A stretch of DNA of 64,000 bases from Methylomagnum ishizawai. GTDB taxonomy: Bacteria; Pseudomonadota; Gammaproteobacteria; Methylococcales; Methylococcaceae. This document shows positions 1 to 64,000 of this stretch, piece by piece. The position numbers and the translations under genes were made by a program. Below the pieces are notes generated by a model. The model searched no databases. It was not told the origin of the DNA and saw only the letters and a program-made list of their open reading frames with translations. Within the stretch, counting starts at the first letter, position 1, and each line of letters begins with the position of its first letter. Location: contig NZ_FXAM01000001.1 of NCBI RefSeq assembly GCF_900155475.1, forward strand, positions 3,544,881-3,608,880, read 5' to 3'.

Positions 1-1
1 G

Positions 2-325
2 GATTGCGTGAACGTGTTGCAATTGCGCGAGGAAAAGCACAGCCGCCTGATCGAAGTGGCCTGGGGCGAGGAGCAGGAAACCTTCCCGGTGGAATTGGAA
101 GTGCGGGCGCTGGACCGGAAGGGCTTATTGAAGGATATCGCCCATGTGCTATCCGCCGAGCATATCAACATCCTCCGCAGCAACACGCTGACCGATCCCG
201 ACAAGGGGGATGTGGTGATGCTGATCACGGCGGAAGTCGCCGACCTGGCCCAATTGAGCCAGGCGCTGGACCGGATCGGGGAGATACATAATGTTTTGGG
301 GGCGCGGCGGAAGGAGCATGGGTGA
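2..325 (+). CDS. relA: RelA/SpoT-family (p)ppGpp synthetase, C-terminal ACT domain (5'-truncated by window edge)
   Basis: The frame is open from base 2 and ends at TGA 323-325, giving about 107 residues of a C-terminus. The pattern FPVELEVRALDRKGLLKDI, then the NIL segment and a closing DRIGEIHNVLGARR, is that of the C-terminal ACT (regulatory) domain of RelA/SpoT proteins. This domain acts in ribosome binding and control of alarmone synthesis; the catalytic part lies outside the window. The last 106 bases are duplicated at 1065-1170. Both copies would end the protein identically (EHG then stop: TGA here, TAA in the second copy), so either could be the ancestral 3' end. RelA is more likely than SpoT, but the visible part cannot prove it. 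Confidence 0.85.
   Translation, partial: DCVNVLQLREEKHSRLIEVAWGEEQETFPVELEVRALDRKGLLKDIAHVLSAEHINILRSNTLTDPDKGDVVMLITAEVADLAQLSQALDRIGEIHNVLGARRKEHG
216..321. repeat. 106-bp perfect direct repeat, copy 1 (relA 3' end)
   Basis: Identical base for base to 1065-1170 (offset 849). It covers the last 35 codons of relA. The match stops abruptly on both sides (215 G versus 1064 A; 322 G versus 1171 T). The two copies bracket the toxin-antitoxin pair. Confidence 0.95.
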
Positions 326-408
326 GGGGCGGGCCACACCGATACCCACGCATCGAACCGCCGCGCCACAATGCCCACCTGCCTTTTTGACACCGGAAGG
401 AATACTCC

Positions 409-642
409 ATGAAAACCGCGAACATCACCGAATCCCCCGTCGATTTTTCCGCCTTGCTGGCGGAAGCCGAGGCCGGCGAACCCGTGCTGATCCTGCGCCA
501 AGGGCAACCCGTGGCGCGGCTGGTCGCGGAACCGGCCCGCTCCGCCCCTTTCGATCTCGGGGCTTTGCGCGACTTCGTCCAGGCCGGACCCTGCCACGCC
601 AGCCCGACCGTGGCGGAGATGCGCGAGAACAACCTGCTGTGA
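409..642 (+). CDS. Type II toxin-antitoxin system antitoxin, Phd/YefM-like
   Basis: A 77-residue protein starting MKTANITESPVDFSALL, with the segment GEPVLILRQGQPVARLV typical of the Phd/YefM (prevent-host-death) fold: a short N-terminal DNA-binding part followed by a toxin-neutralising tail. Such antitoxins bind the toxin and repress their own operon. The stop codon overlaps the GTG start of the PIN-domain gene (GTGA at 639-642), so the two genes are translationally coupled. The pair lies between two copies of the relA 3' end, suggesting it arrived as a unit. The family assignment is confident; the cellular target of the toxin is not known. Confidence 0.85.
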   Translation: MKTANITESPVDFSALLAEAEAGEPVLILRQGQPVARLVAEPARSAPFDLGALRDFVQAGPCHASPTVAEMRENNLL

Positions 643-1064
643 TCTATCTCGACACCTCGGCGCTCGGGGCGCTCTTTTTCCGGGAGCCGACCGCGCCCGC
701 CATTTTGAACCGCTTGCAATCGACCCAACCCGGCGAGCTGGGCATATCGGCCTGGGCGCTCACGGAAATGGCCAGCGTAGGCGCGATCAAGGAACGAACG
801 GGGCACATCGGCCCGGCGGAACGGGCGGCGGCCCTGGCCGCCTTCCAGCGCTTCGCCTCGGATTCGCTGGTATTGGCCGAAGTGGAACCCTCGGATTTCC
901 GCCAAGCCGCCCGGTTGCTCGACCTGCCCGTCTTGGCCTTGCGTGCCGGGGACGCGCTCCATCTGGCGGTCGCCCGCCGACTCGATGCCAGCCTTGGCAC
1001 CTTGGACATACGCCAAGCCAGCGCAGCCCGTCATTACGGAATCCCACTGTTCCCCTTGGTTTGA
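639..1064 (+). CDS. Type II toxin-antitoxin system toxin, PIN-domain ribonuclease (VapC-like)
   Basis: A 141-residue protein starting at GTG 639, overlapping the antitoxin stop. It opens with IYLDTSALGALFF, the first acidic motif of PIN domains (Asp5). It continues with a conserved Glu in ALTEMAS and a C-terminal GDALHLAVA segment carrying the third acidic residue. PIN toxins are Mg2+-dependent RNases, often cutting tRNA or rRNA. An alternative upstream start is unlikely because the preceding frame has no PIN homology. The gene ends one base before the second copy of the relA 3' repeat. Confidence 0.87.
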   Translation: MIYLDTSALGALFFREPTAPAILNRLQSTQPGELGISAWALTEMASVGAIKERTGHIGPAERAAALAAFQRFASDSLVLAEVEPSDFRQAARLLDLPVLALRAGDALHLAVARRLDASLGTLDIRQASAARHYGIPLFPLV

Positions 1065-1170
1065 TGATGCTGATCACGGCGGAAGTCGCCGACCTGGCCC
1101 AATTGAGCCAGGCGCTGGACCGGATCGGGGAGATACATAATGTTTTGGGGGCGCGGCGGAAGGAGCATGG
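1065..1170. repeat. 106-bp perfect direct repeat, copy 2 (relA 3' end)
   Basis: Perfect copy of 216-321, starting within the PIN gene stop region. Read in the relA frame it still encodes the RelA tail and ends with its own TAA just after the repeat. The layout is that expected if a cassette inserted into relA and restored its 3' end, or if a tandem duplication later acquired the toxin-antitoxin pair. Confidence 0.95.
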
Positions 1171-1239
1171 TTAATTTGGCCTGTGGATGGGTAAAAGCAT
1201 TGCTCAATACCTACCCCCCAACGCACCAACAAAAAACCC

Positions 1240-1665
1240 ATGGAAAAATACTTCACAGAACCCACCCAAGAATCGGGAGCCGCCCTATTTAGGCGGAATA
1301 TTTCAGGCACAGTGATGATGCTGAACCTGATCCGCCTCAAAGAAATCGCGGATTACGCCAACAGCCCGGAACTGGCTCCCAAAACCCAAATATCCGGCAG
1401 GGAGGCATTCCAGAAATACATAGACCACGCCATGCCCTTCCTCAAAGCAAGTGGCGGTGAACTGTTATTGCTTGGGGACGGGGGAAAATTCCTTATCGGC
1501 CCCAGCGAAGAGCAATGGGATATCGTCATGCTGGTTAGGCAAAGCTCCGTGGAAAGCTTCTTCGCTTTCGCCTCCAATCCTGGATATATGGCTGGAATAG
1601 GCCATAGAACCGCCGCGGTCCTCGATTCCAGGTTATTGCCGGTGGTGGAGCGCCACATTCCATAG
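1240..1665 (+). CDS. DUF1330 domain-containing protein
   Basis: A 141-residue protein. The middle and C-terminal half matches the DUF1330 pattern: a YIDHAMPFLKASGGELL segment, WDIVMLVRQSSVESFFAFASNP, then a closing GHRTAAVLDSRLLP. DUF1330 proteins have a ferredoxin-like dimeric alpha/beta barrel fold of unknown physiological role. An internal ATG at 1315 could also serve as the start, since the first 25 residues are atypical of the family. No operon partner is obvious: relA lies upstream and the MpaB-like gene begins 200 bases downstream. The 200-base gap (1666-1866) shows no clear gene. Confidence 0.75.
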   Translation: MEKYFTEPTQESGAALFRRNISGTVMMLNLIRLKEIADYANSPELAPKTQISGREAFQKYIDHAMPFLKASGGELLLLGDGGKFLIGPSEEQWDIVMLVRQSSVESFFAFASNPGYMAGIGHRTAAVLDSRLLPVVERHIP

Positions 1666-1866
1666 CCGTGGTGAACAGAGGCCGGGCGGAATAGCGCACC
1701 CGCGTATCCCACCGGATGTGGAATCCCGGTCGGGCGGCGGAACCCGCTCTATCTCAAGTTCGCGGGATGGGTTTGGCGCATATGGGCGTTTCTCCACCGC
1801 CCACATGTGTTTAGCCAAACGCTTCTATATTCTTCAACCAATCGCGCAACCTTCAGAAAAAGAACG

Positions 1867-3045
1867 ATGAAAGTCGAACCTTTTACTCCCGGAACCTCAC
1901 CATTCCCTCCACTCTCTCCCGAGCGCATCGCGGCGGCGAAGGCACGGCATGGCGAAGCCGTTGACCGCTATCTGGAATGCCTGCATATCGGCGACCCGCT
2001 GGCCGATGCCTTGACCCTTTGCTTCGATACGCTCCCGCCCGGCGGCGGCATGAAAATGCTGAACCTGGCGCTTGAAGAAGGTATCGGGGCGGTCAAGGAC
2101 GCGCCCGACGAACTGCGGGCGTTGTTCGCGGAACTGGACCGTGTGCCGTTATGGGTGGACTGGGACCGCATGCGCCATGCCAGCGCCAAGATTTGCCGCA
2201 ACGGCTTCTTGGTCGCGCTGTCGTTCGCGGCCTATGCCTTGCCGCATTCCTATCTGGCCAACGGCAACAAACCCTTGGCGTTCACCGCCGAATTGCTCAA
2301 TGCGACCCCATTGCGTTTCGCCCGCACGGCGCGTTTCGTGGTCGAAACGTTCTATCCCCAAGGCTTGCGGCGCGATGCGGACGGCTTTAAATGGGCGGTG
2401 TTGATGCGGATGATGCATGCCCGCGCCCGGCGGCAGTTGCTGCAATCCGGGCAGTGGGATTGCGCGGTCTATGGCTTGCCGATCAATCAGGCGCATATGG
2501 CGATGAATACCGTGTTCTTTTCGTTCTACGTGCTGAAGGGGATGCAGCGGATGGGGGTCCGCTTCACCGCGCAAGAAGTCGAGAGCATCTTATTGACTTG
2601 GCGCTATGTCGGCTATTTGTTCGGTATCCACCCCGAGATGGTCTACACCTCGGAGTATGAGGCGCAACGCCTGCTCGATATCGGCTTTTCCCTGGAATTC
2701 GATCCCGACGAGGACTCCAGGCGGCTGTGCCAATCGATGATGGAGGCGGGACCGGCCTTCCTGAAAATCGATGATCCGCGCTTGGCCCAATGGGAGATCA
2801 ATCTGGTCTATGCCATGTCCCGCCATCTGCTCGGCGACGGTTTGGCCGACCAACTGGGCTTTCCCCCGGCCCGGCACCGGTGGCTGGGCCATGCCTTCAT
2901 GGCCTGCGTACACGGGTCGGAGTGGTTGCCCTTTTTGGTGCCCGCCGCCGTCCGCAACTTCATGGGGATGGAGTTTTGGCTGGATATGAGCGATTACGAC
3001 AGCGTGCCCTTGGCGGAACACACCCCTTCCGGCCCGCCGGCCTGA
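1867..3045 (+). CDS. MpaB-like oxygenase family protein (DUF2236)
   Basis: 392 residues from ATG 1867; a 20-codon upstream extension to 1807 is possible but looks non-coding. The helix-rich sequence has the pattern of the DUF2236/MpaB/latex-clearing-protein superfamily. It has a basic MHARARRQL helix, the invariant-type GLPINQAHMAMN segment, and WRYVGYLFGIHPEMVY. Members bind b-type heme and are proposed to be oxygenases. The stop is only 4 bases from the end of the convergent P450 gene, so the two face each other tail to tail. Whether it works with the P450, sulfotransferase and SDR genes is inference from proximity only. Confidence 0.7.
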   Translation: MKVEPFTPGTSPFPPLSPERIAAAKARHGEAVDRYLECLHIGDPLADALTLCFDTLPPGGGMKMLNLALEEGIGAVKDAPDELRALFAELDRVPLWVDWDRMRHASAKICRNGFLVALSFAAYALPHSYLANGNKPLAFTAELLNATPLRFARTARFVVETFYPQGLRRDADGFKWAVLMRMMHARARRQLLQSGQWDCAVYGLPINQAHMAMNTVFFSFYVLKGMQRMGVRFTAQEVESILLTWRYVGYLFGIHPEMVYTSEYEAQRLLDIGFSLEFDPDEDSRRLCQSMMEAGPAFLKIDDPRLAQWEINLVYAMSRHLLGDGLADQLGFPPARHRWLGHAFMACVHGSEWLPFLVPAAVRNFMGMEFWLDMSDYDSVPLAEHTPSGPPA

Positions 3046-3049
3046 GCGG

Positions 3050-4393
3050 CTAGGGCGCGACCGCCGCCCGCGCCCGCACGCTCATCTGGAATCTCCGCGG
3101 AAATTGATAGACCACCAGGGAATCCGCCACGGGAGGCTGGCTGGACACCGCGCTCAGCCGCCAGCGCGGGACGATGGCCGCCAGCATGAACACGGCTTCC
3201 ATCCTGGCGAAGGCTTCGCCCACGCATTTATGGACGCCCAGCCCGAAGGCCGACAAGGCCAGCCTGGGATGGTCGTTCCCCTCCAACCAACGCTCCGGCT
3301 TGAAACCACCGGCCTCCGCAAAGAAGCGTTCATCGCGGAGGGGGGCCATCAAACACGGCTGGAGCGCCGTTCCCTTGGGAATCCGGTAATCGCCGAGGGT
3401 GCAGTCCTCGACGGCTTGGCGTCCGACGTAGTAGACCGGTGGGAATAGGCGCACCGTTTCATCGAATACCGCGCGCGCATACACCAGCCGGTCGTAATCG
3501 GCCAAGTTCGGACGCCGCCCACCCAGCACCTCGTCGATTTCGCGCTCCAAGCGCTCGCGTACCGCCGGGTGCTGGTCGAGGCAGTAGAACATCCAGGCCA
3601 TGGCATTGGCGGTGGTTTCGTGGCCCGCCATCAAAATGATATAGGCCTCGTCGCGCACCTCGGCGCGGTTCAAGGAGCGATCCACGCCGCCTTCGTCCTT
3701 GGCCCGGACCAAATGGGAAATCAGGTCGCTACGCTCCTGGCTCCCGTCCAAGGCTTGGTCGATGATGGCATCGATCTCGCGGTCCAGCGCATGGAGGGCG
3801 GCTTGGGCCTGCCGGTTCTGCGGCAAAGGCAAGCGGGCCAGGTAACGGTTGAACGGCAATTGGCTGAGCTTGAAATCCCAAAAAATACCTTTGAGCGCTT
3901 CCGCGACCAAGCCGGGATCGATCCCGGAATCCGCGCCGAAGAAGGTGCGGGCCGCGATATTCAGGGCGGTCGCGGTGGTGGTTTGGGCGAGGTCGATGGT
4001 CTGGCCGTCGCGCCAGCCCCGTTGCAGTCGGCCCGTCTCCTCGATCATGGCCTCGGCATAAGCTTGGAGCGCCTGCTTGTGGAAAGACGGCTGGACCAGC
4101 TTGCGCCGCCGCTTATGCTCGTCGCCATCCGCGGTCAGCACGGTGGGGCCGCCCAGGAACGTGGCCCGCTTATACCCCGGCCCTTGTTCGAACGAGGCGC
4201 GTTTTTCGACCAAGGCTTCCCGGATGAGGTCGTGGTCGAAGATCACGCAGAGCTTCCGAAAGGGCATGCTGAGATAAACGATGCCGCCATATTCGGCCTG
4301 GAGGCGGGCGAAGAAATCGGCGTTATTGTGTAGCCGCTCCCAGAAATGGCGGATGGCGCGGCCTTTGGGACCGGGAGGGAGTGGGAGGGTCAT
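3050..4393 (-). CDS. Cytochrome P450
   Basis: 447 residues from the ATG at 4393, which overlaps the sulfotransferase stop (ATGA). The start is supported by MTLPLPPGPKG, the proline-rich hinge typical of class-I-like P450 N-termini. Visible hallmarks are the I-helix AGHETT (256-261), the K-helix ExxR (ETVR, 312-315), PERW (366-369), and the heme loop FGLGVHKCVG with the thiolate ligand Cys390. There is no membrane anchor, so it is likely a soluble bacterial P450 needing separate ferredoxin partners, none of which is encoded nearby. It is the last gene of an overlapping SDR-sulfotransferase-P450 unit. The substrate is unknown; hydroxylation followed by sulfation would be a plausible order. Confidence 0.92.
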   Translation of the reverse strand: MTLPLPPGPKGRAIRHFWERLHNNADFFARLQAEYGGIVYLSMPFRKLCVIFDHDLIREALVEKRASFEQGPGYKRATFLGGPTVLTADGDEHKRRRKLVQPSFHKQALQAYAEAMIEETGRLQRGWRDGQTIDLAQTTTATALNIAARTFFGADSGIDPGLVAEALKGIFWDFKLSQLPFNRYLARLPLPQNRQAQAALHALDREIDAIIDQALDGSQERSDLISHLVRAKDEGGVDRSLNRAEVRDEAYIILMAGHETTANAMAWMFYCLDQHPAVRERLEREIDEVLGGRRPNLADYDRLVYARAVFDETVRLFPPVYYVGRQAVEDCTLGDYRIPKGTALQPCLMAPLRDERFFAEAGGFKPERWLEGNDHPRLALSAFGLGVHKCVGEAFARMEAVFMLAAIVPRWRLSAVSSQPPVADSLVVYQFPRRFQMSVRARAAVAP

Positions 4394-5469
4394 GCTGCTG
4401 TCACCTGGGATCGCTGGGGTTGAAGGCCGTAGCCCAAAAGTCGTTGTCCCGGCGCACAGGCATCGGCCAGCCGGGCTTGCTCGTCCAGGGCCAGCCCTTG
4501 CCAAGCGGGCGGCCGGGAGCGCGGCAGGGCGCACGCCGCCTCCAACCAAGCCGGGTTTTCGTATTCCGGCCCCACGAACCGGATGAACCGGGTCAATTCC
4601 TCGCGCGGGTCGGCCACCAGGGTTTCATAACCCATGGACAACACCCGGTCCTGCGGCAAGGCGTGCAAATACCCGAGGCCGCGCCCGATCATGCCGCTCC
4701 AGAACCACCCGAACGCCGCGAGCGGTATCTCGGTCCGCCGGTATTTTTCGGCATCGAAGCGCCAGAACAGCAGCCGCTCGAACAGGGGCATCCAAGGGCT
4801 GGTGCCGGGCACATTGAACGGGTGGAAAGGATCGATCCCGAACGCCTTCAAGCGCAGCGCGGCTTGCACCCGCAGGCGGAAAAAGTGATGGCGGTACATG
4901 GACAGGGCGGTATCCCGGCCATCCCGGTAAATATGGATGAACCGCGCCTCGGGAAACATCCGGGCCAGGACGGGCACGAACAACAAGGACGCCCCGGAGC
5001 GCTCCAGCCATGCCTTTTTCCCGAAGCGGCGGGCCAGCCCATCGAACACGAAGCGGTAATGCCCGGCCAGCGTGTCCACGCCCCGCGCCCGCAATGCCGG
5101 GGCGAGTTCGTCCCAGAGCACGTCGTGGTCCCCGGTCAGATGCGGCAGCGTGGCGCAGAGGATGGGCGGCAGGTTTTCGGGTAGGTAACGGCCTCCTTGC
5201 GGCGGATACAGGAATTCATCGACGGTCAGGCCGTTCTTCAACAAGGCCCGCCCGCCGGGCGGCAGGGTATTCAGGCGCTGGAACACCGCCTCGCCCGTCA
5301 ACCGCCCGCCGGGAAAGGCGTTGCTGGACAGGGAGGTGAAAAATTCCGAAATGCTCAACAGATCGGGATGCAGCCTGACCATATTCGACAACAGGGTCGA
5401 ACCGCAGCGTCCGGTGCTGACGATGAATAAGGGTTTAAACGAGTCCGTCGGCGAGTAATTGTTCGACAT
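4390..5469 (-). CDS. Sulfotransferase family protein
   Basis: 359 residues from ATG 5469; a TTG at 5490 would add seven residues, and neither start has a clear ribosome binding site. The N-terminal P-loop FIVSTGRCGSTLLSNMV is the 5'-phosphosulfate-binding loop of PAPS-dependent sulfotransferases. FIHIYRDGRDTALSMYRHHF supplies the 3'-phosphate-binding Arg/Asp and Ser. The product would transfer sulfate from PAPS to a hydroxyl or amine. It overlaps the upstream SDR gene by 35 bases and the downstream P450 by 4, so the three are almost certainly co-transcribed and coupled. The acceptor cannot be read from sequence. Confidence 0.85.
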   Translation of the reverse strand: MSNNYSPTDSFKPLFIVSTGRCGSTLLSNMVRLHPDLLSISEFFTSLSSNAFPGGRLTGEAVFQRLNTLPPGGRALLKNGLTVDEFLYPPQGGRYLPENLPPILCATLPHLTGDHDVLWDELAPALRARGVDTLAGHYRFVFDGLARRFGKKAWLERSGASLLFVPVLARMFPEARFIHIYRDGRDTALSMYRHHFFRLRVQAALRLKAFGIDPFHPFNVPGTSPWMPLFERLLFWRFDAEKYRRTEIPLAAFGWFWSGMIGRGLGYLHALPQDRVLSMGYETLVADPREELTRFIRFVGPEYENPAWLEAACALPRSRPPAWQGLALDEQARLADACAPGQRLLGYGLQPQRSQVTAA

Positions 5470-6487
5470 GGTCTTGGATAGTTTGGGCAAAAGGGAGATA
5501 GCGGAGACCCAGCCGGGTTTGGCTTTTGGTATTGTCGAACGCCACCGGCAGGCCGATGTTCCTGGCGATGAAACGCCAACTCAGGCCGAAGCCGGGACCG
5601 GCCACATAGGCCAAGGCTTTGGGGAGGGTCCGTCGCGGCAATTTGTAGCGTCCCGGAAACCGCTGTTCTATGGCCTGGGCGATCCCGAGCAACGAACCAC
5701 CCTCGCTCACCACGATATGCCTGCCCTCGGCATCGGCGCGGAACGCCGCGGCCAAATGCGCCGCCGCGACATCGCGCACATCGACCGCGCCGAACGCCAG
5801 CGCGGGCACGCCCCAGGCGAACCGGCCGCGCAGGAAATCGCGCAAGGTGGCGATGCTGGTGGAATCGACCCTCGGGCTGAGGGAAGGCCCCATGACAAAC
5901 CCAGGATTGATCGTCACCAAGCGCCAGCGGTCTTGGCCCTGGGCCACCGTCCAGGCGGCGCGTTCGGCGAGCGTCTTGGAATAGGGGTAGGGCTGGTGAC
6001 GGGCCGAACTACTTTCGTTCCAATCCGCCTCGGTGAATATACCCTGCGGTATCCGCTGGAGGTCGGCGTTATCGCCGCAGATGGCCGCGATGCTGGAGGT
6101 CAGGACCACCTTCTTCACCGAACCGGCTTTTTGCACGGCGTCGAGGACGTTGAGGGTGCCTGCGAGCGCCGGTTCGATGAGTTGGCGCTGCGGGTCTTCC
6201 ACCCCGACGCCCAGGAATGGCGAGGCGGTATGGATGACCACTTCGCAGCCTTGGGCCGCCGCGTCGAAAGCGCCTTTCACCAACAGATCGGCGGCCACCG
6301 GCTGGAACGAACCAGGCCCGGCGGCGGCGGCGCGTTCCAGGTGTCGATAGCGGTCCTTGGCCTCCAGGCTCCTGACCGTTCCCCTGACGGTATATCCTTG
6401 ATCCAGAAGTTGCTTCACGATCCAGGAGGCCACATAGCCGCTCGCGCCCGTGACCAGCACAGGCTTGGTTTTATCGATGGTGAACAT
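5435..6487 (-). CDS. Extended SDR oxidoreductase, NAD-dependent epimerase/dehydratase (dihydroflavonol-4-reductase-like)
   Basis: 350 residues. A Rossmann dinucleotide loop is near the N-terminus (VLVTGASGYVASWIVKQLL, GxxGxxA type), followed by GTVRS, as in NADP-preferring reductases. The catalytic YPYSKTLAE (YxxxK) sits mid-protein. The organisation matches extended SDRs such as dihydroflavonol reductase, cinnamoyl-CoA reductase and 3-beta-hydroxysteroid dehydrogenases. It is the first gene of the minus-strand unit with the sulfotransferase and P450, so a reductase, a sulfotransferase and a monooxygenase are expressed together. A sterol, isoprenoid or fatty-chain substrate is possible but not shown. 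Confidence 0.85.
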   Translation of the reverse strand: MFTIDKTKPVLVTGASGYVASWIVKQLLDQGYTVRGTVRSLEAKDRYRHLERAAAAGPGSFQPVAADLLVKGAFDAAAQGCEVVIHTASPFLGVGVEDPQRQLIEPALAGTLNVLDAVQKAGSVKKVVLTSSIAAICGDNADLQRIPQGIFTEADWNESSSARHQPYPYSKTLAERAAWTVAQGQDRWRLVTINPGFVMGPSLSPRVDSTSIATLRDFLRGRFAWGVPALAFGAVDVRDVAAAHLAAAFRADAEGRHIVVSEGGSLLGIAQAIEQRFPGRYKLPRRTLPKALAYVAGPGFGLSWRFIARNIGLPVAFDNTKSQTRLGLRYLPFAQTIQDHVEQLLADGLV

Positions 6488-6837
6488 TGCCTAGGCCGCT
6501 CTACGTTATAAAGCTACGCGGATCACCCGGACCGCCGTGGAGGGGCGGGCGTGATCCGCTAGTCGCGGATAAGCGTAGCGCATCCCCCACAAACAGCCGG
6601 TTAAGTGGACCGCGACATGATGGGCCGCACCGTTCCCATCTGACAAGCCGTCCTTGGCGCTGGTCCGGTGTTTCGCATACGAACACCCGTGCCGAAAGCC
6701 ATCCGCATCCCCACCGAGACCGATGCCACCGCATCCTAAACCATCTTGCAAACCCGCCATGAAAAAAGGCTGACGCCCACCGGGCACCGGCCTTTTGCTG
6801 GCTCCGGCCATCGGAATTCACGGCCAGCCGGTCGCCC
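6488..6837. other. 350-bp intergenic region with REP-like palindrome
   Basis: No convincing gene on either strand. It presumably holds the promoter of the minus-strand SDR unit. Near the SDR end, the 9-base inverted repeat GCGGATCAC / GTGATCCGC frames a GC-rich spacer. It is followed by GCGGATAAGCGTAGCGCATC, a sequence type common in dispersed REP-like elements of Gammaproteobacteria. Confidence 0.4.
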
Positions 6838-7377
6838 TTATTCTGCCGGGCAAATGGGGGGTATGGCCTTGAGGTATTGATAAATCGCCAGCAGGTCGCA
6901 ATCGGCCATCTTGCTATAGACCGGCCAGGGCATCACTTGCAGCTTCGGGCCGGTGGGATCGTGCATATCCGTACCGTTCCGCATGATGTCCTTGAATTGC
7001 TCGAAGGTCCATTCCGGGTGGCCATTCTTACCGCAAGGGGTCAGATTCCGCGACACGAAGGGACCGAAGGCGGTCCCCCCGGCCAAATAGCCCGTGGTAT
7101 TGATCTGTTCGGGTTGGCCCTGGAAGGGATCGCCGCCGCTGGCGTAGGGCGGATTCGTATGGCAATCGTTGCAACCGCTCACGGCGTTGACCAAATAGCT
7201 ACCGTAACCGACCCGTCTGGGGTTGATGCCTTTCATACCTAGATTCAGCGTCACCGGGGCCATGGCCAGACCCGCTTCCGAGCGATCCAACGGCACCGGA
7301 CAACCGGCGGTGGCGGCGGCTTGGTCGATGGCGAGGACGCCCAATAAACCCAGAGCGAGCGGTAGGACTTTTTTCAT
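6838..7377 (-). CDS. Monoheme c-type cytochrome, exported
   Basis: 179 residues from ATG 7377, preceded by TAGGAG eight bases upstream. A Sec signal peptide (MKKVLPLALGLLGVLAIDQAAA) precedes the mature part. One heme attachment motif CNDCH is present at 69-73, and a Met in the C-terminal MPWPVYSKMAD region could be the sixth ligand. The C-terminal LLAIYQYLKAIPP helix is typical of cytochrome c alcohol-dehydrogenase-type or thiosulfate-oxidation-related domains. It should act in periplasmic electron transfer. No redox partner is adjacent. Confidence 0.85.
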   Translation of the reverse strand: MKKVLPLALGLLGVLAIDQAAATAGCPVPLDRSEAGLAMAPVTLNLGMKGINPRRVGYGSYLVNAVSGCNDCHTNPPYASGGDPFQGQPEQINTTGYLAGGTAFGPFVSRNLTPCGKNGHPEWTFEQFKDIMRNGTDMHDPTGPKLQVMPWPVYSKMADCDLLAIYQYLKAIPPICPAE

Positions 7378-7650
7378 TTTCGTTCTCCTAGGCAGTGATG
7401 GTTTTTGGAACCCCGGTTCCGCAAGCGCGGGCGGTTCATGTTCATCCGTGAAGCCGCCTCTCGTTGAGTATCCTTGGCTTCCCTCAAAGCCACACCGCCC
7501 GCACGCGGTACCTCCGGGCGCATCCATGGTACCCGCTTTTTGGGAAGAAAAAACCCCGGCGTGACTATGGAATGGCACGGTGTATCCCCACACTAAGGAT
7601 ATGGCCGCGAATAACTTCCCGGTTTTCCAAAGTCGGCCATCGAAGCCTCC

Positions 7651-7723
7651 TCACGCCAAGGCGCAAGGGACGCAAAGGAAAAAACAAGCAAAAAAACCTT
7701 CGTGCCTTTGCGCCTTTGCGTGA
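7651..7723. repeat. Imperfect long inverted repeat (dispersed-type)
   Basis: The left arm 7651-7678 (starting TCACGCCAAGGCGCAAGG) is the imperfect reverse complement of the right arm 7697-7723 (ending GCCTTTGCGTGA), with an A-rich loop. The CGCAAAGGCGCAAAGG-type sequence recurs in intergenic regions of many proteobacteria. It lies in a 374-base gap (7378-7751) that otherwise holds only the promoter side of the cytochrome gene. It could terminate the minus-strand lipoprotein gene. Confidence 0.6.
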
Positions 7724-7751
7724 AAAAAGGGAAGTTAATTTCAGCCAAATC

Positions 7752-8339
7752 CTAAGGGGATACGCAATCATAGGCGACGATGATTTGTTCATCGACGACC
7801 TGCACCCGCGACGAGCCGACCTGGACCGGCAAGGTCGATGTTTGTCCGCATTGATAGGAAAACCCGATATAACGGGCTATTTTGGGTTGTTTTCTGCGGT
7901 GGCAATAATCTGCCGCGGCGCTCTCGGATTTGGAGGCTTCCCGGGCGGCATCACCTTGGAACCAGAAATCTATGGATCCCTCGTTATATTGAAGTACGCG
8001 GACCGCCGGCCCGGCGCTGGTCGTCACGAAACTGAAGTATGGGGTTAAGGCTTCCGCCGATAGGTTGGCGTCCGGTCGTCCGCTGGTGTTTCTTAATGGA
8101 TCGATGATAGAACCCAAAGCCGATGTCAAGACCGAGTCGATACCTCCCCCTATATTGGCGTTGCATAGGGAAAGACCCGCTGGTAAGTGTTGTGGATTCA
8201 AGGGTCCGAAACTGGAGCGGGTGAGGTTGATCCCTTCGGGTTGGGCCATGGGTAAAGTACCGCAGCCCGATAGGACCGTACCCAACAGGGCGATAATCGC
8301 GAAGGATATATATTTCGTATATGGGGTGAGGGTCGTCAT
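7752..8339 (-). CDS. Hypothetical lipoprotein
   Basis: 195 residues if the second Met (8339) is used; a start at 8369 adds ten residues and neither has a strong ribosome binding site. The N-terminus is a lipoprotein signal: a hydrophobic stretch (FAIIALLGTVLSG) then Cys in the lipobox VLSGC, predicting lipid attachment at the membrane. The mature part has five further Cys residues and no family I recognise. It sits next to another exported protein of unknown function transcribed in the same direction; the 60-base gap allows co-transcription. Confidence 0.65.
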   Translation of the reverse strand: MTTLTPYTKYISFAIIALLGTVLSGCGTLPMAQPEGINLTRSSFGPLNPQHLPAGLSLCNANIGGGIDSVLTSALGSIIDPLRNTSGRPDANLSAEALTPYFSFVTTSAGPAVRVLQYNEGSIDFWFQGDAAREASKSESAAADYCHRRKQPKIARYIGFSYQCGQTSTLPVQVGSSRVQVVDEQIIVAYDCVSP

Positions 8340-8399
8340 GTTTTGGTTCCGGGTCGATGTGCGGTTCATTCTATGATTTTTGGCATGGGATGGCGCAGC

Positions 8400-8906
8400 T
8401 TATTCCGTCCCGCCCATCATGGTTTCGATCTCCATCGGGTTGACCGGAATCTTACCAACCATGCCACCCAATAATTCCCTGTAGAAAGCCAGCCATTCCC
8501 TGTCATATCGCGCAAACTCCGGGATGCTCGATTTTCCAGAGTATGACAAACTTATCGTTTGTCCTTTGACTCGCACTGCTATTTCAGTTTTCTCATCATG
8601 AAATCCTTCGGAGTTTCCTATTCCGATATTATCACCCCTTCCAGCAACCCAACGCTGAATTTCGGGGAGACTTAATATAAGCTTCGCATGAAGATAATGT
8701 TTTATTATCTCTTCGTTTTCGAAAAAACTAGGTGTCTCCACCTTCATTTCAACCGTTGGTTCTCCATTAAAAATAAACGCTCCTCGACTGGGAAGGTAAA
8801 AAATTTTTACGTAATCTTGAGAACTCACATCATCATCTTCTTCGGCAAAAACCGGCTGCGATAACAACAGGATGATCGATAAAATTGCAAGCTTTAAAGG
8901 TTTCAT
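8400..8906 (-). CDS. Hypothetical exported protein
   Basis: 168 residues from ATG 8906, chosen because GAGGA sits 5 bases upstream; a TTG at 8918 is the alternative. A Sec signal peptide (MKPLKLAILSIILLLSQPVFA) is followed by an acidic EEDDDV segment. No family was recognised. Base composition is clearly more AT-rich than the neighbours, suggesting recent acquisition. Its position upstream of the lipoprotein gene on the same strand suggests a two-gene envelope unit of unknown role. Confidence 0.6.
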   Translation of the reverse strand: MKPLKLAILSIILLLSQPVFAEEDDDVSSQDYVKIFYLPSRGAFIFNGEPTVEMKVETPSFFENEEIIKHYLHAKLILSLPEIQRWVAGRGDNIGIGNSEGFHDEKTEIAVRVKGQTISLSYSGKSSIPEFARYDREWLAFYRELLGGMVGKIPVNPMEIETMMGGTE

Positions 8907-9137
8907 ACGGTTCCTCAAGTGAGGATTTTAAAAACTTTATACCCTATAACCATTTCCGAATAACGCCTGAGACACTACGCTAATCCGTCTCACTCATCAA
9001 GCGCATCGCTCATTCCAGAATCACCCACAGCAGTACCCTTCACCCAACCGCGACATTCCTCCCGCTATCCTCCCGTCCCCCCACATGCTATGGTGCGTCC
9101 CCCCTTTTTTCCATAGCCCATCGCCACACCCGACCCC

Positions 9138-11411
9138 ATGAACCCAACCCACCGCTTCTTCGCCACCGCCCCCCTGGGACTGGAACTGCTCCTGGCCCAG
9201 GAACTCCGCGATCTAGGCATCGCCGATGTCACCGAAGCCAAGGCCGGTGTCGCCTTCGGCGGCGACCTCGAAACCGCCTACCGCGTCTGCCTGTGGACCC
9301 GCCTCGCCAACCGGGTCTTGCTGCCCATCGCCCAATTCCCGGCGGACAGCCCCGACGCCCTCTACGCCGGGGCCGCCCGCATCGAATGGGCCGACCACAT
9401 GGACGCCGAAGCCAGCTTCGCCGTCGATTTCGCTGCCAACCGCTCGCAGATTACCCACACCCTGTTCGGGGCGCAGCGGGTCAAGGACGCCATCGTCGAT
9501 TATTTCCGCGCCCGCTCGGGCACCCGGCCCTCGGTGGACCTCGCCGAACCCGAAATCCGCATCAACCTCTACCTCGAACGCGACCTCGCCACCGCCAGCA
9601 TCGACCTGTCCGGCGACAGCCTGCACAAACGCGGCTACCGGCTCGACGGCGGCAAAGCCCCGCTCAAGGAAAACCTCGCGGCGGCGATCCTGCTCCGCGC
9701 CGGTTGGCCCCGGATCGCCGCCGCGGGCGGGCAGTTCATCGACCCCATGTGCGGTTCCGGCACCCTGCCCATCGAGGCCGCGTTGATGGCGGCGAAAGTC
9801 GCGCCCGGTTTGCGCCGGTCCTGGTTCGGCTTCCTAGGCTGGCGCGGACACCGGGCCGGCCTCTGGCAAACCCTGCGCGACGAAGCCCAGGCCCAAGCCC
9901 AGGCCGGCCTCAAAAACCTGCCCGCCATCGTCGGCTACGACATCGACCGCGAAGCCGTACACACCGCCCTCGCCAATGTCGAACGCGCCGGTTTGCGCGG
10001 CCTGGTCCATATCGAGCGCAAAGCCCTGGCCGAAGCCCGCCCGCGCCTGGCCCACGGACTGGTGGTGGCCAATCCGCCCTATGGCGAGCGCCTGGGCGAA
10101 GAAGAAACCTTGGTCCCGCTCTACACCGGACTGGGCGCGACCCTGCGCGAACATTTCCAGGGCTGGCAGGCCGCCGTGTTCACCGGCAACCCGGAACTGG
10201 CGTTCAAAGTCGGCATCCGCGCCCGCCGGTTCTACGCCCTCTATAACGGGGCCATCGAATGCAAGCTGTTCAACTTCGAGATCGCGCCGGAACGCTTCTT
10301 CACCCCGCGCGAAGGCGGTGCCCCGAGCGAGGCCCAACGCCAGCACAGCGCCTTGTTCCGCCAAGCCCGCGCCATCGACGCCAACAGCGGCGGCGCGGCC
10401 ATGGTCGCCAACCGCCTGCGCAAGAATTTGAAAAACCTGGGGCGCTGGGCCAAGCAGGAGGGCATCACCTGTTACCGGCTGTACGACGCCGATTTGCCGG
10501 AATACGCGGTGGCGGTCGATCTCTACCAAGGCGACAAGTCCGCCGGGAGCGGACTTGGACGTGCGGAGCGCGGCCCGGAGGGTGAGCCCCAGGGAAGGGG
10601 CGAACAACAACTGTGGGCCCAGGTCCAGGAATACGAAGCCCCCGCCACCATCGATCCCGCCAAGGCCGAAACCCGCTTCCTCGAAGCCCTGGCCGCGATC
10701 CAAGCGGTGCTGGAGCTACCGCCCGCCCAAATCTTCCTCAAAACCCGCCGCCGCCAAAAAGGCACGGCCCAATATGAGAAACAAGCCGAATCGGGCCGGT
10801 TCTTCGTGGTGGAGGAAGGCGGCTGTAAGTTCTGGGTGAATTTCGAGGATTACCTGGATACCGGGCTGTTCCTCGACCACCGCCCGGTGCGACTCATGAT
10901 CCAGCGGGAAGCCCAGGGGAAAAGCTTCCTCAACCTGTTCGCCTACACCGGCACGGCCACGGTCCACGCCATCCGCGGCGGGGCCAGCGCCACCACCACG
11001 GTCGACCTGTCGCGCACCTATCTGGATTGGGCCGGACGCAACCTGGAACTCAATGGGATGCGCGGCCATCGACACGAGTTGATCCAGGCCGATTGCCTGG
11101 AATGGCTGGCCGAGGCGGTGCGCGGCAACTGGCGCTACGACCTGATTTTCCTGGACCCGCCGACCTTTTCCAGTTCCAAGCGGATGCGCGACACCCTCGA
11201 CGTGCAGCGCGACCATGTCGGCTTGATCCGCCAATGCGTGGCGCTGTTGGCAGCGGGCGGCAAGCTGCTGTTCTCCACCAACCACCGCAGGTTCAAGCTG
11301 GAGACGGAGGCGCTGGCCGATCTGCGGATCGAGGACATCAGCCGCAAAACCCTCCCCAAGGATTTCGAGCGGGATGCGCGGATCCATCGCTGTTGGGCGA
11401 TCACCCGCTGA
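9138..11411 (+). CDS. rlmL: Bifunctional 23S rRNA (guanine-N2)-methyltransferase RlmL / (guanine-N7)-methyltransferase RlmK
   Basis: 757 residues, slightly longer than the usual 700-720. The N-terminal half has a THUMP domain (start to about 160) and an N6/N2-type methyltransferase with VVANPPYGERLG. The C-terminal half is a second Rossmann methyltransferase (SFLNLFAYTGTATVHA, then FLDPPTFSSSKRM). In E. coli this protein makes m2G2445 and m7G2069 in 23S rRNA. A Gly/Arg-rich insert at about 470-490 (GSGLGRAERGPEGEPQGRG) in the linker is not in the usual family and accounts for part of the extra length. No operon partner: acyP is 130 bases downstream. Confidence 0.95.
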   Translation: MNPTHRFFATAPLGLELLLAQELRDLGIADVTEAKAGVAFGGDLETAYRVCLWTRLANRVLLPIAQFPADSPDALYAGAARIEWADHMDAEASFAVDFAANRSQITHTLFGAQRVKDAIVDYFRARSGTRPSVDLAEPEIRINLYLERDLATASIDLSGDSLHKRGYRLDGGKAPLKENLAAAILLRAGWPRIAAAGGQFIDPMCGSGTLPIEAALMAAKVAPGLRRSWFGFLGWRGHRAGLWQTLRDEAQAQAQAGLKNLPAIVGYDIDREAVHTALANVERAGLRGLVHIERKALAEARPRLAHGLVVANPPYGERLGEEETLVPLYTGLGATLREHFQGWQAAVFTGNPELAFKVGIRARRFYALYNGAIECKLFNFEIAPERFFTPREGGAPSEAQRQHSALFRQARAIDANSGGAAMVANRLRKNLKNLGRWAKQEGITCYRLYDADLPEYAVAVDLYQGDKSAGSGLGRAERGPEGEPQGRGEQQLWAQVQEYEAPATIDPAKAETRFLEALAAIQAVLELPPAQIFLKTRRRQKGTAQYEKQAESGRFFVVEEGGCKFWVNFEDYLDTGLFLDHRPVRLMIQREAQGKSFLNLFAYTGTATVHAIRGGASATTTVDLSRTYLDWAGRNLELNGMRGHRHELIQADCLEWLAEAVRGNWRYDLIFLDPPTFSSSKRMRDTLDVQRDHVGLIRQCVALLAAGGKLLFSTNHRRFKLETEALADLRIEDISRKTLPKDFERDARIHRCWAITR

Positions 11412-11541
11412 CCCGGCTACCGGATGCAACGTTTTGTGGTGTAATCTCGTACAGCCTGTAGCGATACACCCAGCAGGCACGGCCCAAAACCATGGGCGTT
11501 CATTATCGGAAACTTGAAAACCAATTACAGGGCCGGGATCG

Positions 11542-11823
11542 ATGCGACAGCGCGTGCATGTATGGGTAAGTGGCCGGGTGCAGGGCGTGTATTTCCGGGG
11601 AACGGCGAAAACCCAGGCGATGGAATTGGGGTTGGCGGGCTGGGCGCGTAACCTCGCCAGTGGCGGGGTCGAACTCCTGGTCGAGGGTCCGCCCGAACGC
11701 ATCGCCCAATTCCTGGCCTGGTGCCGGTCCGGCCCGCCCCTGGCGCGGGTGGACGAATGCCGGGTGGTCGAGGAAAAGCCGCTGGGCGATTGCGTGGGTT
11801 TCGAGGTGCGGCGCAGCCATTGA
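11542..11823 (+). CDS. acyP: Acylphosphatase
   Basis: 93 residues, the normal length. The signature GRVQGVYFR (11-19) contains the phosphate-binding loop and catalytic Arg19. WARNLASGGVELLVEG contains the catalytic Asn37 and the second signature, with Asp/Ser partly changed. The protein hydrolyses carboxyl-phosphate bonds of acylphosphates in the cytoplasm. The stop codon overlaps the predicted -35 of the downstream regulatory RNA candidate. Confidence 0.93.
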   Translation: MRQRVHVWVSGRVQGVYFRGTAKTQAMELGLAGWARNLASGGVELLVEGPPERIAQFLAWCRSGPPLARVDECRVVEEKPLGDCVGFEVRRSH

Positions 11824-11849
11824 GCCGTCCGCCGCCCATCCGATATAGG
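11820..11849 (+). promoter_or_regulatory. Predicted sigma-70-like promoter of the GGA-rich RNA
   Basis: TTGAGC (11820-11825), 18 bases, then TATAGG (11844-11849). It would start transcription near 11856, at the first hairpin of the RNA candidate. Sequence match only. Confidence 0.4.
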
Positions 11850-11855
11850 TACCGA

Positions 11856-12165
11856 TGCGGATATATCCGCAAGGACCGGCATGGTTAACTTGCCACCCAG
11901 AGGCGTTATCCAAGGGATGGGGACCATAACGGCGGAGGAAAAGGATTCCGGGCGGCCCAAGGAGGGGCGGCAGGGATGAAGACTGGTTCAGGACATGAAC
12001 CGATGGAATCCCGACAATCCGGTTTCCCCCGCCGTGGCGAAAGGAATCGCCCGCCTCGTAACCGTCGGTCGTTCGAAGTCGTTGATCGCTTGGCCGGGGT
12101 GTCGCCCGGTCTCTGAAGCCCATGCCGCCCAAGCCGGTCGTTCCGGCTTGGGCGGATTTTGTTGG
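11856..12165 (+). ncRNA. Candidate CsrB/RsmZ-type regulatory RNA (CsrA/RsmA-sequestering)
   Basis: An intergenic stretch of about 310 bases ending in a strong intrinsic terminator, with no plausible gene. It contains twelve GGA trinucleotides. Several sit in the loops of short perfect hairpins: GGAA-AAGGA-TTCC (11937-11949), GCCC-AAGGAG-GGGC (11955-11968), GGTTC-AGGACAT-GAACC (11985-12001) and GGCGA-AAGGAA-TCGCC (12036-12051). GTTAT...ATAAC (11905-11930) and CCG-CAAGGAC-CGG (11867-11876) may form two more. GGA in hairpin loops is the binding element of CsrA/RsmA, and RNAs such as CsrB, RsmY and RsmZ are arrays of it. No database match was tested, and the exact 5' end is a guess from the promoter. 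Confidence 0.72.
12125..12162 (+). terminator. Rho-independent terminator of the GGA-rich RNA
   Basis: A perfect 13-base inverted repeat: arms 12125-12137 and 12143-12155, beginning CCGCCCAAGCCGG, with loop TCGTT. It is followed by ATTTTGTT. No gene ends nearby, which supports an independent transcript upstream. Confidence 0.9.
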
Positions 12166-12267
12166 TTCTACCCCCGGCGGTCGGGATTGCCGGTTCGCCC
12201 ATCCCCCCTGGAGTGGCGGTACAATTCAGCCCGCCCGCGGCCGCGCCGCTTCTTCCAGGACAGCGCC

Positions 12268-12867
12268 ATGTTCGACAAACCCGCCCTGACCCAAACCCCC
12301 ATCGCCGATCCCCTGGCCCGCCGCTGGAGTGGCCGGGCCTACGATCCCACCCGTCCGGTCGAGCCGGAAAAACTCGCCGCCTTGTTAGAAGCCGCCCGTT
12401 GGTCGCCCTCCTGTTTCGGGGACCAGCCCTGGCGCTATCTGATCTGGGACCGGCTGGGCGATCCCGAGCGCTGGCGGCGGGCCTTCGACTGTTTGGTGGA
12501 AGGCAACCGCGGCTGGGCCGCCCATGCGCCTTTGCTGATGCTGGCCTGCGCCGACCGCCAGTTCACCGATGGCCGTCCCAGCCGCTGGGGCCAGTACGAC
12601 ACCGGGGCCGCCAGCATGAGCCTGTCGGTCGAGGCCACCGCGCTGGGCCTGATGGTGCATCAGATGGGCGGCTACGATCCCGCCAAAATCCGCGCCGAAT
12701 TCGCCATCCCCGAACGTTACGACTGCATGGCGATGTTGACCGTCGGCTACCAATTGCCCGAAAGCCAAATCCCCGAAGACCTCAAAGCCCGCGAATACGC
12801 CGCCCGCAGCCGCCGTCCCCTGGGCGAAAGCTTCTTCGTCGGCGATTGGGACCGGCCCTACGCCTGA
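12268..12867 (+). CDS. Nitroreductase family protein
   Basis: 199 residues from ATG 12268; upstream in-frame codons belong to the RNA region. The N-terminus RRWSGRAYDPTRPVEPEKLAALLEAARWSPS is the classic nitroreductase start with the FMN-contacting Arg and Ser. It is followed by FGDQPWRYL and the mid-protein SVEATALGLMVHQMGGY, typical of flavin dimers of the NfsB/TM1586-like group. Likely an FMN-dependent NAD(P)H oxidoreductase of the cytoplasm with an unknown natural substrate. It is followed by the HTTM-DCC gene after 107 bases, and the two may be co-transcribed. Confidence 0.88.
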   Translation: MFDKPALTQTPIADPLARRWSGRAYDPTRPVEPEKLAALLEAARWSPSCFGDQPWRYLIWDRLGDPERWRRAFDCLVEGNRGWAAHAPLLMLACADRQFTDGRPSRWGQYDTGAASMSLSVEATALGLMVHQMGGYDPAKIRAEFAIPERYDCMAMLTVGYQLPESQIPEDLKAREYAARSRRPLGESFFVGDWDRPYA

Positions 12868-12974
12868 AGCCCCGGTTCCACGGCACTTCCCCGCAGCCAG
12901 CGCAGCCGTGGGGGCGGATCGATCCGCCCTCCGGTCCCGTGTTGGCGCATGAATCCGCACATCCGCTCCCCGAC

Positions 12975-14882
12975 ATGTACAAAACCATTTTGAATCTCGT
13001 CGCCCAAGGGCTGCAAAAACCCGTGCCCGCCACCGGACTCGGGGTTTTCCGCATCGCCTTCAGCTTGGTGATCTTGCAGGAAATCCTGTTCCTCTATTAC
13101 TTCCGTCATTTGATTTTCGACCCGGTGCCCTATCTCGACCGGGCTTCGCCAATGCTGCATTTCTTCCTGCTGGTTTGGCTGGCAGTCGCCGGGTGTTTGG
13201 TGCTGGGCTACCATACCCGTAAAGCCGCCGTGTTCAATTATCTATTCTGGGTCTTGTTCGTCTGTTTCACGCCGATGTGGCAGGATTTCGACGGCGGTTT
13301 CGACCAATTGATGACCAGCACCAGTTTCCTGCTGATCTTCCTGCCATCCGAGCGGGCCTTATCGCTGGATAATCTGCGCCATAAACTGCGCTATTCCGTC
13401 CCAGGCTCGCCTTATCAGCCCCCCACCCAGGTCACGGTCTTGGCCTATTATCTGCCGTTGGGGATTTCCTTGGGCCTTTTATATTTCGATTCCGGGCTAC
13501 ATAAGCTCTCCTCGGAATTTTGGCGTAATGGCATGGGCGCGTGGTTGCCGCCCACCATGCCTTATTACATGTCCGCCATCGACATGAGTCAGCTGCTGAA
13601 TCTCAAGGGTTTCGAGCAGCTTATCGGCTATGCCATCATCTTGTTTCAATTCCTGTTCCTACCGCTGTTTTGGCAGCGGCGGTTCCGGGTACCCTTGATG
13701 CTGGCAGGGGCGACCTTCCATGCCGGGATCATCCTGTCGCTGAATATCTATCCCTTCGGTTTCGCCATGCTGGTGCATTATCTATTGATGGTGCCGTTCC
13801 GTTGGTGGCGGGAGATACACGATAAACTCCGCTTGGCGCAGCCGATCCTGACCGTGTTCTACGATCAGGATTGCCCCTTGTGCAATCGCACGGTGATCGT
13901 GGTGCGACATTTCGATGTGCGCGGGGCTATCGACTTCAAAGGCTTACAAAGCCATGCCCGGCAATATACAGCCTTGGATGCCATTCCCGATGATAAGCTG
14001 TTGACCGACCTTTATGCCCTGGATGGCCAAGGGCGCTTGTTCGCCGGATTGGATACTTATATCAATATCCTCCAGGCCATGGGTTATACCCTGCCCTTGG
14101 CTTGGCTCATGGGTTTGCCGGGCTGTTACGGTTTGGCCGGACAGCTCTATCGCAAGATCGCCGATAACCGCGAGCGCTGGGTTTGCGACGGGGCTTGCAC
14201 GGTGATTACCGCGCCTCCGTTCGAGGACGAGCGGCCTTTTTCCCGTGGGTATGCCCGTTATGCCGCGACCGAGCGCCAAACGGCCCAGCGCATCGCCAAA
14301 TTCCTGGTTTTGGTCCTGGTGCTGCAATTGAATAGCACTATCCATTACGGCCTGTTATATCGCTGGGCGCAGCGGCCCGCCGATCCGGCCCTCGCGATAT
14401 TGGATCATCTGAGCGATTCCATCATCAATTATTCCCACGCCTTTTTGGGCATTACCCCGCACGCCTTATATATGCACGACCATTTCGCGGGCTATAACCA
14501 TATCCTGGCGCTGAGTTACCGGGATGCATCGGGCCGGGAAACCTGGTTGCCCTTCGTCAACCAGGAAGGCCGCTTGCTGGCGCCGCATTGGGGCCGGGTG
14601 CAATCGATGTGGGCGAATGTGGCGGTCACTTCGCATATGGGCCGCGACCGCCTGGAGAAATTCCTGCGCAAAATCACGGCTTATTGGGCCATGGAATTGG
14701 GCATCGATCTCAAGGACGCCGATTTCGTCATCAAGCTGAAGGAAGTCCAGGTACCCATGGCTTGGGAGGACGATTTACGCCACAAGAATATGGCCGCGCC
14801 CTGGCGGGATATCGGCGTGGTGCAATGGCGGGGCAAGACGATGCGGGTGGATATTCCCGGCTTGGATATCGAAGCCCTGTGA
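12975..14882 (+). CDS. HTTM-domain membrane protein fused to a DCC (DUF393) thiol-disulfide domain
   Basis: 635 residues from ATG 12975. Residues about 15-285 carry several transmembrane helices and the pattern of HTTM (horizontally transferred transmembrane, vitamin-K-dependent carboxylase-like) domains, including FDSGLHKLSSEFWRNG. Residues about 292-410 are a DCC/DUF393 domain with the motif DQDCPLC (Cys300, Cys303), a CxxC-like redox centre. The remaining 225 residues have one or more hydrophobic segments and no recognised domain. HTTM and DCC proteins are often neighbours; here they are one polypeptide. A membrane redox or modification role is inferred. Confidence 0.8.
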   Translation: MYKTILNLVAQGLQKPVPATGLGVFRIAFSLVILQEILFLYYFRHLIFDPVPYLDRASPMLHFFLLVWLAVAGCLVLGYHTRKAAVFNYLFWVLFVCFTPMWQDFDGGFDQLMTSTSFLLIFLPSERALSLDNLRHKLRYSVPGSPYQPPTQVTVLAYYLPLGISLGLLYFDSGLHKLSSEFWRNGMGAWLPPTMPYYMSAIDMSQLLNLKGFEQLIGYAIILFQFLFLPLFWQRRFRVPLMLAGATFHAGIILSLNIYPFGFAMLVHYLLMVPFRWWREIHDKLRLAQPILTVFYDQDCPLCNRTVIVVRHFDVRGAIDFKGLQSHARQYTALDAIPDDKLLTDLYALDGQGRLFAGLDTYINILQAMGYTLPLAWLMGLPGCYGLAGQLYRKIADNRERWVCDGACTVITAPPFEDERPFSRGYARYAATERQTAQRIAKFLVLVLVLQLNSTIHYGLLYRWAQRPADPALAILDHLSDSIINYSHAFLGITPHALYMHDHFAGYNHILALSYRDASGRETWLPFVNQEGRLLAPHWGRVQSMWANVAVTSHMGRDRLEKFLRKITAYWAMELGIDLKDADFVIKLKEVQVPMAWEDDLRHKNMAAPWRDIGVVQWRGKTMRVDIPGLDIEAL

Positions 14883-14899
14883 TGAAGACGGCCTCCCCA

Positions 14900-14919
14900 C
14901 CCGTGACTTGAATCACGGG
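14900..14919. repeat. Small perfect hairpin CCCGTGA-N6-TCACGGG
   Basis: A seven-base perfect inverted repeat just after the HTTM-DCC stop. There is no T-run, so it is a weak terminator candidate. Confidence 0.4.
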
Positions 14920-14974
14920 CGGGTAGCCCAAGCTCCTGTTAGTATTAGCGGCTTTGTTTGACGGGGAGAGGACC

Positions 14975-15595
14975 GTGTTCGAGATCATCACTTCGGGCGG
15001 CTGGATGATGTGGCCCATCATCGCCTGTTCCGTGCTGGCCCTGGCCATCGTCGTGGAACGTTTGTGGACCTTACGCCCCCAGCGGATCGTTCCGCCGCAC
15101 CTGGTGAACCATGTCTGGGGGCTTTACCGCAAGCACCAGTTCGACACCATGCAACTCCGCGCCCTGCGCATGGGTTCGCCCTTGGGCGCGGTGCTGGCGG
15201 CGGCGCTGGCCAGCCACGGCCAGGGCCGCGCCGCGATGATGGAAAGCGCCGAGCAGACCGGGCGGCAGGTGGTCCACGAACTGGAACGCTATCTCAACGC
15301 CCTCGGCACCATCGCCTCGGTCTCGCCCTATCTGGGCCTCTTGGGCAGCGTGTTGGGGATGATCAAGGTGTTTTCCACCTTCTCGGTGGCGGGCGGCATC
15401 GGCAATCCGGCCCGTTTGGCCGGGGGGATTTCGGAAATCCTGGTCGCCACGGCGGCAGGACTGGCGGTGGCGATCCCCAGTTTGATCTTCCACCGTTTTT
15501 TCCAGGGCCGGGTGACCGATTACGCCGTGCGCATGGAAGAAGAAACCCAGCGCTTGATCGACGCCATCCACGCCGCCCGCGAAGACGACCACTGA
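14975..15595 (+). CDS. exbB: MotA/TolQ/ExbB-family proton channel subunit
   Basis: 206 residues from GTG 14975, preceded by GGGGAGAGG 3 bases upstream. There are three transmembrane segments: near the N-terminus (MWPIIACSVLALAIVVERLW) and two C-terminal ones. The conserved SPYLGLLGSVLGMIKVF and AGGISEILVATAAGLAVAIPSLI carry the Thr and Gly/Pro residues of the ExbB/TolQ pore. It forms a proton-motive-force complex with the ExbD-like protein that starts 9 bases downstream. The exbB-exbD-lpxK-ycaR-kdsB order is conserved in other gammaproteobacteria, so a role tied to envelope or LPS assembly rather than iron uptake is likely. Confidence 0.88.
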   Translation: MFEIITSGGWMMWPIIACSVLALAIVVERLWTLRPQRIVPPHLVNHVWGLYRKHQFDTMQLRALRMGSPLGAVLAAALASHGQGRAAMMESAEQTGRQVVHELERYLNALGTIASVSPYLGLLGSVLGMIKVFSTFSVAGGIGNPARLAGGISEILVATAAGLAVAIPSLIFHRFFQGRVTDYAVRMEEETQRLIDAIHAAREDDH

Positions 15596-15604
15596 GGCAT
15601 CCCC

Positions 15605-16039
15605 ATGAATTTCCGGCCACGGCGACGGGAAACCCCGGAGTTGAACCTCATCCCCATGATCGACGTGCTGATCGTGCTGCTGATTTTCCTGGTGCTGACC
15701 ACCACCTTCAGCCGGGAAGCCGAACTCAAAATCCACCTGCCGGAAGCCACCGGCACCGACCCTTCGGAAGACCCCGGCATCGAGGTGGTGGTCGATGCCG
15801 AGGGCCGCTATGTCATCGAACATCGCCAGACCGTGAACAACCAGCCCGAGACCGTGAAGAAAGCCCTGCGCCTCGCGGTCGGCGAACGCAAAGACCCGCT
15901 CATCATCATCGACGCCGACAAGGACGCCACCCACCAAGCGGTGATGACCGTGCTGGATGTCGCCAGCCAACTGGGCTACCGCCATGTCACCTTCAACGCC
16001 ATGCACGAACCTGGCGGGACCGCGGGCGGTAAGCCATGA
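15605..16039 (+). CDS. exbD: ExbD/TolR-family biopolymer transport protein
   Basis: 144 residues. A basic N-terminus is followed by PELNLIPMIDVLIVLLIFLVLTTTF, a single transmembrane helix with the essential Asp (MIDV) of ExbD/TolR. The remainder is the periplasmic domain, ending in LDVASQLGYRHVTFNA. It partners the ExbB-like channel upstream. The stop overlaps the lpxK start (ATGA at 16036-16039). Confidence 0.9.
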   Translation: MNFRPRRRETPELNLIPMIDVLIVLLIFLVLTTTFSREAELKIHLPEATGTDPSEDPGIEVVVDAEGRYVIEHRQTVNNQPETVKKALRLAVGERKDPLIIIDADKDATHQAVMTVLDVASQLGYRHVTFNAMHEPGGTAGGKP

Positions 16040-17040
16040 GTCCCGCCGCCGACCTGGGCCGTTGGCTGCAAACCCAGTGGTACGGAGCGTCCGGGCCGCA
16101 TCCGCTGCTGTTGCCCTTGGAAGCGCTGTTCCGGCAAGCGGTGGCCTTGCGCCGCCGGGCCTATCGCGAAGGACACAAGCCTTCCGAGCGCCTGCCGGTC
16201 CCGGTGATCGTGGTCGGCAACCTCACCGTGGGCGGCACCGGCAAGACGCCCTTGACGATCTGGCTGGCCGGTTTCCTGAAAGAACAAGGCTTCCGGCCCG
16301 GCATCGTCAGCCGGGGTTATGGCGGCAAGGCGCAAACGCAACCCTTGGCCGTGGACGCCGCCACCGATCCGGCCTTGGCGGGCGACGAGCCGGTTTTAAT
16401 CGCCCAGCGCACCGGCTGTCCGGTCTATGTCTTCCCCCAACGGGCGGAAGCGGGCCGGGCGCTGCTGGCGCGGCATGATTGCGATATCCTCATCGCCGAC
16501 GATGGCTTGCAGCATTACGCCCTGGTCCGCGATGTGGAAATCGCCGTGGTCGATCACGCCCGGCGCTTCGGCAACGGGCATTGCCTCCCGGCGGGACCGC
16601 TGAGGGAACCGCCCGAGCGCTTGGCCGAGGCCGATCTGGTGGTGTATTCCGGCGCGGAACAAACGCCCACGGGCTATGCCATGGCCTTGGTCGGCGCGGA
16701 AGCCGTGAACCTCCGGGATGCTACCCTGCGCCGCCCCCTGGCCGATTTCGCCGGGCAACCGCTGTACGCGCTGGCGGGTATCGGCCACCCGGAACGGTTT
16801 TTCGCCCACTTACGCGCCGCCGGATTAAGCTTCGAGTCCCGTGCCTTCCCCGATCATCACGCCTACCGCCCGGAAGATTGGGGGTTCGCGGCGGGTGCCG
16901 ACCTCCTGATGACCGAGAAGGACGCGGTGAAATGCCGCCCACACGCCGAGGCCCGGCATTGGTCGGTGCCGGTCGCAGCCTGTTTGCCGACGGCGTTCGG
17001 CCAAGATTTATTAACCCTGTTGAAGGCTAAAACCCGATGA
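16036..17040 (+). CDS. lpxK: Tetraacyldisaccharide 4'-kinase LpxK
   Basis: 334 residues. It phosphorylates the 4' position of the lipid A disaccharide precursor at the inner membrane. The P-loop [15 protein letters not shown] (Walker A at about 64-71) is the LpxK form. It is followed by SRGYGG, GDEP and DDGLQHYAL, all family hallmarks. It overlaps exbD by 4 bases and the Trm112-like gene by 4 bases, so it sits inside a tightly coupled operon with kdsB for Kdo supply. Confidence 0.95.
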
Positions 17041-17255
17041 ATCAGAAACTGCTTGAAATCCTGGTCTGCCCGGTCTGCAAAGGCCCGCTGGTCTACAAAA
17101 AGGAAGAGAAGGAATTGATCTGCAAAGCCGACCGGCTGGCCTATCCGATCCGTGACGATATCCCGGTGATGCTGGAAGTCGAAGCCCGCCGCATCAGCCT
17201 GGAGGAATACGACGCCCTCGCGCCCCAGCGTCCGGCCCCGGTGGCGGCGGAATAA
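17037..17255 (+). CDS. ycaR: Trm112/YcaR family protein
   Basis: 72 residues beginning [18 protein letters not shown] and containing [19 protein letters not shown], the pattern of the small YcaR/Trm112 (UPF0434) family. A CPVC pair is kept but a second Cys pair is reduced to one Cys, so zinc binding is uncertain. It overlaps lpxK by 4 bases and touches kdsB (shared base 17255). Its biochemical role in bacteria is not settled; the position between lpxK and kdsB is widely conserved. Confidence 0.92.
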
Positions 17256-18028
17256 TGATCGGCTGCAAGATCGTCATCCCGGCCCGCTATGGCTCGACCC
17301 GTTTGCCCGGTAAGCCCTTGTTGCCGGTGGCGGGCAAGCCGATGATCGCCCATGTGTGCGAACGGGCGCTGGAAGCCGGGGACGAGGTGTTCCTCGCCAC
17401 CGACGACGAGCGCATCCGCGAGGCCGTGGCGGATTTGCCGGTCCAGGCGCTCCTGACCCGCCCGGACCACGCCAGCGGTACCGAACGCATCGCCGAGGTG
17501 GCCGATATCCTGGGCTGGCCGGACGACACCATTGTGGTCAACCTGCAAGGCGACGAGCCTTTGATGCGGCCCGCGTTGATCCGCGAGCTGGCGGCGGCCC
17601 TGGCCGGGCAGACGGCAGCGCGGGTCGCCACCCTGGCCGCGCCCATCGGTGATGTGGCCGAGGTGTTCGATCCCAATGCGGTGAAGGTGGTGACGGACGC
17701 CCAGGGTTATGCGCTGTATTTCAGCCGGGCGCCGATTCCCTGGTACCGGGCGTCGTTCGGGCAGGCCGCGCCCGGCTTGCCGGAGGATTTCCCCTGGCTC
17801 CGGCATATCGGCATCTATGCCTATTCGGCGGGTTTCCTGCGGGACTATGTGAACTGGCCCGCCTCCCGTTTGGAAACGGTGGAAGCCTTGGAGCAATTGC
17901 GGATACTGTGGCGGGGCGAGCGCATCCGGGTGTTGCCGGTGGACGAAGCCCCGGAGGCGGGGATAGACACCGAAGCCGATTGGCGACGGGTCGAGGCGGT
18001 GTTGACGGGGCGGAACCCGGCGGGTTAG
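17255..18028 (+). CDS. kdsB: 3-deoxy-manno-octulosonate cytidylyltransferase KdsB
   Basis: 257 residues. It activates Kdo with CTP to CMP-Kdo for LPS inner-core synthesis. The N-terminal VIPARYGSTRLPGKPLLPVAGKPMI is the nucleotidyltransferase signature with the CTP-binding Arg and Lys. VVNLQGDEPL carries the metal-binding Asp. YFSRAPIPWYR and the LEQLRILWRGERIRV end are characteristic. Last gene of the exbB-exbD-lpxK-ycaR-kdsB operon. Confidence 0.96.
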   Translation: MIGCKIVIPARYGSTRLPGKPLLPVAGKPMIAHVCERALEAGDEVFLATDDERIREAVADLPVQALLTRPDHASGTERIAEVADILGWPDDTIVVNLQGDEPLMRPALIRELAAALAGQTAARVATLAAPIGDVAEVFDPNAVKVVTDAQGYALYFSRAPIPWYRASFGQAAPGLPEDFPWLRHIGIYAYSAGFLRDYVNWPASRLETVEALEQLRILWRGERIRVLPVDEAPEAGIDTEADWRRVEAVLTGRNPAG

Positions 18029-18112
18029 GGAGCTTGGGAACCCGCAAAACAGCGCGGATATAAACCGGCACCGCTATTGACGCCACCCAACTCCACCCCT
18101 ACCCTCTGCCCG

Positions 18113-19207
18113 ATGAATCCATCCATCGCCCCCCATCCCGCCCCGAAATCCTCCCCCGACTGCCTGCTGCTCTACTGCCGGGGTGGCTTCGAGAAAGAAT
18201 GCGCGGCGGAAATCATCGACCGCGCCCTGGCCTTGGGCGTCAGCGGCTATGTCAAGGCCAAGCCCGATAGCGGCTATGTGGTGTTCGTGCCCAACGACCC
18301 CAAGACGATGGCGGCGGCGCGGCGGTTGCGCTGGGCCGATTTGATCTTCGCCCGCCAGTTGATCTTCGCCAGCGGCCCCTTGACCGAGCTTCCGCCCGAG
18401 GACCGGGTGACACCCCTGCTGGAACAGGTCCGCGGCCTGGCCCAGCGCTTTTCCGATTGCTGGCTGGAAACCGCCGACACCAATGAAGCCAAGGAACTCT
18501 CGGTGTTCGTGCGCAAATTCGCCGTACCGTTCCGCAAAGCCCTGGAACGGGAAGCCCTGCTCGGCGGCAGCAAAACCCTGCGCCTGCACGTTTTCTTCCT
18601 GGACTCGGCCACGGCCTATGTCGGCGTGGCCGATCCCCACCACGCCGCGCCCTGGCCCATGGGCATCCCGCGCCTGAAAGCGCCGCGCTCCGCCCCCAGC
18701 CGCTCCACCCTCAAGCTGGAAGAGGCGTTCCTGGTGTTCGTGGCCGATCCCGAGCAAGACCTGAAACCCGCCATGACCGCCGTCGACCTGGGCGCGGCCC
18801 CCGGCGGCTGGACCTGGCAACTGGTCCGGCGGCATATCCGCACCACCGCCATCGACAACGGCCCGCTCGATCCGGCCCTGTTCGACACCGGCATCGTCGA
18901 ACATCTCAGGGTCGATGGTTTCCGCTACCGTCCGCCCAAGCCGGTGGATTGGCTGGTCTGCGACATGGTGGAACAACCCGCCCGCATCGCCGCCCTCATC
19001 GCCGAATGGTTGGCGCAGGGCCATTGCCGCCACGCCATCTTCAACCTGAAACTACCCATGAAAAAACGCTACGAAGAAGTCGGGCGCTGCCGGGAAATCA
19101 TCGCGGCCCGGCTGGACAAAGCGGGTATCGATTACCGGCTGGCGTTCAAACAGCTTTACCATGACCGGGCGGAAATCACCGGGTATCTCACCCTGGACCG
19201 CCGTTGA
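18113..19207 (+). CDS. rlmM: 23S rRNA (cytidine(2498)-2'-O)-methyltransferase RlmM
   Basis: 364 residues from ATG 18113. The N-terminal part is THUMP-like (LLLYCRGGFEKECAAEI). The Rossmann methyltransferase has TAVDLGAAPGGWTWQLVRR as the SAM site and a Lys-Asp-Lys-Glu type catalytic set including DWLVCDMVEQP and FNLKLPMKKRY. It modifies C2498 of 23S rRNA in E. coli. It is a single gene, 84 bases after kdsB. Confidence 0.95.
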   Translation: MNPSIAPHPAPKSSPDCLLLYCRGGFEKECAAEIIDRALALGVSGYVKAKPDSGYVVFVPNDPKTMAAARRLRWADLIFARQLIFASGPLTELPPEDRVTPLLEQVRGLAQRFSDCWLETADTNEAKELSVFVRKFAVPFRKALEREALLGGSKTLRLHVFFLDSATAYVGVADPHHAAPWPMGIPRLKAPRSAPSRSTLKLEEAFLVFVADPEQDLKPAMTAVDLGAAPGGWTWQLVRRHIRTTAIDNGPLDPALFDTGIVEHLRVDGFRYRPPKPVDWLVCDMVEQPARIAALIAEWLAQGHCRHAIFNLKLPMKKRYEEVGRCREIIAARLDKAGIDYRLAFKQLYHDRAEITGYLTLDRR

Positions 19208-19318
19208 AACCCGGCACCGTCCCCCAAAACCCCGAACTTTCAACCGTCATGCCGAGTTGATAGAATGCGAACCGCCTTATTCGTCGAAAATCCAGCCAAT
19301 AATCGTGCCGAACCCATC

Positions 19319-20047
19319 ATGACCAGCCTATTCGACAGCGAAAATCTCCACCACCATATTTCCAAGCAATACGACCAGGAGTTGTTGGATATCCGCAACC
19401 GGGTTTTGACCTTGGGTGGCTTGGTGGAAGCGCAGGTGGAATCGGCCATCACCGCCTTGATCGAATGCGATGTGGAATTGGCGGAACGGGTCATCGCCGA
19501 CGATTACAGGGTCAATTCGATGGAGGTCGCCATCGACGAGGATTGCACCCATATCCTGGCCCTGCGCCAACCCGCCGCCCGCGACCTCAGGTTGGTGGTG
19601 GCGGTCATCAAGACCATCACCGACCTCGAACGCATCGGCGACGAGGCCAAGCGCATGGCCCGCGTCGCCATCGATCTCGCCGCCCATTATCCCAAGAAGA
19701 ATCAATTCACCGACCTGCAACAACTGGCCCAGCATGTGCGCGGCCTGTTGCGCGAAGCCCTGGACGCCTTTGCCCGCATCGACGTGGACGAAGCCCTGCG
19801 CGTGGTGCAGGAAGACCGGCAGGTGGATTGCGAATACGAAAGCATCATGCGCCAACAGATCACCTATATGATGGAAGACCCGCGCTCCATCCCCCTGGCC
19901 TTGAACATCATGTGGTCGGCGCGGTCCCTGGAGCGAATCGGCGACCGCTCCTGCAATATCTGCGAATACGTGATTTACTACGCCAAGGGCAAGAACATCC
20001 GGCATATCAGCATCGAGCAGGTGCAAGCGGACCTCCGGCGCAATTGA
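19319..20047 (+). CDS. phoU: Phosphate signalling/transport regulator PhoU
   Basis: 242 residues from ATG 19319; an upstream ATG at 19265 would add 18 atypical residues. It has two tandem PhoU helical-bundle domains, each with the metal-binding pattern: ITDLERIGDEAKRMA in the first and ARSLERIGDRSCNICEYVIY in the second. PhoU connects the Pst transporter to PhoR and represses the Pho regulon when phosphate is sufficient. pst and phoBR are not in the window, so the gene stands alone here. Confidence 0.95.
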   Translation: MTSLFDSENLHHHISKQYDQELLDIRNRVLTLGGLVEAQVESAITALIECDVELAERVIADDYRVNSMEVAIDEDCTHILALRQPAARDLRLVVAVIKTITDLERIGDEAKRMARVAIDLAAHYPKKNQFTDLQQLAQHVRGLLREALDAFARIDVDEALRVVQEDRQVDCEYESIMRQQITYMMEDPRSIPLALNIMWSARSLERIGDRSCNICEYVIYYAKGKNIRHISIEQVQADLRRN

Positions 20048-20132
20048 CGCCCGCCCGCGGGGCGCCAGACCGGAAAGCCGCCCGCCACCGCCCCCGTCCC
20101 AGGCCGTCCCCAATCCCTGACTACCCCCATTC

Positions 20133-22478
20133 ATGAAGCGCTTCCTCAAAACCCACTTGGCGGGGCTGATGCTCCTTACCACGGTTTCGACCCAAGGCAT
20201 GGATTCGTTCATCATCGAAGACATCCGCGTCGAAGGCTTGCAACGGGTTGCGCCGGGCACGGTGTTCAACTACCTGCCGGTCAAGGTCGGCGATTCCTTC
20301 GATCAGCGCTTGGCGGCGGAATCGATCAAGGCGCTGTTCAAGACCGGCTTCTTCAAGGACGTGAAGCTCGAACAGGACGGCGACACCCTGCTGATCCTGG
20401 TCGAGGAACGCGCCTCGATCTCCAGCGTCAAGCTGGAAGGCAACAAGGACATCGGCACCGACGACCTCAAGAAGGCGCTCAAGGGCGTGGGGCTATCGGA
20501 AGGCAAGGTGTTCGACCGGGCCATCCTCGACAAGGTGGAACAGGAACTCCGGCGGCAATACTACAGCCGTGGCAAATACGGCCTCAAAATCACCTCCACC
20601 GTAGAGGAACTGCCGCGCAACCGGGTCGAGGTCGTCATCAAGATTTCCGAGGGCAAGGTCGCCAAGATCAAGCAGATCAACATCGTCGGCAACTCGGTGT
20701 TCAGCGACGAGGAATTACTCGACGCCTTCGAACTCAGCACCGGCAACCTGCTGTCGTTCTATACCAAGAACGACCAATACTCCAAGCAGAAGCTGGGCGC
20801 GGACCTGGAGCGCCTGCGCTCCTATTACCTCGACCGCGGCCATATCAATTTCCAGATCGAATCCACCCAGGTCGCCATCACCCCGGACAAGAAGGAAATC
20901 TACATCACGGTCAACGTGAAGGAAGGCGAGGTCTACAAGGTCAGCGACGTGAAGCTGACCGGCAAGCTGATCGTGCCGCCGCAGGAACTCACCCCCCTGG
21001 TGCAGATCGGCCCGGCCGACACCTTCTCCCGCAAGCTCGCCACCGAAACCTCCAAAGCCATCTCCGACCGGCTCGGCGACGAGGGCTATATCTTCGCCAA
21101 CGTCAACATGGTGCCCGAAGTCGACGAGGCCACCAAAACCGTGGCCATCACCTTCTTCGTCGATCCGGGGAAACAGGTCTACGTCCGCCGCATCAACTTC
21201 CGCGGCAACACCAAGACCCGCGACGAGGTGCTACGCCGGGAAATGCGCCAGATGGAAGCCGCCTGGGCCTCCAGCACCAAGATCGAGCGTTCCAAGACCC
21301 GCTTGGAACGCCTGGGCTATTTCCAGGAAACCAACGTGGAAAGCCCCGCCGTCCCCGGCACCACCGACCAGATCGACGTGAATTACAACGTGACCGAAAA
21401 GCCCTCCGGCAACATCATGGCGGGCGTCGGCTATTCCCAGGTGCAAGGCATCATCCTCAACGCCAGCATCACCCAGGACAACGTGTTCGGTACCGGCAAA
21501 CGCATCAACTTCACCTTCAACAACAGCCAGATCAACACCATCTACCGGATCGGCTATTTCAATCCCTATACCAACCTGGACGGCGTCAGCAGCGGTTTCG
21601 ACCTGTCCTACCGCCAGACCAACGCCCAACAGATGAACCTCGCCAACTACAACACCGACGTAGCGACGGCGGGCGGCAACCTCGGCGTGCCCTTGGGCGA
21701 GTTCGACTCCCTGCGCTTCAACCTGGATTACAACCACACCAAGCTCAAGACCTCGTCCAACACCTCGGAGCAGGTCTACAACTTCATCCAGGACAATGGC
21801 GACACCTTCGATTACGTCACCCTGGCGGCGGGCTGGGTCCACGACACCTTGAACCGGGCCATCTTCCCCACCGACGGCGGGGCGCAGCGCCTGTCGATCC
21901 TCAGCACCGTCCCGGCGGGCAGTTTGCAGTTCTACAAAGCCAGCTACAAAATCCAGCATTATTTCCCCATCGCCAAAGACCTCACCTTCATGGTCCAGGC
22001 CGAAGCGGCCTACGGCGACGGTTACAACGGCACCGACGGCCTGCCGTTCTTCGAAAACTACTTCGCGGGCGGTCCGCAATCGGTGCGCGGCTTCATGGCC
22101 AACACCCTAGGCCCGCGCACCACGCCCAACCCCACCACCGGCTTCGGCGGCAACCTGCCCCTGGGCGGTTCCAGCAAACTGGTGGGCACAGCGGAACTCC
22201 TGTTCCCGGTGCCATTCATGCACGACAACAAGAGCATCCGGCTCGGCGCCTTCATGGACGCCGGCAACGTGTACTGCGGCGCGTTCAAGACCCCGAATCC
22301 CGACGATATCAATTGTTACGCCCAGTCCAGCGGCAATTTCATGCGCTTCTCGACCGGGTTGTCGGCGCGTTGGCTGTCGCCCTTCGGCAACCTGTCGTTC
22401 AGCATCGCCGAGCCGCTCAATTCCCAACCAGGGGATAGGACGCAGTTGTTCCAGTTTTCGTTCGGCTCGGGTTTCTAA
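20133..22478 (+). CDS. bamA: Outer membrane protein assembly factor BamA
   Basis: 781 residues, near the normal 760-810. A signal peptide is followed by five POTRA domains (about 25-425), the first opening FIIEDIRVEGLQRVAPGTVFNYLPVKVGD, and a C-terminal 16-strand barrel. The barrel contains GGPQSVRGF (substrate-exit region, VRGF motif) and ends in an aromatic Phe as outer-membrane proteins do. BamA inserts barrel proteins into the outer membrane. skp follows 148 bases downstream, then fabZ, lpxA and rnhB. Confidence 0.97.
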   Translation: MKRFLKTHLAGLMLLTTVSTQGMDSFIIEDIRVEGLQRVAPGTVFNYLPVKVGDSFDQRLAAESIKALFKTGFFKDVKLEQDGDTLLILVEERASISSVKLEGNKDIGTDDLKKALKGVGLSEGKVFDRAILDKVEQELRRQYYSRGKYGLKITSTVEELPRNRVEVVIKISEGKVAKIKQINIVGNSVFSDEELLDAFELSTGNLLSFYTKNDQYSKQKLGADLERLRSYYLDRGHINFQIESTQVAITPDKKEIYITVNVKEGEVYKVSDVKLTGKLIVPPQELTPLVQIGPADTFSRKLATETSKAISDRLGDEGYIFANVNMVPEVDEATKTVAITFFVDPGKQVYVRRINFRGNTKTRDEVLRREMRQMEAAWASSTKIERSKTRLERLGYFQETNVESPAVPGTTDQIDVNYNVTEKPSGNIMAGVGYSQVQGIILNASITQDNVFGTGKRINFTFNNSQINTIYRIGYFNPYTNLDGVSSGFDLSYRQTNAQQMNLANYNTDVATAGGNLGVPLGEFDSLRFNLDYNHTKLKTSSNTSEQVYNFIQDNGDTFDYVTLAAGWVHDTLNRAIFPTDGGAQRLSILSTVPAGSLQFYKASYKIQHYFPIAKDLTFMVQAEAAYGDGYNGTDGLPFFENYFAGGPQSVRGFMANTLGPRTTPNPTTGFGGNLPLGGSSKLVGTAELLFPVPFMHDNKSIRLGAFMDAGNVYCGAFKTPNPDDINCYAQSSGNFMRFSTGLSARWLSPFGNLSFSIAEPLNSQPGDRTQLFQFSFGSGF

Positions 22479-22626
22479 GGCGCGACAGTCGGCCCCGGCC
22501 CCGGCATGGAATGGCGCGGCTACCGGCAAAGCCTGTTAGAATTTTCCCCTTCATGCGCCGGGCCATTCCCCGACGGGTCGGCGCATCCCGGATTGTTTTC
22601 ACTATTAGCCTTGGAGCGAGATTCGA

Positions 22627-23133
22627 ATGGGTAAGAAAATCGGTGTAGCGTTGCTGGTCCTGTTGGCGAGCGCGGGCGTTTCCGCGGCTGACCTCAAGAT
22701 CGGATTCGTGAACGTGGCGAAACTGCTGGAAAAAGCCCCCCAGGCGGAAAAAGCCAAGAAAGACCTGGAACGCGAGTTCGCCCCCCGCGATAAAAAGCTG
22801 GTGGCCGAGCAAAAGGAACTCAAGCAGATGGAAGAAAAGCTCAACAAGGACGCCGCCGTCATGAGCGACTCGGAAAAACAACGCCTGGACAAGGAAATCA
22901 TCAGCCGCAAACGCGAAGCCAAACGCCTGCAAGACGAATTCCGCGACGACTTCAATCTGAGCCGCAACGAAAAGCTGAGCCAGCTACAAAAGGAAATCTT
23001 CGAGGCCATCCAATCCCTGGCGAAAGAAGACAGCTACGACCTGCTCCTGACCGACGGCGTGGTCTACGCCAGCGACGCCATCGACGTGACCGGCAAGGTC
23101 GAAAAGAAGCTCGAACAAAGCTTCAAGCGCTGA
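22627..23133 (+). CDS. skp: OmpH/Skp-family periplasmic chaperone
   Basis: 168 residues. A signal peptide (MGKKIGVALLVLLASAGVSAA) precedes KIGFVNVAKLLEKAPQAEKAKKDLEREF, the family start. A long charged coiled-coil (about 45-125) follows, and the protein ends LLLTDGVVYASDAIDVTGKV. The trimeric chaperone carries unfolded outer-membrane proteins to BamA, whose gene is immediately upstream. A GAGCGAGA ribosome binding site lies before the ATG. Confidence 0.93.
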   Translation: MGKKIGVALLVLLASAGVSAADLKIGFVNVAKLLEKAPQAEKAKKDLEREFAPRDKKLVAEQKELKQMEEKLNKDAAVMSDSEKQRLDKEIISRKREAKRLQDEFRDDFNLSRNEKLSQLQKEIFEAIQSLAKEDSYDLLLTDGVVYASDAIDVTGKVEKKLEQSFKR

Positions 23134-23181
23134 TATCCCCCGACCCCGCACGGCCCACTCCTGACATCATAGGCAACCGCA

Positions 23182-23622
23182 TTGGATATCCAACAAATAA
23201 AGGAATACCTGCCCCACCGCTATCCCTTCCTGCTGATCGACCGCGTGGTGGAGGTGGAACCCGGCAAACGGCTCCTGGGCTATAAGAACGTCACCTGCAA
23301 CGAGCCTTTCTTCGCCGGGCATTTCCCGCAAGAACCCATTATGCCCGGCGTCCTCATCATCGAAGCCCTGGCCCAGGCCACGGGCCTCCTGGCCGGCAAC
23401 TCCATGGCCGGCATCATGGGCAAGAACAAAATCTATTATCTGGTCGGGCTCGACAAGGTCCGCTTCAAGCGCCCGGTGACGCCCGGCGACCGGCTGATGC
23501 TGGAAGCCACCTACCTGCGCCACAAGCGCAACATCTGGGCTTTTGCCTGCCGCGCCGAGGTCGATGGCGAATTCGTCGCCAGCGCGGAAATCATGTGTGC
23601 CGCAACGGAGCGGGAGTCTTGA
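23182..23622 (+). CDS. fabZ: 3-hydroxyacyl-[acyl-carrier-protein] dehydratase FabZ
   Basis: 146 residues from a TTG start at 23182; no closer ATG keeps the conserved N-terminus [21 protein letters not shown]. The catalytic His47 lies in [15 protein letters not shown] and Glu61 follows in LIIEALAQ. It dehydrates 3-hydroxyacyl-ACP in fatty-acid synthesis. Placed directly between skp and lpxA: the lpxD gene usually found here is absent. The stop overlaps the TTG start proposed for lpxA. Confidence 0.95.
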
Positions 23623-24389
23623 TTCATCCCACGGCTATCATCGACCCGTCCGCCGAGCTGGCGGAAGACGTGGAGGTCGGTCCCTACAGCCTGATCGGCG
23701 CGGATGTCCACGTCGGCGCGGGCACCCGGATCGGTCCCCATGTGGTGATCCGGGGCCCCTGCGTGATCGGGCGCGACAACCGGATTTTCCAGTTCGCCTC
23801 CATCGGCGAAGACCCGCAGGACAAGAAATACCACGGCGAAACCACCCGGCTGGAGATCGGCGACCGCAACGTCATCCGCGAATTCACCACCGTCCACCGC
23901 GGCACGGCCCAGGACCAGGCCGCGACCCGTATCGGCCACGACAACCTGCTGATGGCCTACACCCATGTCGCCCACGACTGCGTGGTCGGCAACGGCGTCA
24001 TCATGGCCAACGCGGCCTCGCTGGCCGGGCATGTCCATGTCGATGATTACGCGATCCTGGGCGGATTCTCGCTGGTGCATCAGTTCTGCCAGATCGGGCA
24101 ATACAGTTTCTCGGCCATGGGCAGCGTCATCACCCGCGATATTCCGCCCTATGTCATGGTCGGCGGCAGCCCCACCAAACCGCACGGCATCAACAGCGTA
24201 GGACTGGAACGCCGGGGCTTCAGCCCCGAGGCCATCCGCCAAATCCGCAAAGCCTACAAAGCCATCTACAAATCCGGTCTGAAGCTGGAAGAAGCCCTGC
24301 AAAGCCTGATCGAAATGTCCGCCGCGACGCCGGAAATCCAATGCATGGCGGATTTCATCCAACAAACCGGGCGCAGCATCCTGCGCTGA
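23619..24389 (+). CDS. lpxA: UDP-N-acetylglucosamine O-acyltransferase LpxA
   Basis: 256 residues from TTG 23619 (TTGA overlap with fabZ; GGGAG just upstream); ATG 23595 is an alternative that overlaps fabZ by 28 bases. It has left-handed beta-helix hexapeptide repeats from [13 protein letters not shown] onwards. The catalytic His119 is in [11 protein letters not shown], and the C-terminal helical region starts near [12 protein letters not shown]. It catalyses the first step of lipid A synthesis, acyl transfer to UDP-GlcNAc. rnhB follows directly; lpxB, often between them, is missing. Confidence 0.95.
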
Positions 24390-24403
24390 GGCACGGGAAC
24401 CCC

Positions 24404-24991
24404 ATGGACGCCAGCGGACCCCGGCTCATCGCCGGCCTCGACGAAGTCGGACGCGGTTGCATCGCCGGTCCCGTCATCGCGGCGGTGGTGGTATTCCCGG
24501 AAGGCGCAGCCCCGTTCCCCGGCCTCGCCGATTCCAAAAAGCTCACGCCCAAGCGCCGCGCCGAGCTGGCCCGGCGCATCGAAGCGGAAGCCTTGGCCTA
24601 CGCCATAGGCCGGGCCGAAGCCCCCGAGATCGACCGGATCAACATCCTGCAAGCCACTTTCCTGGCGATGCGTCGCGCCTATGCCGTCCTGGGCCTCGAA
24701 CCCGACGCAATCCGGGTCGATGGCGACCGCTGCCCGGAACTACCGCAGCCTTGCCACGCCATCGTCGGCGGCGACGCCACCGAACCCACGATTTCCGCCG
24801 CTTCCATCCTGGCCAAGGTGTTCCGCGACCGCGAGATGGAAATCCTGGACGGCTTCCATCCGGGCTATGGTTTCGCCGTCCACAAGGGCTATCCGACCCC
24901 GGCCCACCAAGCGGCGCTGCGGGATTTGGGCATCAGTCCGGTCCACCGCCGCTCCTATGCGCCGGTCGCCCGTGTGGCCAGCTTGTTTTAA
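24404..24991 (+). CDS. rnhB: Ribonuclease HII
   Basis: 195 residues from ATG 24404. The motif RLIAGLDEVGRGCIAGPV holds the first catalytic Asp13 and Glu14. IRVDGDRCPEL supplies the third acidic residue, and SILAKVFRDREM the fourth. HPGYGFAVHKGYPTPAH is a family signature. It removes ribonucleotides from DNA duplexes. It sits 14 bases after lpxA, probably in the same operon. Confidence 0.96.
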   Translation: MDASGPRLIAGLDEVGRGCIAGPVIAAVVVFPEGAAPFPGLADSKKLTPKRRAELARRIEAEALAYAIGRAEAPEIDRINILQATFLAMRRAYAVLGLEPDAIRVDGDRCPELPQPCHAIVGGDATEPTISAASILAKVFRDREMEILDGFHPGYGFAVHKGYPTPAHQAALRDLGISPVHRRSYAPVARVASLF

Positions 24992-25090
24992 GCCCAACGG
25001 CATCCTATGCATCGAGCGCCCGTCGGCGCTCATTCCCAAGCTTCGCTTGGAAACCAGCAGACTATCGATCACACCCGGAGAGGTCATCCT

Positions 25091-25732
25091 ATGGAACTGC
25101 TCGCCATCAGCCTTGCGCAAGCCCGGCTCGTCGAATACCCACGGGGCCGGGTGTCCACCGGCATTTTCAAAGAACCGGTCGCGGGACCGGTGCGGGTCGG
25201 TCCCGAAGGCTTGGAAGGCGATGTGCAGGTGGACCGCGACAACCACGGCGGGCCGGACAAGGCCGTCTACGCCTACAGTTTGGAAAACTACCGCCATTGG
25301 GAACAGGAACTGGCCCGCGCGGAACCTTTCCCTTACGGCCAATTCGGCGAGAACCTGACCGTCACGGGACTGCCGGACGAAGCCGTGCATATCGGCGATA
25401 TCTTCCAGATCGGCGGCATCCGGGTCCAAGTCACCCAGCCGCGGGTGCCCTGCTTCAAGCTCGGCATCAAGATGGGCGATCCCCGCTTCGTGGCGGTGTT
25501 CCGGCATTCGGGGCGGGTGGGCTTCTATCTCAGGGTGCTGGAAGGCGGCGAGATCGAGGCGGGCGACACCATCGTCCGCATCGAGGAAGACCCGGCCCGG
25601 ATCAACATCCGGGACGCCATGCTGGCCGTCAACAAGGGGCCGCGCCAGCGCGAATTCATCGACAAGGTGCTGGCGGTCCCGGCGCTGTCGTTCGCCTGGC
25701 GGGAAGAATTGACCCAGCGCCGGGCTGGCTGA
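25091..25732 (+). CDS. MOSC domain-containing protein (YiiM-like)
   Basis: 213 residues from ATG 25091, with a GAGAGG ribosome binding site 7 bases before. The pattern GDVQVDRDNHGGPDKAVYAYSLENYRHWE, FGENLTVTGLPDE and PRVPCFKLGIKMGDP is that of MOSC proteins of the YiiM type, with a conserved sulfur-carrying Cys in the last motif. YiiM reduces N-hydroxylated bases using a molybdenum cofactor. It converges on the STAND NTPase gene, with 24 bases between the ends, marking the left border of the accessory island. Confidence 0.9.
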   Translation: MELLAISLAQARLVEYPRGRVSTGIFKEPVAGPVRVGPEGLEGDVQVDRDNHGGPDKAVYAYSLENYRHWEQELARAEPFPYGQFGENLTVTGLPDEAVHIGDIFQIGGIRVQVTQPRVPCFKLGIKMGDPRFVAVFRHSGRVGFYLRVLEGGEIEAGDTIVRIEEDPARINIRDAMLAVNKGPRQREFIDKVLAVPALSFAWREELTQRRAG

Positions 25733-25756
25733 ACGCCACGCCCGAGCGGATAGAGA

Positions 25757-28700
25757 TCATTTCTGCTTTTGCGTAGGTGCCTGTTGATCGGGCTTCTTTT
25801 TGTCTTTCCCATCCTTTTCAGCGGAACTCAAGGCATACGCCACTAGCTCAGGAAACGACACATGATTTTCGCGGGCGATATCTTCCAGCTTGATGAAAGA
25901 ATCCCTCACGTCCTGCGGGACAATCATTCCGCGATTGCGCTCTAGCCAGATCGCTTGGTCTTCGATGCCTTTATAGTGCCGCTTGTCAGATAGTTCTCTG
26001 ATATACACATCGAAAGGGACCGTCAGTTCAGAACCCCCTTTTTTGCGTATCTGAATAGTAAGGCGCTTCATATTTAACTTGCGGGACCGCAGTTCCGCAG
26101 CCTTATCGGCGTCCTTGGGGCCACCGCTGCCATTATCCAACATCTCGGAATAGGGTTTATAGCATTGGAAAAACTCATATTCCGTACAGCGGGCTAGAGT
26201 TGCCCGTGCCTGAATCATATCCCCGACTGCTCGCTGAGCTTGGGCTAAATTGTTCAACAAACCAGAAAAGCTATCCCTTAGGTAAAGGTCGAAGTCGTAT
26301 TGGTTCGCCCAAGGTTCACAGAAAGTGATGGCTTTCGTTAAAACTGGCAGTGCTTCGGTAGCGCGATCCAATTTCAACAAAGCCTTTGAATAAGCAACTT
26401 CCGTTGAGCAGTATCGATATAACGGTTCCGTAGATTCCCGGTCGGTATTCGGCACCGAAGGAGGTTGCCGCTGGTCCCGTTCAAGCATGGCCTGGGCTGC
26501 GGTGGGGAGCAGCGGTATACGTGGAGGAAGCGTTTGAACCAAAGTATCGGGGTCTCCCTTCAAACGGTCTTTAGCGTTTTCCGTCGCGTTTTCTATGATG
26601 CCTTGGCAGTTGGATCGCACGCCAAGTTTGGCGGCACATTCTAGGAAGGGGACGCTTAGTGCGAGTAGTTCTTGAACGTGTTTCTTCTGTAAGGATTCGC
26701 GCTCCGCTTCCGGGGTCTTCGATTCCAGCTTTGCCATCGCAGCTGTTAAATTTGCCATAGCCTCGCTGGATGCATCGAAGTTCGGCAATTCTGCGACTTG
26801 GCCCGAATAGATTTTGCCATAGGCCGCGAGAGCATCACGGGCAAGCGGGGCAGCGGCTTCCGCATCATCCTTCACATATATGGCAAACTCGGATTGCTTC
26901 ACCAAAAATTGGGCCGCTGCCGCCTCGAAGGTATTGGCTTGACTGCCAGTGAATCGGGAGATGATGTCATTGATTTCGGAGGACCATCGATTATAGGCGT
27001 CTGCATCCTTGGCCCAATAGGCGGCATCTAATTGATCGAATAGATCGAATAGGCGGTGCAAAGCAAGTGTTTTGGAGCGAGGATGCTTCAGGAGTTTTTC
27101 AACCAAAGCGGTAACCTTGGCAGCATGGGTTTTGCGTGCTTCCTCTAAACGATTTAAAGTTTTCTGGGTTGATTCGATTTCGCTCCACAACACATTTTCG
27201 CTTTCAATCGCCCAAATGTTCGGCTTTTCCGCCGCTGCTGCGCGTAAATCGTCTAATGAACGATTTAAATATATTAAAGCTTGCTCTGCTTGCTGCTGAC
27301 TCCGCAGATATTGTGCAATTCGCTGGGCAAATACCTCACGCCAAAAGCTCCCTTGCACATATGTCCGGCTGGTCTCAAACAATGCGATTCCTTTTTCTAT
27401 CCATTGTTTCTGGTCGTATTCCCCTGGCTTAAACAGCCAATTCATTCCGTCTAGCCGATAAAGACACTGGAATTGATAATCCCGGAGTTCCGGAGTAATT
27501 CTATTGGTAGGTAATGCTGCGATAAGGTCATAAGCCGACCGATAGAGCGGCGCGGCTTCCTGTTGGTGCCCATCAAACTGCAAACGCCCTGCTTGGCGCA
27601 CCGCTAGCTTCACCTTGCGCAGCACACCCTCTGGCGAATCATCCGTGCCCTGGATTTTCTCCAAATCCCGCTCAAGCGGCACCAACTTGTCCAGCAAGCG
27701 GTTCCCGATGCGGAAGAAGCCATGTATCTCGTCCGTTTCCGGGCTTTCCAGGGTGGTCAGCACTTCGTCAACAGTGGTTTGGGCAATGTTCAAGGTCTTG
27801 GAAACACGCCGCTCGGCCCGCCAAGCCAAACCACCCGCCACAATAGCGCTCAAAGCCAGCAAGCCCATCGCCACCGCAGCCCACTGCCAACGCCGCCGCT
27901 CCTTTTGGAGACGGATATTCCGCGTCTCAATCTCGGCCCGCTCGGCCTCGGCGGCTTGCAACCGCCGCCGGGCGCGGCGCTCGTTGCGCGAGCGCACCAC
28001 CAACGGGGTCAACAGGTCATGGGTGAGTTCGATGCGGCGGGCACCGGCCATGCGCTCCTGGGTCAGCAAGCGCGAATTGACCAACCGGGCCAGCGCGGCC
28101 TCGGCCTCGGGACGCGGCAAGCCCTCATCCATCAATGAAAGCAAAACATCATCCTCGGCGCAGGCGTTGCGATGGCCGCTCTCGCTGACCACCAAAGGAC
28201 TCTCGACCACATCCCGCACCACCTCGGATAGCCCATCGAAACAGCGGGAATAGAAGTTTTGCAGGATATTGGACTTCTGCGCCTCAAGCTGATCTGGCGT
28301 GATTCGTTCCGCCCCGGCATCCAGACGGGCCTCGTTAAGCTCGAAACACAGCAAGCTCAACAAAGGCGGCACCGCCTCGATCTCCTCCAACGGGGTATCT
28401 TCGCCGCGCTGGGCCACAAAGCGCACGATACCCGCAGCCGTGGCCTCGTCCACCAACGGCACCGGACCCAAGCGACCGGGACGCAGCACCGCTTCCAGCG
28501 CCTGCGGGCCGTTGAGGGGCAACAGCGCCATGCGGTTCCGCATGAGCGCGGGCAACACGCCCTTCCAGCCTTCCAACTGGGCCAGATAATCCTCGCGCAG
28601 GGTGATGACGAGGCGCACGGGACTCGGTTGCTCATCGAATTGCTCGGCGAAGTTTTCATCTTCGGCCAAGCGTTCGCGCAAAGCGTGAGGCACGCGGTTT

Positions 28701-29182
28701 TCCACCAAGCAGGCCATCTCACGGAACAGAGCTTCCAGTTCGGCGGTACGGGTCTGGCCGAGGGTGAACACTTCCTCGAACTGGTCGAGGACCAGCACCG
28801 GCGGAGCGGCCAACAGGGCAGAACGATCCACCCGACGATAGCCGCGTTCCCATAAGCTCGCGCCGCTGGGGTCGAAGCCTACGGCTTGGTCCCAAGCTTG
28901 GCGCAGTTGCTCAATAAAAGGCTCGCCATCCTGGCGCAAGCGCAATAGCACCGGACGGGCACCCGCCCCGCGCAACCTTGGGAGCAAACCCGCGCCGAGC
29001 AACGAGGTCTTACCGCGCCCGGAAAGGCCGAACAGGACGGTCAGCGCATGGCTCCGGATACGGCCCTGCAACTCGTCGATTTCACGCTCGCGGCCAAAGA
29101 AATAGCTTTGGGTCGCCTCGGTGTAGGCGGAAAGGCCCAGCCACGGACGCTCGGGGCTGGCACCGTCGTTGATTTGGCTCAT
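25757..29182 (-). CDS. Membrane-anchored STAND NTPase (nSTAND1-type), putative defence sensor
   Basis: 1141 residues. Opening PWLGLSAYTEATQSYFFGRE and Walker A GLSGRGKTS (52-60), Walker B VLVLDQFEE (129-137) and a winged-helix-like region to about 405 define an nSTAND1 ATPase. A charged coiled coil (400-430) leads to one transmembrane helix (433-454). The remaining 690 residues are helical and Ala/Glu-rich, likely a TPR-like sensor on the other face of the membrane or a scaffold. STAND proteins oligomerise on ligand binding and activate partner effectors. Its ATG originally overlapped the stop of the SIR2-TIR gene upstream (ATGA), now severed by the IS. Function is inferred from family and partner. 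Confidence 0.85.
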   Translation of the reverse strand: MSQINDGASPERPWLGLSAYTEATQSYFFGREREIDELQGRIRSHALTVLFGLSGRGKTSLLGAGLLPRLRGAGARPVLLRLRQDGEPFIEQLRQAWDQAVGFDPSGASLWERGYRRVDRSALLAAPPVLVLDQFEEVFTLGQTRTAELEALFREMACLVENRVPHALRERLAEDENFAEQFDEQPSPVRLVITLREDYLAQLEGWKGVLPALMRNRMALLPLNGPQALEAVLRPGRLGPVPLVDEATAAGIVRFVAQRGEDTPLEEIEAVPPLLSLLCFELNEARLDAGAERITPDQLEAQKSNILQNFYSRCFDGLSEVVRDVVESPLVVSESGHRNACAEDDVLLSLMDEGLPRPEAEAALARLVNSRLLTQERMAGARRIELTHDLLTPLVVRSRNERRARRRLQAAEAERAEIETRNIRLQKERRRWQWAAVAMGLLALSAIVAGGLAWRAERRVSKTLNIAQTTVDEVLTTLESPETDEIHGFFRIGNRLLDKLVPLERDLEKIQGTDDSPEGVLRKVKLAVRQAGRLQFDGHQQEAAPLYRSAYDLIAALPTNRITPELRDYQFQCLYRLDGMNWLFKPGEYDQKQWIEKGIALFETSRTYVQGSFWREVFAQRIAQYLRSQQQAEQALIYLNRSLDDLRAAAAEKPNIWAIESENVLWSEIESTQKTLNRLEEARKTHAAKVTALVEKLLKHPRSKTLALHRLFDLFDQLDAAYWAKDADAYNRWSSEINDIISRFTGSQANTFEAAAAQFLVKQSEFAIYVKDDAEAAAPLARDALAAYGKIYSGQVAELPNFDASSEAMANLTAAMAKLESKTPEAERESLQKKHVQELLALSVPFLECAAKLGVRSNCQGIIENATENAKDRLKGDPDTLVQTLPPRIPLLPTAAQAMLERDQRQPPSVPNTDRESTEPLYRYCSTEVAYSKALLKLDRATEALPVLTKAITFCEPWANQYDFDLYLRDSFSGLLNNLAQAQRAVGDMIQARATLARCTEYEFFQCYKPYSEMLDNGSGGPKDADKAAELRSRKLNMKRLTIQIRKKGGSELTVPFDVYIRELSDKRHYKGIEDQAIWLERNRGMIVPQDVRDSFIKLEDIARENHVSFPELVAYALSSAEKDGKDKKKPDQQAPTQKQK

Positions 29183-29265
29183 GCCCGTCTCCGCTGATCG
29201 TGCAGCGTGCGTACCCGCCGGGCGAATTCACCCAGGTTGTCGGGTTTAAGGACGTGGAAGTGTCG
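29179..29265 (-). pseudogene. Severed 3' end of the SIR2-TIR effector gene
   Basis: 28 in-frame codons (starting RHFHVLKPDN, ending DQRRRA, then TGA) lie between the insertion sequence and the STAND start. Removing the IS and one TTA target copy joins Lys436 of the effector to this fragment without a frameshift. That restores a 464-residue protein whose stop overlaps the STAND ATG. Confidence 0.85.
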
Positions 29266-29269
29266 TTTA

Positions 29270-30119
29270 GAAGCTGTCTGGCAAAAGCTCAGACACATTT
29301 TGCAAGGGTGGTCCTCAGCATGGCGATGCGGATAACGTTCTCGGCGGTGGCGGTAAGGGTTTCGAAATCCTTGCTCAACCGGCGGAACGAGCCGAACCAG
29401 GCGAACGTCCGCTCGACGATCCAGCGTTTCGGCAGGACGGCGAAGCCGTCCACGATCCTTTGCGAGATGTGCAGGACCAAGCCCAGCTTTTCCTCCACGT
29501 ATTCGACCGCCGTGCCGCGATAGCCCGCGTCGCCGGAGAATGCCTCGATGCCGGGATGCTTCTCCGCCGCCCGGCGCATGACTTCGCAGCCGCGTACGGT
29601 GTCGCTCAGGTTGGCGGCGTGGACCTCGACATGCAGCAGGTGGCCCAGGACGTCCACGACGATGTGCCGCTTGTGCCCCTTCACGCGCTTGCCGCCGTCG
29701 ATCCCCCGCTCCTCGCTGGCGTACTGGGTCTTGACGCTCTGCGAGTCGATGATGGCGTAGCTCGGGGAACCGGCCCGATGCTTTTTTTTCGATGCCGCGC
29801 GTTGATCTCGTCCAGGGCCGTTTCCCAGACCCCGGCCTTGTTCCAACGGCTGAAATGGTCGTACACGGTCTGCCAGGGCGGGAAGTCCTTCGGCAGCATC
29901 CGCCATTTGATGCCGCCCTCCACCACGTACAGGATGGCGTCCACCACCCGCTTGCGCGGGTGCTTGCTGGCATTGCCACGCCGGTCCTTCGGGCGGAAGT
30001 GGTGTTCGATCAACGACCATTCTTCGTCGCTCAGGTCGCTCGGATAGCTCATGTCGGGGAACCTTGGAAAATCAACGGGGGCTTGACTCTACATGAATTC
30101 CTTTTTGCCAGACAGTTTC
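29270..30119 (-). mobile_element. IS5-family insertion sequence, 850 bp (IS1031-like group by target site)
   Basis: Terminal inverted repeats GAAGCTGTCTGGCAAAAG (left, from 29270) and, at the right end, GAAACTGTCTGGCAAAAA read inward on the minus strand to 30119. They are flanked by a 3-bp TTA target duplication (29267-29269 and 30120-30122). It encodes one DDE transposase spread over two frames. The TNA-type 3-bp target is typical of the IS1031 group. It inserted in the 3' end of the SIR2-TIR gene. Confidence 0.9.
29289..30052 (-). CDS. IS5-family transposase, two frames joined by probable programmed -1 frameshift
   Basis: The first frame (30052 to 29681) starts MSYPSDLSDEEWSLIEHHF and has the IS5 N-terminal domain with GGIKWRMLPKDFPPWQTVY. 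The catalytic domain is in the -1 frame (to 29289), with DDE residues in AIIDSQSVKT, SGDAGYRG and PKRWIVERTFAWFGSF. The junction is a run of eight A residues on the coding strand (29782-29789). This is a canonical A-AAA-AAG-type slippery site, so a fused product by -1 frameshifting is expected rather than a dead gene. The element looks intact and potentially active. Confidence 0.88.
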
Positions 30120-31426
30120 TTACGCACGTTCTCGGGTTCCACGCGAACAGCCTCGGGCGAAGGCAAGCCATGCAACACCGGCAAGTAGAACTCGTCGCTC
30201 AGATCGCCTTGGCGCATGGCGGCCCAGCGGCGTTCGTTCTGCACATAGCGGGTGGGGCTGGATTCGCTGGCTGGGGAAACCAGGGCGATGAACAAGCTGC
30301 TACGCAGCTTGACCGCGGCCTCAAGCTTTTCATCGTAGCGCTGGCCCGCCTGCAAATGGCGACGGTCGATCCAGATCGGCACCCCTTCGGAATGGAGGGC
30401 GCGGGCGATATCAAGGGCGGTCGGCAAGTCTTCGTTGGCATAGGAGATAAAAACCGCGCCACTGGGCATCTCGGCGGGCAGGCTGTCGAGAAAACGCCGG
30501 TCGTCGGTCTCCACCCCGTAGGACTGTTGCCAGCGTGAAAAAAGCTCATAGGTGAATTCGGCGGGATTGCCGCCGATCAAGCGTGTAGTTTGCACTGCCT
30601 GATCAAAGTAAAGCATTGTGGATTGGCTCAGGGTGGCGCTATCGTCGGCGATGTATTCGCTGATCTGGTCACGCCTCCGGTTGCTCAACCGCTCGCCGCG
30701 CACCACCCGCAGCAGGAAACGCACAGTCCAATCGTCCGCCGGAGCGCCAAGGAAAAGCAAACTGCGCTCCCGCAACACGGTAAACAGATTCTTGAGTTGG
30801 TCCGAATGTTCGAGCAACCCACAGATGAACTCCATCAGGTCTTCTTCCCATACCGCAAAATCCCGGCAGTGATGGGCGTCCTGATCGCCGAGCAACTGGT
30901 AAAGATAGGCTTCGGGGCCACGAAGCCGGGTCGTGGGCAAATCGCGCTCCTCGGGAGATTCGTTCGGGTGAAAAACGATGAGATGACGTGATAGATCGAA
31001 GCCCGGACGATGGGCACCCAAAGCGTGCGCCATATGGTGGTCCGGCGTGGTGCCTATAAACAGGGAAAAACTGCGGATGCGTGCCAATAGTTGGAGGGTG
31101 GGTGCTATGGCTTCAAGCGAAGATACACCGATGTTGGAATCGACGGTACGTAAGAGGGCGCGTAATTCGCGATAAACCCGGCTGCATCCGCGGCCAGAGA
31201 GGACGTGGGTGGCGGCGACCTGCGCTGTAGTGGTAAAGCGTTCGGGTTGCGGGAGTTCGAGTTCCGCAGCTAATTTCGGAGCGAGCATCGAATAGAGGGA
31301 TTCATGTTCGCCCTTATTGGGATCATGCAATGTGATCAAGGCTGGGCCAATGACCGGAATCACCGTTCCCGCGTCTACGTCAACCAAGAGATCACGCCAT
31401 TCCTTTTCACTGAGCAAGCTAGGCAT
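30089..31426 (-). CDS. SIR2-like/TIR-domain putative NAD-targeting defence effector, C-terminus altered by IS insertion
   Basis: 445 residues as it now reads. Residues about 10-245 resemble a SIR2-like domain (TVIPVIGPALI, FIGTTPDHHMAHAL, VYRELRALL, LLFLGAPADDW) with a degenerate nucleotide loop. Residues 323-433 are a TIR domain (AVFISYANEDLPTALDIARAL, GVPIWIDRRHLQAGQ). The likely NADase Glu is Glu398 in RYVQNERRWA. The last nine residues (KLSGKKEFM) are encoded by the IS terminal repeat; the native 28-residue tail is cut off. It pairs with the STAND NTPase, as in NLR-like anti-phage systems where NAD+ depletion stops infection. Whether the truncated protein works is unknown. Confidence 0.8.
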   Translation of the reverse strand: MPSLLSEKEWRDLLVDVDAGTVIPVIGPALITLHDPNKGEHESLYSMLAPKLAAELELPQPERFTTTAQVAATHVLSGRGCSRVYRELRALLRTVDSNIGVSSLEAIAPTLQLLARIRSFSLFIGTTPDHHMAHALGAHRPGFDLSRHLIVFHPNESPEERDLPTTRLRGPEAYLYQLLGDQDAHHCRDFAVWEEDLMEFICGLLEHSDQLKNLFTVLRERSLLFLGAPADDWTVRFLLRVVRGERLSNRRRDQISEYIADDSATLSQSTMLYFDQAVQTTRLIGGNPAEFTYELFSRWQQSYGVETDDRRFLDSLPAEMPSGAVFISYANEDLPTALDIARALHSEGVPIWIDRRHLQAGQRYDEKLEAAVKLRSSLFIALVSPASESSPTRYVQNERRWAAMRQGDLSDEFYLPVLHGLPSPEAVRVEPENVRKKLSGKKEFM

Positions 31427-31462
31427 CGGTTCAGGCTTAGATGACTATAATTAAATTGAAAC

Positions 31463-31492
31463 AATATACTAAAAAAGTAGCATATCAATCAA
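31463..31492 (-). promoter_or_regulatory. Predicted promoter of the SIR2-TIR/STAND unit
   Basis: On the minus strand, TTGATT (31492-31487), 18 bases, then TATATT (31468-31463). It lies in an AT-rich island 37 bases before the ATG. Sequence match only. Confidence 0.45.
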
Positions 31493-31531
31493 TGACAGCC
31501 CTGCTCAGTAAGCTATCGACGGCGTGACTGC

Positions 31532-31651
31532 TACGTGTACACGCCCACTGCCTCCGTGCCCGAACCCGCGACCAGCAGCGCGGTCTTGCTCGGGCTGGGC
31601 CTGCTCGGCGCGGCGCGGCGTAGGACCGGCCACGCCCTCCGCCCCCGATAA
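31532..31651 (+). pseudogene. Relic of a PEP-CTERM protein (C-terminal sorting signal only)
   Basis: 40 codons reading VYTPTASVPEPATSS, then a Leu/Gly-rich helix, then ARRRTGHALRPR and a stop. This is the complete tripartite PEP-CTERM signal: VPEP motif, transmembrane helix, Arg-rich end. There is no start codon or upstream protein; the frame closes at a stop just upstream (31493-31495). It is probably the 3' remains of an exopolysaccharide-associated surface protein, truncated when the accessory island formed. Confidence 0.65.
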
Positions 31652-31743
31652 TCGCAAACGGCGGACGCCACCGGGGAAACCTGGCGGTGGTCCACCGGCA
31701 CCGACGCTATAGCGCCGCGCCCACCATCCTGCGCGGCCTGCCG

Positions 31744-31779
31744 CCCTTGGGCGGACTTTAGCCGCCCAAGGGGATTTTT
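31744..31779 (+). terminator. Rho-independent terminator
   Basis: Perfect 11-base arms CCCTTGGGCGG (31744-31754) and CCGCCCAAGGG (31762-31772), followed by GATTTTTG. It probably belonged to the lost PEP-CTERM gene and now insulates the ICMT-like gene. Confidence 0.8.
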
Positions 31780-31825
31780 GCTTATCATGGCGCTCCCTAC
31801 CCTATCGAACCCATACCATTCCGCC

Positions 31826-32272
31826 ATGAACAAACTCATTCTGATTCCGCCGCCCGTGTTCGCCCTGGCACTGTTCGCCATCGGCTACGGGCTGGACCTG
31901 TTGTTCCCCGCCCTGCCCAGGCCGCATTTGCCGCTGTTGGGCTTCATCCTGATGGCTTCCGGCCTCGCGCTGGGCTTGATGGCCCTGGCGCACTTCCGGC
32001 TGCGGCGCACCACGCCCATCCCGCATGGGGAACCCAGCGCCCTGGTGCTGTCCGGACCTTACCTGTGGACCCGCAATCCGATGTACTTGGGGCTATTCAC
32101 CGCGCTGCTGGGCTTGGCCTGCTACTTAGGCGGCCTGCCCTTGCTGCTGGCGGCGCCGGGCTTTTGCGCCGTGGTCAACCGCATCCATATCCCCCATGAA
32201 GAAGCCAAGCTGGCCGGATTGTTCGGCGCGGACTACGCCGCGTTCCGGGACCGCATTCCCCGCTGGCTGTAA
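31826..32272 (+). CDS. Isoprenylcysteine carboxyl methyltransferase (ICMT)-family membrane protein
   Basis: 148 residues from ATG 31826. There are four predicted transmembrane helices. The C-terminal pattern GPYLWTRNPMYLGLF, then HEEAKLAGLFGADYAAFRDRIPRWL, is the SAM-binding signature of bacterial ICMT/phospholipid methyltransferase-like proteins. It should methylate a membrane-associated substrate, unknown here. It ends just before a bidirectional terminator shared with hpnH. Confidence 0.85.
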   Translation: MNKLILIPPPVFALALFAIGYGLDLLFPALPRPHLPLLGFILMASGLALGLMALAHFRLRRTTPIPHGEPSALVLSGPYLWTRNPMYLGLFTALLGLACYLGGLPLLLAAPGFCAVVNRIHIPHEEAKLAGLFGADYAAFRDRIPRWL

Positions 32273-32288
32273 CTCCAAGCCCATAAAA

Positions 32289-32325
32289 AAACGGCGGCTT
32301 CCCGCACGGGGGAAGCCGCCGTTTT
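32289..32325. terminator. Bidirectional rho-independent terminator between the ICMT-like gene and hpnH
   Basis: 14-base arms AACGGCGGCTTCCC (32290-32303) and GGGAAGCCGCCGTT (32310-32323). An A-run lies on the left and a T-run on the right, so it can stop transcription from both convergent genes. Confidence 0.93.
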
Positions 32326-32343
32326 GCGTGGTATCCGGCGGAA

Positions 32344-33447
32344 TCAGTCCACGGCCTTGATCGGGATGGCCGGGCGGGCCTTGGGCGCGGCGGGAACCTC
32401 GTATTCCGGCACCGGCTCTTCCGCCATCGGCCCCGTGGTGCGCGGCCCGAACAAGGATACCCAGGCGGCTTTCAGCGGATTTTTCAAAGAATCCTCCACG
32501 GCGCTAGCCTCGTAGCCGCAATGCGCCATGCAATTGGCGCATTTCGGATTCTTGTTGTTGCCGTATTTATCCCAAGGGGTTTCTTCCATCAGCGCCTTGA
32601 AGCTGGGGGCGTAGCCCTCGTCCACCAGCAGATAGCAGGGCTTTTGCCAGCCGAACACGTTGCGGGTCGGATTGCCCCAGGGCGTGCAGTTATAGCTTTG
32701 GTTCCCGGCCAGGAAATCCAGGTACAGGCTGGAATGGTTCAGCTTCCATTTGCGGCCCCGTCCCAGCTTGAACACATCGCGGAACAACTGCTTGCTCTCG
32801 CGCATCTTGATGAAGATGTCCTGTTGGGGCGCGTGTTCATAGCTGAAGCCGGGGGCGATGGTGGTGCCCTCCACGCCCAGCTTGTTGCAATGATCGAGGA
32901 ACCCGGCGATTTCCTCGGCCCCTTCGCCCTGGAACAAAGTGCAATTCACCGTGACCCGGAAACCCCGGCTGATCGCCATCTCGATGGCTTCGACCGCGCG
33001 GTCGAACACGCCCTTCTGGCAGACGGAGGCATCGTGGCGCTCGCGGTTGCCGTCGAGGTGGATGGAGAAGGTCAGGTAGGGGGAAGGCTGGTAATCGTCG
33101 ATGCGCTTCTTGAGCAACAAGGCGTTGGTGCAGAGATAGACATATTTGCCCCGCGCGATGATGCCCTCGACGATCTGGGGTAGTTCCTTGTGCAGCAAGG
33201 GTTCGCCACCCGCGATGGACACGATGGGCGCACCGCATTCGTCCACCGACTGCAAAGCTTCCTCGACGCTTAAGCGGCGATTAAGAATCTCGTCTGGATA
33301 ATCGATCTTGCCGCAACCGGCGCAGGCCAGGTTACAGCGGAACAGGGGTTCGAGCATCAGCACCAGGGGATAGCGCTGATTCCCCTTGAATTTCTGCTGT
33401 AGAAGATATTTCGCCACGGTGAACTGTTGCCGTAGTGGAACGCCCAT
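32344..33447 (-). CDS. hpnH: Hopanoid biosynthesis radical SAM protein HpnH (adenosyl hopane synthase)
   Basis: 367 residues from ATG 33447, with GGAG 7 bases upstream. The radical SAM cluster motif CNLACAGC (Cys38, Cys42, Cys45) is followed by GGEPLLHKELPQI. A C-terminal NPKCANCMAHCGYE Cys cluster is typical of HpnH. The enzyme adds adenosine to diploptene, opening the route to bacteriohopanepolyols. It is divergent from the sqs-shc-hpnG-hpnN-hpnO genes across a 320-base regulatory region. The last 30 residues are a Pro/Ala-rich tail. Confidence 0.95.
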   Translation of the reverse strand: MGVPLRQQFTVAKYLLQQKFKGNQRYPLVLMLEPLFRCNLACAGCGKIDYPDEILNRRLSVEEALQSVDECGAPIVSIAGGEPLLHKELPQIVEGIIARGKYVYLCTNALLLKKRIDDYQPSPYLTFSIHLDGNRERHDASVCQKGVFDRAVEAIEMAISRGFRVTVNCTLFQGEGAEEIAGFLDHCNKLGVEGTTIAPGFSYEHAPQQDIFIKMRESKQLFRDVFKLGRGRKWKLNHSSLYLDFLAGNQSYNCTPWGNPTRNVFGWQKPCYLLVDEGYAPSFKALMEETPWDKYGNNKNPKCANCMAHCGYEASAVEDSLKNPLKAAWVSLFGPRTTGPMAEEPVPEYEVPAAPKARPAIPIKAVD

Positions 33448-33767
33448 GCGTCGTCTCCATTGGATAAGGTCGGTTGAAACTATCGGGGATGGCGTCCTGT
33501 TGCGTAATAGAAACACGACCGGCCATCGGAAATCTTGGTCGGGCCTTGGAATTCCCTGGCTCCAGCGTCGTGGAAACCGGGAAACTCCAACTATTCCCAA
33601 ACTTTGAACAACATGCTAGCGTTTAGTTGTATTTTCCTCAACTTTTTTTCGTTAAAATACAACATCGCTTGACGGAAAGACCGATAGCCCAAGCCCCGGC
33701 CCCGCTGCCGGGACCGCCCAAGACCCGAAACGGTTGGAAAAACACCACACGGAGCCGCGTTGCCCGC
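33448..33767. promoter_or_regulatory. Divergent regulatory region of the hopanoid genes, with 10-bp palindrome
   Basis: The 320-base gap between hpnH and sqs. A perfect 10-base inverted repeat, GTTGTATTTT (33626-33635) and AAAATACAAC (33654-33663), is separated by 18 bases in an AT-rich core. Poor -35/-10 pairs flank it on each strand: TTGAAC-18-TGTATT on plus, and TTGAGG-17-TAGCAT on minus. It could be an operator for a dimeric regulator controlling both directions. Confidence 0.45.
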
Positions 33768-34859
33768 ATGAGCGCTCACCGCCCCATGGACCTATCCCAG
33801 GGGACCGCATCCCTGTCCGACGACGCCCTGCAAGATCATCTTTTGCAAGGCGTCTCGCGCACTTTCGCCCTGACCATCCCGCAATTGCCCCCGGCCTTGG
33901 CCAAGCCGGTCTCCAATGCTTATTTACTGTGCCGGATCGTCGATACCATCGAGGACGAGGTCGCGCTGGATTCCATCCAGAAGCGCCGGTTCTGCCAACA
34001 ATTCGCCCAGGTGGTACGGGGCCGGGAGCCGCCCGAATCCCTGCGCGACGCACTGGCCCCGCTGCTGTCGGACCAAACCCTCCCCGCCGAGCGCGAATTG
34101 ATCGGCCTGATCCCCAGGGTCGTCGCCATCACCCACGGCTTCGCGGAAGAACAGCAGGACGCCCTCGCCTGTTGCGTCGAGATCATGGCGCGGGGCATGG
34201 CCGAATTCCAGGACCGCGACCTCCGCCACGGGCTCGCCACGATGGCGGAAATGGACGCCTATTGCTATTACGTGGCCGGTGTGGTCGGGGAAATGCTGAC
34301 CCGCTTGTTCTGCCATTATTCGCCCGAACTCGCCGCCCACCGCGCGGCCATGATGCAACTCGCCGTCTCCTTCGGCCAGGGCTTGCAGATGACCAATATC
34401 CTCAAAGACCTGTGGGACGACCATGGCCGGGGCGTGTGCTGGTTGCCGCGGAGCATCTTCGACGCCCACGGCTACGACTTGCGCGGCCTCAAGCCCAGCC
34501 ATGACAGCCCGGCCTTCCGCGCCGGTTTCCAGGATTTGATCGGCATCGCCCGCGGCCATTTGCACAACGCCTTACGCTACACCCTGTTCATCCCGCCGCA
34601 AGAAACCGGACTCCGGGAATTCTGCCTATGGGCCTTGGGGATGGCGGTACTGACCTTGCGCAAGATCAACCGCCATTTGGATTTCGCCGTCTCCTCCGAA
34701 GTCAAGATCACCCGCCGCGCGGTCAAGGTCACCATCCTGACCAGCCGCTTGTTCCGTGCCTACAACCCGCTGCTGAAGGCCAGTTTCGCCCTCGCCACCG
34801 CCGGGTTGCCGCCGGAGCCCCACCGGCCCTTGCTCCCGGCGCAGCCTCCAGAATCCTAA
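33768..34859 (+). CDS. sqs: Squalene synthase family protein (squalene/phytoene synthase superfamily)
   Basis: 363 residues from ATG 33768; ATG 33786 is also possible. The first Asp-rich motif is DTIED (59-63) in AYLLCRIVDTIEDE. DAYCYYVAGVVGEMLTRLF is the squalene-synthase signature. The second metal motif is GLQMTNILKDLWDD (205-218). The DTIED and YCYYVAG forms resemble true squalene synthases (FPP to squalene with NADPH) more than HpnC/HpnD. There is no C-terminal membrane anchor. It lies 32 bases before shc, so it most likely supplies squalene for cyclisation. No hpnC, hpnD or hpnE is nearby. Confidence 0.85.
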   Translation: MSAHRPMDLSQGTASLSDDALQDHLLQGVSRTFALTIPQLPPALAKPVSNAYLLCRIVDTIEDEVALDSIQKRRFCQQFAQVVRGREPPESLRDALAPLLSDQTLPAERELIGLIPRVVAITHGFAEEQQDALACCVEIMARGMAEFQDRDLRHGLATMAEMDAYCYYVAGVVGEMLTRLFCHYSPELAAHRAAMMQLAVSFGQGLQMTNILKDLWDDHGRGVCWLPRSIFDAHGYDLRGLKPSHDSPAFRAGFQDLIGIARGHLHNALRYTLFIPPQETGLREFCLWALGMAVLTLRKINRHLDFAVSSEVKITRRAVKVTILTSRLFRAYNPLLKASFALATAGLPPEPHRPLLPAQPPES

Positions 34860-34891
34860 GCAGCCAACCACAATAAGGGAATCTCTTAGCT

Positions 34892-36850
34892 ATGTTTACA
34901 GAACCGGCAGCCCGCAACACCGCTATCGATTCGGCCTTCCTCAAGCCTTACGAAACCCCGCTGGACCAAGCCATCCGCCGCGTCAAGGACCACCTCTTGG
35001 CGCTACAGCACGAGGAAGGCTATTGGGTCTTCGAGTTGGAGGCCGATTGCACCATTCCGTCGGAATACATCCTGATGATGCACTTCATGGATGAACTCGA
35101 CGCGGATTTACAAGCCAAGATCGCCGTTTACCTCCGCGCCCATCAGCAAGCGGATGGCAGTTATCCGCTGTTTACCGGCGGTCCCGGCGATATGAGCTGC
35201 ACGGTGAAGGTCTATTACGCGCTGAAGCTGGCGGGCGACGACATCGACGCCCCGCACATGAAGAAGGCGCGGGAATGGGTACTGAGCCAGGGCGGCGCGG
35301 CGCATTCCAATGTGTTCACCCGCATCATGCTGGCGATGTTCGAGCAGGTGCCGTGGCGGGCCGTGCCGTTCATCCCGGTGGAAATCATGCTGCTGCCCAA
35401 GTGGTTCCCGTTCCATTTGGATAAGGTGTCCTATTGGTCGCGCACGGTGATGGTGCCCTTGTTCATCCTGTGCAGCCACAAGGTGAAGGCCCGCAATCCT
35501 TTGAAAATCGGCGTGCGCGAATTGTTCACCGTGGACCCGGAACTGGAGCGCGATTATTTCTCCCATGTCAAAACCCCGCTGGGCAAGGCCATCCTGGCTT
35601 TGGAACGGGTGGGTTTCAGGATGGAGCCGTTGATTCCCAAAGCCCTGCGCCGGAAAGCCACCCAAAAGGCTTTGGAGTGGTTCGTCGAGCGCCTCAACGG
35701 CGTCGATGGCCTGGGCGCGATCTTCCCGGCCATGGTCAACGCCTACGAAGCCCTGGATTTACTGGGCTATCCGCCCGAGCATGAACACCGCCGCATCGCC
35801 AAGGAGTCCATCGACCGGCTGTTGGTGTTCAAGGAAGACCATGCCTATTGCCAACCCTGCGTTTCGCCGATCTGGGATACTGGCTTGTCCAGCCTCGCGC
35901 TGCAAGCGGCCAATCAATACGACCGCGATACCCACACCGAAGCCGCGGTGCAAGCCGGGCTGCGCTGGCTGGCGAGCAAACAACTCACCGACCATCCCGG
36001 CGACTGGCGCATCCGCAAACCCGATGTCGAAGGCGGCGGTTGGGCCTTCCAATTCGACAACACCTATTACCCGGACGTGGACGATTCCGCCGTGGTGGCC
36101 CAGGCCATCCTGCAAGGCAACGACGGGGAATACACCGAAGTCCTGCGCCGGGCCGGCAACTGGATCGCGGGCATGGCTTCGGAAAACGGCGGTTGGGGCG
36201 CGTTCGACGCCGACAACACCTATTACTATCTGAACAACATCCCGTTCGCCGACCACGGCGCTTTGCTCGACCCGCCCACCGCCGACGTGAGCGGACGCTG
36301 CGTGATGTTCCTGGCGAGCGATAAGCAACGCCGGGCCGAATTCCAACCGGTGATCGATGCCGGGATCGCCTACCTGCGCCAAGAGCAGGAGGCCGATGGT
36401 TCCTGGTTCGGGCGCTGGGGCACCAACTACATCTATGGCACTTGGTCGGTGCTGGTGGGTTTCGAGGCGGCGGGCGTGCCCAAGGACGATCCGGCCATGC
36501 GCCGCGCCGCCGCTTGGCTCAAAAGCGTGCAGCGGCCCGACGGCAGTTGGGGCGAGGATAATTTCACCTACCATGATCCCAGTGCCGACAAGCGGGGCCG
36601 CTTCGAGTACAGCATGGCGTTCCATACCGCCCTGGCCTTGCTAGCCCTGATGGCGGCGGGCGAGGCCAACGCGCCCGAAGTGGCGGCGGGCGTGGATTAT
36701 TTATTGCGGACCCAGGGCGAGGATGGCTTCTGGCACGATCCCTATTTCAACGCCCCCGGTTTCCCCAAGGTGTTCTATCTGAAATACCACGGCTACGATA
36801 AATTCTTCCCACTGTGGGCCTTGGCGCGGTATCGCAACGAGCGGGGCTAA
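34892..36850 (+). CDS. shc: Squalene-hopene cyclase
   Basis: 652 residues, normal length. It cyclises squalene to hopene and hopanol at the cytoplasmic membrane. The catalytic DxDD motif is DVDD (395-398) within FDNTYYPDVDDSA. Several QW repeats are visible (for example QRPDGSWGEDNFTYHDP and QEQEADGSWFGRWGTNYIYGTW). An ATG preceded by AAGGGA follows the sqs stop closely. It is a bacterial hopene-type rather than oxidosqualene cyclase, judged by the DxDD form. Confidence 0.97.
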   Translation: MFTEPAARNTAIDSAFLKPYETPLDQAIRRVKDHLLALQHEEGYWVFELEADCTIPSEYILMMHFMDELDADLQAKIAVYLRAHQQADGSYPLFTGGPGDMSCTVKVYYALKLAGDDIDAPHMKKAREWVLSQGGAAHSNVFTRIMLAMFEQVPWRAVPFIPVEIMLLPKWFPFHLDKVSYWSRTVMVPLFILCSHKVKARNPLKIGVRELFTVDPELERDYFSHVKTPLGKAILALERVGFRMEPLIPKALRRKATQKALEWFVERLNGVDGLGAIFPAMVNAYEALDLLGYPPEHEHRRIAKESIDRLLVFKEDHAYCQPCVSPIWDTGLSSLALQAANQYDRDTHTEAAVQAGLRWLASKQLTDHPGDWRIRKPDVEGGGWAFQFDNTYYPDVDDSAVVAQAILQGNDGEYTEVLRRAGNWIAGMASENGGWGAFDADNTYYYLNNIPFADHGALLDPPTADVSGRCVMFLASDKQRRAEFQPVIDAGIAYLRQEQEADGSWFGRWGTNYIYGTWSVLVGFEAAGVPKDDPAMRRAAAWLKSVQRPDGSWGEDNFTYHDPSADKRGRFEYSMAFHTALALLALMAAGEANAPEVAAGVDYLLRTQGEDGFWHDPYFNAPGFPKVFYLKYHGYDKFFPLWALARYRNERG

Positions 36851-36856
36851 GCCACC

Positions 36857-36882
36857 GCGGGGCGGGCCGCGACCCGCCCCGC
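36857..36882. repeat. GC-rich hairpin after shc
   Basis: Perfect 10-base arms GCGGGGCGGG and CCCGCCCCGC with a 6-base loop, 7 bases after the shc stop. There is no T-run, so it could attenuate rather than fully terminate transcription before hpnG. Confidence 0.45.
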
Positions 36883-37006
36883 GATCCCTGTTCCCTCCAA
36901 ACGCGCCGGGCCGGGTTTCCAAGCATCCGTTGGGGAATCCGGCCCGGAATGTTTCGGCCCATGGCATAGCCCAAACCGGGAAGATTCCAGAGGCGCTGCC
37001 CGCACC

Positions 37007-37768
37007 ATGAAAACCCCTTCCGTCCGACGCAAACCCCCGCCAACCCCCATCGGCATCCTGGCCGCCCTACCCGACGAGGCCCAGAGCCTCCGCCGTCTCA
37101 AACCCGGCTGTGGCCGCTTGGTGCAAACCAGCGACGGCCATCCCTTGATCGCCTCCGGGGCCGGTCCCGACCCCGCCCGCCGCGCCGCCCTCCGCCTGGT
37201 GCAACAAGGCGTTTCCGGGCTGATGAGCTGGGGCTGCGCCGGAGCGCTGGTGGCGGGGCTGCAACCGGGGCAGTTGGTGATTCCCCAAACCCTGCTGGGG
37301 GCGGATGGCGAAACCTTCGCGCCCGATTCCGCTTGGCACGAGCGCTTCGCCTGGGCCATGGACAAAAAGCTCGGCATCCACACCGACCTCCTGGCCGAAA
37401 GCGCCGACGTGGTCGCCACCGCCGAAGCCAAGCAAGCGCTACGCGCCGCCACCCAGGCCGTGGCGGTGGACATGGAAAGCGTGGCGGTGGCGCGGGTGGC
37501 GCGGGAACACGGCCTGCCGTTCCTGGCGGTGCGCGCCATCGCCGACCACTCGGCCCTGGATATGCCCAAGGCCGTGACCTTCGCCCTGAACCGGCGCGGC
37601 GAGGTCCGTTTGTTGTGGCTGCTGGCCTACGCCCTGGCCCATCCCGGCCAAGTCCCGCAACTGGTGGCCTTAGGCCGGGCCTTCGAATCCGCCTTGCAGG
37701 CGCTCCGCACCGCCAAGGCCCATTCCGGTATGAATTTTTGTTTTCCGACCCAGAACCCGGATTTTTAA
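37007..37768 (+). CDS. hpnG: Hopanoid-associated nucleoside phosphorylase HpnG
   Basis: 253 residues. Phosphorylase superfamily fold: GILAALPDEAQSL start, SWGCAGALVAGLQPGQLVIP, and the substrate-binding Glu in VAVDMESVAVARVA. HpnG removes adenine from adenosylhopane to give ribosylhopane, directly after HpnH. The stop TAA abuts the hpnN ATG with no gap, so the two are translationally linked. Confidence 0.92.
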   Translation: MKTPSVRRKPPPTPIGILAALPDEAQSLRRLKPGCGRLVQTSDGHPLIASGAGPDPARRAALRLVQQGVSGLMSWGCAGALVAGLQPGQLVIPQTLLGADGETFAPDSAWHERFAWAMDKKLGIHTDLLAESADVVATAEAKQALRAATQAVAVDMESVAVARVAREHGLPFLAVRAIADHSALDMPKAVTFALNRRGEVRLLWLLAYALAHPGQVPQLVALGRAFESALQALRTAKAHSGMNFCFPTQNPDF

Positions 37769-40417
37769 ATGACCAAAATCGCTTCCCGTTGCCTGCTCCG
37801 CTTGATCCACGGCTGGGAAACCCATGTCATGAGCCACCCCTGGCTGGTGATTTTGTTCTTCGTGGCCGCTTGCGGGTTGAGCCTGTGGTACACCGCGCGG
37901 AACCTCTCGGTCAACACCGATACCGCCGACATGATCGCCACCGACGTGCCGTTCCAGAGGAACCGCATCCGTTTGGAAACCGCCTTCCCGCAGGATGTGA
38001 ATACCATCCTCCTGCTGGTTGAGGGCCAGACGCCGGAGGACACCCAGTCCGCCGTGGCACGGATCGGCGGCGCGTTGCGGGCCGACACCGCCGATTTCTC
38101 GGCGGTCTACGTGCCAGACGACGGCGAGTTCTTCGCCCGCAACGGCCTTTTGTACCTGAGTCCCCAAGAGCTTGAGACCCTCGCCGCCCAACTCGCCCAG
38201 GCCCAGCCCTTCATCGGGCGTATCGCCGAGGACAACACCTTGCGGGGCTTGTTCGGCATCGTCGGCCAAGCCCTGACCGAGGGCGGCCAGCACGACCTCG
38301 ACCTGGATATCAAGCCGCTATTGGACAAAATCCGCGCGGCGGTGGCGGCGGGCCAACCCTACCGGGTGTCCTGGCAGCAATTGATGAGCAGCCGCAACTC
38401 GGGATTGGGCATCACCAAGCGCTTCATCATCGCCACGCCGGTCCTGAATTTCTCGGAGATACAGCCCGCCGAGAAGGCCATCGCCGCCGTCGATCACATC
38501 ATCGCCAACACCACGCGGGGCGAACTCGCCAGCGTGGTGGTGCATAAAACCGGCGAGGTGGTGCTGGAACACGAGGAAATGCAGACCATCGGCCTCGGCA
38601 TGGGCGGCGCGGGCTTGGCGTCCTTGGTGCTGGTCAGCCTGACGCTGTGGTTCGCCTACCGCTCGTTCAAGCTGATGTTCGCCACCACGCTGACCCTGAC
38701 CATGGGCCTGATTTTCTCGCTGGGTTTCGCCACCGCCGCCATCGGCCAATTGAACCTCATCTCCATCGGTTTCGCCGTACTGTTCATCGGCATGGGCGAC
38801 GCCTATTCCTCGCATTTCTGCCTGCGCTACCGGGAATTGATCCTGCGCGGCCAGTCCGACCGCGAAGCCCTGCACGGCACCCTGACCTCGACCGGCTCGT
38901 CCCTGGTGTTGAGCGCCATCACCGCGGCGCTGGGCTTGTTCGCCTTCATCCCAACCAAGTATTCCGGGGTGGCGGAACTCGGGGTCATCGCCGGGACCAG
39001 CATGTTCATCGCGCTGGCGACCACCTTCACCGTGTTGCCGGCCTTGATGCGGGTCATGCCCATCCACCCCAAGCCCAAGCCCAAGCCCAAGCCCGAAACC
39101 GCCCCGGCCCGCAAGAAAACCCCGGCCTTTTCCTCGAACTGGCCTTTGCGCTATGCCAAGCAAGTACGGATCGTGACGATTGCCCTGGGACTCGGGGCGT
39201 TGTGGCTGGTATTCCAAGTCCAGGTGGATTTCAATCCTTTGAACCTCCGGGACCAAAACACCGAATCGGTCAAGACCTTCAAATACCTACTGCAATCGCA
39301 GGACACCACGCCGATGACGCTGGCGTCCTTGGCCCCGGACGCCGAGGCAGCCCTGGCCCGCAAAGCCCGCTTCGAGCGCCTGCCCACGGTGGACCGGGTG
39401 ATGAGCCTGTTCGATCTAGTGCCGGAGGATCAGGAAGAGAAGTTGGCGATCCTGTCCGACCTCGTCCTGGTCATGGGGCCACAGTTGGCAAACTTCACCG
39501 GACCCAAACCGGGCGGGGCCACGCTGGCGGCGGTGGAACAATTCCAACGCGCCGTGCGGGAACGGCTGGCCACGAGCGGGGACGATGGCGTACTCGGTCC
39601 CTTGGATCGGGCGCTCGACACCTTCCGCGCCAAGCTAGAAGCCGCGCCCACGCCCGCAGAACGCCAAGCCTTGCTGGACCGGCTGCAAAGCAGTCTCCTC
39701 GACCCGCTGCCGCCGGTCATCGCCAGCCTGCGCAAGAGCCTGGACGCCCAAGCCATCACCCTGGACACCCTACCCCAGGATTTGGTGGAACGCTGGATCA
39801 GCGCCGACGGACTCTACCGCTTGCAAATCTTCCCCAAAAAGGACTTGAACGATCTCGACAACCTGCGTGAATTCATCCTGGACGCGCAAAAGGTCGATCC
39901 CGATGTCACCGACCTACCCGTGACCTATCTGGAATCGATGAACGAGGTCATCGTCGCCTTCCAGCAGGCGTTCGCCATCGCCTTCATCCTGACCACGGTC
40001 ATCCTCCTGATCGTGCTGCGGAACCTCAAAGACACCTTGCTGGTGTTGCTGCCCTTGCTATTGGCCTCGCTGTTCACCGCCGCCATGACGGTGCTGGTGG
40101 GCGTGCCGTTCAATTTCGCCAATATCATCGCCCTCCCTTTGCTGTTCGGGCTGGGCGTGGACAGCGGCATCCACATGGCCCACCGCCTGCACTATCTCCG
40201 CTCCAGCGAGGACAACCTGTTGAGCAGTAGCGAGGCGCGGGGCGTCTTGTATGGCTCGCTGACCACGGTGTTCAGTTTTTCCAGCCTCGCCTTCACCCAC
40301 CACGCGGGCACCGCCAGCATGGGTTTGTTGCTGGCCATCGGCTTGTTACTGACCCTGGTGTGCGCCCTGGTGGTCTTGCCCGCGTTCAGCACGCTGCGCC
40401 AGCCGCGCGCCCATTGA
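37769..40417 (+). CDS. hpnN: Hopanoid transporter HpnN (RND/MMPL superfamily)
   Basis: 882 residues with about twelve transmembrane helices in two RND halves, each with a large periplasmic loop. The start SVNTDTADMI and the second-half FNFANIIALPLLFGLGVDSGIHMAHRL are typical MMPL/HpnN segments. A proline-lysine repeat (PKPKPKPKPE) lies in the cytoplasmic linker between halves. HpnN moves hopanoids from the inner to the outer membrane. The start codon directly follows the hpnG stop. Confidence 0.93.
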   Translation: MTKIASRCLLRLIHGWETHVMSHPWLVILFFVAACGLSLWYTARNLSVNTDTADMIATDVPFQRNRIRLETAFPQDVNTILLLVEGQTPEDTQSAVARIGGALRADTADFSAVYVPDDGEFFARNGLLYLSPQELETLAAQLAQAQPFIGRIAEDNTLRGLFGIVGQALTEGGQHDLDLDIKPLLDKIRAAVAAGQPYRVSWQQLMSSRNSGLGITKRFIIATPVLNFSEIQPAEKAIAAVDHIIANTTRGELASVVVHKTGEVVLEHEEMQTIGLGMGGAGLASLVLVSLTLWFAYRSFKLMFATTLTLTMGLIFSLGFATAAIGQLNLISIGFAVLFIGMGDAYSSHFCLRYRELILRGQSDREALHGTLTSTGSSLVLSAITAALGLFAFIPTKYSGVAELGVIAGTSMFIALATTFTVLPALMRVMPIHPKPKPKPKPETAPARKKTPAFSSNWPLRYAKQVRIVTIALGLGALWLVFQVQVDFNPLNLRDQNTESVKTFKYLLQSQDTTPMTLASLAPDAEAALARKARFERLPTVDRVMSLFDLVPEDQEEKLAILSDLVLVMGPQLANFTGPKPGGATLAAVEQFQRAVRERLATSGDDGVLGPLDRALDTFRAKLEAAPTPAERQALLDRLQSSLLDPLPPVIASLRKSLDAQAITLDTLPQDLVERWISADGLYRLQIFPKKDLNDLDNLREFILDAQKVDPDVTDLPVTYLESMNEVIVAFQQAFAIAFILTTVILLIVLRNLKDTLLVLLPLLLASLFTAAMTVLVGVPFNFANIIALPLLFGLGVDSGIHMAHRLHYLRSSEDNLLSSSEARGVLYGSLTTVFSFSSLAFTHHAGTASMGLLLAIGLLLTLVCALVVLPAFSTLRQPRAH

Positions 40418-40461
40418 TCGTGTAAAATCCCAATTATTTCAATATCTTCTCGACTTCGGCC

Positions 40462-41853
40462 ATGTCCAGCTACATCAAGGATTTACTGCAAACCCATCCC
40501 GGCAAGAACTTCGACTTGCACGACGCCCACCTCAACACCCAGATGGTGCGGGTGCTGAAGACCATCGGCTACGACCGGGTCTACACCCGTGCCAGCGGTC
40601 CCTATCTCTACGACAGCCAGGAGAATGAATACCTGGACCTTTTGAGCGGTTTCGGCGTGTTTGCCCTAGGCCGCAACCACCCGGAAGTGGTGCAGGCGCT
40701 CCGGGACGTGCTGGACGCCGAATTGCCGGACCTGGTGCAAATGGACGTGTCGCTGCTGAGCGGCCTGTTGGCCGAAGCCCTGCTGAAACACTGCCCGCCC
40801 AAGCTGAGCAAGATGTTCTTCTGCAACTCCGGCGCGGAAGCCAACGAAGCGGCGATCAAATTCGCCCGCTACACCACCCGGCGCGAGAAGATCGTCTATT
40901 GCGAGCATGGTTTCCACGGCCTGACCCTCGGTGCCTTGTCCTTGAACGGCGAAGAGGTGTTCCGCGAAGGCTTCGGACCCTTGCTGCCGGGCTGTGTGGC
41001 GGTACCGTTCGACAACCTGCCCGCGCTGGAAAACGCCCTGAAAAACCAGGACGTGGCGGCCTTCATCTTCGAGCCGATCCAGGGCAAGGGCGTGAACATC
41101 CCCTCCGACAACTACCTGCCCGAAGCCGCCAAGCTCTGCCAGAAATACGGCACCCTGTTCGTGGCCGACGAAGTGCAGACCGGCATGGGCCGCACCGGGA
41201 AATTCTGGGCGGTCGAGCATTGGGGCGTGGAACCCGACATGATCCTGATGGCGAAGGCGCTGTCGGGCGGTTTCGTGCCGGTGGGCGCGGTGGCGATGAC
41301 GGCGCGGATCATGGACGCGGTGTTCAACCGCATGGACCGCGCCGTGGTGCATGGCTCGACCTTCTCCAAGAACAATATGGCGATGGCGGCGGGCCTCGCC
41401 ACGCTCAAGGTGATCGAAGAGGAAAAGCTGGTGGAGAACGCCGCCAAGATCGGCGGCGAGATCGTGGACGGCATCCGCGCCATGATCCCGAAATACGATT
41501 TCCTGAAACAGGTGCGCGGCAAGGGGCTGATGATCGCGGTGGAATTCGGCTCGCCCGACGGCCTGCTCCGCAAAGCCGCCTTCGCCGGGCTGGAAGCCGC
41601 CAACAAGGGGCTGTTCAGCCAGACCATCACCATCCCGCTATTCAAGAATCACCGGATACTCAGCCAGGTGGCGGGCCATGGGATGAACGTGGTCAAGTTC
41701 CTGCCGCCCTTGGTCGTGACTGAAAAAGATCGGGATTGGATACTCCGGGCCATGGACCAAGTCATCGGCGATACCCAGGAAGTGGGCGGGGCGATCAAGG
41801 ATTTGGGCAAGAATCTGATTAGCCATGCGTTGAAGCAGAAGGCGGGGGCTTGA
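40462..41853 (+). CDS. hpnO: Hopanoid aminotransferase HpnO (PLP class III)
   Basis: 463 residues. A class III aminotransferase: CNSGAEANEAAIKFARY (PLP phosphate), VADEVQTGMGRTG (PLP ring), and the PLP Lys in LMAKALSGGFVPVGA. In hopanoid clusters HpnO makes aminobacteriohopanetriol, the precursor of the aminopolyols abundant in methanotrophs. It is the last gene of the plus-strand hopanoid set. The genomic setting makes this call stronger than the fold alone. Confidence 0.9.
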   Translation: MSSYIKDLLQTHPGKNFDLHDAHLNTQMVRVLKTIGYDRVYTRASGPYLYDSQENEYLDLLSGFGVFALGRNHPEVVQALRDVLDAELPDLVQMDVSLLSGLLAEALLKHCPPKLSKMFFCNSGAEANEAAIKFARYTTRREKIVYCEHGFHGLTLGALSLNGEEVFREGFGPLLPGCVAVPFDNLPALENALKNQDVAAFIFEPIQGKGVNIPSDNYLPEAAKLCQKYGTLFVADEVQTGMGRTGKFWAVEHWGVEPDMILMAKALSGGFVPVGAVAMTARIMDAVFNRMDRAVVHGSTFSKNNMAMAAGLATLKVIEEEKLVENAAKIGGEIVDGIRAMIPKYDFLKQVRGKGLMIAVEFGSPDGLLRKAAFAGLEAANKGLFSQTITIPLFKNHRILSQVAGHGMNVVKFLPPLVVTEKDRDWILRAMDQVIGDTQEVGGAIKDLGKNLISHALKQKAGA

Positions 41854-41883
41854 TAACGCGGTTTATCGCGGGATAACCCAGCG

Positions 41884-42357
41884 ATGACCGAAGCGGAAAC
41901 CAAACTCGAAGCCGGGTCGATACTCCTGAAAGCGCTGCTCGAACCGGCTTGGCCCGAACTTCAAATCAAGCGCGGAGCGCGGCTTTCCCGTGAAACCCTG
42001 GACGCTTTACACGCGCATCGGCATATCGCCGAAGTCCAGGGTTTCCTGGAACGGCTCGAAGTTTCGGGTTATCGGATCAACAGCCGGTTATGGCATTACT
42101 TCAGATATAAGTACCTATTCGGCGATTCCTTGCTGTCGCCTGCCGAGTTGGATAGCCGTTTCGAGCGTGTATTGCGCGACGGCGCTGCGGAAATCCATCG
42201 CCGGGGTGGGCAACGTTATGTCGTGATTTCCCACATGGAAAAGCGGCTGGCTATCGTCGATGCAACCGGACTACGCATCTCGGTTTACCACTATACCGAG
42301 CAAGATTTAACCCTGTATGGAGAACCCTCATGGCAACTCCGCGAACTGATTACCTGA
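41884..42357 (+). CDS. Protein of unknown function (first of a coupled pair)
   Basis: 157 residues, no family recognised. The C-terminal third has a beta-rich pattern (RYVVISHMEKRLAIVDATGLRISVYHY). The gene overlaps the next by 28 bases, so the two are coupled. Small paired genes of this kind often form toxin-antitoxin or immunity units, but neither protein shows a known motif. Confidence 0.6.
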   Translation: MTEAETKLEAGSILLKALLEPAWPELQIKRGARLSRETLDALHAHRHIAEVQGFLERLEVSGYRINSRLWHYFRYKYLFGDSLLSPAELDSRFERVLRDGAAEIHRRGGQRYVVISHMEKRLAIVDATGLRISVYHYTEQDLTLYGEPSWQLRELIT

Positions 42358-42671
42358 TCACTTATTTCAACGAAGTCAAATTCGGCTTGATGAATGGCGA
42401 AGGACCGGCCTTACGGGAAGCACGGGAGGCTTTGTCGAGCTTGGCCTTATCGGATGTCGAAACCGCCATGCTGTTGGACTTGGACGCCGATGTGGTGGAT
42501 AGTCTGGTGCAATTCGACGAAATCGCCGATTACCTTTTGGAAGACCATTCCGAACAGGGTTTGGAAAAATGGTGGTGGCATTTGGGTGGCATCCACAGGG
42601 GGGAATATCCGGCGGAACTTTTGCCGGAGGCTTTGCGGAGGCTGTATCGGCCACATTCGAGGGCAGCGTAA
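42330..42671 (+). CDS. Protein of unknown function (second of a coupled pair)
   Basis: 113 residues, acidic, helical, with a Trp-rich segment (GLEKWWWHLGGIHRGEYP). No family was recognised. It overlaps the preceding gene by 28 bases and precedes the membrane protein gene by 22, so all three may be one transcript. Confidence 0.6.
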   Translation: MATPRTDYLITYFNEVKFGLMNGEGPALREAREALSSLALSDVETAMLLDLDADVVDSLVQFDEIADYLLEDHSEQGLEKWWWHLGGIHRGEYPAELLPEALRRLYRPHSRAA

Positions 42672-42693
42672 ACCTATCCAAAGGAAATAAACC

Positions 42694-43263
42694 ATGCGTA
42701 CTCCATCACGTCTCATGCCATTACCTCCACCGCCTCAAACCAAGCCTAGGTTTTCCACATGGCTTATATTCACATTCACGCTTTTTTATATTTTTCTATG
42801 CGCTTCTTTAGTGCTGTGGTTTTTTCTGATCCACCCCACTATCACAACCATAATCGCCGCTTCCGTAGCCATTCTAGCTTACATTGAAGCCCACCAAGAA
42901 AGACGGCGAATTAACGCCTTGGTGCAATCCCGGCCAACCGATTCTATTTGCAGCTTTGCACGTTCGTTCAACACCCGGAAAAAAGATACCTGGGTTATCC
43001 GGGCTGTTTATGAAGAAATCGGAACTTACCTGAATTCCCGCAGAACACCTTTTCCATTGCGTGCCACTGATAGACTCTGGAAAGACCTCAGGATCGATCC
43101 AGACGATCTGGAAGATATCGTTATTCGAGATATCGCCTATCGCGCTAGGCGCTCGCTAGATAACACCAAAAATAACCCCTATTACGATAAAGTTGAAACC
43201 GTAGCAGATATCGTCAATTTTCTCATGGCGCAACCGTCAGCTTATAACCAACCATCCAGATAA
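42694..43263 (+). CDS. Membrane protein with carrier-protein-like C-terminal segment, unknown function
   Basis: 189 residues. There are two hydrophobic helices (about 22-45 and 50-65), then a soluble domain from about 85. The soluble part (YEEIGTYLNSRRTPFPLRATDRLWKDLRIDPDDLEDIVIRDIAYR) recalls acyl-carrier-protein-like helical bundles of the DUF1493 type. The serine that carries phosphopantetheine in true carriers is not present in IDPDDLED. Base composition is AT-richer than the surroundings. Role unknown. Confidence 0.55.
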   Translation: MRTPSRLMPLPPPPQTKPRFSTWLIFTFTLFYIFLCASLVLWFFLIHPTITTIIAASVAILAYIEAHQERRRINALVQSRPTDSICSFARSFNTRKKDTWVIRAVYEEIGTYLNSRRTPFPLRATDRLWKDLRIDPDDLEDIVIRDIAYRARRSLDNTKNNPYYDKVETVADIVNFLMAQPSAYNQPSR

Positions 43264-43306
43264 AGCGCAATTCCCATATATACTCCACCCAACCCATATC
43301 CACCCC

Positions 43307-43678
43307 ATGCCACACCACCACAAAACCCTCCCCACCCTAGCCCTGGCCGCCCTCCTCGGTTTATCCAGCGCCCATACCGCCCACGCCCACGCCGTGGTCA
43401 CCGAATCCTCGCTAACCCAGGAACCCATCAAGCCGCATCATGCCGCCACCGTGGCCCTGTTCTTCAATTCCAACGTGGAACTGAAACTGTCGCGGGTGTT
43501 CCTGGTCAGCGCGGGCGATGTCTACCACCCGGTGGAAATCTCCAAGGGCAAGAAGCCCGGCGAACTCCATATCAAGCTCCCCGCGCTCGACCCCGGCGAC
43601 TACGCCATCAAGTACAAGGTGTTCGCCGCCGACGGCCATCTCACGGAAAACGCCATCCGCTTCCACGTCGCGGAATAA
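43307..43678 (+). CDS. copC: Copper-binding periplasmic protein CopC
   Basis: 123 residues. A signal peptide cleaves before HAVVTESS, leaving the N-terminal His copper ligand typical of CopC. ADGHLTENAIRFHV near the end provides the second His/Asp set. CopC binds Cu in the periplasm and hands it to the membrane protein CopD, encoded 12 bases downstream. The pair is common in methanotrophs, which need copper for particulate methane monooxygenase. Confidence 0.92.
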   Translation: MPHHHKTLPTLALAALLGLSSAHTAHAHAVVTESSLTQEPIKPHHAATVALFFNSNVELKLSRVFLVSAGDVYHPVEISKGKKPGELHIKLPALDPGDYAIKYKVFAADGHLTENAIRFHVAE

Positions 43679-43690
43679 GGGGGCCATTCC

Positions 43691-45355
43691 ATGTACATGC
43701 AAGGTTTGGCCAATTTCATCGACGACTTCCTGGGCGGGCTCATCCTCATCGGCTACGCGCTGGTGGTCGGTAGCCTCCTCTGGAGCATCGTCATCCTCAA
43801 GGTCTGGTCGCCCCAGCCCGCCGCCGGCCCGGCCATCGTCCGCCGCGCTGCCTGGGTACTGCGCTTCGGGGCCATCGCCCTCGCCGCCATGCAAGGCAGC
43901 AAACTGCTCATCAAGGGCATGGTGCTATGGGGCGTGCTGGGGGAGTTGCCGGTCGATGCCTACGTGGGCACGGTGCAATTCCAGGCGGGACTGATGCGCT
44001 TCCTGCTCGCGCTGGGCATCGCCTATCTAGCCGGGCAATTGCTGTTGAGGCCGACCGAGCGGCGGCTGTGGGATTACCTCGCGCTCTGCACCGCGCCCCT
44101 GGTCATCGCCGGGGCTTGGCTGGTCCACGCGGTCGGGCGGTTCGAGATGCGCGAACCCCTGATGCTGATGACCCTCTTGCACCAGTTCGCCGCCGCCATC
44201 TGGTTCGGCGGGGTGGCGCAGTTGTTGGCGCTGTGGCATCTGGGCCGGCACGAATCCGAAGCCAAAGCCCTGTGGCCCAGTGCCATCGTGCGTTTCGGGG
44301 GCTTGGGCGTGGCGGCGGTGGTGTTGCTGGTGGCGACCGGATTACCCTTGGCCCTGGCCTTCGTGGCGTCCTGGCAAGGCTTGTTCGGGACGGGCTATGG
44401 CAGTTTGGTGTTGACCAAGATTTTCCTGCTGGGCGTGGCGCTGTGCTTCGCCTTCATCAACCACCGGGCGGGCCAACGCTGGAAAGAACAAGGCGACAGC
44501 GACACCGTCAACCGCAAAGTGCCGTACTACATCGAGGCCGAAGCCTTCGTGCTGGTCGGCGTGCTGTTCATCGCCGCCACCCTATCCTCGCAACCGCCGT
44601 CGGAGGATATCGCGGGCAATCCCGAACTCACCGCCAAAATCTCGGAAGTGGCGCAGATGTTCACCCCGCGGCTCCCCAAAATCCACTCGCCCAGCCACGA
44701 GGCGCTATTGGCCGGAGAAGCGGGCCGGGTCGCCGTGGTCAACAAAGTGCCCTCGGTCGCCGCCACCGAATGGTCGGACTACAACCACAACGTGGCCGGA
44801 CTGTTCCTCACCACCATGGGCCTGATGGCGATGCTGTCCTACATCCGGGGGCCGGTTTTCCAATGGGCGAATTACTGGCCCATCGGCTTCGTGGGGCTGA
44901 GCATCTTCCTGTTCTTCCGCAGCGACGCCGAGACCTGGCCGCTCGGCCCCATCGGTTTCTGGGAAAGCACCTTCAGCAATGGCGAGGTGTTCCAGCACCG
45001 CATCGCCACCTTGTTGGCCTTCGTGCTGGGCGTGTTGGAACTGCGCGCCCGCACCCAGCACGGCGATCCCAGGATGCGTTACATGTTCCCGGTCCTGTGC
45101 GCGTTCGGCGGCATCCTGCTCCTGACCCACGCCCATGCCGAATTCGAGTTGAAGAGCGAATTCCTGATCCAGTCCACCCACACCACCATGGGCCTATTGG
45201 CCGTATTGATGGCGAGCGGGCGCTGGCTGGAACTGCGCCTCGCCCCGACGCAAGGCGAGACCTACACCGAAGGTAGCATCGCCGGTTTCATCGGCATCGT
45301 GGCGATGTTTCTGATCGGCAATATCATGATGTTCTACCGGGAGCCGCTGTTCTAA
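43691..45355 (+). CDS. copD: CopD-family copper transport membrane protein
   Basis: 554 residues, longer than the usual 290-310 of CopD. Many transmembrane helices: the first half has the CopD pattern with EMREPLMLMTLLHQFAAAIWFGGVAQLLAL. The second half (from about 370) has extra helices, with FQHRIATLLAFVLGVLEL and THAHAEFELKSEFLIQSTHTTMGL as a His-rich helix cluster. It is probably the partner of CopC for copper import to the cytoplasm. An extended CopD of this kind is known in other organisms. Confidence 0.87.
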   Translation: MYMQGLANFIDDFLGGLILIGYALVVGSLLWSIVILKVWSPQPAAGPAIVRRAAWVLRFGAIALAAMQGSKLLIKGMVLWGVLGELPVDAYVGTVQFQAGLMRFLLALGIAYLAGQLLLRPTERRLWDYLALCTAPLVIAGAWLVHAVGRFEMREPLMLMTLLHQFAAAIWFGGVAQLLALWHLGRHESEAKALWPSAIVRFGGLGVAAVVLLVATGLPLALAFVASWQGLFGTGYGSLVLTKIFLLGVALCFAFINHRAGQRWKEQGDSDTVNRKVPYYIEAEAFVLVGVLFIAATLSSQPPSEDIAGNPELTAKISEVAQMFTPRLPKIHSPSHEALLAGEAGRVAVVNKVPSVAATEWSDYNHNVAGLFLTTMGLMAMLSYIRGPVFQWANYWPIGFVGLSIFLFFRSDAETWPLGPIGFWESTFSNGEVFQHRIATLLAFVLGVLELRARTQHGDPRMRYMFPVLCAFGGILLLTHAHAEFELKSEFLIQSTHTTMGLLAVLMASGRWLELRLAPTQGETYTEGSIAGFIGIVAMFLIGNIMMFYREPLF

Positions 45356-45378
45356 ACGGAAACGTTCCGGCCAAACCC

Positions 45379-45404
45379 AAGGGCACCCCAGGGTGCCCTT
45401 TTGC
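45379..45404 (+). terminator. Rho-independent terminator after copD
   Basis: Arms AAGGGCACCC and GGGTGCCCTT (45379-45388, 45391-45400), then TTGC. It lies 23 bases past the copD stop. Confidence 0.8.
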
Positions 45405-45410
45405 ATCGGG

Positions 45411-45441
45411 GAATATGCTGTTCTACCGGGAACCACCGTTT
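45411..45441 (+). repeat. Decayed duplicate of the copD 3' end
   Basis: GTTCTACCGGGAACCACCGTT here resembles GTTCTACCGGGAGCCGCTGTT at 45331-45351 (three mismatches), with a shared AATAT just upstream in both. Confidence 0.5.
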
Positions 45442-45523
45442 GGGCGGGCTGCGCGGTCCAATCCCAAAGATACCCATTCCGCGCCCACGATTCCGAACCA
45501 TCCCACCCAAGGAGGAATCCGCC

Positions 45524-46921
45524 ATGCCGAACCGCCGCAAACCCTATCTGGCGCTCTTGTTGTGCCTGAGCCTCGATGCCTACGCCGACCCGAAACCGCA
45601 AGTCCCGGAGGTCCGGGAAACCATCGCCATCGATACCCGGCAGATTTCCCACGAGTTCCTGGGTTTCGGCACCCAAATCTGGACCACCGAATTCACCCCC
45701 AAAGGCCAGCAGGCTTTGACCGATCTCGCTATCGATTATGTCAGACTCTCCGCCTCGCCGGGCTTGAATACCCCGGACGATCCCGTCCCGGTGGATAGCA
45801 GCCCGGAAGAAATGGATCGATATATCTCCCGGCAATTCGCCAAGAATCCCACCCTATTGCCCAAAACCAAGGCCACCTTCGATTTCCTCGATAACCGACA
45901 GATACAAACCGTGATGCTGATCTGGACGGCCCCCAAGGTTTGGCAGCCCAAGGACAACCAATTGCTCCCGCAATATCTGGATGACTATGCCAGGGTCTGG
46001 GGTTCGACCTTGAATTATCTCGACAGCCACGGTATCCGGCCCGCCTTGATCGAACTCATCAATGAACCGGAAGGCCATTGGGGCACCTATATCCCTCCCG
46101 ACGAATATAACACCCTGGTCAAACTGGTGAGGAAGGAAATCGACCGGCGCGGCTTCACTCAAATCGGCATTGTCGGCCCCGGTGTCGGGGGACAGGCGGG
46201 CAAACAATGGTTATCCCCCTTGGACAACGAGGCCAGGCACGCCATCCAGACGTGGTCGACCCATATCTACGAAAGCAAACAAAGTACCGCCGCGCAAACC
46301 CTGTCGCCTTTTATCGCCGCCACCCATAATATGCAGCCGCCAAAGCCGGTCTATGTCACCGAATATTCGACCAAGAATACCGTGTTCGATGATTTCGCCA
46401 CCCGTGCGAACAATGATCCGGCGGTGGCCGGGCTGGTCAAGGCGTCCTATTCCGACCCCTATGCCGTGGAGGTTTTTCAAAATACCTTGGCCTTGATCAA
46501 TGGCGGTGCCAACGCCCTGTTTTATTGGGAATTGGGAGACCATAGCTGGGGCATCAACAAAGACTGGGGGATGATAGACCGCCAGGGCAATCCAAAGCCG
46601 GTATATTTCGCCCTTAAAACCCTATATCCCCGGATACCGGACCATGCCTCGGTCATCCAACCACAATGGCAAACCCATGCCATTACGCTCAGTGCGTTGA
46701 AGGCCCAAGGCAAGCTGATTGTCGCGGTCGCCAACAATACCCGCGCCAAGGTGACCGCCACACTGAAGCTATCGCCCCCGCCCCCGCCTGGGAAACTCGG
46801 CTACGTTTCTTTCGAGGGCGGCGCGGCGACCCAGAAAAACACCGCCCAGTCAGGACAAAACCGGCAAATCGAGATTAAACTTAACCCCCAAAGCACGCTT
46901 ACCTTGGATATTCCCTACTAA
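45524..46921 (+). CDS. Secreted GH30-like glycoside hydrolase (clan GH-A)
   Basis: 465 residues from ATG 45524, with an AAGGAGG site 8 bases upstream. A signal peptide covers about the first 21 residues. The TIM-barrel start EFLGFGTQIWT is the GH30-type substrate loop. The acid/base is Glu181 in LIELINEPEGHW and the nucleophile Glu280 in PVYVTEYST, the spacing of clan GH-A retaining glycosidases. A C-terminal beta domain (from about 390) matches the side domain of GH30. It likely acts on an extracellular polysaccharide; the substrate cannot be named. Unlinked to copCD functionally as far as can be seen. Confidence 0.8.
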   Translation: MPNRRKPYLALLLCLSLDAYADPKPQVPEVRETIAIDTRQISHEFLGFGTQIWTTEFTPKGQQALTDLAIDYVRLSASPGLNTPDDPVPVDSSPEEMDRYISRQFAKNPTLLPKTKATFDFLDNRQIQTVMLIWTAPKVWQPKDNQLLPQYLDDYARVWGSTLNYLDSHGIRPALIELINEPEGHWGTYIPPDEYNTLVKLVRKEIDRRGFTQIGIVGPGVGGQAGKQWLSPLDNEARHAIQTWSTHIYESKQSTAAQTLSPFIAATHNMQPPKPVYVTEYSTKNTVFDDFATRANNDPAVAGLVKASYSDPYAVEVFQNTLALINGGANALFYWELGDHSWGINKDWGMIDRQGNPKPVYFALKTLYPRIPDHASVIQPQWQTHAITLSALKAQGKLIVAVANNTRAKVTATLKLSPPPPPGKLGYVSFEGGAATQKNTAQSGQNRQIEIKLNPQSTLTLDIPY

Positions 46922-46966
46922 CCCAGGGTTCATCGATTGCGCAAACCCATCAAGCCCAACAACCTT

Positions 46967-46984
46967 TCCCCGCCCACGCGGGGA
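46967..46984. repeat. Single short palindrome resembling a type I-E CRISPR repeat core
   Basis: TCCCCGC-CCAC-GCGGGGA, followed by TCGGTG. Only one copy exists here, with no spacers or cas genes. Confidence 0.35.
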
Positions 46985-47096
46985 TCGGTGGATTCATGGG
47001 GTTCCGCCCCTGGGCCTCTTCCCGCATGGCAAGAGGCCCGAACCCGCCGGGTCGGCACCGATGGCTCCACCGGCCCGCGCCCCCACCCAACCGACC

Positions 47097-47780
47097 ATGA
47101 CGCCCCCGCCTTCCCCACGCCCGCACCGGCTCCGCACCGCCCTGTTCCTGCTTGGCCTGATCCCGGCGCTCCGCTTGGCGGTAGGCGTCCGCACCGGCGG
47201 CCTGGGGGCCGATCCGGTCGCCACCATCACCGCCACCACCGGCCTTTGGTCCCTCAACCTGCTGTTCGCCAGCCTCGCCATCACCCCGCTGCATAGGCTC
47301 ACCGGCTGGCACGGCCTGGTCCGCGCGCGGCGGATGCTGGGGTTGTTCGCGTTCTTCTACGCCTGCCTGCACGGCGCGGCCTATCTGGTGTTCGAGCAAT
47401 TCTTCGATTGGGCCGGGATGCTGGCCGATATCGCCAAGCGGCCCTTCCTTGCGGCGGGCGGCCTAGGCTTCGCCTTGATGCTACCGCTGGCGGCGACCTC
47501 GACCGATGGCATGGTACGGCGGTTGGGGGGACGATCTTGGCGGCGGCTGCACCGGCTGGCCTATCTTTGCGCCCTGGTGGCGGTGTTGCATTACCTATGG
47601 CTGGTGAAGCGCGATATCACCTTGCCGGGGCTTTATGCCTTGGCCTTATGCGCCTTGCTGGCGGCGCGGATGGCCCGGCCCCGGCGCAGCCACGGCCCGG
47701 CCCGGTCCCGGTCAATCCCCCGAAAACCAGCGCCCCTGCACATAGGCACCGATGAAAATACCGGCCAGGGCGATCAATAA
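47097..47780 (+). CDS. msrQ: MsrQ-like heme-binding membrane subunit (ferric-reductase-like transmembrane domain)
   Basis: 227 residues from ATG 47097 (47061 alternative). Six transmembrane helices carry the ferric-reductase-like pattern: FFYACLHGAAYLVF and LHRLAYLCALVAVLHYLW supply heme-ligand His residues. MsrQ feeds electrons to the periplasmic methionine sulfoxide reductase MsrP. msrP is not adjacent, so the assignment rests on the membrane part alone. A charged tail of about 30 residues follows and runs into the convergent YeeE gene (69-base overlap). Confidence 0.82.
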   Translation: MTPPPSPRPHRLRTALFLLGLIPALRLAVGVRTGGLGADPVATITATTGLWSLNLLFASLAITPLHRLTGWHGLVRARRMLGLFAFFYACLHGAAYLVFEQFFDWAGMLADIAKRPFLAAGGLGFALMLPLAATSTDGMVRRLGGRSWRRLHRLAYLCALVAVLHYLWLVKRDITLPGLYALALCALLAARMARPRRSHGPARSRSIPRKPAPLHIGTDENTGQGDQ

Positions 47781-48125
47781 CGGCATGTTACCCACCCCCA
47801 AACCCGCGATGGCGGGACCGGGACACACCCCGCACAAGCCCCAACCCGCCCCGAACAAGGCCGCGCCGATCCAAGTCCTGGCACCGGGCCGGGAAGGATG
47901 CCGACCGAACTCCGGTTCCAACAGCGGTTTTTGCAACAGGCGCGGCGCGAGCTGATAAAACGCCAGCGCCACGGCCACCGCGCCGCCCAACACCAAGAGC
48001 AGGCCCAAATCCCGGAACAACAGGAAATCCAGCACCACCTCCGGCTTGACCATGCCCGACACCGCCAAACCCAGGCCGAACAAAGCCCCGCATCCCAACA
48101 CCACGCCCAACGACACCGCCCTCAT
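47712..48125 (-). CDS. YeeE/YedE-family sulfur transporter half (DUF6691-type)
   Basis: 137 residues from ATG 48125, overlapping the stop of its partner (ATGA). Hydrophobic, about four helices, with GWGLCGVCPGPAIAGLG containing the Cys-Pro motif of the YeeE/YedE family. It probably forms a small two-protein channel with the next gene, of the type implicated in thiosulfate or sulfur-compound uptake. Its 3' end overlaps the convergent msrQ tail by 69 bases, so one of the two ends may be mis-called. Confidence 0.85.
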   Translation of the reverse strand: MRAVSLGVVLGCGALFGLGLAVSGMVKPEVVLDFLLFRDLGLLLVLGGAVAVALAFYQLAPRLLQKPLLEPEFGRHPSRPGARTWIGAALFGAGWGLCGVCPGPAIAGLGVGNMPLLIALAGIFIGAYVQGRWFSGD

Positions 48126-48589
48126 GGAACCACCCCCAAACCGTGGAACACCTGGGCCACGGCGATGGCCGTGCCCAGGAACACCAACACCGCCACCAAG
48201 GACGGCCATTGCAAAGCAGCCAGCCCGCAAATGCCATGCCCCGCCGTGCACCCATTGGCCAACCGCGCCCCGAAGCCGATCAAGCCACCGCCGACAAACA
48301 AGCGCCACGCCGCCACGCCCGTGGAAAACGGCTCGCCGGTAGCGGCCAGATAAGCCAGCGCCCCCAGGATCAAACCGGCGGCATAGACCAAGCGCCAAAC
48401 CCGGCTATCCCGTAGGTGTTCGCCCTGGAAATAAGATCGGCGCGAAACATAGGACCAAGCGGCGCTGAACAGCGTGCTCATCCCGCCCACCCGGCCGGTG
48501 GCGAGATAAAGCAGCCCGATGGCACCGCCAATCGCGAGACCGCCCCACAGGTAATGCGACATCCCGCGGGGAAAAAACGGATCGATCAT
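48122..48589 (-). CDS. YeeE/YedE-family sulfur transporter half
   Basis: 155 residues from ATG 48589 (a longer start to 48646 is possible). Several transmembrane helices; GARLANGCTAGHGICGLA is the conserved Cys motif of the first half of YeeE/YedE proteins. It is the upstream member of a translationally coupled pair. Together the two halves resemble a split TsuA-like transporter. Confidence 0.85.
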   Translation of the reverse strand: MIDPFFPRGMSHYLWGGLAIGGAIGLLYLATGRVGGMSTLFSAAWSYVSRRSYFQGEHLRDSRVWRLVYAAGLILGALAYLAATGEPFSTGVAAWRLFVGGGLIGFGARLANGCTAGHGICGLAALQWPSLVAVLVFLGTAIAVAQVFHGLGVVP

Positions 48590-48685
48590 GGATGAATCCC
48601 GATAAGCAAAGACTGATATTTTAAAGGCTTGGCCCAGCGCCGCCATGGGTTAACATGCCCTGCCCGACAGGAAGCGGACTCCGAC

Positions 48686-49852
48686 ATGAAGCACAAAAAA
48701 ACCAAACGACCCCGGACGGCGGAAGATAAAGCGTCCCCCGCCCACAGCCACTTCTCCCCCAGCGGGCGCATGTTGCGGCTGATGCCGTCCCTGCGCCCGC
48801 CCAAAGCCGAAATCCCCACCGCGCCGGTCGCGGCCATCGAGACCACTGCCGAAGCCGGGTTGCGCGTGACTTGCGTCGATTATTGCCCGGAACGCATGGA
48901 ATGCCGAGATATCACCGATATTCCCGGTTTCCTGTCCCACCACCGGCCCGCCTGGGCGCGGGTGCGCTGGATCAATATCTCGGGCACGCACCGGGTGGAA
49001 AACCTACGCCCCTTCGCCGAGAAATACCAATTACACCCCCTGGCAATCGAGGATGTCACCTCGAGTGCCCAGCGCCCCAAAGTGGAGGATTATCCCGGCC
49101 ATGGCGAAGCGCCGGGCCGCTTGTTCATCGTGGCCCGCGTGGTCCATATGCTGAATGGGAAACTGCACGACGAACAAATCAGCCTATTCCTGGGCCGCAC
49201 CACCCTCCTGAGCTTCCAGGAAACCCCCGGCGGCGTGTTCGAGCCGATTTACCGCCGCCTCGAAGCCCAGGGCTCCAGGATACGTGACACCGAGGCCAGT
49301 TTCCTGTGCTATTCCCTGCTCGACGCCATCGTCGATAGTTATTTTCCCTTCCTGGAGTACTATTCCGACCGCATCGACGAAACTGAGGAGGAATTGCTGG
49401 ACGATCCACGCCATTTCACCCTGCAAAAAACCCATGCGGTGAAGCGCGGTTTATTATTATTGCGGCGGGCGATCTGGCCGATGCGGGAAATGATCGCCCA
49501 ATTGCTGCGGGAACGCCACGAATGCCTGTCGGAAACTACGCTGACCTATTTCCGGGATATTTACGATCATTGCGTGCAGATCATCGATCTCAACGAAACC
49601 TATCACGAAATCGCTACCGCCCTCACCGAAACCTATATGTCGGTCATGTCCAACCGCATGAACGAAATCATGAAAGTACTCACGGTCATCAGCACCATCT
49701 TCATGCCGTTGACCTTCATCGCCGGGGTCTATGGGATGAATATGCCCATCCCGGAAAACCACTGGTCCTGGAGCTATCCGGTGTTCTGGCTGGTCTGCCT
49801 GATTATCGGCCTTGGAATGTTGGTCTGGTTCCGCCGCCGCGATTGGATATAA
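48686..49852 (+). CDS. corA: CorA-family magnesium/divalent cation transporter
   Basis: 388 residues from ATG 48686. A long soluble N-terminal domain (ARVRWINISGTHRVENLRPFAEKYQLHPLAIEDV) is followed by a coiled-coil stalk and two C-terminal helices. The selectivity-filter motif YGMN is at 349-352, and the end is basic (FRRRDWI). It forms pentameric Mg2+ channels in the inner membrane. The 65-residue N-terminal extension is basic and not conserved in the family. Confidence 0.94.
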   Translation: MKHKKTKRPRTAEDKASPAHSHFSPSGRMLRLMPSLRPPKAEIPTAPVAAIETTAEAGLRVTCVDYCPERMECRDITDIPGFLSHHRPAWARVRWINISGTHRVENLRPFAEKYQLHPLAIEDVTSSAQRPKVEDYPGHGEAPGRLFIVARVVHMLNGKLHDEQISLFLGRTTLLSFQETPGGVFEPIYRRLEAQGSRIRDTEASFLCYSLLDAIVDSYFPFLEYYSDRIDETEEELLDDPRHFTLQKTHAVKRGLLLLRRAIWPMREMIAQLLRERHECLSETTLTYFRDIYDHCVQIIDLNETYHEIATALTETYMSVMSNRMNEIMKVLTVISTIFMPLTFIAGVYGMNMPIPENHWSWSYPVFWLVCLIIGLGMLVWFRRRDWI

Positions 49853-49891
49853 TCCCATGGCCCTCCCGCTTACATTCCCCAAGTGCCTGAC

Positions 49892-50839
49892 ATGAATTAT
49901 ACCTTCACCATTTTCATTCCCACCTATAACCGCGCCCATCTATTACCCCGCGCCCTCGCCAGTATCGAAGCCCAGACTTTCCGGGATTTCGAGACCGTCA
50001 TCGTGGACGATGGCTCCACAGATAATACCGAAGCCTTGATCCGGGATTGGCAGGCGCGGGCGGATTTCGAACTGGTGTATTTCAAGCAGCCGAACCAAGG
50101 CAAATACGCCGCGCAGAATGCCGGGGTGGCGGCGGCGCGGGGCTGGTTTTTCCTACTGTTGGATTCCGACGACCGATTGTTGCCAGATACTTTAGAGCGC
50201 ATCCTGCGCCACTGGGAATCGATCCCGGAATCAAAACGCCCGCGTTATGCCGGGGTGGAAGGTTTGGTGGAAAGCATGGATGGACGGCGGGTATTGACCA
50301 CACCCTACCCAAGCAATCCTTGCGATATCAGCTATCTCGACCTGTATTACCGGCTAGGGATTGGTGGCGATAAAAAGCACGCCATCCGCACCGAAATATT
50401 GCGGCGATTCCCCTATCCGCTATTTCCAGGGGAATTGAATAGCCGCGACTCTATCACCTGGAACCGGATCGCCCACGAATATATCTTCCGCTGTGTGAAT
50501 GAATCGGTGCAACAAGTGGAATACCAACCCGATGGGCTGACCTCCAACCGCTTCCGCATCCGCATGACCAGCCCACGTGGATTCCAGCTATTTTTCCAAG
50601 AAGAAATCACCCTGCACCGGGCTTGGCTCGCTCGCAAGCAGCTTCGGCGCAGTACCATCGAATTCATCCGTTTTTCGCTGCATATCGGCCTAGGACCGTG
50701 GGCGCAGGGGAAACAGGTGGATTACGATCCGCTCTGGCTATTGTTATTACCGATGGGGTATATACGGTGGTGGGTGGATTTATATCGATTGCGGTTCAAA
50801 GGTGGGAATATCCGCAACCGGGCGGTGATACATAATTAA
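49892..50839 (+). CDS. Family 2 glycosyltransferase
   Basis: 315 residues from ATG 49892 (a GTG at 49883 is the alternative). GT-A fold start FTIFIPTYNRAHLLPRALASIEAQTFRDFETVIVDDGSTDNTE, with the DxD-type LLLDSDDRLLPDTL at about 95. It transfers a sugar from a nucleotide donor, probably for a surface glycan; the donor and acceptor are unknown. No other glycan genes are adjacent. C-terminal hydrophobic residues (LWLLLLPMGYIRWWV) could anchor it to the membrane. Confidence 0.88.
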   Translation: MNYTFTIFIPTYNRAHLLPRALASIEAQTFRDFETVIVDDGSTDNTEALIRDWQARADFELVYFKQPNQGKYAAQNAGVAAARGWFFLLLDSDDRLLPDTLERILRHWESIPESKRPRYAGVEGLVESMDGRRVLTTPYPSNPCDISYLDLYYRLGIGGDKKHAIRTEILRRFPYPLFPGELNSRDSITWNRIAHEYIFRCVNESVQQVEYQPDGLTSNRFRIRMTSPRGFQLFFQEEITLHRAWLARKQLRRSTIEFIRFSLHIGLGPWAQGKQVDYDPLWLLLLPMGYIRWWVDLYRLRFKGGNIRNRAVIHN

Positions 50840-50856
50840 CGGGGCAATATATAACC

Positions 50857-51260
50857 ATGTGGCGCATTGAGTTCTGTTCGACTGAGTTCCTGCCCGTCCT
50901 TCCCGAGCAATGCCAAGGCAATCCGGGCGCATATGGATTCGAACTGGCTTGGTGGCTAGCCCAAGCACTCGCAAGAAACGGCTTTATTACCAGTTATCCC
51001 ATAGGGGAAGATTGGGGCTGGCTTATCGAATATATCAGTCCATCCGGCGTGGAATTCACCATCGGATGCGGCAGCATAGGCGAGCCGGGCGCTGGCTATC
51101 TCCAAGCTCCGCTTAAATGGTCCATCTTTATTCGACCCATCCCCCTCTCAGGCAATGGCCCAAGGGTATTTCCCACGCATCGGAGGTATCGCGCTTAGGC
51201 CAGGCTATTGTCAATATGCTCGATAGCAAAGGCATCGTAGCTGCGCAAGTCGAGATGTAA
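50857..51260 (+). pseudogene. Frameshifted gene of unknown function
   Basis: The intact frame from ATG 50857 gives 113 residues whose end (after WSIFIRP) looks unnatural. At about 51133-51135 a switch to another frame continues THPPLRQWPKGISHASEVSRL and GQAIVNMLDSKGIVAAQVEM to TAA 51258-51260, a far more protein-like ending. A single-base deletion in an original gene of about 134 codons explains this. The N-terminal part (NPGAYGFELAWWLAQALARNGFITSYPIGEDWGWLIEY) looks like a small single-domain protein family of unknown role that I cannot name. Confidence 0.6.
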
Positions 51261-51628
51261 GGTAAACACCATCGCCTATTATTTGCGCGGCCCAGGATGC
51301 GGGTTTTAACTGAGCGAATGAGCCATTCCGCACAAACCCAAACCCGCGCCATGGAATCCGGCGCGAAGACCCTTCCCTGCAAGCCTTTATTCCATATCGG
51401 GTTCTGGATATGTCATATCGAAATACCAACGGATCGCGCCTCATAGCGGGATTCGCAGCCAGGCCGAAAAACTATTGCATATCCCATATTGCGACAATAT
51501 GCCCCGCCCCGCCCGCGTTGACATCGGTGTGGGACGCAAGCATCCTCTGCCTCCCTAAATGGGTTATTGCGCCCATTACGACACTGCGCTTACTTCGTTT
51601 TTATTTTTACCGATATGGGATATGAACC
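51261..51628. other. 368-bp stretch without recognised gene
   Basis: No convincing coding sequence, RNA or strong hairpin seen. One short plus-strand frame (51410-51625) has no homology signal and an unusual composition. Confidence 0.5.
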
Positions 51629-52177
51629 ATGGATAAACTGACTTCCCTTTCCTTGAGTATTGGCGTTTTATCGGGTATCGCGACCTATTTCGCCGTGGGG
51701 CCCGCAGCAGGTGTGTTTTTCATTTGGGCGGCGACCATCGCCTGGGCCGCCTATTTCCTATTGGGTGCCAATTTGGAGGCCGCGATCAATACCGGCGTCA
51801 ACGGCATCTTCGGGGTGTTCATGGCCTGGGTGACCGCAATATTATTGCTGAAGATAGACCCTAAGGTTTCTATCGGCGTGGAAATCGCCACGGCTTTGAT
51901 CGTGGGCGGAGCGGTGATTGTTTTGTGCCTATCCGCCAAGCTGCCGCAATTCGCGGTGATCCCGGTGGGCGTCCTGGGGTATTCCTCCACTTTCGCCTAT
52001 TTGCTGCAAACCCCGGACAAAATGACCCAGGAAGTGCTGTTGGGTGCCAGCCTGAATAATCCGCTCTTGGTGATTTCGATTTCCTTCATTCTCGGCGCGG
52101 TATTCGGCCATCTTTCCAATCAACTCGCCAACCAGTTGAATTCCCTACCAAACCCATTCGCTTCGGATAGGGGATGA
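51629..52177 (+). CDS. DUF1097 family membrane protein
   Basis: 182 residues with five or six transmembrane helices. The pattern SIGVLSGIATYFAVGPAAGVFFIWAATIAWAAYF and the repeated INTGVNGIFGVFMAWV match the DUF1097 (YcdZ-like) family of small inner-membrane proteins of unknown function. It stands alone, followed by a REP-like hairpin. Confidence 0.8.
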   Translation: MDKLTSLSLSIGVLSGIATYFAVGPAAGVFFIWAATIAWAAYFLLGANLEAAINTGVNGIFGVFMAWVTAILLLKIDPKVSIGVEIATALIVGGAVIVLCLSAKLPQFAVIPVGVLGYSSTFAYLLQTPDKMTQEVLLGASLNNPLLVISISFILGAVFGHLSNQLANQLNSLPNPFASDRG

Positions 52178-52187
52178 TCAAGAGCAA

Positions 52188-52222
52188 GTAGCCCGGATGC
52201 GGCTTAACTGAATCCGGGCTAC
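52188..52222. repeat. REP-like palindrome
   Basis: Perfect 11-base arms GTAGCCCGGAT (52188-52198) and ATCCGGGCTAC (52212-52222) with a 13-base loop. It is of the dispersed palindromic type often found between gammaproteobacterial genes. Confidence 0.75.
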
Positions 52223-52331
52223 GCTAGAACATTTTCGGTTTGGGTATACGCTCAGCCGTAGCGGATCATCTAGGCGGGCACGGAATACGTGCTCACCCTA
52301 CAAGGAATATGGAAATTTTCTAGTAGCGGAT

Positions 52332-54017
52332 TCAGGAAGGATAGGGAAACCCCTTCTCCAGCAAGGTTTCCAATACCCGATCGTGTCCATAAATATCGCC
52401 GAAGAAACTCACCCGCCCTTCCCTGTCGGCCAAAACCGTGGAATAGAAGATATACACCGGGATCGGCTTATCCAGCGTGACATTCTTGGGGTTGTCGCCC
52501 TTCATCGCGGCTTCGATCCGCTCCCGCGACCATTCCGCGTTATCCGCCAGCACCCATTCCGCCAGTTTCACCGGGTCTTCCACCCGGATACAGCCATGGC
52601 TGAAATCCCGCCGCGAGCGTTGGAATAAGCCCTGGCTGGGCGTGCTGTGCAGGTAGACATTATTGTTATTGGGGAAGGTGAATTTGACCAAACCCAACGC
52701 ATTTTTGGGACCGGGTCGCATTCTGAGTTTCAAAGCCCCGGAAGCCAGCATCTCGATATTACCGGAACTGGCCGCATAAGGCTGGGCATTGGGGCCGAAA
52801 TTGGCGACGATCTCCATATTATGCTGAGCCAGATACCCTGGATTACGCCGGGCGATGGGCAGGTATTCCTTGACCGTGATTTGATACGGCACATTCCAAT
52901 AAGGCCGGAAGGTGACATAGGTCATATCCGAATGAAATACCGGGGTATGACGTCCGTCGATAGCTTCGCCCACGATCACATTCATCTGGATATCGTGGTG
53001 GCCGAAACCTTCGCCATCCCTGGAACCATACAACTGGAACGAGGGAATATTCACGATCAGATATAGGCCTTTAATATCCTCCGGCAACCAGCGCAACCGC
53101 TCCAAGCCCCATTGGATTTGCCGGACCCGCTCAGCCAGCGGCACATTCAATTGCGCTAAAGTCCCCTTGCCAATCACGCCGTCCGCCATCAGGCCGTGGC
53201 GCTTCTGGAATGCCTTCACCGCCGCCGCCAACTCGGGATCGTAGGTTTCCGAATCCGCCAGTTCCGGCTTGATCTCCTTGATATCGCCCAAGGCCAGCAG
53301 CAAGCGCCGCAAACCCGGCACATCCTTATGTTTGGCACCAGGACCGAACTTGGCCGGAAAATTCACCGCCACCGTCGGTGCCTCCTTCGCCAAAACCTGA
53401 TAGCGCACCAAAGCCTCTTTCAGCCAGCCATACACCGGCAGTTTGGGTTCGACCGCATCGACCAGGGTTTTCGGGCTGTCGCTGGCGGCGATGTTCTTGA
53501 GTAGCGCGGGCAGGTCCAGCTTTTTGGGTTCGATGCTGAGGCCGAAATCCACATGGCGCGGATTGATCCGCCCCACATATAGGTTGGACACATAGCGCAT
53601 GGTGGCGAGGCTCAAGGCCAAATCGAACAGCGCCGTCTCGCGGGGATTGGCGTTCGCCAGTTCCGGCGCGGCCAGCCATTGCCTGAGCGAAGCCGCGTCG
53701 TAATCGGCGGCGTTCAAGCCCTTGGCGTCGGCCTCGGCCAGGCTGTCGATCATCGCCGCCGCTTGCGGGGTGGGCCGACCGTCCTTGATCCAGAGCGGCA
53801 TCAGGCTGGTTTGCTGATAAAGCTCGTCAAGTTGGGCCTGATAATCCGGGAACGCGCTCCAGCGCGATTTGGGATGCGTTCCCTCCTTCAACAAGCTTTG
53901 GAGATGGGTGGACACCGTATCGGCCGGCGGCTCTTCCGCCCGGACGGGATGGACGAAACACAGGAGTGCGAACAGGCAGAACCAAAGGCTCCCGGTGGGA
54001 AAACGGGCGGTCATCAT
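52332..54017 (-). CDS. L,D-transpeptidase YcbB/LdtD-like
   Basis: 561 residues from ATG 54017 (next codon also ATG). Signal peptide FCLFALLCFVHPVRA. A scaffold region (about 40-270) precedes a PG_binding_1 domain (AAAVKAFQKRHGLMADGVIGKGTLAQLNV) and a YkuD catalytic domain with FSHGCIRVEDP (catalytic Cys) and a His at HSTPSQGLF. It makes 3-3 crosslinks in peptidoglycan in the periplasm, resisting beta-lactams. Length and domain order match YcbB. It diverges from the SUF regulator. Confidence 0.93.
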   Translation of the reverse strand: MMTARFPTGSLWFCLFALLCFVHPVRAEEPPADTVSTHLQSLLKEGTHPKSRWSAFPDYQAQLDELYQQTSLMPLWIKDGRPTPQAAAMIDSLAEADAKGLNAADYDAASLRQWLAAPELANANPRETALFDLALSLATMRYVSNLYVGRINPRHVDFGLSIEPKKLDLPALLKNIAASDSPKTLVDAVEPKLPVYGWLKEALVRYQVLAKEAPTVAVNFPAKFGPGAKHKDVPGLRRLLLALGDIKEIKPELADSETYDPELAAAVKAFQKRHGLMADGVIGKGTLAQLNVPLAERVRQIQWGLERLRWLPEDIKGLYLIVNIPSFQLYGSRDGEGFGHHDIQMNVIVGEAIDGRHTPVFHSDMTYVTFRPYWNVPYQITVKEYLPIARRNPGYLAQHNMEIVANFGPNAQPYAASSGNIEMLASGALKLRMRPGPKNALGLVKFTFPNNNNVYLHSTPSQGLFQRSRRDFSHGCIRVEDPVKLAEWVLADNAEWSRERIEAAMKGDNPKNVTLDKPIPVYIFYSTVLADREGRVSFFGDIYGHDRVLETLLEKGFPYPS

Positions 54018-54099
54018 CGGAATAATTATCCTGGCTGGCAAGCGGGCAGAGCACGAAGTATACGCCGATTGCCCACGCCCGCCGGTAATAACCGACCGC

Positions 54100-54133
54100 T
54101 TTACTTGGGCTTTATACAGGACTAGAATGGTCC
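54100..54133 (+). promoter_or_regulatory. Predicted promoter and operator of the SUF operon
   Basis: -35 TTTACT (54100-54105), 17 bases, -10 TAGAAT (54123-54128). The short palindrome GGAC-TAGAATG-GTCC (54119-54133) sits over the -10, where an Rrf2-type repressor could block RNA polymerase; autoregulation by the first gene is inferred. Confidence 0.5.
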
Positions 54134-54153
54134 CCAATCAACGGAGCCTATCC

Positions 54154-54612
54154 ATGCTGCGCATCGGCAAACTCACAGATTACGCCATCATCGTATTGGG
54201 CCACATGGCGAAACAGCCCGAGCGGACCTACACCGCTTCCGACCTCGCCAGCACGGCCAGCGTCGCCATGCCCACGGTGAGCAAGATATTGAAGGCACTC
54301 ACCCGCACCGGCGTCCTCAAATCCACCCGCGGCGCCAAAGGCGGCTACCAACTCGCCCTGCCGCCCGAGCGCACCACCGTGGCCCGCATCATCTACGCGA
54401 TGGAAGGCCCCATCGCCCTGACCGAATGCGGCCTGGAACACGATGTCTGCGAACAAGCCTCCTGCCATATCCGCGGCAACTGGGCCGTCATCAACCGGGC
54501 GATCCGTTCCTCGCTGGAATCGGTCACCCTGGCCGACATGGCCCGGCCCCAAGCGCCCGAGGAAATCCGTATTTCCGCACATCATATCCCTATTTACCCG
54601 AGACCGGAGTAA
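54154..54612 (+). CDS. Rrf2-family SUF system regulator (IscR-like)
   Basis: 152 residues from ATG 54154. The winged-helix start [20 protein letters not shown] is followed by [36 protein letters not shown], the Rrf2 DNA-binding domain. Three Cys (92, 99, 104) in [14 protein letters not shown] can hold a [2Fe-2S] cluster. By analogy with SUF regulators of this type, it senses cluster status and represses suf genes when clusters are plentiful. Four bases before sufB. Confidence 0.93.
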
Positions 54613-54616
54613 CCCC

Positions 54617-56062
54617 ATGGCCGCGACCGCCGAAACCCTGGAAAAGCTGATTAAAAAGGAATATATGCCCGGCTTCGTCACCGATTTGGAAGCCGATACC
54701 CTGCCCCCAGGCTTGAGCGAAGACGTGATCCGCGCCATTTCCGCCAAAAAGGACGAGCCGGAATGGATGCTGGAATGGCGTTTGGAAGCCTATCGCCATT
54801 GGCTGACCATGACGGAACCGCGCTGGGCCTATGTCGATTACGAGCCGGTGGATTATCAGGCCATCAGCTATTACTCGGCCCCGAAAATCAAAGAAGGACC
54901 GAAAAACCTGAACGAAGTCGATCCGAAACTCTTGGAAACCTACAAGAAACTGGGTATCCCGCTCTATGAGCAAGAACGCTTGGCCGGGGTGGCGGTGGAC
55001 GCGGTCTTCGATAGCGTTTCGGTCGCCACCACCTTCAAGGACAAACTGGCGGCGGCGGGGGTGATTTTCTGCTCCATCTCGGAAGCCGTGCAGAAACATC
55101 CCGAGTTGGTGCGGCAATATATCGGCAGTGTGGTGCCGACCGGCGATAACTTTTTCGCGGCGCTGAATTCTGCGGTATTCACCGATGGTTCCTTCGTGTA
55201 TATCCCCAAGGGTGTGCGTTGCCCGATGGAGTTATCGACCTACTTCCGTATCAATGCCTCGAAAACCGGCCAGTTCGAGCGCACCTTGATTATTGCCGAT
55301 CAAGACAGCCATGTAAGTTATCTCGAAGGATGCAGTGCGCCCATGCGCGACGAAAACCAACTCCACGCCGCCGTGGTGGAATTGGTCGCCTTGGACCGGG
55401 CGCAAATCAAATATTCCACCGTGCAAAACTGGTATCCTGGCGACGAGGAAGGTCGAGGCGGGATTTATAACTTCGTGACCAAGCGCGGCGATTGCCGGGG
55501 TTTTCAATCCAAGATTTCCTGGACCCAGGTGGAAACCGGGTCGGCGATTACCTGGAAATATCCCAGTTGCCTCTTGAACGGCGATGAATCGGTGGGTGAA
55601 TTCTACTCGGTCGCCGTGACCAACCATCGCCAGCAAGCCGATACCGGCACCAAGATGATTCATATCGGCAAGAACACCAGCAGCACCATTATCTCCAAGG
55701 GGATTTCCGCCGGTCGTGCCCAGAATAGCTATCGGGGCTTAGTCAAGGTCTTGAAGAGCGCCGACAATGCCCGCAATTATACCCAATGCGACTCCTTATT
55801 GATCGGCGACCGCTGCGGTGCCCATACCTTCCCTTATATCGAAGTGAAACAGCCTTCGGCCCAGATCGAGCATGAAGCCAGCACCTCGAAAATCAGCGAG
55901 GATCAATTATTTTTCTGCCAGCAAAGGGGATTATCCGCCGAGGATGCGGTGTCGATGATCGTGAATGGCTTCTGCAAGCAGGTCTTCAAGGAATTGCCGA
56001 TGGAATTCGCGGTGGAGGCGCAGGCTTTGTTGGGGATCAGCTTGGAAGGGAGTGTAGGTTAA
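54617..56062 (+). CDS. sufB: Fe-S cluster assembly scaffold SufB
   Basis: 481 residues from ATG 54617. Characteristic SufB sequence: the middle [48 protein letters not shown], and the end [28 protein letters not shown]. With SufC and SufD it forms the scaffold where clusters are built. In this operon sufC does not follow directly: a VapBC-like pair lies between. Confidence 0.97.
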
Positions 56063-56080
56063 TTAACCGGGAGTTCGCCA

Positions 56081-56287
56081 ATGCAAACTGTGACCGTCTC
56101 GCAAAACCTGGAACTGCCTTTACCCATTGCGATTTGCGAAGCCTTGCATATCAAGCCGGGCCAGACAATCCAGGTGGTTCAACTCGATGACCGCATCGAA
56201 TTAATTCCGCAATCCAGCCTAAAACAGGCCCGTGGTTTCCTGAAAGGCATAGACACCACCATCGAACGGGAAAATGACCGGCTATGA
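56081..56287 (+). CDS. AbrB/VapB-like antitoxin inserted in the suf operon
   Basis: 68 residues. The N-terminal SpoVT/AbrB-like swapped-hairpin DNA-binding fold (MQTVTVSQNLELPLPIAICEALHIKPGQTIQVVQ) precedes a toxin-binding tail. Stop and next start overlap (ATGA). It sits 18 bases after sufB, in the same direction, so it is probably transcribed with the SUF genes. Confidence 0.88.
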   Translation: MQTVTVSQNLELPLPIAICEALHIKPGQTIQVVQLDDRIELIPQSSLKQARGFLKGIDTTIERENDRL

Positions 56288-56658
56288 ATGTCGTCGATTC
56301 CTCGGGTTGGTTGGAATATTTCGCCGAAGGTCCGAATGTAGAATTTTTCGCCCCGGCCATTGAGGATACCCGGAACCTGATTGTACCTTCCATCAGCCTA
56401 TACGAAGTGTTCAAGCGGGTATTGATTCAAACCGACGAAGCCCGCGCCTTACGTGCGGTTGCTCTGATGCAGGAAGCCCAAGTTATCGATTTGAATTCAA
56501 GCTTGGCTGTTTATGCAGCCCAACTTTCATATCGGTATAAAACACCCATGGCGGATAGCATTATATTAGCCACGGCTTGGACACATCAGGCCATACTGTG
56601 GACCCAGGACAATGATTTCGAGGGTTTACCCAAAGTGAATTACATCCGCAAACCATAA
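56284..56658 (+). CDS. PIN-domain toxin (VapC-like) inserted in the suf operon
   Basis: 124 residues with the PIN start [13 protein letters not shown] (Asp5), ISLYEVFKR with Glu, and [14 protein letters not shown] with the third Asp. Ends 41 bases before sufC. Together with the upstream gene it is a complete type II module. Its presence splits an otherwise standard sufBCDS order, and the suf frame itself is intact. Confidence 0.9.
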
Positions 56659-56699
56659 CCCTCAAAGCCAACGACACAGATCACCGAGATTCAGAGACC

Positions 56700-57452
56700 A
56701 TGCTCACCATCGAAAACCTCCAAACCCAAGTCGAAGACAAACCCATCCTCAAAGGCATCAGCCTCACGGTAAACCCTGGTGAAATCCATGCCATCATGGG
56801 TCCGAACGGTTCCGGCAAAAGCACTTTGTCGCATGTTTTGGCTGGGCGTTCCGGCTATGAGGTCACCGGCGGCAGCGTGGATTTCAAAGGCCAGAACCTT
56901 CTGGACATGAAACCCGAGGAACGGGCGCGGGCCGGGATATTCCTGGCGTTCCAATATCCGGTGGAAATCCCCGGCGTCAGCAATATCTATTTGCTGAAAG
57001 CGGCGCTCAACGCTGTGCGGCGGCATCGGGGCGATAACGAAGTCGATGCCATGGATTTCCTGCAACTGGTGAAAGGCAAAATCAAAGCGCTGGGCCTGGA
57101 TGAGCAATTCCTGTATCGCGGCGTCAACGAAGGCTTTTCCGGCGGCGAGAAGAAACGCAATGAAATCCTGCAAATGGCGATTTTGGAACCCAGTTTATGC
57201 ATCCTCGACGAAACCGATTCCGGCCTCGATATCGACGCCCTGAAAATCGTCGCCGATGGGGTGAATGCGTTGCGTTCGCCGGAGCGGTCTTTCATTTTGG
57301 TGACCCATTATCAACGGCTACTTGATTACATTAAACCGGATTTCGTGCATGTCTTGGCCCATGGCCGCATCGTCAAATCGGGCGGGCCGGAATTGGCCTT
57401 GGAATTGGAAGAAAAAGGTTATGGCTGGGTCGAACAACCCGCCGCCGCTTGA
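56700..57452 (+). CDS. sufC: Fe-S cluster assembly ATPase SufC
   Basis: 250 residues, ABC ATPase: Walker [10 protein letters not shown], signature [11 protein letters not shown], Walker [13 protein letters not shown]. SufC drives the SufBCD scaffold by ATP hydrolysis. Starts 41 bases after the VapC-like gene and 9 bases before sufD. Confidence 0.97.
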
Positions 57453-57461
57453 GGACGCGCC

Positions 57462-58769
57462 ATGGATTACGCCGAACATTATCAAACCACGGCCCGCGAT
57501 TTACCGGGCCAGGATTTGCCTTGGCTGCAAACTTTGCGGACACAGGCCGCCGGGCGTTTCGTGATGGGGGGTTTCCCATCGCCGCGTGAGGAGGAATGGA
57601 AATACACCAATATCGTGCCTATCGAGAAAAAGCGGTTTCAAGCCAATGTGACCGGAGCGGCGGACTCGCTTGACCCGGCCCGCATCGCGGCTTGGCGTTT
57701 GCCGGAAGTTGCGGGACTGGTGTTCGTCGATGGCCGGTTCAATGCGGAATTATCGAACTTGGCAGGCTTGCCGGATGGCGTGACCGTACTGCCCTTGACA
57801 GCGGCTTTGGTGGAATGCCCCGAGCGGGTCGAGCCGGTTTTCCAGCGCAGCGCTGGGCGTGAAACCCATGGTTTCGTGGCTTTCAACACGGCTTATTTCC
57901 AGGATGGGGCGTTTATCTCGCTAGCGGCGGGCGTGGTGTTGGAACAGCCGCTGCAATTGCTGCATGTTTCGACCCGCAACGATGGGCTGGCGACCCTGCG
58001 CCATGTCATCGCGCTGGACCGGCAGGCCCAGGCCCAAATCGTCGAAACCTATGTCGGCCTCGACGGCGCGGCCTCCCTGACGGCGGCGGTCACTGAAATC
58101 GACCTGGGTGAAAACGCCATCCTCGACCATTACAAGCTCCAGGCCGAAACCGACAAGGCTTATCACTTCGGCGGCATCTACGCGGGACAGGCGCGTTCGG
58201 CCCGACTGTATCAGCACCACGCGGCGTTCGGCGGACTGCTGGCCCGCACCGAAATCCATAGCGCCCTGGGCCAGGGCGCGGAGTGCGAGTTGAACGGCTT
58301 GTTCCTCGCCACGGGCCGCCGCCACCTCGACACCCACACCTTGATCCAACACCAAGCCCCCCGCGGCACCAGCCGCGAAACCTACCGGGGCATCGCCGCC
58401 GACCGGGCGCGGGGGGTATTTGCGGGCAAGGTCGTGGTCGCCCAGGATGCCCAGAAAACCGACGCCGACATGAGCATCCGCAACCTGCTGTTGTCGGCGG
58501 ATGCCGAAATCGACGCCAAGCCGCAACTGGAAATCCTGGCCGACGATGTGAAATGCGCCCATGGCGTCACGGTGGGCCAACTCGACCCGCAGTCGGTGTT
58601 TTACCTGCAATCGCGGGGGGTGGACGCAGCTTCGGCCCGCAATATGCTGACCTTCGCCTTCGCCAACGAGATGGTGGAGAAAATCCGGCTGGACGGCCTG
58701 AAACGACAGGTCCAAGACGCCCTGCTCGCCGCCCTGCCCCAGGCCGATATTCGGGGAGATTGGCTATGA
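57462..58769 (+). CDS. sufD: Fe-S cluster assembly protein SufD
   Basis: 435 residues. Shares the beta-helix fold of SufB; the start REEEWKYTNIVPIEKKRF and the end QSRGVDAASARNMLTFAFANEMVEKI match SufD. It binds SufB and SufC. The stop overlaps the sufS start (ATGA at 58766-58769). Confidence 0.95.
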   Translation: MDYAEHYQTTARDLPGQDLPWLQTLRTQAAGRFVMGGFPSPREEEWKYTNIVPIEKKRFQANVTGAADSLDPARIAAWRLPEVAGLVFVDGRFNAELSNLAGLPDGVTVLPLTAALVECPERVEPVFQRSAGRETHGFVAFNTAYFQDGAFISLAAGVVLEQPLQLLHVSTRNDGLATLRHVIALDRQAQAQIVETYVGLDGAASLTAAVTEIDLGENAILDHYKLQAETDKAYHFGGIYAGQARSARLYQHHAAFGGLLARTEIHSALGQGAECELNGLFLATGRRHLDTHTLIQHQAPRGTSRETYRGIAADRARGVFAGKVVVAQDAQKTDADMSIRNLLLSADAEIDAKPQLEILADDVKCAHGVTVGQLDPQSVFYLQSRGVDAASARNMLTFAFANEMVEKIRLDGLKRQVQDALLAALPQADIRGDWL

Positions 58770-60037
58770 ACACCGCCCTGCACATCCAGAAAAGTATTAA
58801 AACCATGCCGACCGACACCGGCTACGACCTCGCCCACATCCGCGCCGATTTCCCGATCCTGGCGCAGAGCATCCACGGCAAGCCCTTGGTCTACCTGGAC
58901 AACGCCGCGTCCACCCAGAAACCCCGCGCCGTCATCGACTGCATCCGCAAGGTGTACGAGGAGGACTATGCCAACGTGCATCGCGGGGTGCATACCCTGA
59001 GCCAGCGGGCGACGGATTTGTTCGAGGGGGCGCGGGAGAAGGTGCGGGCGTTCATCAACGCGGCCAGCGGGCGGGAAATCATCTTCACCCGTGGCACCAC
59101 CGAGGCCATCAATCTGGTGGCGCAGAGCTATGGCCGATCCAAGCTGGGCGCGGGCGACGAAATCCTCATCACCGCCATGGAGCATCATTCCAACATCGTG
59201 CCCTGGCAGATGGTGTGCGGCCAGACCGGCGCGGTGCTGAAAGTCGCGCCCATCAATCTCGACGGCGAGTTGATCCTGGACGAATTCGCGGCGCTACTGT
59301 CGGACCGCACCCGGCTGGTGGCCGTGGCCCATATGTCGAACGCGCTCGGCACCATCAACCCGGTGGAACAAATCATCGCCCTGGCCCATGAACGCGGCGT
59401 GCCCGTGTTGCTGGACGGGGCGCAGGCGATTCCCCATCTCACGGTGGATGTGCGGGCGCTGGATTGCGATTTCTACGCCTTTTCCGGGCACAAGCTGTAT
59501 GGGCCGTCCGGCATCGGCGTGTTGTACGGCAAGGAAGCCCTGCTGAAAGCCATGCCGCCCTATCAAGGCGGTGGCGATATGATCCGCCAAGTCACTTTCG
59601 ACAAGACCGAGTACAACAGCCTGCCCTATAAATTCGAGGCCGGCACGCCGAATATCGTCGATACCATCGCCCTGGGCACAGCCATCGACTATGTGCGCAG
59701 CCTCGGTATCGAGGCCATCGCCGCCCATGAACACCGGCTGCTGGCCTACGCCACCGAACGTGCCGCCCAGATCGACGGGCTGAAACTCATCGGCACCGCT
59801 CGTGACAAGGGCGCGATCCTGTCCTTCACCCTGGGCCGCATCCATCCGCACGATATCGGCACCTTGCTCGACCATTTGGGCATCGCCATCCGCGCCGGGC
59901 ACCATTGCGCCATGCCGGTGATGGATTTCTTCCAGGTACCGGCCACGGCGCGGGCCTCGTTCGGGCTTTACAATACCTTCGAGGAAGTCGATACCCTGAT
60001 GGCGGGCCTCCGCCAGGTGATCGAGATTTTCGGCTAA
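58766..60037 (+). CDS. sufS: Cysteine desulfurase SufS
   Basis: 423 residues from ATG 58766 (an internal ATG at 58805 is also possible). PLP-dependent: Lys in FSGHKLYGPSG, catalytic Cys in RAGHHCAMP, and NALGTINPVE. It supplies sulfur as a persulfide to SufU (or SufE) for cluster assembly. The N-terminal extension of about 13 residues is not typical. Confidence 0.96.
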   Translation: MNTALHIQKSIKTMPTDTGYDLAHIRADFPILAQSIHGKPLVYLDNAASTQKPRAVIDCIRKVYEEDYANVHRGVHTLSQRATDLFEGAREKVRAFINAASGREIIFTRGTTEAINLVAQSYGRSKLGAGDEILITAMEHHSNIVPWQMVCGQTGAVLKVAPINLDGELILDEFAALLSDRTRLVAVAHMSNALGTINPVEQIIALAHERGVPVLLDGAQAIPHLTVDVRALDCDFYAFSGHKLYGPSGIGVLYGKEALLKAMPPYQGGGDMIRQVTFDKTEYNSLPYKFEAGTPNIVDTIALGTAIDYVRSLGIEAIAAHEHRLLAYATERAAQIDGLKLIGTARDKGAILSFTLGRIHPHDIGTLLDHLGIAIRAGHHCAMPVMDFFQVPATARASFGLYNTFEEVDTLMAGLRQVIEIFG

Positions 60038-60059
60038 AACGACGACACCAACCCCGGCC

Positions 60060-61130
60060 ATGCGCCTGGAACCTATGGGGCTGATTCCATCCCGTTTAAT
60101 CTTCAAACTCGCCGGTTCGGCATTAGCGTTGGCAGCGGCCTTTTCCGCCGCCGCGCTTTGGCGCGGCGCGGGGGAATTGGCCCAGCCCAAACGCAAAGCG
60201 ATCCAAGATTACCAGCGCGATTGGCTCGAACACCCCGCCGCCCACGGTATTTCGCTCCATCACGGCGCTTGCGACGACGGACAAGCGCCCTGCCTGTTCG
60301 TAGCGCCCGACCCCGCCACCACACCCGCCCAACGCGGCACCCGATTGCGCGAACAATTGGCCGTGCTGGGAACCTCACCCAAGCCCTATGGGCAAACCAG
60401 CGGCATCCTGGTCTTGCTGCATGGCCGCAACGGGCGCAAGGAAGATTTGCTGCCAGTCGCCGAACGCTTCGCCGCCGCCGGGTTCATGAGCGTGATTCCC
60501 GACCTCCCGGCCCACGGCGAAAGCCCCATCGAATACTTGCGCTTCGCCACCGCCCCCGACGAACGCGGCATCGTGGCCCACGCACTCAAAGACGCCCGCC
60601 GCTTCTTCCAAGCACAGGATGCGCCCGCCGCCCTGTGGGGCATGTCCATGGGCGGCGCATTCGCAACACGGGCAGCGCTCGACGCGCCCCATTTATGGCG
60701 GGCGCTGGTCATCGTGGCCAGCTTCGACCGGTTGGAAAACGTGGTGGAAGACCAGCTAGCGCCCCTACCCCCGGCCTTGCTGCCGCCGGTCGAGGCCATG
60801 TTGGCGGATTGGATGCGGCTTCGTGGTGGCGCGGATTTGCGCTCGGTACGCCCCGACACCTGGGCCAACCGGGTCGCACTGCCGGTCTTCATGGCCCACG
60901 GCGATGCGGATCGCTTGATTCCACTGCGTCGGGGACGGAGCTTATTCGAGGCTTTTGCCAGCCCGGACAAAACCTGGACCTCCGTGCCGGGAGGCGACCA
61001 TTACAATGTACTGGTCACCGCAATGCCGCTTTATGCCAAGATGAGCGCGTGGCTACTGGCCCATTGCGGCCAGGACAACGCGGCTCCAGAAATATCCGGG
61101 TATTCCCAAGCCATCCCGGCCACGCCCTAG
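60060..61130 (+). CDS. Alpha/beta hydrolase within the suf operon
   Basis: 356 residues. An N-terminal hydrophobic segment (about 10-32) suggests a signal or membrane anchor. The hydrolase core has an oxyanion HGRNGRKEDLL, a nucleophile elbow GMSMGG (Ser), and Asp/His in MAHGDADRLIP and GGDHYN. The reaction is unknown. It sits between sufS and sufU on the same strand, an uncommon position, and could be a passenger gene. Confidence 0.8.
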   Translation: MRLEPMGLIPSRLIFKLAGSALALAAAFSAAALWRGAGELAQPKRKAIQDYQRDWLEHPAAHGISLHHGACDDGQAPCLFVAPDPATTPAQRGTRLREQLAVLGTSPKPYGQTSGILVLLHGRNGRKEDLLPVAERFAAAGFMSVIPDLPAHGESPIEYLRFATAPDERGIVAHALKDARRFFQAQDAPAALWGMSMGGAFATRAALDAPHLWRALVIVASFDRLENVVEDQLAPLPPALLPPVEAMLADWMRLRGGADLRSVRPDTWANRVALPVFMAHGDADRLIPLRRGRSLFEAFASPDKTWTSVPGGDHYNVLVTAMPLYAKMSAWLLAHCGQDNAAPEISGYSQAIPATP

Positions 61131-61150
61131 ACACCGAGGAACCCCAATCC

Positions 61151-61606
61151 ATGCTTGACTCAATCCGTGACCTTTACCAAGAAGTCGTCTTCGACCACAA
61201 CCGCAACCCGCGCAACTTCCGGGTAATGGACGACGCCAACCGCAAGATCGAGGGTTTTAACCCGCTGTGCGGCGACCGCATCACCTTGTACGTCAAGGTC
61301 GATGCGGGCGTGATCGAGGACGTGAGTTTCCAAGGCTCGGGCTGCGCCATCTCCACCGCCTCGGCCTCCTTGATGACCGAAATCGTGCGCGGCCAGACCG
61401 AAGCCGAAGCCGAACACCTGTTCGAGACCTTCCACCGCATCACCACCGGCCAGGACGGCGACGCGGTGAATCTGGAGGAAATCGGCAAGCTGGCGGTATT
61501 GGCGGGCGTCCGGGCCTATCCGGCGCGGGTGAAATGCGCGACCTTGGCTTGGCATTCGTTGCAGGCGGCGCTCAAGAACGAGGGCGAGACCATCAGCACG
61601 GAGTAA
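61151..61606 (+). CDS. sufU: SUF scaffold/sulfur-transfer protein SufU
   Basis: 151 residues from ATG 61151. IscU-fold with the Cys/Asp set Cys40-Gly-Asp42, Cys65 in SGCAISTASASLMTE, and Cys129 in VKCATLAWHSLQ. The extended loop before Cys129 is that of SufU rather than IscU. It accepts sulfur from SufS. A Rieske-type protein follows after 4 bases. Confidence 0.94.
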   Translation: MLDSIRDLYQEVVFDHNRNPRNFRVMDDANRKIEGFNPLCGDRITLYVKVDAGVIEDVSFQGSGCAISTASASLMTEIVRGQTEAEAEHLFETFHRITTGQDGDAVNLEEIGKLAVLAGVRAYPARVKCATLAWHSLQAALKNEGETISTE

Positions 61607-61610
61607 AACC

Positions 61611-61931
61611 ATGACCGACTGGACCGACGTAGCCCGCGAGGGCAGCCTAGCCGAAGGCGAACATATCGTGGTGGACGTGGATGGCACCGCGGTCGCCGTG
61701 TTCAAGCTCGAAGGCGCGTATTACGCCATCCTGGACGCCTGCACCCACGACGGCGCGGAAATCGCCAGCGGGCGGCTGGAAGGCTGCGAAATCATCTGCC
61801 CGCGCCACCGCGCCCGCTTTTCGCTCAAGACCGGCCAGGTGTTGTCGCCCCCGGCCTACGAAGACCTTCCCACTTTCCCGGTGCGGGTCGAGGGCGGGCG
61901 TATCCAGGTCCGGGACGCCCGCTGGGATTGA
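61611..61931 (+). CDS. Rieske [2Fe-2S] ferredoxin-like protein
   Basis: 106 residues, with the Rieske motifs CTH (Cys44, His46) and CPRH (Cys63, His66). It resembles the small ferredoxin components of non-heme iron dioxygenases and the Rieske proteins commonly found at the end of suf operons. A role in electron supply for cluster assembly is plausible but not shown. Confidence 0.9.
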   Translation: MTDWTDVAREGSLAEGEHIVVDVDGTAVAVFKLEGAYYAILDACTHDGAEIASGRLEGCEIICPRHRARFSLKTGQVLSPPAYEDLPTFPVRVEGGRIQVRDARWD

Positions 61932-61955
61932 AGGCGACTCCCGCCCACCGCCCGG

Positions 61956-62804
61956 ATGAAACCATGGCTTGTCGGCTGGGCCTTGGTCCTGGCGCTGGAT
62001 TGGGACGCGGCGGAAGCGCGGAGCCTGCGCGGCAAGCGCCTGAAATCCACCCCCGACACGGCGGCAACCGATAGCGGCGACCGCAAAAAAACCGATAGCC
62101 TCGCCATCGAAGCCGACGAATCGGTCGCCGAACAGGTCAACGACCCCGCCTCCTTCCTGCGCGAAATCAGCCTCGACACCCGTATCGAACACGGCACCGG
62201 ACCCGATCCCACCACCCTTGAACTCACCCCCACCCTGGCCCTGCCCCTCGGCCAGAGGTTCCGCTTCGAAAGCGGGATTCCGGTGCTGCTGAACGGTCCC
62301 GGCGACCGCAACGATATCGAACCGGGGGATCTCTATGGCTCGCTGGCCTATATCTTCGCCTCGACCCGGAGCGCCAATTATCTGGCCGACCTACGTATCG
62401 ATTTCCCCACCGGCAACCTCCCGTTCAACGCCGGACAGGACGTCGCGCTTTGGCATGTGGGGCTGGGCGCGGTGGGCTACGCCTTCCAAGAGTTTGGCTT
62501 CCTGCTGGTTTCCAAACTGGAATACCAGCGCTCGATCCCCCGCGGCCGGGGAGACGCCCGCATCGCCGACCTGCTGGGCAATCTCGCCCTGGTCTACCTC
62601 TGGTCCGATACCGCCTATTTGCGCGGCGAATTCACCCTCACCCTGAACGAACGGGCGGGTTGGCGCAATGCGGGGCTATTCGCCGTGGAAGCGGGCTGGG
62701 TGTTCTTCGATCATTATTCGGTGGCGCTGGGCTACGAGTTCGACGCCTGGGGCAGCCCGGAACTCCGCAATGCCGCCAATCTCGCGCTGGGCTATCTATT
62801 CTGA
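61956..62804 (+). CDS. Hypothetical outer-membrane beta-barrel protein
   Basis: 282 residues with a signal peptide (MKPWLVGWALVLALDWDAAEA), a charged linker, and from about 70 an alternating hydrophobic/polar beta-strand pattern. It ends NLALGYLF with a C-terminal Phe, as barrel proteins do. It resembles the MetA-pathway-like transporter barrels, but that is a weak call. It lies 24 bases after the Rieske gene and may be co-transcribed. Confidence 0.6.
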   Translation: MKPWLVGWALVLALDWDAAEARSLRGKRLKSTPDTAATDSGDRKKTDSLAIEADESVAEQVNDPASFLREISLDTRIEHGTGPDPTTLELTPTLALPLGQRFRFESGIPVLLNGPGDRNDIEPGDLYGSLAYIFASTRSANYLADLRIDFPTGNLPFNAGQDVALWHVGLGAVGYAFQEFGFLLVSKLEYQRSIPRGRGDARIADLLGNLALVYLWSDTAYLRGEFTLTLNERAGWRNAGLFAVEAGWVFFDHYSVALGYEFDAWGSPELRNAANLALGYLF

Positions 62805-62852
62805 ACCGCAGGGCGGGTACAATCCGCCGCTTCCCACTTTCCACCGCCACCC

Positions 62853-64000
62853 ATGTCCCAACTTAATCCCCAACAACACGCCGCCGTGGTCACGCTGGAT
62901 TGCCCGCTCCTGGTCCTGGCCGGGGCCGGCAGCGGCAAGACCAAGGTCATCACCGAGAAAATCGCCCATCTCATCCGGCAAGGCACCCCGGCCCGTAACA
63001 TCGCCGCCGTCACCTTCACCAACAAGGCGGCGCGGGAAATGAAATCCCGCGTGGGCCGCATCGTGGACGAGCGCCATATCCGGGGACTGACGGTCTCGAC
63101 CTTCCACGCCCTGGGCCTCGATATCGTGCGGCGCGAACACAAGGCGCTGGGTTTCAAGCAGAACATCTCGATCTTCGACGAACACGACCGCCTGGTGCTG
63201 CTCAAGGAACTCATCAAGCATTCGGTGTCGGAATGGGATATCGACAAGGCGGAAAGCTACGCCTGGCAAATCAGCCGTTGGAAAAACCTGTTCATCATCC
63301 CGGAACAGGCCCAGGCGGAACCGGAAGGGCTGCATCCCGGCGTGGCCCGGCTCTATGGCGAATATGTGCGCCATCTGCGGGCCTATAACGCGGTGGATTT
63401 CGACGATTTGATCCTGTTGCCGGTGCTGTTGTTCCAGGACCAGCCGGAAGTATTGGAGCAATGGCGGCACAAAATCCGCTATCTGCTGGTGGACGAATAC
63501 CAGGATACCAACCAGACCCAATATCAACTGGTCAAGCTGCTGGCCGGGGCGCTGGGCCGCTTCACCGTGGTGGGCGACGACGACCAGTCGATCTATTCCT
63601 GGCGCGGTGCCCAGCCGGAAAACCTCGCGCATTTGCAACGCGATTATCCCCGGCTCAAGGTCATCAAGCTGGAACAGAACTACCGCTCGACCGGGCGCAT
63701 CCTCAAGGTCGCCAACCAACTCATCGCCAACAATCCCCACCCGTTCGAGAAACGGCTGTGGAGTGCCTTGGGCTATGGCGACCCGCTGCGGGTGCTGAGC
63801 CACAAGGACGACCTCCAGGAAGCCCGCAACCTCGCCACCGACCTGGTCCATCACCGCTTCCGCCACGGCGGCAAATATCAGGATTATGCCATCCTCTACC
63901 GGGGCAACCATCAATCACGGCCTTTCGAGCAGGCGCTGCGCGAACACAGCATCCCCTATTTCATCAGCGGCGGCATGTCGTTCTTCGGCTATACGGAAGT
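62853..64000 (+). CDS. rep: ATP-dependent DNA helicase Rep (3'-truncated by window edge)
   Basis: The frame is open from ATG 62853 to the end, 382 codons of a protein normally near 670. Superfamily 1A helicase motifs: Walker A AGAGSGKT (23-30), TFTNKAAREM, LLVDEYQDTN, and VVGDDDQSIYSWRGA. LEQNYRSTGRILK and YRGNHQSRPFE match Rep rather than UvrD. It helps forks past obstacles as the PriC/DnaB-associated motor. Confidence 0.95.
   Translation, partial: MSQLNPQQHAAVVTLDCPLLVLAGAGSGKTKVITEKIAHLIRQGTPARNIAAVTFTNKAAREMKSRVGRIVDERHIRGLTVSTFHALGLDIVRREHKALGFKQNISIFDEHDRLVLLKELIKHSVSEWDIDKAESYAWQISRWKNLFIIPEQAQAEPEGLHPGVARLYGEYVRHLRAYNAVDFDDLILLPVLLFQDQPEVLEQWRHKIRYLLVDEYQDTNQTQYQLVKLLAGALGRFTVVGDDDQSIYSWRGAQPENLAHLQRDYPRLKVIKLEQNYRSTGRILKVANQLIANNPHPFEKRLWSALGYGDPLRVLSHKDDLQEARNLATDLVHHRFRHGGKYQDYAILYRGNHQSRPFEQALREHSIPYFISGGMSFFGYTE

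Follow-up and report, generated by a model that had tools for sequence, protein, structure and literature searches.

Between an acylphosphatase gene and a nitroreductase-like gene lies a stretch rich in GGA that ends in a strong terminator, and the question is whether it gives rise to an RNA that binds CsrA and, if so, of which kind. The first-pass annotation took it for a free-standing CsrB/RsmZ-type small RNA with its own promoter, with a putative part in tuning carbon or biofilm programs in a methanotroph. We call window the whole stretch of DNA analyzed (64 kb), which belongs to contig C1 of a 5.48-Mb genome (G000); the sister species of the genus is G001.

Organization of the acyP locus

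The features of the locus are as follows:

9138..11411, + strand: rlmKL, 23S rRNA methyltransferase RlmK/RlmL (NCBIfam NF008748, 966 bits)
11542..11823, + strand: acyP, acylphosphatase, proposed to form the upstream portion of the transcript (open reading frame, model matches)
11820..11849, + strand: doubtful promoter-like pair TTGAGC-18-TATAGG (read by eye)
11850..12163, + strand: GGA-rich structured region with 9 A(N)GGA within 11873-12045 (motif counts, shuffles)
12125..12160, + strand: intrinsic terminator with a perfect 13-bp stem and a 5-nt loop, followed by ATTTT (terminator scan)
12268..12867, + strand: nitroreductase-like gene, downstream (NCBIfam matches, below their cut-offs)

The acylphosphatase models match acyP with at most 86 bits, each below its curated cut-off where one is shown. 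A match to acyP was present in 33 of 38 family genomes, and rlmKL was found at the same locus in 24 of the 30 acyP loci, so the two genes may form a unit (five loci from the acyP scan of genome contigs, none of the window's bacterial family, were left out). A relative of the nitroreductase gene, sought by tblastn (E ≤ 1e-4) within ca. 1.5 kb past acyP, was located 3′ of it in only two of the 30 loci, those of G000 and G001, and the latter also keeps the gene order. The gap between rlmKL and acyP (window 11412-11541) possibly holds an acyP promoter and leader. Both species share sequence blocks here, GCCTGTAGCGATACACC and GGGCGTTCA among them, and a weak terminator-like hairpin lies at 11482-11497. 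A small conserved protein in the stretch was rejected on inspection: indels of one or two bases separate the two species in the 3′ half, and substitutions are numerous elsewhere.

The 13-bp perfect terminator described previously at 12125-12155 was confirmed, with 11 G-C pairs in the stem and ATTTTG after it. Such a Rho-independent terminator is a trait of CsrB/RsmY/RsmZ-type RNAs, and this one is conserved in G001 (98% identity over 12121-12162). A published search filter (PMC5568370) takes a poly-U no more than 60 bp from the last ANGGA; at this locus, more than 100 nt separate the two.

Abundance of GGA motifs

Twelve GGA in about 300 bases had been reported, and the count holds: there are 13 in 11824-12165, or 12 if the one inside the terminator stem is left out. 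The excess of plain GGA is weak (13 versus 9.5 expected from dinucleotide shuffles, P = 0.083). The usual form of CsrA sites is A(N)GGA, i.e., GGA with an A at -1 or -2, and here the excess is strong, with nine distinct motifs in G000 (at 11873, 11915, 11937, 11943, 11961, 11974, 11991, 12005 and 12043) versus 2.66 expected (P = 0.0004, 5000 shuffles) and eight in G001 versus 2.57 (P = 0.0014, shuffles).

The genomic background consisted of the window and 40 stretches, each of 20 kb, together 864 kb out of 5.48 Mb. Nine motifs per 180 nt were reached by a single one of 171,324 overlapping windows on both strands, namely, at this locus, and eight by 17, some of them also here; in 11 places there were at least seven, with a terminator (by the rule used) only at this locus, and among 40 strict terminators sampled, this one has nine motifs in the 280 nt upstream and the other 39 at most four (mean 1.8), all ranks that are flattered by the choice of the place for its GGAs in the first-pass annotation. 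Two other places with eight motifs were discarded. L104 16100-16300 lies inside a 438-codon open frame, and L107 18160-18430 forms the last part of an open frame that runs, by eye, into apparent tRNA genes on the opposite strand.

Hairpins and predicted fold

Four perfect local hairpins carry a GGA in the loop:

11937..11949, + strand: GGAA-AAGGA-TTCC, lost in G001
11955..11968, + strand: GCCC-AAGGAG-GGGC, kept in G001, one outer pair C-G changed to U-A
11985..12001, + strand: GGTTCA-GGACA-TGAACC, loop GGA lost in G001 (AGGACAT to AGGGCAT)
12036..12051, + strand: GGCGA-AAGGAA-TCGCC, kept in G001, loop AGGGAA with the GGA retained

These hairpins, with stems of 4 to 6 bp, agree with the earlier claim of at least four, a number reached by 0.3% of 31,520 background windows. 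Their conservation is partial. In G001, the AAGGAG loop is unchanged and AAGGAA has become AGGGAA, while the AAGGA hairpin and the GGA of AGGACAT, the loop GGA of GGTTCAGGACATGAACC, are gone, leaving two GGA-loop hairpins (ca. 11% of background windows reach two). The hairpin at 11857 (GCGGATATATCCGC) is broken in G001. According to PMC7652899, CsrA favors GGA in hairpin loops, and its SELEX ligands have mostly six-base loops; both GGA hairpins kept in G001 (11955 and 12036) have loops of six bases.

The region 11856-12165 folds at -145.6 kcal/mol, versus a mean of -126.3 (sd 5.5) in 300 shuffles, and three GGA fall within hairpin loops of the minimum free energy (MFE) structure, versus 0.57 in shuffles (P = 0.01). 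By ensemble folding, four of the nine motifs are mostly unpaired in G000 (11961, 11991, 12005 and 12043) and two of the eight in G001. Mean motif exposure is 0.52 in G000, 0.32 in G001 and 0.51 in 14 Rsm-type RNAs of sister genera (see below). In the two-sequence consensus fold of G000 and G001, both sides had changed in 2 of 85 pairs, too few to prove the structure.

Conservation in the sister species and beyond

Homologous DNA is clear only in G001 (E = 3e-96); a search of the remaining 39 genomes with the stretch gave short matches at best, with E values of 0.009 or worse. Among the matches listed for paralogues within G000, all were short as well (0.036 or worse). Between the two species, the stretch is 85% identical, the 32 nt after acyP 78%, and the genes ca. 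95%. The neighboring gaps range from 79% (rlmKL-acyP) to 90% and 94% for the others, and the GGA-rich stretch is no better conserved than they are. From the nine A(N)GGA of G000, six are in place in G001 and three are lost, including one hairpin-loop GGA; two were gained, giving the total of eight. When the same substitutions were placed randomly (10,000 runs), at least eight motifs were kept in 24% of the runs and six or more were kept in place in 32%.

A model of the stretch built on both species (R1) matched six of 38 genomes at E ≤ 1. Beyond G000 and G001, the best value was 0.126, and of the five weak matches four extend to the terminator part of the model. Aligning the gap in relatives, proposed with the first-pass annotation, shows eight motifs and the terminator in G001 and detects no homologue outside the genus. 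The acyP loci of g9 were considered as counterparts, since five are GGA-rich (4 to 6 motifs per 180 nt; the sixth, L059, has 2), and set aside because, by eye, the GGA-rich bases resemble a conserved neighboring gene.

Promoter, GacA box and known RNA families

The promoter proposed at 11820-11849 can be read by eye, yet a consensus scan of 11400-12300, which may miss other promoter types, found none, and the pair is not conserved in G001 (indels, other spacing, second hexamer unmatched). Transcription that continues from acyP into a 3′ UTR is therefore the simplest account.

The consensus of the GacA/UvrY box is TGTAAG-N6-CTTACA. Near the locus there is no such box: the best match in 11420-11860 has four mismatches in G000, and the best in G001 three, a value reached by 6 of 100 shuffles. 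The three GacA-box matches of the 64-kb window all lie away from the locus. Genome-wide, G000 has no box with one mismatch or less, and boxes with up to three are uninformative, since there are 362 a strand versus 610 for the reversed pattern. The genome does encode CsrA (92.9 bits) and a GacA/UvrY-like regulator (248.5 bits, below the cut-off of 280).

The covariance search that had been suggested as a check gave no Rfam match at the locus. Nothing reached the gathering threshold in the 64-kb window, and around the locus, with E up to 10, only an unrelated miRNA model appeared, below its cut-off. CsrB (RF00018) was found in 0 of 41 genomes at E ≤ 1, and RsmZ (RF00166) gave sub-threshold matches in 12 of 41, none of them over the cut-off or at this locus. 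Membership of the stretch in the CsrB/RsmY/RsmZ families is not supported.

An Rsm-type RNA family in sister genera

GacA boxes are abundant in some of the 38 family genomes and not in others (in G012, 17 versus 1 for the reversed pattern). Among 20 box-bearing stretches, four lead into an array of 4 to 5 A(N)GGA with a shared block, and a fifth (L195) has four motifs without the block. The covariance model of the four arrays (R2) finds 14 of 38 genomes with E values of 1.4e-6 or better, ten of them outside the model set. A GacA box with up to two mismatches lies upstream of eight of these ten loci, versus 0 of 400 random 130-nt stretches. A model of all 14 sequences (R3) finds the same genomes (4e-18 or better), as expected from its construction.

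L197-L210, match ca. 1501-1640 of each: Rsm/CsrB-type RNA family, ca. 130-145 nt (14 of 38 genomes)

The members have a GTCGCC/GGCGA helix, GGATAAGGA-like and CAAGGA motifs, a GCCAACCAA block and a terminator, and 12 of the 14 are preceded by a GacA box (up to two mismatches) that begins 56-67 nt ahead of the model start. At the gathering threshold, Rfam recognizes none of the 14 loci; a laxer search brought up one hit below the cut-off, anti-hemB at L184 (20.2 of 49.5 bits). The family, unmatched by the Rfam copy used, would offer a testable Gac/Rsm switch for the related genera. In G021, a second, degenerate copy with one A(N)GGA and without a GacA box lies ca. 900 nt further downstream (L197 2552-2696).

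Rsm-type RNAs of related genera are thus picked up by these methods, and the GGA-rich stretch is not among them. In a filter-off scan of the window, the locus gave nothing but a match on the minus strand, to the terminator stem (4.9 bits). The family was not detected in either genome of the window's genus: in G000 there was no R2 match at E ≤ 1 (85 of 1197 candidates scored) and no R3 match at E ≤ 10 (85 of 2004), and G001 had one R3 match at E = 7.7; because only the best first-look candidates are scored, absence in G000 means "not detected." The best R2 match within the window, at 31694-31785 (12.8 bits, E = 0.026 for 64 kb), is weak and probably due to chance. Elsewhere in G000 (L163, C1 near 4247971), there are two copies of a ca. 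36-base repeat, GTCTGAATGATG.CCTGTTATTGAAGGGATTAA, which by eye we take to resemble CRISPR repeats.

What the stretch may be

Tentatively, we favor the reading that the stretch is a structured acyP 3′ UTR, or an RNA derived from one, with the ability to bind CsrA. Transcription and its start, the release of a fragment, the binding of CsrA and the effect on its pool are all steps that we infer. The rlmKL-acyP or acyP transcript would read through into a long structured 3′ UTR and end at the terminator (12125-12160), perhaps with a fragment of ca. 300 nt being released. The A(N)GGA motifs, of which some sit in hairpin loops, could offer sites to CsrA dimers, which would bridge the exposed GGAs (11961, 11991, 12005 and 12043 in G000). 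The RNA might then act as a modest sponge that lowers free CsrA; alternatively, the acyP mRNA itself might be a CsrA target, its fate tied to CsrA.

We give only slightly less credit to the view that this is an ordinary 3′ UTR or intergenic spacer whose terminator is good, that its GGA excess is a chance pattern singled out when the whole window was read, and that CsrA is not involved. The locus was picked for its GGAs, and plain GGA is barely in excess. Neutral evolution explains the motif retention in G001, where three of nine motifs are lost and exposure drops to 0.32; the conservation is ordinary (85% against gaps of 79%, 94% and 90%), and the stretch is limited to the genus. All this weakens the case for CsrA binding. 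What speaks against a plain spacer is the strong fold, the surplus of A(N)GGA (9 in G000, 8 in G001) and the first place in motif number, both across the 864 kb and within the set of 40 terminators. CsrA binding is further favored by the GGA excess in MFE loops, by an exposure in G000 equal to that of the Rsm-type RNAs and by the csrA gene, and a weak, unconserved promoter before a conserved terminator fits a 3′ UTR.

The free-standing CsrB/RsmZ-type RNA with its own promoter, as originally proposed, appears quite unlikely. In its favor are the GGA array and its hairpins, the conserved terminator and a genome with CsrA and GacA-like genes, which are compatible with a CsrA-binding RNA. Against it, Rfam gives no match, the best GacA-box candidate has four mismatches (three in G001), no promoter is seen by scan or by conservation, no homologue was detected outside the genus, and the models of the sister genera's Rsm RNAs miss it. 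Least probable of all, to the point that we give it very little weight, is a cis-acting leader of the nitroreductase gene, i.e., a structured RNA whose terminator is switched by a ligand or protein. The strong fold, the stem end 112 nt before the start codon and the gene order kept in G001 would suit it, but no Rfam model matches, and the 102 nt after the terminator, 94% identical between the species and with a TACAAT hexamer at 12220, suggest that the nitroreductase gene has its own promoter.

If CsrA does bind the acyP 3′ UTR, a 3′ UTR would serve as a CsrA sponge in a lineage without a detected GacA-controlled Rsm RNA, and one would have to ask by what means CsrA is controlled there. It is conceivable, although unlikely, that in this genus the 3′ UTR of rlmKL-acyP, a housekeeping transcript, became the CsrA antagonist, so that CsrA would follow the expression of that unit and not a two-component signal.

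Comparison with known CsrA-binding RNAs

With CsrB/CsrC and RsmX/Y/Z of Gammaproteobacteria, the stretch has in common many GGA, some in hairpin loops, a terminator, and a genome with CsrA and a GacA-like regulator. It differs from them in the absence of a covariance-model match, GacA box and conserved promoter, in having two to four clearly exposed motifs and being genus-limited, and in lying directly 3′ of acyP on the same strand. The Rsm-type RNAs of the sister genera (R2, R3), from the same family, also have an A(N)GGA array before a terminator; however, they are 130-145 nt long, with 3 to 7 motifs, the GTCGCC/GGCGA helix, the GCCAACCAA block and mostly a GacA box, and neither helix, block nor box is found at the acyP locus. 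Titles and the opening lines of abstracts, covering few subscription journals, yielded no report of such RNAs in methanotrophs. In Campylobacter jejuni, the CsrA ligand is reportedly the 5′ UTR of the flagellin mRNA, whereas here it would be a 3′ UTR with putative CsrA binding. That flaA mRNA, described as a CsrA-titrating mRNA (PMC4894983), resembles our proposal in that a protein-coding transcript serves as the CsrA ligand, a role that is only predicted for acyP.
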